NCBI GenBank assembly: GCA_945637645.1
Contig: CALZDK010000002.1
Coordinates: 1 to 33,918 of the forward strand
Source of the DNA: an uncultured Prevotella sp.
GTDB taxonomy: Bacteria; Bacteroidota; Bacteroidia; Bacteroidales; Bacteroidaceae
Length of the DNA: 33,918 nucleotides
Direction of reading: 5' to 3'
The position numbers and the translations under genes are program-made. The notes under the pieces were generated by a model. That model worked only from the letters and a program-made list of their open reading frames with translations. It made no database searches and was not told where the DNA came from. Shown one piece after another: positions 1 to 33,918 of the stretch. Numbering within the stretch: the stretch's first letter is position 1; each line of letters opens with the position of its first letter.

Positions 1-111
1 CCCTTATAGCGACTATGGATTATTACCACATGCGTTTTTGTATGCCTGTCTCCACATGCAGTGTCTTTGGGAGGTATTGAAATATTAATTAGTGGACGAG
101 TTAACAAAAAA

Positions 112-155
112 AGACACGGAGAAACAGAGAATGAGAACTCTGTTACTCCGTGTCT
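112..155 (-). terminator. Intrinsic terminator downstream of fumarase gene
   Basis: Inverted repeat AGACACGGAG...CTCCGTGTCT with inner ACAGAG...CTCTGT, flanked by an A-run on the + strand (U-run for - strand transcript). Confidence 0.8.
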
Positions 156-179
156 CTTTGTTGAATAAGCTACGAAGCC

Positions 180-1826
180 TTACTTGCAGCAAGCGCAGGG
201 CTTGAGCTGTTTAAAGAAGTCGTTACCCTTGTCGTCAACAAGGATGAAAGCAGGGAAGTCCTCTACCGTGATCTTCCATATTGCCTCCATGCCAAGCTCA
301 GGATACTCAACACACTCGATGCTCTTTATTGAGCTTTGCGACAGAACTGCAGCAACACCGCCAATGGTGCCGAGATAGAAACCTCCATGTTTCTTGCATG
401 CCTCTGTCACGCAGTCGCCACGGTTGCCTTTGGCTATCATTACGAGACTTGCGCCGTTAGCCTGGAACTCGTCAACGTATGGGTCCATGCGGTTTGCGGT
501 GGTTGGTCCCATACTTCCGCAAGGATAACCTTCAGGTGTCTTTGCAGGACCAGCATAGAGAATCGGGTGATCCTTGAAGTACTGTGGCATTCCCTCGCCG
601 GCGTCAAGACGAGCCTTCAGTTTGGCATGGGCAATGTCGCGAGCCACGATAATGGTTCCCTTAAGGTTTACGCGTGTGCTGACTGGATATTTTGTCAGTT
701 CGGCAAGAACGGCGTCGATACCCTTGTCGAGGTCAATCTCAATGCCCTTTGTTCCCTCACCCGGTTTGCGCAATTCCTCAGGAATAAGCTCTGTTGGGCA
801 GTCGTCCATCTTCTCCAACCATATTCCATCCTTGTTAATCTTTGCCTTTATGTTGCGGTCGGCAGAGCAGCTAACTCCCATACCTATAGGACAGCTTGCG
901 CCATGGCGTGGCAGACGTACAACACGAATGTCGTGAGCAAGGTATTTTCCGCCAAACTGTGCGCCAAGACCTATCTTGTATGCTTCCTTCAGCAGTTTCT
1001 CCTCAAGGTCGACGTCGCGGAAAGCACGACCTGTCTCGTCGCCTGTGGTAGGCAGGTTGTCGTAGTATTTTATTGAAGCCAGCTTCACTGTAAGCAGGTT
1101 CTTCTCCGCCGATGTGCCACCGATTACGAAAGCGATGTGGTAAGGCGGACATGCAGCCGTACCGAGGCTCTTCATCTTCTCAACGAGGAATGGCAGCAGT
1201 GTTTTCTCGTTCTGAATCGTTGCCTTTGTCATGGGGTAGAAATAGGTCTTGTTTGCGGAACCGCCACCCTTTGCCACCATAACGAAACGATATTCATCGC
1301 CCTCCACAGCCTCAATGTCAATTTGTGCAGGTAGGTTGCAGCGTGTGTTCACCTCGTCATACATGTTCAGCGGAGCGTTTTGCGAGTAGCGCAGGTTGTC
1401 CTGTGTGTAGGTGTTATATACTCCGAGAGAGAGAGCCTCCTCGTCCTCAAAGTCAGTCCACACGCGCTGTCCCTTCTCACCATGGATGATAGCCGTACCA
1501 GTGTCCTGGCAGAAAGGCAGTATGCCCTTGCAGGCTGTCTCGGCATTGCGAAGGAACTGCAGTGCCACATACTTGTCGTTCTCCGACGCCTCTGGGTCGT
1601 TGAGAATTTTTGCCACCTGCTCGTTGTGCTCACGGCGCAACATGAACTCCACATCGTGGAAAGCCTGCTGTGCAAGTTGTGTAAGTGCCTCTTTTGTCAC
1701 TTTAAGAATTGTTTTGCCCTCAAACTCTCCGGTGGAAACGCCTTCCTTCGTCAGAAGGCGGTATTCGGTGTTGTCCTTTCCCAACTGGAACATTGGGGCA
1801 TACTTGAATTCTGGAATATTTGCCAT
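180..1826 (-). CDS. Fumarate hydratase, class I (iron-sulfur dependent)
   Basis: 548-aa ORF; N-terminal and C-terminal fumarase class I signatures ([41 protein letters not shown]). Confidence 0.95.
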
Positions 1827-1865
1827 ATTTTTTTCGTTTAAAAATTAGTGTCAATATTTGCTTCT

Positions 1866-2789
1866 TTACCATCCCGACGTGGAGCCTCCGCCACCAGTGC
1901 TGCCGCCTCCCCAACTGCCGCCTGAAAAGCCACCGCCTGAGAAACCTCCACCACGCCTGCCGCCACCAAGCATGGAGCCAATGATGATGCCGTTTGCAAG
2001 GTTGTTGTTGTCGTTAGGTGTTATGTCGTGGTCCTTAGTCACCACCTTTCCGCAGTTTTGGCAGATGAAGGTGTCGTGTCGGTAGGTTCTTGCTCCTTTC
2101 TTTATAACGTTCGACGTTATACGTTTCAATGAGGATTTTTTGCAGTAGGGACAACGCTTATTGATGTGATCTACGAGCCAAATAAAGAACATGAACAAAG
2201 CGATCATGGTTGTTACGATTGCCACTGCCACATACCACGGTATGTCTTCTTCCTCCTCTTCCGGCTCAGGTTGCATTGACCCGTCGAGAACGTCGCACGA
2301 TGCCTTTATACCGTCAATCATGCCTTGGTCGGTATTGCCTTCCTTAAACCGGGGCACCATATATCTTGTGGCGATTCGCTTTGTCATGGCATCTGTCATT
2401 GTTCCCTCAATGCCATATCCTGTGGTGAAGCGTAGGCGATGTATGTCGTCAACATAGAGTATCAACATTCCACCATTTGTCTTTTTGTTGCCTATGCCCC
2501 ATGTGCGGAACAGTTCGTGGGCAAAGTCGAAAATGTCTGCCTCGCCAATGGATGGCAGCATCACCACTGCCACCTCAATACCCGTTTTCTGCTTAAGTTC
2601 GGCGAGCATCACGTTTATAGTGTCGCGAGCTGCTCCACCCAACAGTGCCTCAGGGTCGCTGACCCTTTGCCGCGAATCCTTCAGCTGCACGTTTGGCACA
2701 TCAGCCACCGTGTAGCTCTTTGCAGTCGCCGTGGTCGTCATCACGAGCAGCACAAGCATTATGGAAAGACGAGACAAAATAGTCTTCAT
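1866..2789 (-). CDS. TPM-domain (YgcG-like) membrane protein with zinc-ribbon-like CxxC pairs and Gly/Ser-rich C-terminus
   Basis: Signal peptide (MKTILSRLSIMLVLLVMTTTATA), TPM-like domain, one TM, CPYC...CQNC, GGGFSGGGFSGGSWGGGSTGGGGSTSGW tail; start may be 2807 or 2852. Confidence 0.85.
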   Translation of the reverse strand: MKTILSRLSIMLVLLVMTTTATAKSYTVADVPNVQLKDSRQRVSDPEALLGGAARDTINVMLAELKQKTGIEVAVVMLPSIGEADIFDFAHELFRTWGIGNKKTNGGMLILYVDDIHRLRFTTGYGIEGTMTDAMTKRIATRYMVPRFKEGNTDQGMIDGIKASCDVLDGSMQPEPEEEEEDIPWYVAVAIVTTMIALFMFFIWLVDHINKRCPYCKKSSLKRITSNVIKKGARTYRHDTFICQNCGKVVTKDHDITPNDNNNLANGIIIGSMLGGGRRGGGFSGGGFSGGSWGGGSTGGGGSTSGW

Positions 2790-2894
2790 TTGATAAAACT
2801 GTTTCATTTTAAACCTATTCGGAGTCCAAAAACTCATTTTGCTCACACACAATCTATCCCCGAGAGAGTCGGAGAGGTTTTTGGGGAAGCATCT

Positions 2895-3488
2895 TTAGAA
2901 CTCAACCTTCGGTGCTGTCTCAGCTCCTTTCTCTGCCTCGAAATATGCCTTCTTCTCAAAGCCGAACATTCCGGCAAAGATATTCTTCGGGAAACTGCGT
3001 ATCACGGTATTATAATTTTTGGCAGCCTCATTGAAGTCGCGGCGTGCCACATTGATGCGGTTCTCTGTTCCCTCTAACTGCGACTGCAGCTCCATGAAGT
3101 TCTGGTTTGCCTTCAGGTCGGGATATTTCTCCACTATAACCATCAGTCTGCCGAGAGCCGACGAGACACCCGACTGAGCCTTCTGATATTCAGTAAGTTT
3201 CTCAGGTGTGAGATTCTCAGGGTCAACCTTTACCGACGATGCCTCGCTACGTGCCTTTACCACGCTCTCAAGCGTCTCGCTCTCGTGTGCTGCATATCCC
3301 TTCACGGTGCTCACCAGGTTAGGAATGAGGTCGGCACGGCGCTGATACTGTGTCTCCACGTCAGCCCATTTTCCTTGCACGCCCTCGTCGAGCGTCACCA
3401 TACCATTATAGGCACCAACAGCCCACATTATAACTATCACTACCAATGCAACTGGAATAATCCATTTCAGATGTTTCTTGTAATTCAT
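2895..3488 (-). CDS. LemA family protein
   Basis: 197 aa; N-terminal TM, YNGMVTLDEGVQGKWADVETQYQRRADLIPNLVSTVKGYAAHE is characteristic of LemA. Confidence 0.95.
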   Translation of the reverse strand: MNYKKHLKWIIPVALVVIVIMWAVGAYNGMVTLDEGVQGKWADVETQYQRRADLIPNLVSTVKGYAAHESETLESVVKARSEASSVKVDPENLTPEKLTEYQKAQSGVSSALGRLMVIVEKYPDLKANQNFMELQSQLEGTENRINVARRDFNEAAKNYNTVIRSFPKNIFAGMFGFEKKAYFEAEKGAETAPKVEF

Positions 3489-3523
3489 ATCTTTCTTGCC
3501 TTAAATGTTATTATTACTGACCG

Positions 3524-3531
3524 CAAAATTA
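3524..3531 (-). promoter_or_regulatory. Putative Bacteroidetes -7 box (TAATTTTG) for lemA-TPM unit
   Basis: CAAAATTA on + strand, 36 nt upstream of the LemA start codon. Confidence 0.5.
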
Positions 3532-3724
3532 ACCATTTAATTTGACTCTCGCAAGCATTTCACATTTTTTATTACGCATTGGCTGTAGGAAAGATGCGTA
3601 GTAAAGTCGCTTCATAACCTGTTTAATCAAAGGAAAGAAGACGGGGACGAGAGGTAAAGCATAAAAAAAGTTAAGCAGATGTAAAAAACATCATAGCAAT
3701 AGCTGCTATCTTCGTTTTTCTTTG

Positions 3725-3732
3725 TACCTTTG
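3725..3732 (+). promoter_or_regulatory. Putative -7 box (TACCTTTG) of rpsP
   Basis: Matches TAnnTTTG; about 60 nt upstream of rpsP ATG. Confidence 0.6.
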
Positions 3733-3792
3733 CACCCGCTGTCACGAGTTGGCAGCATTAATTCAAACTTACAATAATAATAATTAAACAAA

Positions 3793-4323
3793 ATGGCAAC
3801 AAAAATCAGATTACAGCGCGGCGGCCGTAAGGGCTATGCTTTCTACAGCATCGTTATCGCCGACGCACGTGCACCACGTGATGGTAAATTTACTGAGAAA
3901 ATTGGTACTTACAATCCTAACACCAATCCAGCCACAGTAGATTTGAATTTTGAAAGAGCTCTCTATTGGGTAGAGTGCGGCGCACAGCCAACAGACACAG
4001 CGCGCAACATTCTCGGCAGCGAGGGCGTTTATCTTATGAAGCACCTCCGCGGCGGTGTGAAGAAGGGTGCTTTCGACGAGGCTACAGCCCAGAAGAAGTT
4101 CGACGCCTGGAAGGCTGACAAGCAGAAGGGTTTGGACGCTGTTCGCGCTAACGAGGCAAAGGCTAAGAAGGACGCTTACGCCAAGGAGCTTGAGGCAGAG
4201 AAGAAAATCAATGCCGACATAGCAAAGAAGGTGGCTGAGAAGAAGGCAGCCGCAGCAGCTGCAAAGGCTGAGGCAGCGGCAAATGCTGAGCCAGCAGCCG
4301 AAGAGGCACCTGCAGAGGCTTAA
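3793..4323 (+). CDS. rpsP: 30S ribosomal protein S16 with long Ala/Lys/Glu-rich C-terminal extension
   Basis: [46 protein letters not shown] is S16; 176 aa total. Confidence 0.97.
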
Positions 4324-4349
4324 TCCAAAGCAAAAAGCAAAACAAACAA

Positions 4350-4379
4350 AAGGAGTCAGGACCACGGTCTTGACTCCTT
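4350..4379 (+). terminator. rpsP intrinsic terminator
   Basis: AAGGAGTCAGGAC-cacg-GTCTTGACTCCTT hairpin followed by gtttatttt. Confidence 0.85.
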
Positions 4380-4403
4380 GTTTATTTTATGTTGACAAGA
4401 ATA

Positions 4404-4436
4404 TTTAGTTGACGAGCCGTTTACTCGTCAACTAAA
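4404..4436 (-). terminator. Terminator for the convergent S9 peptidase gene
   Basis: Perfect 13-bp inverted repeat TTTAGTTGACGAG-ccgttta-CTCGTCAACTAAA just 3' of the - strand gene. Confidence 0.75.
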
Positions 4437-4440
4437 CAAA

Positions 4441-6885
4441 TTACAATTTCTTCGGCGAATAGATAGCTTTCCACCATGAGTCGTCACCTTTAAGATAATG
4501 TTGGAACCAGGCGAGAATGGTGTTAATCCATTTTGTGCGCTTTGTTGGGTCCATGATGCCATGGTCCTCTCCCTCAACTTCCACAAACGCAGTGGGAACT
4601 CCAAGCAGACGGAGTGCGGTGTACATCTGTATGCTCTCGCCTACGGGGACATTGGTGTCGGAGGTTCCATGAGTGAAGAGTATTGGCTTCTTTATCTTGT
4701 CGGCGTTGAACAAAGGCGAGCGGTCAACAAAGAGGTCCTTGCGTGTCCAAGGGTAGCTGTTGGCTGCCGATGTCTCGCTGTAGGAATATCCCCAATAGCC
4801 CTCTCCCCAATAGCTCGTATGATCGGATATGCCCGCATGGGATACTCCACAGGCAAAGGGGTTGTCCTTAGTCATCATATACTGGGTCATGAATCCTCCA
4901 TAAGAGGCTGACACGCAACCAATGTGATCGGCATCGCACTGCGGCACGTCTTTCACAAACTGGCGTGTGGCATCTATGATATCCTGTGCCACTCCCTCAC
5001 CCATAGTATTGACATGGCGAGAAGCCCACTCCTGTCCGAAGCCAGAAGCTCCTGAAGGATTGACTGAGAAAACTATGTAGCCGAGGGCGTTCCAATAGTG
5101 TGCCGGATAATGTGTACCGTTTCCAAAACGACGAGAGGTGGGTGAGCATCCTCCATAGTAATTGACGATGACAGGGTATTTCTTCTGCGGGTCAAAGTCG
5201 GCAGGGAGGTTGTAGAATCCTGTGACACGATAGCCTCGTGTGGTCTCAAAGCTCCATGGTTTTACTGTTCCGATGCTCAGATGTGCATACATTTCCCTGT
5301 TTGGAGCAAGTACGAGCGATGCCTTGGCGTTTTTGGATGGCGAGGTGATGTTGTAAATCTCGTATGGAACACACATGGACGAGCCATGCACCATGATGTT
5401 GCCGCCCTTGGAGGCGATGCTCATTCCGCTGAGTACCTCAAGCGGCTGGCGCACCATAGTGGAGCGCAGTGTCTTTGGGTCAAGACGGTAGAGGCTGACG
5501 CTATCACCATTTTGTGCTGTGTAATAGACACACTTGTCCGCCAAAGAGTATTCGAAGCTCTCGATGCTCGTTGCGTCATCGGCAGTGACAGGCGTTACCT
5601 TGAGCGAAGGAGTGTCCATAATATAGAGGTGGTAGTCGTACATACTCGGCGTCTTTCCTTCTGGCACCCTATTTCCTATGCCGTGGAACGCCTCGGTGCT
5701 TGCCGAGAAAACTATCTTTTCGGCACTTCCCGCATAGCTACCGTTGCCTATGAATCCGTCCTTGTCAATGAGCATTCGGCTTTCCATTGTCTCGAGATTC
5801 AGGTCGTAGAAAGTCTGGCGGGTTGTCGGACGCTGGGTGAGCGAATCTGTGGCAACGGCGAAGAGGAGATGTTTTCCGTCAGATGTAATGTCGTAGAGCG
5901 AGACGGGATGATAGGTGTAGGTCAAAGGCTGCACCATCCCCGTGGCGAAGTCAAGGCGCGAGATGGAATATCTGGTTCTCCAGTTGGGCTGTCTGTCATC
6001 GGGATGTAGAATCTCAAAAACTCCGTCCTCTTTGCGTGGTCCTTCCGAAGGTTGCATCAGTATGGCGAAAGTTTCTGTCGGCGAGATGGCATAATAGTCA
6101 GAAACCATGTCGTCAACCATGGTGGCCACGTTTCCAGTTACGGGGTCAACGGTTTTCAACTGTTTCTTGTCGCCTTCCACGTCGATGAAGCAGTAGCGGT
6201 CTGTCATTGGCAGCCATGAGGCACGCACGCCTATCAGTCGGCTTGTGCCTGTCTTCAGGTCCATCAGTCTTGTCTCGCCCTGCGACTTGTTGTTGGAGTC
6301 AAACCAACGGTAGGCCACGAGAGCCCATCTGCCAGAGGGAGAAAGCGAAGCCTGCGAAGTAACCTTTGTTCCGAGCACGTCGGTCATAGTGAACCTGCGG
6401 TTGCCGTCTTCCACAGCCTCAATATTATCTGATCCGAGAGAGATGCCTATTCCAGTGCTGTCTGCGATAAACTTTAGACAGATGCTGTGATAGCCTGGCT
6501 GAAGGTTCAGTGTGCCAGACTGCTCGCGTCCGTCGGCATATACCTTACACTGCTTTGCGCCCTTGACTGCAACACTGACGTTCTTCAGGTATTTTCCTGC
6601 ATTTACGTCAAAGCGCACAAGATGCATCATTGTGGTGTCGAGTTTCAAGGCTGACAGTGGTGTGAGAGCCTTGTCGTCGGCAAGTTTCAACGACAATGGG
6701 GTGTTGATGAGTGTCTCAGCCGAATAGCGCGACTGGTTGTTGTCGATGCTGTCGATAACGATGGGTTGCTGGAGCTTGAAGGGACCGGCATGCCGAACAC
6801 TGCCCACAACGGTTTCCGCAGCCATTGTCGTAGTGGCAAAAGCCACCGACAACGTGAATACTGTTAGTTTTCTTGTTATTCCCAT
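4441..6885 (-). CDS. S9 family prolyl oligopeptidase / dipeptidyl peptidase IV-like
   Basis: 814 aa, signal peptide, DPP-IV beta-propeller region, catalytic GCVSASYGGFMTQYMMTK, C-terminal SDTNVPVGESIQMYTALR...EGEDHG. Confidence 0.93.
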   Translation of the reverse strand: MGITRKLTVFTLSVAFATTTMAAETVVGSVRHAGPFKLQQPIVIDSIDNNQSRYSAETLINTPLSLKLADDKALTPLSALKLDTTMMHLVRFDVNAGKYLKNVSVAVKGAKQCKVYADGREQSGTLNLQPGYHSICLKFIADSTGIGISLGSDNIEAVEDGNRRFTMTDVLGTKVTSQASLSPSGRWALVAYRWFDSNNKSQGETRLMDLKTGTSRLIGVRASWLPMTDRYCFIDVEGDKKQLKTVDPVTGNVATMVDDMVSDYYAISPTETFAILMQPSEGPRKEDGVFEILHPDDRQPNWRTRYSISRLDFATGMVQPLTYTYHPVSLYDITSDGKHLLFAVATDSLTQRPTTRQTFYDLNLETMESRMLIDKDGFIGNGSYAGSAEKIVFSASTEAFHGIGNRVPEGKTPSMYDYHLYIMDTPSLKVTPVTADDATSIESFEYSLADKCVYYTAQNGDSVSLYRLDPKTLRSTMVRQPLEVLSGMSIASKGGNIMVHGSSMCVPYEIYNITSPSKNAKASLVLAPNREMYAHLSIGTVKPWSFETTRGYRVTGFYNLPADFDPQKKYPVIVNYYGGCSPTSRRFGNGTHYPAHYWNALGYIVFSVNPSGASGFGQEWASRHVNTMGEGVAQDIIDATRQFVKDVPQCDADHIGCVSASYGGFMTQYMMTKDNPFACGVSHAGISDHTSYWGEGYWGYSYSETSAANSYPWTRKDLFVDRSPLFNADKIKKPILFTHGTSDTNVPVGESIQMYTALRLLGVPTAFVEVEGEDHGIMDPTKRTKWINTILAWFQHYLKGDDSWWKAIYSPKKL

Positions 6886-6896
6886 AATACTATATA

Positions 6897-8000
6897 TTAA
6901 TTGTTCAATTTTTCTTCATATAACTCGGAATATTGTTTCGCCACCTTTTTATATTCATGATGACGCTCCACATACTCAATGCTCTCGCGTTTCAGTCTCA
7001 TTATTCTCTTAGGGTCGCACACGAGTTTTTCCAACTGATTCAACACGCTGTCGTAGGAAGGCTCCACGTTCACAATGGGGCGAAGAAGGTTCTCCGATAT
7101 TATCGAATAGTTCTCTGGCTCGCCTCCACCAACGCAAACTATGCCCTTCGACATTGCCAATAGTGTGTTCATCGACGGTGTGTAGCTGTAGAGTTGGTCG
7201 AGCAAAATATCTGCAGAGTCCATCATAGTGCGGTATTGGTGGAAAGGCACCGACTCTGCAACGTTTAGTCTGCACAAGTCTGGATGTCTGCCAACGACCT
7301 CCTTTGCCGCCTCCAACATTATATCGGTCCCCTTGTAGTGGCTTCTCGTCTTGTTTATCCCGATGAAGATGTTTATTCGCCTGCCTTCCACATCGCTCAC
7401 TTCACTCCGCTGTGGCATGGCTATGGGGAAAGGAATGAAGCGGGTCTTTTCACTGAAAAGCGGTTCATAGCACGACCAATACTCATAGAGTCCTGCCACT
7501 ATGTTGTCGGCGTCGGTGGCTATAAGCCTGTTGAGCCTCTCCTTAGCTGTACCAACCCAGTCGCGCTGCTCCTTAAGCGCGTCCTCGTCTGTTCTCAGTT
7601 CATTGCCGATGTTGAAGTCGCTGTAGCGGAGATGTCGCCTATTGCAGCACTCGTTCACCCAGTAATAGTCCATGCCGAAAGCACCAAGCACCATACGGCG
7701 GTTATGTTTGCGGAGAAAGCTATAGAGCGGGAAGATGCGTTCTGCCTTCAGTTCCACGAACATCGGGTTTATCAACTGCACCACATCGTAGCCCCTCAAC
7801 CTCGGCAGCAGCGATACAAGGCGTGCCATGAGAGCGATGCCACCCGCTCTACCCTCTTTGCGGCTTATGTCGATGTCACGAGGATAGTCTTTCCAGAAGT
7901 CACCATTGGAAACCACTGTCGATTCATGTCCCAAACAGCGCAGTCCTTCCGCTAATGTTGCGTGTACGTTGCTATATTCGCCAAGTAGCAGTATTTTCAT
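6897..8000 (-). CDS. Glycosyltransferase (GT-B/GT4-like)
   Basis: MKILLLGEYSNVHATLAEGLRCLGHE start and LLDQLYSYTPSMNTLLAMSKGIVCVGGGEPENY C-terminal domain. Confidence 0.8.
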   Translation of the reverse strand: MKILLLGEYSNVHATLAEGLRCLGHESTVVSNGDFWKDYPRDIDISRKEGRAGGIALMARLVSLLPRLRGYDVVQLINPMFVELKAERIFPLYSFLRKHNRRMVLGAFGMDYYWVNECCNRRHLRYSDFNIGNELRTDEDALKEQRDWVGTAKERLNRLIATDADNIVAGLYEYWSCYEPLFSEKTRFIPFPIAMPQRSEVSDVEGRRINIFIGINKTRSHYKGTDIMLEAAKEVVGRHPDLCRLNVAESVPFHQYRTMMDSADILLDQLYSYTPSMNTLLAMSKGIVCVGGGEPENYSIISENLLRPIVNVEPSYDSVLNQLEKLVCDPKRIMRLKRESIEYVERHHEYKKVAKQYSELYEEKLNN

Positions 8001-8995
8001 TTCCTGTGCGATATTATCGGAAGTGTGGCAAGCAGGATATTGCGTCCCACGGATGTTTTCACCATTTTTGAGAATATGGCATATTTCCGTGTGTATGCCT
8101 TTTCAGGCAACGGGAAAAGTCCCTCACGCTCCAGTGTTTCAATGCGTTCATCGAGGAAACGGCGTGATCTTGTGAGCACTATAACGTTGTGGAGATAGTC
8201 CATGGTGAGCTGCGCTATGCGCCTTCTCAATGCCTGACGCTCCTCGTAAGGCAGGGTGTCAGAACGGCGGTGGAGCCGCATAATAACCGTTTCCGTATCA
8301 TCGAGCCGCCTCAACTTCCAACGATTGTCGTTGCTGGTTGTAATTCGGTTGGAGTGGACGCGATAGAAATATGCCACCGAGTCCAAGGAGAAGATACGCT
8401 CACAGCGCAACACAAGCTGGGGTGTAAACTCCTCGTCCTCGTGGACGATGTCGGCGGGGAACCTGAGGTTATGGATGACATCCTTCTTGAACAGATAGCC
8501 CCACGATGTGCCACGCAGGTTGTTCTGCCGCATAAAGTCCACACCAGCCACCGGTGTCTCGTCTACTACGGTCATGTTCTGTTCCACCTTGTTGTTTCTT
8601 GTGAAGTTGAACATCACCATGTCGGGATTCTTGTATCTTGCCACGTCGAGACATCTTTCGTATTCCGCAGTAATGAGATAGTCGTCGGCATCCACAAACT
8701 GCATGTAGGTACCGGTGGCTATTGTAATTCCGAGGTTTCTTGCGGATCCCAATCCTCCATTGGGTTTTCTTACATAAATAACGTTGTCGCCATATTCCAT
8801 CAACTCGTTCATTGGGCATATGTCCGAACCGTCGTCAACCACAATCACTTCCTTCTCGGCCTTGCTCAGCGAGAGGGAAAGAATACTTGTCAGGCATTCC
8901 CTTAGCATTGATATGTCCTCGTTGTGGTATGTCACCACGAACGACATCAGCGGTCTGTTTCCACTCTTGTTGTCCATTGTTTCTGCCATTGTCAT
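7997..8995 (-). CDS. Glycosyltransferase family 2
   Basis: MSFVVTYHNEDISMLRECLTSIL...EVIVVDDGSD...GGLGSARNLGI...FVDADDYL. Confidence 0.93.
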   Translation of the reverse strand: MTMAETMDNKSGNRPLMSFVVTYHNEDISMLRECLTSILSLSLSKAEKEVIVVDDGSDICPMNELMEYGDNVIYVRKPNGGLGSARNLGITIATGTYMQFVDADDYLITAEYERCLDVARYKNPDMVMFNFTRNNKVEQNMTVVDETPVAGVDFMRQNNLRGTSWGYLFKKDVIHNLRFPADIVHEDEEFTPQLVLRCERIFSLDSVAYFYRVHSNRITTSNDNRWKLRRLDDTETVIMRLHRRSDTLPYEERQALRRRIAQLTMDYLHNVIVLTRSRRFLDERIETLEREGLFPLPEKAYTRKYAIFSKMVKTSVGRNILLATLPIISHRK

Positions 8996-9115
8996 GATTC
9001 AGTTCTTGTTTTCCGATGCAAAAATACAATTTTTTCTTGAACAAACGCCCATTATTGCGTTTTTTTCGACCTATTATTATAATAAAAAGGCAGAAAACGA
9101 CGTTTTCCCTACTGT

Positions 9116-10570
9116 ATGGCTACAGAAAAACTATCGACAAACAGCTATCGCCACGTTTTGAAATACACAGGCATCTTCGGTGGCGTACAGGTTTTCAACA
9201 TCCTTGTTGGACTTGTGCGCAACAAGTTTGTCGCCATTCTTCTTGGCCCCGAAGGCATGGGACTCGTCTCGTTGCTCAACACCGCCATGAACTTCATTTC
9301 CCAGTCGACGAGCCTCGGCGTGTCATTCAGTGCCATCCGCCGAATCTCGGAACTTTACGAGAGTGGCGACAGAATTGCCCTTGAGCGCTACATTGGCATA
9401 GTGAGGCTATGGTCGGTTATCGCCGCTGTGCTTGGGGCCATGGTGTGTGTTGCCGCAGGTCCGCTGCTCAATGTCCTCTCTTTCTCGTGGGGCGACCACA
9501 CTCTCCACTTCATTCTCCTTGCTCCTGCCGTGGCTATGACAGCCTTAGCCGGAAGTGAGCTTGCCATACTGAAGGGTACTCAACGTCTGCGTCAGATAGC
9601 ATCTATACAGGCACTCACCTCCGTATTGTCTCTCGCAGTGGCAATCCCTCTCTTCATTACCTTCAACTACAAGGCTATAGTGCCAGTCATCTCGCTCACC
9701 GCCCTGGTAAATCTCCTTCCTCCCCTTGTCGTTTCCAACCGCAACTACCCATTCCACTTAAGTTTCAGCCGCACGTTGTTTGCAGAGGGCAGCCCGATGG
9801 TGAGAATGGGGCTGGCGTTCACTCTCGCCGCCATGTTCACCAGCGGAAGCGACATGCTGGTAAGAGCACTGCTAAACCAAGTGTCTGACCTCAACACCGT
9901 TGGACTCTACAATGCCGCCTATATGATTACCATCACCTATTCTAGCATGGTTTTCTCGGCAATGGAGAGCGACTATTTCCCCCGACTCTCTGCAATAAAT
10001 CATGACAACGATGCAGTGAACAGTGTGGTGAACCGCCAGATGGAAGTGTCTCTCATTGTCATTTCCCCCATGCTTGCCTGTCTCATGGTCTTCCTTCCTT
10101 TCTTTGTACCTCTGCTCTTCAGCGGCAAGTTCCTGCCTGTTGTCGGCATGGCTCAGGTAGCTGCCCTCGCCATGTTTTTCAAGGCAATGTCACTACCCAT
10201 GGCATACGTCAATCTTGCCAAAGGAAACTCGCGTGTCTATCTGCTGTTCGAGGCGTTCTATGCTGTGGCTTTCGTGTTGTTAGTGGTCTCAGCATTCAGT
10301 GCCTACGGACTTCTCGGCGCTGGGTATGCCATAGTTATTGCCCATGTGGCAGAACTAATGGTAATCTATGCCTATCTCCGCTTGCGCCATGGATTCCGTT
10401 TCTCTTCATCGTCGCTGCGTCTGTCGCTCTTCCAGCTCCCCTTGCTACTTGCCGTTTATTGCATCACAGTCACCACCTCGGGAATATTGTATTGGACAGC
10501 AGGAATAACCCTAACAGTGCTTGCCGTAGTATATTCCTTGCGACAACTGCAAAATATGCGCAAAACGTAA
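9116..10570 (+). CDS. Wzx-like O-antigen/oligosaccharide flippase
   Basis: 484 aa, multiple TM segments, FGGVQVFNILVGLVRNKFVAILLGPEGMGLVSLLNT typical of O-antigen translocases. Confidence 0.88.
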   Translation: MATEKLSTNSYRHVLKYTGIFGGVQVFNILVGLVRNKFVAILLGPEGMGLVSLLNTAMNFISQSTSLGVSFSAIRRISELYESGDRIALERYIGIVRLWSVIAAVLGAMVCVAAGPLLNVLSFSWGDHTLHFILLAPAVAMTALAGSELAILKGTQRLRQIASIQALTSVLSLAVAIPLFITFNYKAIVPVISLTALVNLLPPLVVSNRNYPFHLSFSRTLFAEGSPMVRMGLAFTLAAMFTSGSDMLVRALLNQVSDLNTVGLYNAAYMITITYSSMVFSAMESDYFPRLSAINHDNDAVNSVVNRQMEVSLIVISPMLACLMVFLPFFVPLLFSGKFLPVVGMAQVAALAMFFKAMSLPMAYVNLAKGNSRVYLLFEAFYAVAFVLLVVSAFSAYGLLGAGYAIVIAHVAELMVIYAYLRLRHGFRFSSSSLRLSLFQLPLLLAVYCITVTTSGILYWTAGITLTVLAVVYSLRQLQNMRKT

Positions 10571-10623
10571 ACCTTTACGTCATTTTTTATGGGAAAAAGT
10601 TGGTGTTATTCCAAAATAATATG

Positions 10624-10631
10624 TACTTTTG
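10624..10631 (+). promoter_or_regulatory. Putative -7 box (TACTTTTG) of uxaB
   Basis: TAnnTTTG match 38 nt upstream of ATG, with TTGG about 20 nt further upstream. Confidence 0.6.
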
Positions 10632-10669
10632 CATCGGAAATCAGAAAACAATAAAACAACAATTATAAT

Positions 10670-12109
10670 ATGAAACCACTTAACAAAGTATTTGCTCCTA
10701 AGAGCGTCATGCCTGAAAAGGTTATTCAGTTTGGCGAAGGCAACTTCCTCCGCGCGTTTGTAGATTGGATTATCTGGAACATGGACCAGAAGACAGACTT
10801 CAACGGCTCGGTTGTCGTTGTGCAGCCTATAGAGAAAGGTATGGTAGATTGGCTCAATGCCCAGGACTGCCTCTATCATGTCAACCTTCAAGGTCGTGAG
10901 AACGGAAAGCCTGTAAATACTCTCGAGCGCATTGATGTTATCAGCCGCGCCCTCAACCCATACACACAGAACGCTGCATTCATGGCTCTTGCAGACCAGC
11001 CAGAGATTCGTTTCGTGATCTCCAACACCACAGAGGCCGGTATAGCCTTTGACCCATCATGCAAACTCGACGACGCTCCAGCCTCCTCTTACCCTGGCAA
11101 GCTCGTACAGTTGCTCTACCGTCGTTGGCAGACCTTTAACGGCGACCCATCGAAGGGACTTATCATCTTCCCGTGCGAGCTCATCTTCCTCAACGGCCAT
11201 GTGCTGAAGGACTGCATAAACAAGTACATCGAGCTTTGGCAGCTTCCAAAGGAGTTCAAGGAGTGGTTTGACAACAGTTGCGGCGTATATGCCACACTCG
11301 TTGACCGTATCGTTCCAGGATTCCCACGCAAGGAAATTGCACAGATACAGGAGAAGATTAGCTATCGCGACAACCTCGTGGTACAGGCAGAGACATTCCA
11401 CCTCTGGGTGATAGAGGCACCAAAGGAAGTGGCAAAGGAGTTCCCTGCAGACAAGGCTGGTCTCCACGTACTCTTCGTACCATCGGAGGAGCCATACCAT
11501 AAGCGCAAGGTGACACTGCTTAACGGTCCTCACACGGTTCTCTCGCCAGTGGCATTCCTTAGCGGAGTGAACATCGTACGCGACGCATGCAACCATGAGG
11601 TCATCTCAAAGTATATTCACAAAGTGCAGTTCGAGGAGCTGATGCAGACTCTCGACCTTCCAATGGAAGAGCTGGAGAAGTTTGCAAGCGACGTGCTCGA
11701 GCGCTTCGACAACCCATACGTTGACCATCAGGTGACGAGCATCATGCTCAACTCATTCCCTAAATTCTGCGCACGCGACCTTCCAGGCGTGAAGACATAT
11801 CTTGAGCGCAAGGGCACACTGCCAAAGGGTCTCGTATTTGGTCTCGCTGCCATCATCACCTACTACAAGGGCGGCAAGCGTGAGGACGGTATGGAGATTG
11901 TTCCTAACGACGCACAGGAAATAATGGACCTGCTGAAAGAACTCTGGGCTACTGGCGACACACAGAAGGTTGCCGACGGCGTTCTCGGTGCTACAAGCAT
12001 ATGGGCTGAGGACCTCAACAAGATTGAAGGTCTCAACACACTCGTGAAGCAGTATCTCGACCTCATCCAGGCAAAGGGTATGCTCGAGGCTGTGAAGACC
12101 ATTCTCTAA
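10670..12109 (+). CDS. uxaB: Tagaturonate reductase (altronate oxidoreductase)
   Basis: VIQFGEGNFLRAFVDWIIWNMDQ mannitol-dehydrogenase-type Rossmann motif; FVISNTTEAGIAF; family-typical length. Confidence 0.93.
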   Translation: MKPLNKVFAPKSVMPEKVIQFGEGNFLRAFVDWIIWNMDQKTDFNGSVVVVQPIEKGMVDWLNAQDCLYHVNLQGRENGKPVNTLERIDVISRALNPYTQNAAFMALADQPEIRFVISNTTEAGIAFDPSCKLDDAPASSYPGKLVQLLYRRWQTFNGDPSKGLIIFPCELIFLNGHVLKDCINKYIELWQLPKEFKEWFDNSCGVYATLVDRIVPGFPRKEIAQIQEKISYRDNLVVQAETFHLWVIEAPKEVAKEFPADKAGLHVLFVPSEEPYHKRKVTLLNGPHTVLSPVAFLSGVNIVRDACNHEVISKYIHKVQFEELMQTLDLPMEELEKFASDVLERFDNPYVDHQVTSIMLNSFPKFCARDLPGVKTYLERKGTLPKGLVFGLAAIITYYKGGKREDGMEIVPNDAQEIMDLLKELWATGDTQKVADGVLGATSIWAEDLNKIEGLNTLVKQYLDLIQAKGMLEAVKTIL

Positions 12110-12191
12110 GAAATCCTCTTAATTGTTTTACATAACCCCAAAGCCGCAGACTCACCTCGTTAGAGAAGAGTCTGTGGCTCAATATATATAT

Positions 12192-12941
12192 ATGAAGATA
12201 TCTTTTTTTACATTATTTTCTGCTATATTCCCTATATTGCTCTCGGGAAAGACAAACGGAAACACGCCAAACAATGTACAGAAGGAATGCAACTGTGGAC
12301 AAAAGATTATATTCTTCCCAGGACAGACAGTGACGGAGGATTGTATAGAAAGGCATGGTTTCGACTCTTTCTTCTCTTCACAAGCCATTCCTGACACCAT
12401 ATTCGACATGATGAGGGGAAAGTCTTTCAAGACCTACTGCACCGTGGAGCGGGAAGAGCTGAGATATATCCTCTGCCTGCATCGCGACATAAAGGGCGTG
12501 GCACACGTTGGGGAAATGGTAGTGAACAAGTCCATTGCCGCAGACATTCTTGAAATATTCAAGGAACTCTTTGTCAACAACTATCCAATAGAGAGAATGA
12601 GACTCATTGACTATTGGGACGCCGACGACGAGAGAGCTATGACAGACAACAATTCGTCGAGTTTCAATTTCAGGTTTATCTCCCACACCAATACTGTGTC
12701 GAAACACGGGGAAGGACTCGCTGTAGATATCAATCCGCTATATAATCCCTACTATAAGAAACTTCCGAACGGGACCGTGGTGATTGAACCAGCGGCAGGC
12801 AAACCATATCTTAACCGAAACAGGAATTTCAACTATAAAATAAAGAAAAATGACCTTTGCTACCGTCTTTTCATAAAACACGGATTCAAGTGGGGAGGCA
12901 ATTGGACCTCAGTAAAAGACTATCAGCATTTTGAGAAATAG
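12192..12941 (+). CDS. Secreted M15-family peptidase (D-Ala-D-Ala carboxypeptidase-like)
   Basis: Signal peptide MKISFFTLFSAIFPILLS; SKHGEGLAVDINPLYNPY and GGNWTSVKDYQHFEK metal-site motifs; upstream part of the listed ORF contains a hairpin so start at 12192 preferred. Confidence 0.85.
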   Translation: MKISFFTLFSAIFPILLSGKTNGNTPNNVQKECNCGQKIIFFPGQTVTEDCIERHGFDSFFSSQAIPDTIFDMMRGKSFKTYCTVEREELRYILCLHRDIKGVAHVGEMVVNKSIAADILEIFKELFVNNYPIERMRLIDYWDADDERAMTDNNSSSFNFRFISHTNTVSKHGEGLAVDINPLYNPYYKKLPNGTVVIEPAAGKPYLNRNRNFNYKIKKNDLCYRLFIKHGFKWGGNWTSVKDYQHFEK

Positions 12942-12959
12942 CTATAGCAGGGCATAAAC

Positions 12960-12992
12960 AAAAAAGTTCTGATTTGGCATCAGAACTTTTTT
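12960..12992. terminator. Bidirectional terminator between M15 peptidase and sugar transferase genes
   Basis: Perfect 14-bp stem AAAAAAGTTCTGAT-ttggc-ATCAGAACTTTTTT. Confidence 0.9.
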
Positions 12993-13594
12993 CCAAATAC
13001 TATACTTGTAAATGTCATCCATAATATCTTCATATCGAAGAGTAATGAGTTGTGGTCGAGATAGTACAAGTCGAGCTCAAGACGCCGCAACATTTTCTCC
13101 ATGGTGTCCGTATAGCCATTGTAGAGAGTGGCATAGGAGGTTACTCCTGGACGAATTTGGTATAAAAGCTCATACTTGGGATTGCGTTGCATTATCTGGT
13201 CAATATAGAACTTGCGTTCGGGTCGAGGTCCTATGAACGACATGTCGCCCTTCAAAACATTCCACAACTGCGGCAACTCGTCAAGATGATGTTCCCTAAG
13301 AAATTGCCCCGCAGTGGTTAGCCTGTCATCGTTGTCGGGGTTGAACAATGCCGGTCCTTCCTTCTCGGCATCGAGTTTCATGCTACGGAACTTGTATATG
13401 TTGAACGGTTTGCCATGGAGCCCTATTCTTTCCTGGCTGAAAATTGCAGGACCTCCATCCTCTTTCCTTATCACAATGTAGCAATAGAGGAACAAGGGGG
13501 AGAATATTAATAGGCATACGAGGGAAACCACGATGTCGAATGTCCGTTTAATTATTTTCTGTGTATTGTTCATCACTTTTGTTTGTTTTCTCAT
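12980..13594 (-). CDS. Initiating sugar transferase (bacterial sugar transferase / WcaJ-like)
   Basis: KRTFDIVVSLVCLLIFSPLF...QERIGLHGKPFNIYKFRSM...LDELPQLWNVLKGDMSFIGPRPE; alternative start 13573. Confidence 0.92.
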   Translation of the reverse strand: MRKQTKVMNNTQKIIKRTFDIVVSLVCLLIFSPLFLYCYIVIRKEDGGPAIFSQERIGLHGKPFNIYKFRSMKLDAEKEGPALFNPDNDDRLTTAGQFLREHHLDELPQLWNVLKGDMSFIGPRPERKFYIDQIMQRNPKYELLYQIRPGVTSYATLYNGYTDTMEKMLRRLELDLYYLDHNSLLFDMKILWMTFTSIVFGKKF

Positions 13595-13655
13595 TAAATA
13601 TAAACTACAATAACTAATATTTATTGTGTAATATGTGAGATTTTTGAAAAAAACG

Positions 13656-13686
13656 TTTGACATATTGAAAAATATTGCTAACTTTA
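13656..13686 (+). promoter_or_regulatory. Putative promoter of GH53 gene
   Basis: TTTG-N19-TAACTTTA. Confidence 0.55.
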
Positions 13687-13722
13687 CACCCGGAAAGAAA
13701 AGTAACAAAAACAAAACAACAT

Positions 13723-14991
13723 ATGAGAAACAAATACCTTTCAAGAATGATGGCAATAGCAGCCACATGTATTATAACATTCCCTACAGCAACGCTTGCC
13801 CAAAAGTATGTTGGAGGTGACATTTCAAATCTAACCGACAACGAAAAGAAATCGCCAACCTACTTCGATGCTTCCGGAAACACAATCTCCGACCCTCTCG
13901 AACTGTTCAAGGCGGAGCAGATGAATGCGATGCGTGTGCGTCTGCATGTTAATCCATCCGACTATCCCAACAACGACCCTAACGTATGCCAGGATTTGGA
14001 ATACGTGAAAGCGCTTGGCAAAAGAATAAAGGATGCCGGATTTAAGCTCATGCTCGACTTCCACTATTCCGACACATGGGCTGACCCTGCCAAGCAATGG
14101 ACACCAAAGCAATGGGAAGACCTTAGCGACACAGAACTTTACGAAAAGATTTACGACTACACAAAGGATGTGCTGCAACAAATGAAAGACGCTGGTGCTG
14201 AGCCAGAATTCATTCAGACTGGAAATGAAATAAGCTACGGTATGCTATGGGGAAAGGAAGGCAGCAGCAACCTTAAGAAGTGCTTTATGGGAAATGATGC
14301 CAACTGGGACCGTTTCACCACCCTACTCTCCCAAGCAGGCAAGGCTTGTCGTGAAGTGTGCCCATTGGCAAAGATAATCCTGCATACGGAGCGTACAACA
14401 CAACCCAACGTGCTGACAAACTTCTACGACAAGATTAAGATAGCCAATGTTGACTATGATATTATCGGATTGAGCTACTATCCAATATGGCACAACACTT
14501 TGGCTACGCTTGAGACCACACTTAACACACTTGAGGCACGCTACACCGACAAAGACATAATGATAGTGGAAACAGGGGCAGCTTATAGTTGGTTACCAGG
14601 CGATAAAGACTACACTCCTTCTTACGAAGCATCAGAAGCGGGACAAAAGCAGTTTACCGACGACCTAATCACTATGCTTAACAAGCACAACAAAGTCACA
14701 GGCCTGTTCTGGTGGTGGATGGACTACAATGCCTATCCTTGGGATACTACACGAATGGATAATTGGTGGTATGCTCCATTGATAGACAGCAATACAGGAA
14801 AACCACTTGCAGCAATGTCGTCGCTAAAGAATTTCCTCAATGGTTCAACAGGAATACGAAACACAGTGTCAGACAACAGCAACGACGAAGGGCAATGGTT
14901 CACAATTAGCGGACAACCTGCGGGACAAAACCCAAACAAGCCTGGTCTCTATATCAGGAACGGAAAGAAAATTATTGTAGGACGAAAATAA
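13723..14991 (+). CDS. Glycoside hydrolase family 53, arabinogalactan endo-beta-1,4-galactanase
   Basis: Signal peptide MRNKYLSRMMAIAATCIITFPTATLA; VGGDISNL...MRVRLHVNP...KLMLDFHYSDTWADPAKQ...FIQTGNEISYGMLWG. Confidence 0.93.
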   Translation: MRNKYLSRMMAIAATCIITFPTATLAQKYVGGDISNLTDNEKKSPTYFDASGNTISDPLELFKAEQMNAMRVRLHVNPSDYPNNDPNVCQDLEYVKALGKRIKDAGFKLMLDFHYSDTWADPAKQWTPKQWEDLSDTELYEKIYDYTKDVLQQMKDAGAEPEFIQTGNEISYGMLWGKEGSSNLKKCFMGNDANWDRFTTLLSQAGKACREVCPLAKIILHTERTTQPNVLTNFYDKIKIANVDYDIIGLSYYPIWHNTLATLETTLNTLEARYTDKDIMIVETGAAYSWLPGDKDYTPSYEASEAGQKQFTDDLITMLNKHNKVTGLFWWWMDYNAYPWDTTRMDNWWYAPLIDSNTGKPLAAMSSLKNFLNGSTGIRNTVSDNSNDEGQWFTISGQPAGQNPNKPGLYIRNGKKIIVGRK

Positions 14992-15018
14992 GTTTTTCGC
15001 TCAACAAGTAAAAGGAAA

Positions 15019-15048
15019 GGGGCATCACTCTTCAATCGAGGATGCCCC
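15019..15048. terminator. Terminator between GH53 and Crp-family genes
   Basis: GGGGCATC-aCTCttcaatcGAG-GATGCCCC followed by atattttgtt. Confidence 0.75.
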
Positions 15049-15072
15049 ATATTTTGTTCTTAAAGTTAGTGC

Positions 15073-15672
15073 TTACTTGTCAAGGAGCGCAGATGTGCGC
15101 ACACGACTCAGAGTCTCTGGAGTCATCTGCAGCAGGTTGGCTATATAGACCAACGGAGCGCGCAACACAAGCTGTGGTTGTGTTTTCACGAGTTTTGCAT
15201 AACGGTCCTGTGCTGACTCGAAGCGAAGCATATCGGCATATATCTGGCTATCTATGAGCGATTCTTCTAATATCTTGCGGTAAAGGATTTGAATGTTCAC
15301 GCTCTTCATAGCCACTTGCTCTAACAGTTTTCTTGGCATTGCATAGAGCACCGAAGGCTCCAGCGCCATAATCTGTAGTCTTGTAGGCTTCTCCATGAAA
15401 AGACTTTCTATGCACATCACTATGCTGTTTTCTACAGCCATGTGCTCTGTCAGTTCTTTGCCGTTCTTGAAATAGAACTGGCGTACAAGTCCCTTCGCTA
15501 CCCAATAAATGTTCTCGCAAGTTTCTCCTTCAGTAAGGATCTTCTCGTTCTTTGCGAATTTCATTGGACGCAGTATGCTCTCAAGCACGTCGAGCTCGTC
15601 GTGAGTCATTGTGCTGTATCTTCTCGCCAATTCCCTTGCCACATCTCTTGTGGTCAATGCTAAGTTTGCCAT
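15073..15672 (-). CDS. Crp/Fnr family transcriptional regulator
   Basis: cNMP-binding-like N-terminus (LTEGETCENIYWVAKGLVRQFYFKNGKELTEHM) and C-terminal HTH (YIANLLQMTPETLSRVR). Confidence 0.88.
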   Translation of the reverse strand: MANLALTTRDVARELARRYSTMTHDELDVLESILRPMKFAKNEKILTEGETCENIYWVAKGLVRQFYFKNGKELTEHMAVENSIVMCIESLFMEKPTRLQIMALEPSVLYAMPRKLLEQVAMKSVNIQILYRKILEESLIDSQIYADMLRFESAQDRYAKLVKTQPQLVLRAPLVYIANLLQMTPETLSRVRTSALLDK

Positions 15673-15750
15673 AGGTCTTGTTCCTCCAAAATGTAAAGAG
15701 TTTGTTTTGATGTTATAATTATATGGTAATAGTTCAACTTTATGTATTTG

Positions 15751-17532
15751 TCAGTCGAGTCTCAACACGGCGAGGAATGCCTTCTGCGGCACTTCCACAT
15801 TGCCAATCTGCTTCATTCTCTTCTTACCTTTCTTCTGTTTCTCAAGCAGTTTTCGCTTGCGGCTTACGTCGCCACCATAGCATTTAGCCGTCACGTCCTT
15901 ACGCACGCACTTTATTGTCTCACGGGCGATAATCTTGGCTCCTATGGCTGCCTGAATGGCAATGTCGAACTGCTGTCGTGGTATCAGTTCCTTGAGTTTC
16001 TCACACATTCTTCTGCCAAAGGTCACGGCATTGTCCTGATGTGTCAGTGTGGAAAGTGCATCCACGGGCTCTCCGTTGAGGAGAATGTCGAGCTTTGCAA
16101 GTTTTGACGGGCGGAAGCAGTCGATATGGTAGTCGAACGATGCGTAGCCTTTCGAGATGCTCTTCAGCTTGTCGTAGAAGTCGATTACTATCTCGCCCAA
16201 TGGAATCATGAAATGCAACTCCACACGGTTTCCGCTCACGTATTGCTGGTCAATAAGTTCTCCACGCTTGTCGAGGCATAGAGTCATTATGGGACCAATG
16301 TAGTCGGCAGCCGTTATAATAGTCGCCCTGATATAAGGCTCTTCTATATGGTCTATGAGTGTTTGTTCTGGCAATCCCGACGGATTGTGCACCTCCTTCA
16401 CGTTGCCCTGCTTGTCGTAGCACATATATGACACATTAGGCACGGTGGTTATAACGTCCATGTTAAACTCCCTGTCGAGTCGTTCCTGCACAATCTCCAT
16501 GTGCAGAAGTCCGAGGAATCCGCAACGGAATCCAAAGCCAAGAGCTATTGACGACTCCGGTGAGAAAGTCAGCGAAGCGTCGTTGAGCTGCAGTTTCTCA
16601 AGTGAAGCACGTAGATTCTCGTATTCCGAGGGATCAATGGGATAGACACCTGCAAATACCATCGGTTTCACTTCCTGGAAGCCTGAGATTGCGGTTGTGC
16701 ATGGTCGTGACACATGAGTGATGGTGTCTCCCACCTTCACCTCCTTGCTGTCCTTTATACCGCTTATTATATATCCCACATTTCCTGTAGAGAGTTCTTT
16801 GCGTGGAATCATGTCCATCTTCAGCACTCCAACCTCGTCGGCTACATACTCCATTCCTGTGTTGAAGAACTTAACTTTGTCGCCTTGGCGTATGGTACCG
16901 TTCTCTATTTTGAAATAAGCTATGATGCCACGGAAAGAGTTGAATACCGAGTCAAAAATCAGTGCCTGCAGAGGCTCTTCCTTGCTTCCCTCAGGATGCG
17001 GTATTCTCTCCACCACGGCATTGAGAATGTCCTCAACACCCTCTCCGGTCTTGCCGCTTGCACGTATTATTTCACTTCTGTCGCAACCTATAAGGTCTAT
17101 TATCTCGTCCTCAACCTCGTCGGGCATTGCACTTGGCATGTCAATCTTGTTGATGACAGGAATAATCTCCAGGTTATGGTCAATAGCCATATATAGGTTT
17201 GATATTGTCTGTGCCTGAACGCCTTGTGTAGCGTCAACCACGAGCAGCGCTCCCTCACAAGCAGCAATGCTTCGCGACACCTCGTAGGAGAAATCGACGT
17301 GTCCCGGAGTGTCAATCAAGTTCAATGTATATGTTTTCCCTTCTCGGGCATATTCCATTTGTATTGCGTGACTCTTTATCGTAATACCCCTTTCGCGTTC
17401 AAGGTCCATGTCATCAAGCATCTGTCCTTCAGTAACCTGAATGGTATTTGTGTACTCCAACAGACGGTCGGCGAGTGTTGACTTGCCATGGTCAATGTGG
17501 GCTATGATACAAAAGTTTCTAATATTCTCCAT
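15751..17532 (-). CDS. lepA: Elongation factor 4
   Basis: [28 protein letters not shown], full-length 593 aa LepA. Confidence 0.98.
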
Positions 17533-17552
17533 TATATGTGTCTCTTTGGGAG

Positions 17553-17585
17553 TGCAAAATTAGTGTAATTTGCCCATATTTCAAA
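17553..17585 (-). promoter_or_regulatory. lepA promoter
   Basis: Reverse strand TTTGAAATAT-N13-TAATTTTGCA (TTTG-N19-TAATTTTG). Confidence 0.7.
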
Positions 17586-17711
17586 ATTTTTTCTACTATA
17601 TTTTTGTTAAGAAACTATGTATTTGCATTAATTACTAAGTTAAAAATGCTTAAATAGACAGAAACATGGCTTTTCCACCTTATTTTCTTGTCATATATCA
17701 TGTCAATAAAG

Positions 17712-17742
17712 TTTGAAATATCAAAAATATGGAGTAATTTTG
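17712..17742 (+). promoter_or_regulatory. Promoter of small lipoprotein gene
   Basis: TTTG-N19-TAATTTTG. Confidence 0.7.
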
Positions 17743-17778
17743 CAGCGAAAATTTATAGTCATTACAAGAAATTTGAAC

Positions 17779-18186
17779 ATGGGAAATCTTAGAACTTCAT
17801 TGGCAACAGTTGTTGTACTCGCTGTCATTACATTGCTTTCCGCATCGTGTCAGGAGTCGCTCGAAGAACGCTGCGCTCGCGAGTCAAGGGAATTTAACGA
17901 AAAGAAATGTCCCGCCAAGGTTGCGGAAGGCGTGATGCTGGACAGTCTTATTTTCGAGCGTGAAAACCACACTCTACATTATTATTACACCTTCAGTGGA
18001 AAGGCTGACGACCCTGAGGCGATTGAAAAACTGAATCCAAGAAAAATCCTCATCGACGAGGTAAGAAACTCCACAAGCATCAAGACCTACAAGGATGCAG
18101 GCTACAAATTCCACTACACTTACCACTCTGCCTCCAAAAACACAGCACTCGCCGACGTAGTGGTGACGGAGAAAGATTATAAGTGA
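17779..18186 (+). CDS. Small putative lipoprotein of unknown function
   Basis: MGNLRTSLATVVVLAVITLLSASC lipobox-type signal; ORF start at 17713 lies inside the promoter, so ATG 17779 preferred. Confidence 0.75.
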   Translation: MGNLRTSLATVVVLAVITLLSASCQESLEERCARESREFNEKKCPAKVAEGVMLDSLIFERENHTLHYYYTFSGKADDPEAIEKLNPRKILIDEVRNSTSIKTYKDAGYKFHYTYHSASKNTALADVVVTEKDYK

Positions 18187-18189
18187 GTT

Positions 18190-18264
18190 AAGAATCAAGA
18201 ATTAAGAGAAAATGTTTGGAGTCACAAGTTTATCCATTACAAATTTTCTTAATTCTTAATTCTT
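18190..18264. terminator. Long imperfect AT-rich inverted repeat between convergent genes
   Basis: AAGAATCAAGAATTAAGAGAAAAT ... ATTTTCTTAATTCTTAATTCTT. Confidence 0.6.
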
Positions 18265-18282
18265 TGTTATTAAATTCAATTT

Positions 18283-19011
18283 CTACTCTGCCGGTTTCAT
18301 ATTGGTATAGACATTCTGCACGTCCTCATCGTCCTCCAGCAGGTCAACCATCTTGTCGATGCTCTCACGCTGCTCTGGGGTAACTTCCTTCAGGTCATTT
18401 GGAATGCGTGTGAACTCGGCTCCTGTAACCTCAAAGCCATTTCCCTCGAGATATTTCTGAATCTCGCTAAAACTTGTTGGTTCTCCATAGATGGTGATTT
18501 CGTTTGTCTCCTCGTCAACGTCATACTCATCGTCAACTCCAAGGTCGATAAGCTCCAGAATGAGGTCATCCATGTCGAGACCATCCTTCTTCTTAAAAGT
18601 GAACACACACTTATGATCGAAGAGGAACGACAGTGAACCTTGCGTTCCAAGGTTACCACTGAACTTGTTGAACACTGCACGAACGTTTGCCACTGTGCGG
18701 GTGTTGTTGTCCGTAGCGGCATCCACGAAAATAGCCACTCCATGAGGTCCATATCCCTCGTATGTCACCTCCTTGAAGTCTTTCTGGTCCTTGCCCATTG
18801 CGTTCTTTATGGCACGCTCCACATTGGAGAGTGGCATGTTCTCACGCTTTGCTGTCTGTATTACGGCACGCAAATGCGGATTATTCTCTGGGTCAGGTCC
18901 ACCTGCCTTTACTGCTATGGCAATCTGTTTGCCGATTTTTGTAAACGTGCGGGCCATGTGTCCCCATCTCTTCAGTTTCGTAGCTTTACGATATTCAAAT
19001 GCTCTTCCCAT
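18283..19011 (-). CDS. YebC/PmpR family protein (TACO1-like)
   Basis: MGRAFEYRKATKLKRWGHMARTFTKIGKQIAIAVKAGGPDPENNPHLRAVIQTAKRENMP. Confidence 0.95.
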   Translation of the reverse strand: MGRAFEYRKATKLKRWGHMARTFTKIGKQIAIAVKAGGPDPENNPHLRAVIQTAKRENMPLSNVERAIKNAMGKDQKDFKEVTYEGYGPHGVAIFVDAATDNNTRTVANVRAVFNKFSGNLGTQGSLSFLFDHKCVFTFKKKDGLDMDDLILELIDLGVDDEYDVDEETNEITIYGEPTSFSEIQKYLEGNGFEVTGAEFTRIPNDLKEVTPEQRESIDKMVDLLEDDEDVQNVYTNMKPAE

Positions 19012-19059
19012 TGGATTATATTTTTAAATCTTAAATTTTTGACTTAATAAATCTTCCTC

Positions 19060-21522
19060 CTATCTCAGTTCTGCTCCCAACTTGCTCTTGAGGTTTGTAG
19101 TGAGTTTCGACATAATAGCCTCTATCTGTTTGTCGTTGAGAGTCTTTGTCTCGTCCTGGAGAATGAAGTTCACTGCATAGCTCTTCTTGCCTGAAGGCAG
19201 GTTCTTGCCCTCATACACGTCAAAAAGTTCAACGCTCTTTAGCAGTTTCTTCTCTGTTTGTCGTGCTATCTGCTCTATCTCGGCAAACTCCACTTTCTCG
19301 TCAACCAGCAAGGCGAGGTCGCGGCTCACGGCGGGATATTTGCTTATCTCACTGTAGAGCACCTCGTTCTTGCGCACTGCCTTCATCAGTGCCGACCAGT
19401 TGAGCTCCGCGTAATAAACATCTCGGTCAATATCGGCAACCTTCAGCACCTTCTTCGACAGTATTCCCATCTCAAGGAGTTGCTTTCCTCCACGATTCTC
19501 CACTGTGATTCCTGCCATGAAAATGTCGTTCTGGCTCTTCTTGCGCACTGTGGCACCCTGATTAAGGCCTATGCGGCTGAGGATATTCTCAACGTAAGCC
19601 TCAAGCTCATAGAATGAGCTGTCCTCGTCGGGATGAGCCCATGATCCTTCCACGCGCTTTCCCGTAAGCCAGAGTCCCAGGTGATATTGCTCATTATATG
19701 CTGCCATCGGGTTCTCGTCGTTCTTCTTCTCTGGATCGAAATGATAGACATTACCAAACTCGAAGAAACGGAGATTGCCGTTCTTGCGCTTAGCATTGTG
19801 CTCTATGCTCTCCAAACCTCCGAAGAGCAGTGTCTGTCGCATCACGCTGAGGTCGGAGCTGAGCGGATTCATTATCTTTACCGAATTTTCTGCAGGCCAA
19901 GCGTTGCGGTTGTCGTAGTAAGCACCACGGGTGAGTGAGTTGTTGAGTATCTCGTTGAAACCGCTTCCCACAAGCTGCTCACCAACGATGTTGGCAAGTT
20001 TGTGCTTCTTGTCTTCCTCGCCTTTTATCACGAGGCAGCTCTTCAGCTGTGTTGGAATCTCTATGTTGTTGTAGCCATAGATGCGGAGTATGTCCTCAAC
20101 CACGTCGCAGGGACGCTGCACATCAACCCTGTATGCAGGCACTTCGATGTCGAGTCCGTTGCTGTCCTCGGAGGTGATGGTCATCTCCAACGACTTGCAG
20201 ATGTTCTTTATTGTCTCATGTTCCAGATTCTTACCTATGAGGTTGTCCACATAGTCGTATTCAAGGCGCACCTTAACATTCTCTATAGGTTTCGGATAAA
20301 CGTCACAAATCTCCATTGCCACCTTTCCGCCAGCCAACTCCTTGCAAAGTATTGCAGCCTGCTTAAGGGCATAGATGGTGGCATTAGGGTCAACGCCACG
20401 CTCGAATCGGAACGACGAGTCGGTACTCAATCCATGACGGCGGGCGCTCTTGCGTATCCATGTGGGATGGAAATAAGCACTCTCCAACACCACGTCGCGA
20501 GTGGTCTCATAGGTGCCGCTACCCTTGCCACCAAAAATTCCTGCTATACACATGGGTTCCTCGGCATTGCAGATACTGAGGTCGTGTGTGCCGAGGGTAT
20601 GTTCAACACCGTCGAGTGTCACGAACTTAGTGCCTTCCGGCTGGGTGCGCACCACAATCTTGTGGCCCTTCACCATGTCAGCGTCAAAACAGTGCATTGG
20701 TTGACCGTAAGCCATCATCACATAGTTAGTGATATCCACTATATTATTAATAGGTCTTAGACCAATCACTCTCAGTTTGTTCTTCAGCCATTCAGGACTT
20801 TCCTTCACGTCGCAGTCCTTTACGCTCACACAGGCATAGCGCAGGCAAGCCTCGTTGTTTTCGATCTCCACCTCTATGGGCAGGTTGTTGTTGTCAACGG
20901 CAAATGCGCTACAGTCTGGGCGGTGAAGACTTGTCTCGTAGCCATTCTGAACGAGCCAAGCATAGAGGTCTCTCGCAACTCCCCAGTGCGACAATGCGTC
21001 GGCACGGTTAGCCGTGATGTCAACCTCTATGAGCCAGTCGCTCTCCAAATTGTAGTATTCAGCGGCAGGCTGTCCCACGGGGGCATCCTCAGGCAGTACG
21101 ATTATTCCATCGTGGCTTGTACCAATGCCTATCTCGTCCTCAGCACAAATCATTCCGCAACTCTCTACGCCACGCAGTTTGGATTTCTTTATCACAAACT
21201 CCTTGTCTCCGTCGTAGAGCACGCATCCCAAATCGGCAACTATCACCTTTTGTCCTGCTGTCACATTTGGTGCTCCACATACGATTTGTGAAGGATTTTC
21301 ATGTCCCAAATCCACTGTTGTCACATGGAGGTGGTCAGAGTTGGGGTGCATCTCGCATGTAAGCACCTTACCTACATACAGTCCCTTCAGACCGCCTTTG
21401 ACACTTTGCACTTCCTCAAGTGCGCCGACTTCAAGTCCTGTAGAAGTCAGTGCATCACATACCTCCTGTGGTGTAAGGTCGAAATCAACGTATTCTTTCA
21501 ACCATTTGTATGAAATATTCAT
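19060..21522 (-). CDS. pheT: Phenylalanine--tRNA ligase beta subunit
   Basis: MNISYKWLKEYVDFDLTPQEVCDALTSTGLEV; 820 aa with tRNA-binding, B3/B4, B5 and FDX-ACB regions. Confidence 0.98.
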   Translation of the reverse strand: MNISYKWLKEYVDFDLTPQEVCDALTSTGLEVGALEEVQSVKGGLKGLYVGKVLTCEMHPNSDHLHVTTVDLGHENPSQIVCGAPNVTAGQKVIVADLGCVLYDGDKEFVIKKSKLRGVESCGMICAEDEIGIGTSHDGIIVLPEDAPVGQPAAEYYNLESDWLIEVDITANRADALSHWGVARDLYAWLVQNGYETSLHRPDCSAFAVDNNNLPIEVEIENNEACLRYACVSVKDCDVKESPEWLKNKLRVIGLRPINNIVDITNYVMMAYGQPMHCFDADMVKGHKIVVRTQPEGTKFVTLDGVEHTLGTHDLSICNAEEPMCIAGIFGGKGSGTYETTRDVVLESAYFHPTWIRKSARRHGLSTDSSFRFERGVDPNATIYALKQAAILCKELAGGKVAMEICDVYPKPIENVKVRLEYDYVDNLIGKNLEHETIKNICKSLEMTITSEDSNGLDIEVPAYRVDVQRPCDVVEDILRIYGYNNIEIPTQLKSCLVIKGEEDKKHKLANIVGEQLVGSGFNEILNNSLTRGAYYDNRNAWPAENSVKIMNPLSSDLSVMRQTLLFGGLESIEHNAKRKNGNLRFFEFGNVYHFDPEKKNDENPMAAYNEQYHLGLWLTGKRVEGSWAHPDEDSSFYELEAYVENILSRIGLNQGATVRKKSQNDIFMAGITVENRGGKQLLEMGILSKKVLKVADIDRDVYYAELNWSALMKAVRKNEVLYSEISKYPAVSRDLALLVDEKVEFAEIEQIARQTEKKLLKSVELFDVYEGKNLPSGKKSYAVNFILQDETKTLNDKQIEAIMSKLTTNLKSKLGAELR

Positions 21523-21555
21523 TATTTTATGATTTTATGTCTTCAAAATTCGGCG

Positions 21556-21563
21556 CAAAAATA
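21556..21563 (-). promoter_or_regulatory. Putative -7 box (TATTTTTG) of pheT
   Basis: TAnnTTTG on the - strand about 34 nt upstream of start. Confidence 0.5.
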
Positions 21564-21668
21564 ATAAAATTTCGCCATTTATGCAAATTTTTTAGTAGCT
21601 TTCTTGCTATTCTTCCACAGGAAAGACAAAAAAAGGGAGAAAGGCTTGGAGGTTTGGAAAATAATATG

Positions 21669-21676
21669 TAACTTTG
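21669..21676 (+). promoter_or_regulatory. Putative -7 box (TAACTTTG) of the glycosyltransferase cluster
   Basis: TAnnTTTG 26 nt upstream of ATG 21702. Confidence 0.55.
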
Positions 21677-21701
21677 CCGCAAACAATCCAACAAGAATAC
21701 T

Positions 21702-22550
21702 ATGGCATGGTATAAGAAATATCTATCAATATATGAGAAGCCTTTCAAGGAGGTACCCGACGGCATCATTGCAGATATACGCGGCAAGCTCAGCTCCATG
21801 CAGAGCGACGAGCCTTTGGTGTCGGTGGTAGTCATTGCCTACAACGAGGCAAAGCGCCTTTCTTCCTGCCTTTGGTCGCTAAGTGACTTGAAGACATCAT
21901 ACCCGATAGAGATACTTGGTATCAACAACAGTTCTACCGACGAAACGGAGGATGTCTATAAGGCTTTCGGAATAAGATATTTCAACGAGGAACGCAAGAG
22001 TCCGGGCTTCGCACGCCAATGCGGACTCGACAACTCCCGCGGACGCTACCATTTCTTCATAGATGCCGACACATTCTATCCCCCACTCTACATCGACACC
22101 ATGATGAAAAAGCTGACAAAGCCAGGCGTTTCTTGTGTAGGATCCTTCTGGAGCTACTATCCCGACGAAAACCACTCACGCCTCGGACTTTGGTTTTTTG
22201 AGCTCATTCGCGACATATTCCTCTTCATTCAGCATTTCAAGCGTCCGGAGCTCTGCATCCGTGGCATGGTATTCGCCTTCAACGCCGATTATGCACGCAA
22301 GGAGAAGATACGCACCGACATACGCCGCGGCGAGGATGGATCGCTGGCACTCTCGCTGAAGAAATACGGACGCATAGCTTTCACACACGACAGCAAGGCT
22401 CGCCCCGTTACAGGCTATGGCACCCTTGGCAGCGGCTCGCTATTCGGCAGCCTGATCTACAGGGCGAAAATCCAGCTGAAGGGAATCAGCCGCATATTTT
22501 TCACTAAAGACAAATACGAGGACTCAGAAGAGAACCTCATTAGACAATAA
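21702..22550 (+). CDS. Glycosyltransferase family 2
   Basis: VSVVVIAYNEAKRLSSCLWSL...EILGINNSSTDET...GFARQCGLDNSRGRYHFFIDADT. Confidence 0.92.
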   Translation: MAWYKKYLSIYEKPFKEVPDGIIADIRGKLSSMQSDEPLVSVVVIAYNEAKRLSSCLWSLSDLKTSYPIEILGINNSSTDETEDVYKAFGIRYFNEERKSPGFARQCGLDNSRGRYHFFIDADTFYPPLYIDTMMKKLTKPGVSCVGSFWSYYPDENHSRLGLWFFELIRDIFLFIQHFKRPELCIRGMVFAFNADYARKEKIRTDIRRGEDGSLALSLKKYGRIAFTHDSKARPVTGYGTLGSGSLFGSLIYRAKIQLKGISRIFFTKDKYEDSEENLIRQ

Positions 22551-22555
22551 GCAAC

Positions 22556-23692
22556 ATGGAAGAAAGAAAATACGACTATCTTATTGTTGGTGCCGGACTC
22601 TACGGAGCCATGATGGCTTACAAACTGACAAAACAAGGCAAGAGATGTCTTGTTATCGACAAGCGCGACCATCTGGGAGGCAACATATATTGTGAAAACA
22701 TCGAAGGAATAAACGTACATAAATACGGTGCACACATTTTCCATACTTCGAACAAACGGGTGTGGGACTTTGTCAATTCCATCGTGCCGTTCAACCGCTA
22801 CACCAATTCGCCCCTCGCAAAATATCACGGAAAACTCTTCAATCTACCGTTCAACATGAACACCTTCGCCCGAATGTGGAACATCACCACACCCGACGAG
22901 GCACGACACATCATCGACGAGCAACGACAGGAAGTAATAGAAAAGCTGAACGGACGCGAGCCTCAGAACCTTGAAGAGCAGGCCCTCATGCTCGTGGGAA
23001 AGGACATCTACGAGACACTGATAAAGGAATACACCGAGAAGCAATGGGGACGATGCTGCACCGACCTTCCCGCCTTCATCATCAAGCGATTGCCAATTAG
23101 GTTTGTCTATGACAACAACTATTTCAACGACTCTTACCAAGGCATACCTATTGGAGGTTATAATAAACTTATTGAAGGTCTTTTAAACAGCTGTGACACA
23201 GTTGTCGGCATCGATTTCTTCAATAATAGCGACAGGCTACCATTGGCAAACACAGGAAGGTGGAAAGAGCTGGCAGACAAGCTGGTGTTTACAGGCAAGA
23301 TAGATGAATTCTATGGCTACCGATACGGAAAGCTCGACTACCGCAGCCTTCGTTTTGAGCACGACATCCACGACGTACCAAACCATCAAGGTAATGCCGT
23401 GGTAAACTACACCGACTTGGAAGTTCCATACACACGAACCATCGAGCACAAACATTTCGAGATGTTCGGCGACAAGGTATATGACATACCAAAGACTGTT
23501 GTGACCAAGGAATACCCACAGGAATGGCACGACGGACTGGAGCCATACTATCCAGTGAACGACAACAAGAACACCGTCCTCTACGCAAAATACAAAGCAT
23601 TGGCTGACCAAGAGCCAGACATCATCTTCGGTGGTCGCCTTGCCGAGTACAAATACTACGATATGGCACCTATAGTGGAAAAAATCCTCTAA
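22556..23692 (+). CDS. glf: UDP-galactopyranose mutase
   Basis: YDYLIVGAGLYGAMMAYKLTKQGKRCLVIDKRDHLGGNIYCE...KYGAHIFHTSNKRVWDFVN; full length. Confidence 0.97.
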   Translation: MEERKYDYLIVGAGLYGAMMAYKLTKQGKRCLVIDKRDHLGGNIYCENIEGINVHKYGAHIFHTSNKRVWDFVNSIVPFNRYTNSPLAKYHGKLFNLPFNMNTFARMWNITTPDEARHIIDEQRQEVIEKLNGREPQNLEEQALMLVGKDIYETLIKEYTEKQWGRCCTDLPAFIIKRLPIRFVYDNNYFNDSYQGIPIGGYNKLIEGLLNSCDTVVGIDFFNNSDRLPLANTGRWKELADKLVFTGKIDEFYGYRYGKLDYRSLRFEHDIHDVPNHQGNAVVNYTDLEVPYTRTIEHKHFEMFGDKVYDIPKTVVTKEYPQEWHDGLEPYYPVNDNKNTVLYAKYKALADQEPDIIFGGRLAEYKYYDMAPIVEKIL

Positions 23693-23695
23693 ACA

Positions 23696-23726
23696 TTTGG
23701 TTTTATCAATAAAACTTGTACATTTG
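23696..23726 (+). promoter_or_regulatory. Consensus promoter upstream of the second GT2 gene
   Basis: TTTG-N19-TACATTTG. Confidence 0.7.
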
Positions 23727-23766
23727 CATAGAATAACAATAATTGCTGACGTAAGAATCTGAAACA

Positions 23767-23829
23767 ATGATACATATTGCATGCTGTTCAAATGATATCA
23801 ACAAACAAGTTAAAGAACCAAACTTATGA
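23767..23829 (+). pseudogene. 20-codon ORF MIHIACCSNDINKQVKEPNL; possible GT8 N-terminal remnant or leader ORF
   Basis: ATG...TGA read directly; TGA overlaps the next gene's ATG (ATGA); MIHIAC-start resembles GT8 glycosyltransferase N-termini. Confidence 0.4.
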
Positions 23830-24872
23830 AAGATGTATCAATAATAATTCCAATCTACAACGTAGAAAAGTATGTGGCAGAATGTATCAATTCTGTCATT
23901 AGCCAAACTTACGATCATTCGAAAATAGAATGTATCATTGTCGATGACTGCTCTCCCGACCGTTCCATGGACATTGTCAACGAGATAATAAGCAACTACA
24001 ACGGAGAAATGACATTCATTACCCAACGGCATGAGGCAAACAGAGGGCTGTCGGCAAGCAGGAATACTGGACTTGACATTGCTTCGGGAAAATTCATTTA
24101 TTTCATCGATTCCGATGACTATATCTTTGATAATACATTAGCGCTGCTGATGAAAGCCTACGGACAATATCCTGATGCGGAAATCATAACCGGCAATGCC
24201 TTTGACGAGCAACACAACTACAATCTTCTCAAGTCAAACGCTACAAAATCGTTTGAAAACACGAACCACTTGCTCTTGGGTGAAAATTGGATATTAACTG
24301 CGTGGAACAGCCTTGTAAAAAAGGAACTTATAGACAGGAGATGTCTAAGGTTTATGGAAGGAATATATTTTGAAGACAACCTCTGGAACTACAACCTTCT
24401 ACCCTATGCCTCAAAAGTGGTTACTATACCCGATGTGACATATTTCTATCGTAAGAATGAGGGGGGCATAATGCTTGCGGCAAGAAGGGAGAAAGTTGAA
24501 AAATGCTGCAAAGACTACATCACAATACTTCAAAACTTCATGGAAACGCTCGACCGCCCAGCTTTTGTAGGGAAAAGCGTAAGATCGTTCACCATGCTCA
24601 TCAATACAATAGATTATCTTATGAGCAACAAATCCCAAATTTCCAATTTCAATCATTATGAAATGGAACTAAAAAAGATAAGAAGCCAAATCTTCCACAC
24701 TATGATGAGAAAGAAAAGACCTTTCCTGGCACTGATGACACTGATGTCGTTCTATCCTCTTCTAAATCTGAGAAAAGCCCGATGGTATAGACACCATTAC
24801 AACATTATCCATACTTTCTTTTGGAAGCCTGCATTAGTGGTTGACAATATTTATAATTTTATTTCAAGATGA
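23826..24872 (+). CDS. Glycosyltransferase family 2
   Basis: VSIIIPIYNVEKYVAECINSVISQTYDHSKIECIIVDDCSPD...GLSASRNTGLDIASGKFIYFIDSDDY. Confidence 0.95.
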   Translation: MKDVSIIIPIYNVEKYVAECINSVISQTYDHSKIECIIVDDCSPDRSMDIVNEIISNYNGEMTFITQRHEANRGLSASRNTGLDIASGKFIYFIDSDDYIFDNTLALLMKAYGQYPDAEIITGNAFDEQHNYNLLKSNATKSFENTNHLLLGENWILTAWNSLVKKELIDRRCLRFMEGIYFEDNLWNYNLLPYASKVVTIPDVTYFYRKNEGGIMLAARREKVEKCCKDYITILQNFMETLDRPAFVGKSVRSFTMLINTIDYLMSNKSQISNFNHYEMELKKIRSQIFHTMMRKKRPFLALMTLMSFYPLLNLRKARWYRHHYNIIHTFFWKPALVVDNIYNFISR

Positions 24873-25996
24873 AAATTCTCTTCCTCGTATATCACGGTTT
24901 CTCCGACGAGAGCGGCATAAGCAAGAAAATTCACTATCAAGTGAAGGGGTTGCGGCAGAATGGGCATGAGGTTCATCTCTGCTACTACGACTTTGACCCT
25001 CGCGGACATCGTTGCAGATATGTCGGCAACAAGGTGATTGCCGACTATGGCACAGGAGCGTTGGCGGCAATTCGGTCGAGAACGCAACTGGATTGTATAT
25101 ACAATTATTGTGCGGTAAATGCCATAGAGATGGTCTATGCACGAAGCTTTATGAATGCAAGCCCAATTCTCGTCAGGCTATTCCACAAACTAAACAAGCG
25201 AGGAATAAAGTGTATTACGGAAATACCAACCTATCCTTACGACTCTGAATTTAAGGGCTATCCTCTGAAATATAAAATTCCACTCTATATCGACAAGTTA
25301 TTCAGAAAGGCTCTCGCGAAAAAGATGGAGGCAATAGTGACATTCTCAAACGAGGAAACCATCTTCGGCAAACGCACCATCTGCATAAGCAACGGCATAG
25401 ACCTCGACAGCATACCTATTCATAATCCAAAGAAGCAGAACGACATACACTTAATTGCTGTAGCAGAAATTCACTATTGGCACGGATTCGACAGACTTGT
25501 CGCCGGGATGGGAGAATACTACAAGCTGAATCCCGACGCCCGTAAAGTCTTTTTCCATGTAGTCGGTTGGGAAGACGACCGTGGGACAACGAGCAACGGC
25601 TATCTCACCGTGGAACAGACAGCAAAGAAATACAACATCGGGCAATACGTCGTCAACCACGGAAAACTTTTTGGCGACAAGCTCGACGAGGTTTTCAACC
25701 AATGCGTCTTTGCCATAGGAAGTCTCGGTCGCCACAGAAGTGGCATCACCAACATCAAAACACTCAAAAACCGAGAATACGCCGCACGAGGCATCCCTTT
25801 CATCTATTCCGAAACAGACAACGACTTTGAGGACAAGCCATACATCATAAAAGCTCCTGCCGACGAGTCGCCTGTAAACATAAGACAAATAATCGACTTT
25901 ATCGACACCCACGACGTCAACCCCACTGAAATAAGAAACACCGTGGAACATCTGTCATGGCGATTCCAAATGGAAAAAGTCGTAAGAGAAATATAA
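24869..25996 (+). CDS. Glycosyltransferase (GT4/GT-B-like)
   Basis: MKILFLVYHGFSDESGISKKIHYQVKGLRQNGHEV; ATGA overlap with upstream GT2; C-terminal domain HWHGFDRLVAGM-like. Confidence 0.85.
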   Translation: MKILFLVYHGFSDESGISKKIHYQVKGLRQNGHEVHLCYYDFDPRGHRCRYVGNKVIADYGTGALAAIRSRTQLDCIYNYCAVNAIEMVYARSFMNASPILVRLFHKLNKRGIKCITEIPTYPYDSEFKGYPLKYKIPLYIDKLFRKALAKKMEAIVTFSNEETIFGKRTICISNGIDLDSIPIHNPKKQNDIHLIAVAEIHYWHGFDRLVAGMGEYYKLNPDARKVFFHVVGWEDDRGTTSNGYLTVEQTAKKYNIGQYVVNHGKLFGDKLDEVFNQCVFAIGSLGRHRSGITNIKTLKNREYAARGIPFIYSETDNDFEDKPYIIKAPADESPVNIRQIIDFIDTHDVNPTEIRNTVEHLSWRFQMEKVVREI

Positions 25997-26002
25997 GAAA
26001 CA

Positions 26003-26974
26003 ATGGAACAAGAAACAACGCTATCTATAATAATTCCGCTGTATAACTGCGAAAAGTACATAAAGCATTGCCTCGACAGCATTCTTGCACAAGGTCTCAA
26101 CAAGTCTGACTTTGAAATAATAATTGTAGATGACGGAAGCGTTGACAACAGCTACGGCATTGCCTCTGCTTACGCTACTGGCCACGACAACATTATCGTA
26201 GTCAGGCAAGAAAATCAAGGAGTGGCTTGCACACGAAACAACGCTCTTCAAATGGCAAAGGGCAACTATGTCACCTTTGTGGATGCCGACGATATGCTCG
26301 TCGGGGGAAGCCTCGCCAAGCTTTTGCGGATTGCAATGGAGAACAAGGCTGAAATGGTGAAAGCAGCACATATTGAAGTGCCACAAGAGGCTTTGTTCGA
26401 AGGCTATAGCTGTAACGGAAGTTCCACCGAACTGATGTCGGGCGACGACGCAATAGTGAAAGTGACTAAACTGAAAGAGGGATATTGCTGGGGCTACCTC
26501 ATCTCACGCCGACTCATTGCCGACCACAATCTCTGCTTTCCGCCAAAGGTGTCGTTTATGGAAGACTGGGCATTCATCACACAAGCCATGCTAAAGTGCA
26601 ATACCTTTATAAACTCCGATGTCCTATTCTACCTCTACCGCCGCAACACCACCTCTTGTGTGGCAAATATGTCAACAGAGAAACTTCTTCTCGGCTGTCG
26701 TTCTATAGACATCGTCTCCAAGGCTTCAACAAACACAACTGGGGCTGTAAGGCAGAAGCTGACAGATAACGTGTGCGCGAACGTTAATATAGTCCTTTGG
26801 TTCACAATCCACTACCGACGCATATTCCATGATAGGAAAACCATTACCAAGGTCTTGGTCTCACTGTTGAAACAAGTTGACTCGCAATTCATCTCGAGGA
26901 GTCTCAAACCCTTCATCCTGTTCCCCAACTTGTATATCGTCATTCGCCATTTGCTGGCAAAGAGGAAATACTAA
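26003..26974 (+). CDS. Glycosyltransferase family 2
   Basis: LSIIIPLYNCEKYIKHCLDSILAQ...EIIIVDDGSVDNS...VACTRNNALQMAKGNYVTFVDADDM. Confidence 0.95.
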   Translation: MEQETTLSIIIPLYNCEKYIKHCLDSILAQGLNKSDFEIIIVDDGSVDNSYGIASAYATGHDNIIVVRQENQGVACTRNNALQMAKGNYVTFVDADDMLVGGSLAKLLRIAMENKAEMVKAAHIEVPQEALFEGYSCNGSSTELMSGDDAIVKVTKLKEGYCWGYLISRRLIADHNLCFPPKVSFMEDWAFITQAMLKCNTFINSDVLFYLYRRNTTSCVANMSTEKLLLGCRSIDIVSKASTNTTGAVRQKLTDNVCANVNIVLWFTIHYRRIFHDRKTITKVLVSLLKQVDSQFISRSLKPFILFPNLYIVIRHLLAKRKY

Positions 26975-26978
26975 AGAA

Positions 26979-27010
26979 TTTGGATAATATAGATTTCTTT
27001 CTTACCTTTG
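26979..27010 (+). promoter_or_regulatory. Housekeeping-type promoter upstream of clpB
   Basis: TTTG-N20-TACCTTTG. Confidence 0.6.
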
Positions 27011-27116
27011 CGGCGTGAAAAGTTTACAAAACGCACATAGTCGTCTCGAAGGCATCTCGAGACCATCCCGAAGGAAGACGAAAGACAAAAACTTCACAAA
27101 ATAACTTTGGCGAAAC

Positions 27117-27150
27117 ATGCCATTTTGACGGAATATGATGCCATTTTGAC
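27117..27150 (+). repeat. Tandem 13-mer ATGCCATTTTGAC x2, 21-bp period, upstream of clpB sigma-54-like promoter
   Basis: Identical 13-mers at 27117-27129 and 27138-27150. Confidence 0.8.
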
Positions 27151-27163
27151 ATAAGTGCAGTGA

Positions 27164-27179
27164 TTGGCACGGCTATTGC
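27164..27179 (+). promoter_or_regulatory. Sigma-54 (-24/-12) promoter of clpB
   Basis: TTGGCACG-GCTA-TTGC, matching YTGGCACG-N4-TTGC with GG-N10-GC spacing. Confidence 0.75.
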
Positions 27180-27233
27180 GGGAGAGCGGATAGAGAAAAA
27201 ACACTAATAAACAAAAAAGAAAGGAGTCAAGAC

Positions 27234-29828
27234 ATGACATTCGACAAATTCACAATCAAGGCTCAGGAGACCGTCCAGGAGGCGGTGAACCTGGCACAGA
27301 GTTCAGGACAACAGTCCATAGAGCCTGTCCATTTGCTGAAAGCAATAATGACCAAGGCAAAGGATGTGACGGGCTTCATATTCCAAAAGTTGGGAGTGAA
27401 CGCCAAACAGGTGGATATGCTCGTGACGCAGGAGATAAGTCACCTGCCTCGCGTGCAGGGCGGACAACCCTATCTCTCTAACGACACCAACAACATTCTC
27501 CAAAAAGCCACAGACATATCACAGAAGATGGGCGACCAGTTTGTGAGCGTAGAGCCGATGCTGCTCGCTATTGTTGGAGCCAACACCACCGCAAGCCGAA
27601 TACTAAAGGACGCAGGATGCACGGAGAAGGAGATGCGCAAAGCGATAGACGAACTGCGCCAAGGACAGAAGGTGCAGTCGCAGTCGGCTGACGACAACTA
27701 CCAGAGCCTTTCGAAATATGCCAAGAACCTCGTGGAGGAAGCACGCCAGGGAAAACTCGACCCAGTGATAGGTCGTGACGACGAGATAAGGCGTGTGCTG
27801 CAAATTCTCTCGCGAAGAACAAAGAACAACCCTGTTCTCATAGGCGAGCCGGGTACGGGAAAGACAGCCATTGTGGAAGGCTTGGCAGAGAGAATTGTGA
27901 GGGGCGACGTGCCTGAAAACCTTAAGGACAAGCAACTCTTCTCACTTGACATGGGAGCTCTGGTTGCAGGAGCGAAATACAAGGGTGAGTTTGAGGAACG
28001 TCTGAAATCGGTAATCAACGAGGTGACAAAGAGCGACGGACGCATCATCCTCTTCATCGACGAGATACACACACTTGTTGGTGCCGGAGGCGGCGAGGGA
28101 GCCATGGACGCAGCAAACATTCTGAAGCCAGCACTTGCCCGTGGTGAGTTGCGAAGCATCGGTGCAACGACACTGAACGAATACCAAAAGTATTTCGAGA
28201 AGGACAAGGCTCTCGAAAGAAGATTCCAGACTGTGATGGTGGACGAGCCAGACGAGCTGAGCGCAATTTCCATACTTAGAGGCTTGAAGGAACGCTACGA
28301 GAACCACCACAAGGTGCGTATTCAGGACGATGCCTGCATAGCCGCTGTCCAACTGTCGGAACGCTACATCAGCGACCGTTTCCTCCCCGACAAGGCTATC
28401 GACCTCATGGACGAGGCTGCCGCCAAACTGCGGATGGAGCACGACTCTGTACCAGAGGAGCTCGACGAGACAACACGCCGACTCAAGCAACTGGAAATAG
28501 AGCGTGAGGCGATAAAGCGCGAAAACGACACGCAGAAGTTGGAACAGCTTGACAAGGACATTGCCGAACTGCGCGACAAGGAGAAACAATATCGGGCAAA
28601 ATGGGAAGGCGAGAGAGCTCTCGTAAACCGTATTCAGGACGATAAGCAGCAGATGGAGAATCTTAAGTTGGAGGCGGAACGTGCCGAACGCGAGGGCAAC
28701 TACGAGCGTGTGGCAGAGATACGATACAGCCGACTGAAGATGCTTGAGGACGACATCAAGAAGATTCAGGAGCAACTGCGTTCCACTCAAGACGGCGAGG
28801 CAATGGTACGCGAGGAGGTGACAGCCGACGACATAGCCGAGGTTGTGAGCCGCTGGACAGGAATCCCAGTAACACGAATGATGCAGAGCGAGCGCGAAAA
28901 GCTGCTACATCTTGAGGAGGAGCTGCACAAGCGCGTAATTGGCCAGGAGGAGGCAATATCAGCCGTGAGCGATGCCGTCAGACGTAGCCGGGCAGGTCTT
29001 CAAGACCCAAAGCGTCCTATCGCCTCGTTCATATTCCTTGGCACCACAGGTGTGGGAAAGACAGAGTTAGCGAAAGCGTTGGCAGAATATCTGTTCAACG
29101 ACGAGACGATGATGACACGTATCGACATGAGCGAATATCAGGAGAAGTTCAGCGTGACAAGGCTCATCGGTGCGCCTCCTGGATACGTAGGTTACGACGA
29201 GGGCGGGCAACTCACCGAGGCAGTAAGACGCAAACCATACTCTGTAGTGCTCTTCGACGAGATAGAGAAAGCTCACCCCGATGTGTTCAACATACTGCTA
29301 CAGGTGCTCGACGACGGTCGTCTGACCGACAACAAGGGTCGTACGGTAAACTTCAAGAACACCATTATCATAATGACGTCAAACCTTGGCAGTCAGATGA
29401 TTAATGAAGAATTAAGGAAGAAGAATGAAGACTCTTCTTTCGACCCAGAGTTCATCAATTCGCTCAAGAACAAGATTCTCGATATGCTGAAGCAGACGAT
29501 ACGTCCGGAATTCCTCAACAGAATAGACGAGACGATAATGTTCCTGCCTCTGAGGAAGGACGAGATAGCCAACGTGGTGCGCCTGCAGATAAACGCCGTA
29601 CGACGCATGCTCGAGCCACAGGGCTTCCAGCTCAACGTCACGGACGCAGCCATAGACGCACTTGCCACCGAGGGCTACGACCCGGAGTTTGGCGCACGAC
29701 CTGTGAAACGTGCCATCCAGCGCTGCATCCTCAACGACCTCTCCCGTAAGTTGCTCTCCGAGGAAGTGTCGCGTGAGAAACCGATAACGATAGATGCCGC
29801 AGAAGGACGTTTAGTTTTCAGAAACTAA
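27234..29828 (+). CDS. clpB: ATP-dependent disaggregase ClpB
   Basis: MTFDKFTIKAQETVQEAVNLAQ; two Walker A (GEPGTGKT, GTTGVGKT), middle coiled coil; AAAGGAG RBS at 27220. Confidence 0.98.
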   Translation: MTFDKFTIKAQETVQEAVNLAQSSGQQSIEPVHLLKAIMTKAKDVTGFIFQKLGVNAKQVDMLVTQEISHLPRVQGGQPYLSNDTNNILQKATDISQKMGDQFVSVEPMLLAIVGANTTASRILKDAGCTEKEMRKAIDELRQGQKVQSQSADDNYQSLSKYAKNLVEEARQGKLDPVIGRDDEIRRVLQILSRRTKNNPVLIGEPGTGKTAIVEGLAERIVRGDVPENLKDKQLFSLDMGALVAGAKYKGEFEERLKSVINEVTKSDGRIILFIDEIHTLVGAGGGEGAMDAANILKPALARGELRSIGATTLNEYQKYFEKDKALERRFQTVMVDEPDELSAISILRGLKERYENHHKVRIQDDACIAAVQLSERYISDRFLPDKAIDLMDEAAAKLRMEHDSVPEELDETTRRLKQLEIEREAIKRENDTQKLEQLDKDIAELRDKEKQYRAKWEGERALVNRIQDDKQQMENLKLEAERAEREGNYERVAEIRYSRLKMLEDDIKKIQEQLRSTQDGEAMVREEVTADDIAEVVSRWTGIPVTRMMQSEREKLLHLEEELHKRVIGQEEAISAVSDAVRRSRAGLQDPKRPIASFIFLGTTGVGKTELAKALAEYLFNDETMMTRIDMSEYQEKFSVTRLIGAPPGYVGYDEGGQLTEAVRRKPYSVVLFDEIEKAHPDVFNILLQVLDDGRLTDNKGRTVNFKNTIIIMTSNLGSQMINEELRKKNEDSSFDPEFINSLKNKILDMLKQTIRPEFLNRIDETIMFLPLRKDEIANVVRLQINAVRRMLEPQGFQLNVTDAAIDALATEGYDPEFGARPVKRAIQRCILNDLSRKLLSEEVSREKPITIDAAEGRLVFRN

Positions 29829-29847
29829 TATGAATATTAGAGTGTAG

Positions 29848-29880
29848 GAGGCAGGCCCTTTGTGGTCTGCCTCTTTTTTT
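29848..29880 (+). terminator. clpB intrinsic terminator
   Basis: GAGGCAGGCC-ctttgt-GGTCTGCCTC followed by TTTTTTT. Confidence 0.92.
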
Positions 29881-29948
29881 ATAAAAAGTTGGCGATTTAT
29901 TTTGTAGTTTCTGCAACTTTGCGTATATTTGCAGCCAAAATAAAAGCT

Positions 29949-32051
29949 ATGATAAACAAGCAACTCTTACAACCGGAATCTATTGTAATTATAGGTGGCT
30001 CCAACAACTACCACAAGCCTGGAGGAGCCATAGTGAGAAACATCCTTAACGGAGGCTACAATGGAACACTGCGTATAGTCAACCCAAAGGAGGACGAGAT
30101 ACAGGGCATAAAGGTGTTTCACGACATCAGCGAGCTGCCGCCAACGGAACTCGCTGTGCTTGTAATTCCTGCACCAATGTGTCCCAACACCGTAAAAGTG
30201 CTGGCGGAGACAAAAGAGGTGAAGGCATTCATCATCATCTCGGCAGGCTTCGGCGAGGAAACAGAGGATGGAGCGAAGCTTGAGGAAGAGATACTGGAAA
30301 CCTGCCGCAAGCACGACTGCGCTCTTATAGGCCCTAACTGCATCGGTCTGCTCAACAACCATCACCACAGCGTGTTCACCAAGCCCATTCCGCAGCTCAA
30401 CCCGCGTGGTGTTGACTTCATCAGCGGCTCAGGTGCCACGGCAGTGTTCATTCTTGAGTCGGCGGTGATGAAAGGTCTGCAGTTCAACTCCGTATGGTCG
30501 ATAGGCAACGGGAAACAGATAGGCATAGAGGACGTGCTGCAATATATGGACGAGAACTTCAACCCCGAAACCGACCCTACCATAAAGCTTCTATATATAG
30601 AGAACATCTCCAACCCCGACAAGCTCCTCTTCCATGCCAGCTCGCTCATACGCAAGGGCTGCCGCATAGCCGCCATAAAGAGCGGGTCGAGCGAGAGCGG
30701 AAGCCGTGCCGCATCGTCTCACACAGGAGCCATTGCCACCAGCGACTCCGCCGTGGAAGCCTTGTTCCGTAAGGCGGGAATAGTGCGTTGCTTCTCGCGC
30801 GAGGAACTGACCACCGTGGGCTGCATATTCACCTGTCTGCCACCTATCACCTCTCAGAGCTCACCACTCACCACTGAGCCTACCCTCTCACGTTTCGCCA
30901 TCGTTACCCATGCTGGAGGCCCAGGAGTGATGCTCACCGACGCACTGTCGAAGGGAGGTCTGCAAGTGCCGCAGTTCACTGGCGAGGCAGCCGAGGAGCT
31001 GAAGTCGAAACTCTATCCCGGAGCGTCGGTGGCAAATCCGATAGACATTCTCGCCACAGGCACTCCCGAACATCTTGCAACAGCGATAGACTATTGCGAA
31101 AACCGCTTCGACGAGGTGGACGCCATAATGGTTATATTTGGAACTCCTGGATTGGTGAAGCTCTTCGAGACCTACGATGTGCTTCACAAGAAGATACTGG
31201 AATGTAAGAAACCTATATTCCCCATCCTTCCCTGTCTCCACACGGCAGGACCCGAAGTGGCAGAGTTTCTGAAGAAGGGGCATGTGAACTTCAGCGACGA
31301 GGTTACCCTTGCCGTTTCGCTCTCCCGCATAATTTCCACTCCCAATCCCGCACGACCAGAGATAGAGCTATTCGGAGTGGATGTGCCACGCATTCGCGAC
31401 ATCATCTCCAGTGTCGAGAATGATGGTTTCGTTGAGCCAAACATAGTGCGACAGCTCTTCGAGAGTGCAGGCATTCCCATGGTACCTGAGAAGGTGAGCA
31501 ACGATAAGCAACAACTCGTGGAGTTTGCCGAAAAGACAGGCTATCCCGTTGTGGCAAAGGTGGTTGGACCGTTACACAAGAGCGACGTTGGAGGCGTGGC
31601 TCTCAACATCCGCAGTGCGGAGCATCTTGCACTGGAGTTCGACCGCATGATGAAGATTGAAGGCGCACACTCAGTAATGGTACAGAAGATGCTTCGTGGC
31701 AAGGAGCTGTTCATTGGCGCAAAATACGAGACACGCTTCGGTCATGTAGTGCTTTGCGGCATGGGCGGCATATTTGTAGAAGTGCTGAAGGACGTGTCGA
31801 GCGGTCTTGCTCCGCTTAGTTACGAGGAAGCCTCATCTATGATTCACTCCCTGCGCGCCTACAAGATCATCCGTGGCACACGCGGTCAGCAAGGCATCAA
31901 CGAGAAGAAATACACTGAAATAATTGTACGTCTCTCCACCCTACTCCGCTTCGCCACCGAGATAAAGGAGCTGGACATCAATCCATTGCTCGCCGATGGC
32001 GACGACATAGTGGCAGTGGATGCGAGAATAAGAATTGAGAAAAACAAATAG
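29949..32051 (+). CDS. Acyl-CoA/acetate-CoA ligase, NDP-forming (CoA-binding + ATP-grasp)
   Basis: LLQPESIVIIGGSNNYHKPGGAIVRNIL; PNCIGLLN; SGSGATAV; C-terminal ATP-grasp YPVVAKVVGPLHKSDVGGVALNI; ORF-track start lies in clpB terminator, so ATG 29949 preferred. Confidence 0.93.
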   Translation: MINKQLLQPESIVIIGGSNNYHKPGGAIVRNILNGGYNGTLRIVNPKEDEIQGIKVFHDISELPPTELAVLVIPAPMCPNTVKVLAETKEVKAFIIISAGFGEETEDGAKLEEEILETCRKHDCALIGPNCIGLLNNHHHSVFTKPIPQLNPRGVDFISGSGATAVFILESAVMKGLQFNSVWSIGNGKQIGIEDVLQYMDENFNPETDPTIKLLYIENISNPDKLLFHASSLIRKGCRIAAIKSGSSESGSRAASSHTGAIATSDSAVEALFRKAGIVRCFSREELTTVGCIFTCLPPITSQSSPLTTEPTLSRFAIVTHAGGPGVMLTDALSKGGLQVPQFTGEAAEELKSKLYPGASVANPIDILATGTPEHLATAIDYCENRFDEVDAIMVIFGTPGLVKLFETYDVLHKKILECKKPIFPILPCLHTAGPEVAEFLKKGHVNFSDEVTLAVSLSRIISTPNPARPEIELFGVDVPRIRDIISSVENDGFVEPNIVRQLFESAGIPMVPEKVSNDKQQLVEFAEKTGYPVVAKVVGPLHKSDVGGVALNIRSAEHLALEFDRMMKIEGAHSVMVQKMLRGKELFIGAKYETRFGHVVLCGMGGIFVEVLKDVSSGLAPLSYEEASSMIHSLRAYKIIRGTRGQQGINEKKYTEIIVRLSTLLRFATEIKELDINPLLADGDDIVAVDARIRIEKNK

Positions 32052-32053
32052 CA

Positions 32054-32959
32054 ATGGAATACAATTACACTGACGAAGAAAAGGCGCAACGCAAGAAAAT
32101 GAAGCGCAAGCAAATGGTGAAGGACTATTTCTTCATCACTGTCGGCATTTTCCTCTATGCCACAGGTTTCAATGCTTTCATATTGCCAGAGAAAGTCGTT
32201 ATGGGTGGCATGACCGGTGCCTGCTCATTGCTCTACTATGCTTTCGGCCTTCCACCTGGCGTGATGCTTTGGTTTATGAACGTGGCACTGCTCGTTCTTG
32301 CCTACAAAGCACTGTCGAAACAGTTTGTACTGCGCACGATAGTAGGCGTTACCATAATGTCCATCTTCATCGATGCCCTCCGCCCAATCTTCATGAACAA
32401 TCCCATCATCACGGCTGGCGAAGACAAGTTCATGCATGTGCTTATTGGAGGTATGTTGGGCGGAGCCGGACTTGGTATTGTCTTCTCCCACAACGGTTCA
32501 ACAGGAGGCACCGACATACTTGTAGCCCTGCTTGGCAAATACACCCGAATGAGTTTCGGACGTGCCATGCAGATGATAGACATGTGTATCATCGCCTCTT
32601 CCTATTTCCTCTTCCACAGCACCGAGACGATCGTCTATGGTCTGTGCTTCACCTTCGTGGCAGCCTACGTCTGCGACTATATCATCAACGGTACTCGTCA
32701 GACAGTGCAGTTCCTCATTATCTCGAAGAAATATGACGAGATAGCCAACATCGTCAACGAGCGCATGCACCGTGGAGTGACTGTATTGTCAGGAACAGGT
32801 TGGTTTAAGAAAAGCGACGTGAAGATACTCATCATCTTGACAAGAAAATACGAGTCGCAGGAAGTGTTCAACACCATAAAGCGCATCGACCCCAACGCTA
32901 TGGTCTCGCAGTCGTTCTGCCAAGGTGTGTTTGGCGAAGGTTTCGACAAAATAAAGTAA
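32054..32959 (+). CDS. YitT family membrane protein (DUF2179 C-terminus)
   Basis: FFITVGIFLYATGFNAFILPEKVVMGGMTGACSLLYYAFGLPPG...GSTGGTDILVALL...C-terminal DUF2179-like domain. Confidence 0.92.
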   Translation: MEYNYTDEEKAQRKKMKRKQMVKDYFFITVGIFLYATGFNAFILPEKVVMGGMTGACSLLYYAFGLPPGVMLWFMNVALLVLAYKALSKQFVLRTIVGVTIMSIFIDALRPIFMNNPIITAGEDKFMHVLIGGMLGGAGLGIVFSHNGSTGGTDILVALLGKYTRMSFGRAMQMIDMCIIASSYFLFHSTETIVYGLCFTFVAAYVCDYIINGTRQTVQFLIISKKYDEIANIVNERMHRGVTVLSGTGWFKKSDVKILIILTRKYESQEVFNTIKRIDPNAMVSQSFCQGVFGEGFDKIK

Positions 32960-33491
32960 CGTCCTTCCACACGTCGCCAAGCAAGGCAGCACCTCCGAAT
33001 CCCATAGCCTCCACAAGGGGTATTCTCTCCCATGAAATGCCGCCAAGAGCAATCACGCTGTCATCTATGACACCGCTCTTTGCGGCATTTTCTATGTCCA
33101 TATGCGAGAATGCCGAATGGTAGCCTTGCTTCGATATGCTGTCGAAAATGGGACTCATGAAAACGTAGTCACACTTTAGTTTACGCTCCGCCACCTCCTC
33201 TATTGAATGGCACGAAGCGGACAACTTAGGCACCTTGACCAATGGCACATTTGGGTTCCTTCCGTTAAGGTGTACTCCGCAGCCATACTCCGAGGCAAGA
33301 CAATGACAATCGTGTAGCGACAGTTTCCCATACCACCTACTGTCTATTGCCTCTATCAGTTCACGATGTTCCTCCACCGAAGCTCCCGGCTTGCGTATAT
33401 GCACCCTGTCAACTCCATTCTCAAATAAGGAGTTAATAAACATGCCCTCGTCCGTAATGAACTGTGGGAGAGTAATTACCATTATTTGCAT
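32898..33491 (-). CDS. Thiamine phosphate synthase / TenI-like protein
   Basis: FENGVDRVHIRKPGAS...LSLHDCHCLASEYGCGVHLN...YVFMSPIFDSISKQGY...VIALGGIS TIM-barrel phosphate-site motifs; alternative start 33482. Confidence 0.85.
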   Translation of the reverse strand: MQIMVITLPQFITDEGMFINSLFENGVDRVHIRKPGASVEEHRELIEAIDSRWYGKLSLHDCHCLASEYGCGVHLNGRNPNVPLVKVPKLSASCHSIEEVAERKLKCDYVFMSPIFDSISKQGYHSAFSHMDIENAAKSGVIDDSVIALGGISWERIPLVEAMGFGGAALLGDVWKDVTLFCRNLRQTHLGRTTARP

Positions 33492-33859
33492 TACCGTTTA
33501 TTTTTAATTTCAATAATCTTGTTAACAATCGATTGTGGTTGTTCAAAAACCACCTTGTTTTCAAATCTGATAATATTTATTCCGTAATACTGTAACAAGA
33601 ATTTTTCCCTATCAATATCATTCTCTTTAGCACCACCATAATAATGATAATCTCCATCCAACTCTATACCTAATTTCAACTGAGGACAATAAAAATCAAT
33701 AATATATCTATCAACACTATATTGCCTACGAAAAGACATACCATCAATATGTTTGCCCTTAAGCAGTTTCCACAATGTACATTCTGCAGGAGTACTATTT
33801 TTGCGTAACTGCCTTCTAAAGTACTTCATTTCTGTTTGATTCTTCTTATGTTCTGACAT
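33491..33859 (-). CDS. DUF559 domain protein (PD-(D/E)XK nuclease-like fold)
   Basis: LRKNSTPAECTLWKLLKGKHIDGMSFRRQYSVDRYIIDFYCPQLKLGIELDGDYHY. Confidence 0.9.
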   Translation of the reverse strand: MSEHKKNQTEMKYFRRQLRKNSTPAECTLWKLLKGKHIDGMSFRRQYSVDRYIIDFYCPQLKLGIELDGDYHYYGGAKENDIDREKFLLQYYGINIIRFENKVVFEQPQSIVNKIIEIKNKR

Positions 33860-33918
33860 AGTAAAAAAATAATAACCCTTACAGAATCGATATACACTAT
33901 GAAGAATCTACGCAGTGC

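Follow-up and report, generated by a model that had tools for sequence, protein, structure and literature searches.

The clpB locus and its upstream elements

The window, by which we mean the whole 33,918-nucleotide stretch of DNA analyzed here, derives from an uncultured Prevotella sp. whose genome is available as a 1.77-Mb, 66%-complete assembly; judged by ClpB, its nearest named relatives are Prevotella. On the forward strand, clpB (27234–29828) encodes an 864-aa disaggregase, identified from its open reading frame and Pfam domains and confirmed as a true family member by TIGR03346 (1319.9 bits; cut-off 1232.1). Between 55 and 117 bp upstream of the gene lie a promoter-like element and two copies of a 13-mer, also on the forward strand. 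The element, TTGGCACGGCTATTGC (27164–27179), sets GG (27166–27167) and GC (27178–27179) ten nucleotides apart and consists of a −24 part, TTGGCACG (27164–27171), and a −12 part, TTGC (27176–27179). The 13-mer ATGCCATTTTGAC occupies 27117–27129 and 27138–27150, with 21 bp between the starts of the copies. Direct reading of the DNA thus reproduces exactly both the sigma-54 element with GG-N10-GC spacing and the identical paired 13-mers of the original prediction. That prediction also saw a dyad-like arrangement in each copy, which holds in full for the proximal one (TGCCATTTTGACA, 27139–27151), where the symmetric unit is TGCCA-TTT-TGACA; the distal dyad (TGCCATTTTGACG, 27118–27130) ends in G, one mismatch to TGNCA-N3-TGNCA.

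Taking sigma-54 geometry (GC at −13/−12) as the only guide, transcription would start at 27190–27191, which predicts a clpB leader of about 43 nt in which AAAGGAG (27220–27226) precedes the ATG as the likely ribosome-binding site. Relative to this predicted start, the dyad centers fall at about −67 and −46, in agreement with the earlier estimates of −66 and −45; the proximal dyad is our proposed activator operator. No sigma-70-type promoter was found between 26900 and 27400. A terminator-like hairpin with a T run follows clpB (29848–29880, forward strand); it was read by eye, with no program score, and on this reading clpB is probably transcribed alone. We found no conserved neighbors of clpB. 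The next annotated gene, CoA-ligase-like (29862–32051), has a listed GTG start at 29862 that falls inside this hairpin, so its true start probably lies further downstream. At the contig end, a DUF559 (PF04480) endonuclease-like protein is encoded on the minus strand (33491–33859).

These elements are rare in their own genome. The window holds no further copy of ATGCCATTTTGAC within two mismatches and a single exact YTGGCACGN4TTGC; in the available 1.77-Mb, 66%-complete genome, the exact form TTGGCACGN4TTGC likewise occurs once, and the core TGCCATTTTGAC is found exactly only at the two 13-mer positions.

A dyad–promoter composite before chaperone genes

For comparison we collected the DNA upstream of clpB in members of the same family and in 80 named genomes, which gave 106 distinct regions. 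A rigid TGGCA..TTGC consensus matched few clpB relatives, and inspection led to a dyad-anchored form with a looser −12 part, namely TGNCA-N3-TGNCA (at most one mismatch), 5–25 bp, and then GGYA-N6-TTG. This composite is present in 55 of the 106 regions, a count that is partly circular because the pattern was fitted on the same sequences and for which the order-wide and phylum-wide scans described below serve as the independent test; it is present in none of the sequences in each of 20 dinucleotide-shuffled sets or in the reversed set. The gap from dyad to GGYA is 12–14 bp in 46 cases and 23–25 bp in nine. Among named species, the composite precedes clpB in Prevotella jejuni (L097), P. veroralis (L082), and Hallella colorans (L083), for example. 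The closest relative (L077; ClpB 90% identical) keeps both 12-mer cores and their 21-bp spacing unchanged, with TGGCACAAGGGTTGT as its promoter sequence; in many relatives there is a single dyad. On this comparison, the dyad is more broadly TGNCA-N3-TGNCA, of which the paired 13-mers represent the version of a single lineage. As for the conservation expected upstream of orthologous clpB genes, the GG, the TTG, and the dyads recur in many Bacteroidales; the final C and the paired 13-mers are not general.

A gene-blind search for exact matches to the composite (dyad TGNCA-N3-TGNCA, 12–14 bp, GGCA-N6-TTG) across 295 Bacteroidales genomes returned approximately 140 matches, as against 4 for the same pattern written backwards. 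We examined the first downstream gene at 110 of these, naming gene clusters through representatives (Pfam, NCBIfam) and sequence. A chaperone gene lies directly downstream at 93 of the 110 sites: htpG at 39, grpE at 25, a clpB/clpC-type gene at 14, hsp20 at 8, dnaK and groES at 3 each, and groEL at 1. The other targets are members of the thioredoxin/thioredoxin-reductase group (4), PF04298 zinc peptidases (3), secA (2), ferritin (1), and genes without a clear link to stress (7). The ATG mostly falls 20–90 nt past the TTG. In the genome that harbors the window, clpB and dnaK each follow an exact composite, and groES and clpC follow versions with one mismatch. When 299 genomes drawn from the whole phylum were scanned, matches concentrated in the class Bacteroidia, with counts outside it close to those for the backwards control; of the 27 new loci that we read, most lie before grpE, whereas htpG accounts for two and dnaK for one.

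Because the composite precedes chaperone genes both order-wide and in the genome itself, the clpB site appears to be one member of a heat-shock regulon, and these comparisons support a control that spans this regulon and is not special to clpB. The original prediction had placed clpB under sigma-54 plus activator control, unlike the sigma-32, HrcA, or CtsR control known in other bacteria; its sigma-54-type module stands and widens to the regulon, and the scan it suggested before groESL, dnaK, htpG, and hsp20 proved strongly positive, order-wide as well as in the window's own genome. The same data bear on whether the site could be a chance resemblance without function. By simple base counting, a 12-base match is expected about 0.2 times in 1.8 Mb, and loose −24/−12 matches are no commoner in the window than in shuffled sequence. 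The significance of the site therefore comes from its conservation in clpB upstream regions (55 of 106) and from the independent order-wide scan, not from the lone 12-base match. Conservation, chaperone specificity, and phasing all contradict a coincidence, against which the blind order-wide scan already spoke, and we regard that explanation as negligible.

Among the less expected targets, a zinc metallopeptidase (PF04298; about 229 aa) is repeatedly found directly behind the composite (L183, L201, L204, L400) and is possibly an unrecognized heat-shock protease. SecA is found in the same position in one family (f11; L197, L198), which suggests stress control of protein export there.

Promoter class and helical phasing

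When clpB upstream regions are aligned on exact dyads, GG peaks at gaps of 12, 13, and 14 bp (n = 7, 18, and 3, respectively), whereas each remaining gap between 0 and 26 bp has 0–2 occurrences. Anchoring on GG alone (24 sequences), CA still follows, and TTG emerges at +10 to +12 (T 100%, T 100%, G 83%). In the order-wide set, positions left free by the search pattern are also biased: T precedes GG in 95% and TTG in 84%, and the base after TTG is A in 57%, C in 23%, and T in 16%. The arrangement GG-N10-G is the signature of sigma-54 promoters, and it is kept in the relatives; the final C of the canonical GC is not. The E. coli pspA promoter likewise does without this C. Since the final C of the −12 part is not conserved, the near-perfect −24/−12 consensus in the window is, by these alignments, not typical of the regulon, and the departure from canonical GC at −12 is our main reason for caution about the sigma-54 assignment.

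That departure also leaves some room for a different reading, in which the −24/−12-like element is recognized by the Bacteroidetes housekeeping sigma factor or an ECF sigma factor and the dyad is an ordinary activator or repressor site. Bacteroidetes housekeeping promoters have −33 and −7 elements spaced roughly 25 bp apart, and the distance from the TTTG at the dyad center to the TTTG of the −12 part, about 25 bp, roughly matches this spacing. However, dyad centers are AAA as often as TTT, so no fixed TTTG exists there; no TA stands two bases before the downstream TTTG, and what is conserved instead is GG-N10-G, with T before GG in nearly all members; and the window matches the canonical −24/−12 sequence exactly. 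We therefore hold a different sigma factor to be improbable. The housekeeping promoter proper (TTTG, then TAnnTTTG at −7) was rejected as a candidate, as the window reads GGCTATTGCGG and the regulon lacks a conserved TA at that place.

Returning to the sigma-54 reading, RpoN itself is encoded in the window's own genome (contig C56), with core-binding and DNA-binding domains, and in 238 of 243 high-quality Bacteroidales genomes, which answers positively whether the factor is available. Four of the five RpoN-negative high-quality genomes (G218, G225, G246, G251) still carry composites; RpoN is likely missing from these through assembly gaps because same-genus relatives of three of the four have it. 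As a discriminating test, RpoN absence proved uninformative, RpoN being near-universal and the few absences fitting assembly gaps. Control by HrcA/CIRCE was rejected for this genome, in which no HrcA was found; none was found in 166 high-quality Bacteroidales genomes either, and a single lower-quality genome is the only one with HrcA across the order.

Spacing adds a second line of evidence. Before clpB, dyad-to-GG distances cluster at 12–14, 23–25, 33–35, 45–46, and 55–56 bp. Part of the larger distances are the tandem copies themselves: among 47 clpB composites, a second dyad lies 20–21 bp upstream of the first in 15 and 31–33 bp upstream in 7. The 23–25 bp class also includes separate cases that have no site at 13, several of them from Phocaeicola. 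The dyads thus stand, in these alignments, at whole helical turns from the predicted promoter and from one another, a phasing that fits binding of a protein to a single face of the helix.

A candidate activator and a proposed mechanism

The window's own genome contains one bona fide enhancer-binding protein (contig C6); weaker matches are other AAA+ proteins, including ClpB. The protein has a PF00158 AAA+ domain from residue 15, with a Walker A motif and a GSFTGA loop, and an HTH_8 domain at residues 377–414; no N-terminal sensor domain was found. A GSFTGA or GAFTGA loop and a C-terminal Fis-type HTH typify activators of this kind. Its gene adjoins lptE, and in relatives secG follows. The protein matches PspF and NtrC-family structures and resembles the PspF/phage-shock system of Enterobacteria in combining a sensor-less AAA+ activator, a C-terminal HTH, sigma-54 promoters, and a stress response. 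It differs in that the targets proposed for it are cytoplasmic chaperones, the operators lie at about −46 and −67, and its score against the PspF family TIGR02974 (258.7 bits) is below the cut-off of 443.55; because of this score it works at most like PspF and is not an ortholog.

Six near-complete genomes yielded no enhancer-binding protein other than the lptE-linked one, and composites or close variants are nonetheless present: before dnaK and clpB in G056; clpB in G119 and G219; htpG, grpE, and clpB in G128; htpG in G166; and clpB and grpE in G307. If these are sigma-54 promoters and no activator was missed, the lptE-linked protein must serve them. By elimination, though not by proof, it is the best candidate activator. 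Four other single-activator genomes (G101, G185, G317, G334) yielded no convincing composite in a two-mismatch scan with the gap fixed at 13 bp. Two incomplete genomes, G190 (74%) and G293 (68%), have composites and RpoN, and no activator was found in them.

A competing assignment keeps the sigma-54 promoter and has the dyad bound by another enhancer-binding protein, or by a non-AAA+ regulator that aids an activator acting from solution. Many Bacteroidales have 2–11 enhancer-binding proteins, some that are about 390 aa long lack a terminal HTH, and we saw neither an operon link between the lptE-linked activator and chaperone genes nor a composite near the activator gene that would tie it to the regulon through autoregulation. 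The near-complete genomes in which the lptE-linked protein is alone and composites persist speak against this assignment, which we consider unlikely. We lean instead, with some reserve, toward a single master activator of the heat-shock response in Bacteroidia, the lptE-linked, sensor-less, PspF-like protein, which would work together with sigma-54 from helically phased dyads whose position so near the promoter is unusual.

The broader reading, that the clpB site is a sigma-54 (RpoN) promoter of a class Bacteroidia heat-shock regulon with an activator at phased dyads, seems to us very probable, and the original proposal of sigma-54 plus activator control of clpB gains support from sequence comparison: the composite is conserved, chaperone-specific, and phased, rpoN and a suitable activator are present, and HrcA is absent. 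From these observations we infer sigma-54 use, the identity of the activator, and induction by protein-folding stress. RNA polymerase with RpoN would wait at −24/−12 as a closed complex, and an AAA+ enhancer-binding protein, for which the lptE-linked protein is the best candidate, would sit on the dyads on the same DNA face and open the complex by ATP hydrolysis under protein-folding stress. We speculate that a partner protein may keep the sensor-less activator inactive, in the way that PspA restrains PspF. Several points count against this model: C is the minority base at the end of the −12 part, the activator gene is unlinked to chaperone genes, one ortholog has a degenerate loop, enhancer-binding proteins do not usually bind so near the promoter, some genomes with composites yielded no RpoN or no activator, and four single-activator genomes gave no convincing composite.

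Independent support comes from a PSSM survey (Carrera-Reyna et al. 2025, PMC12316311), which, in the passages found, places these gene families of Bacteroidota under predicted sigma-54 control, with sigma-54-type promoters enriched before GroEL, GroES, IbpA, GrpE, DnaJ, DnaK, HSP90, and COG0542, and cites a Blattabacterium genome paper for sigma-54 dependence of grpE and groES. On the evidence of those passages, sigma-54 control of Bacteroidota chaperones is an already published prediction, and the target families are the same as ours; they do not describe the operator, the phasing, or the activator. We found no report of these three in the literature searched beyond that survey, a search whose coverage mostly excluded subscription journals. 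Compared with the HrcA/CIRCE, CtsR, and sigma-32 systems, the kind of target gene is alike, but HrcA is absent here, operator and promoter type differ, and control appears to be positive, via sigma-54. The literature searched yielded no established master regulator of Bacteroidales heat-shock genes. With a conserved operator, a promoter class, and a candidate activator to work from, the question becomes directly testable, for example in a tractable species such as Bacteroides thetaiotaomicron. If correct, the model would make sigma-54 the driver of a core regulon of cytoplasmic chaperones, an uncommon role for this factor, and the lipopolysaccharide-assembly gene lptE might connect the response to envelope assembly.

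Several activator sequences deserve mention in their own right. The degenerate loop, GAYTDA, belongs to an lptE-linked activator (L320/L340; G344, contig C10) whose genome has five exact composites. In L282, L289, L291, L296, and L318, which are Bacteroidales enhancer-binding proteins of roughly 390 aa, the chain stops directly behind the AAA+ domain and no HTH is recognizable. In the window's own genome (L041; G000, contig C6, 295–2046, minus strand), activator and LptE form a single open frame of 583 aa in which the HTH_8 (377–414) runs into LptE (450–578); in relatives a stop separates the two genes, and the single frame reflects a true fusion or else a fault in the assembly.
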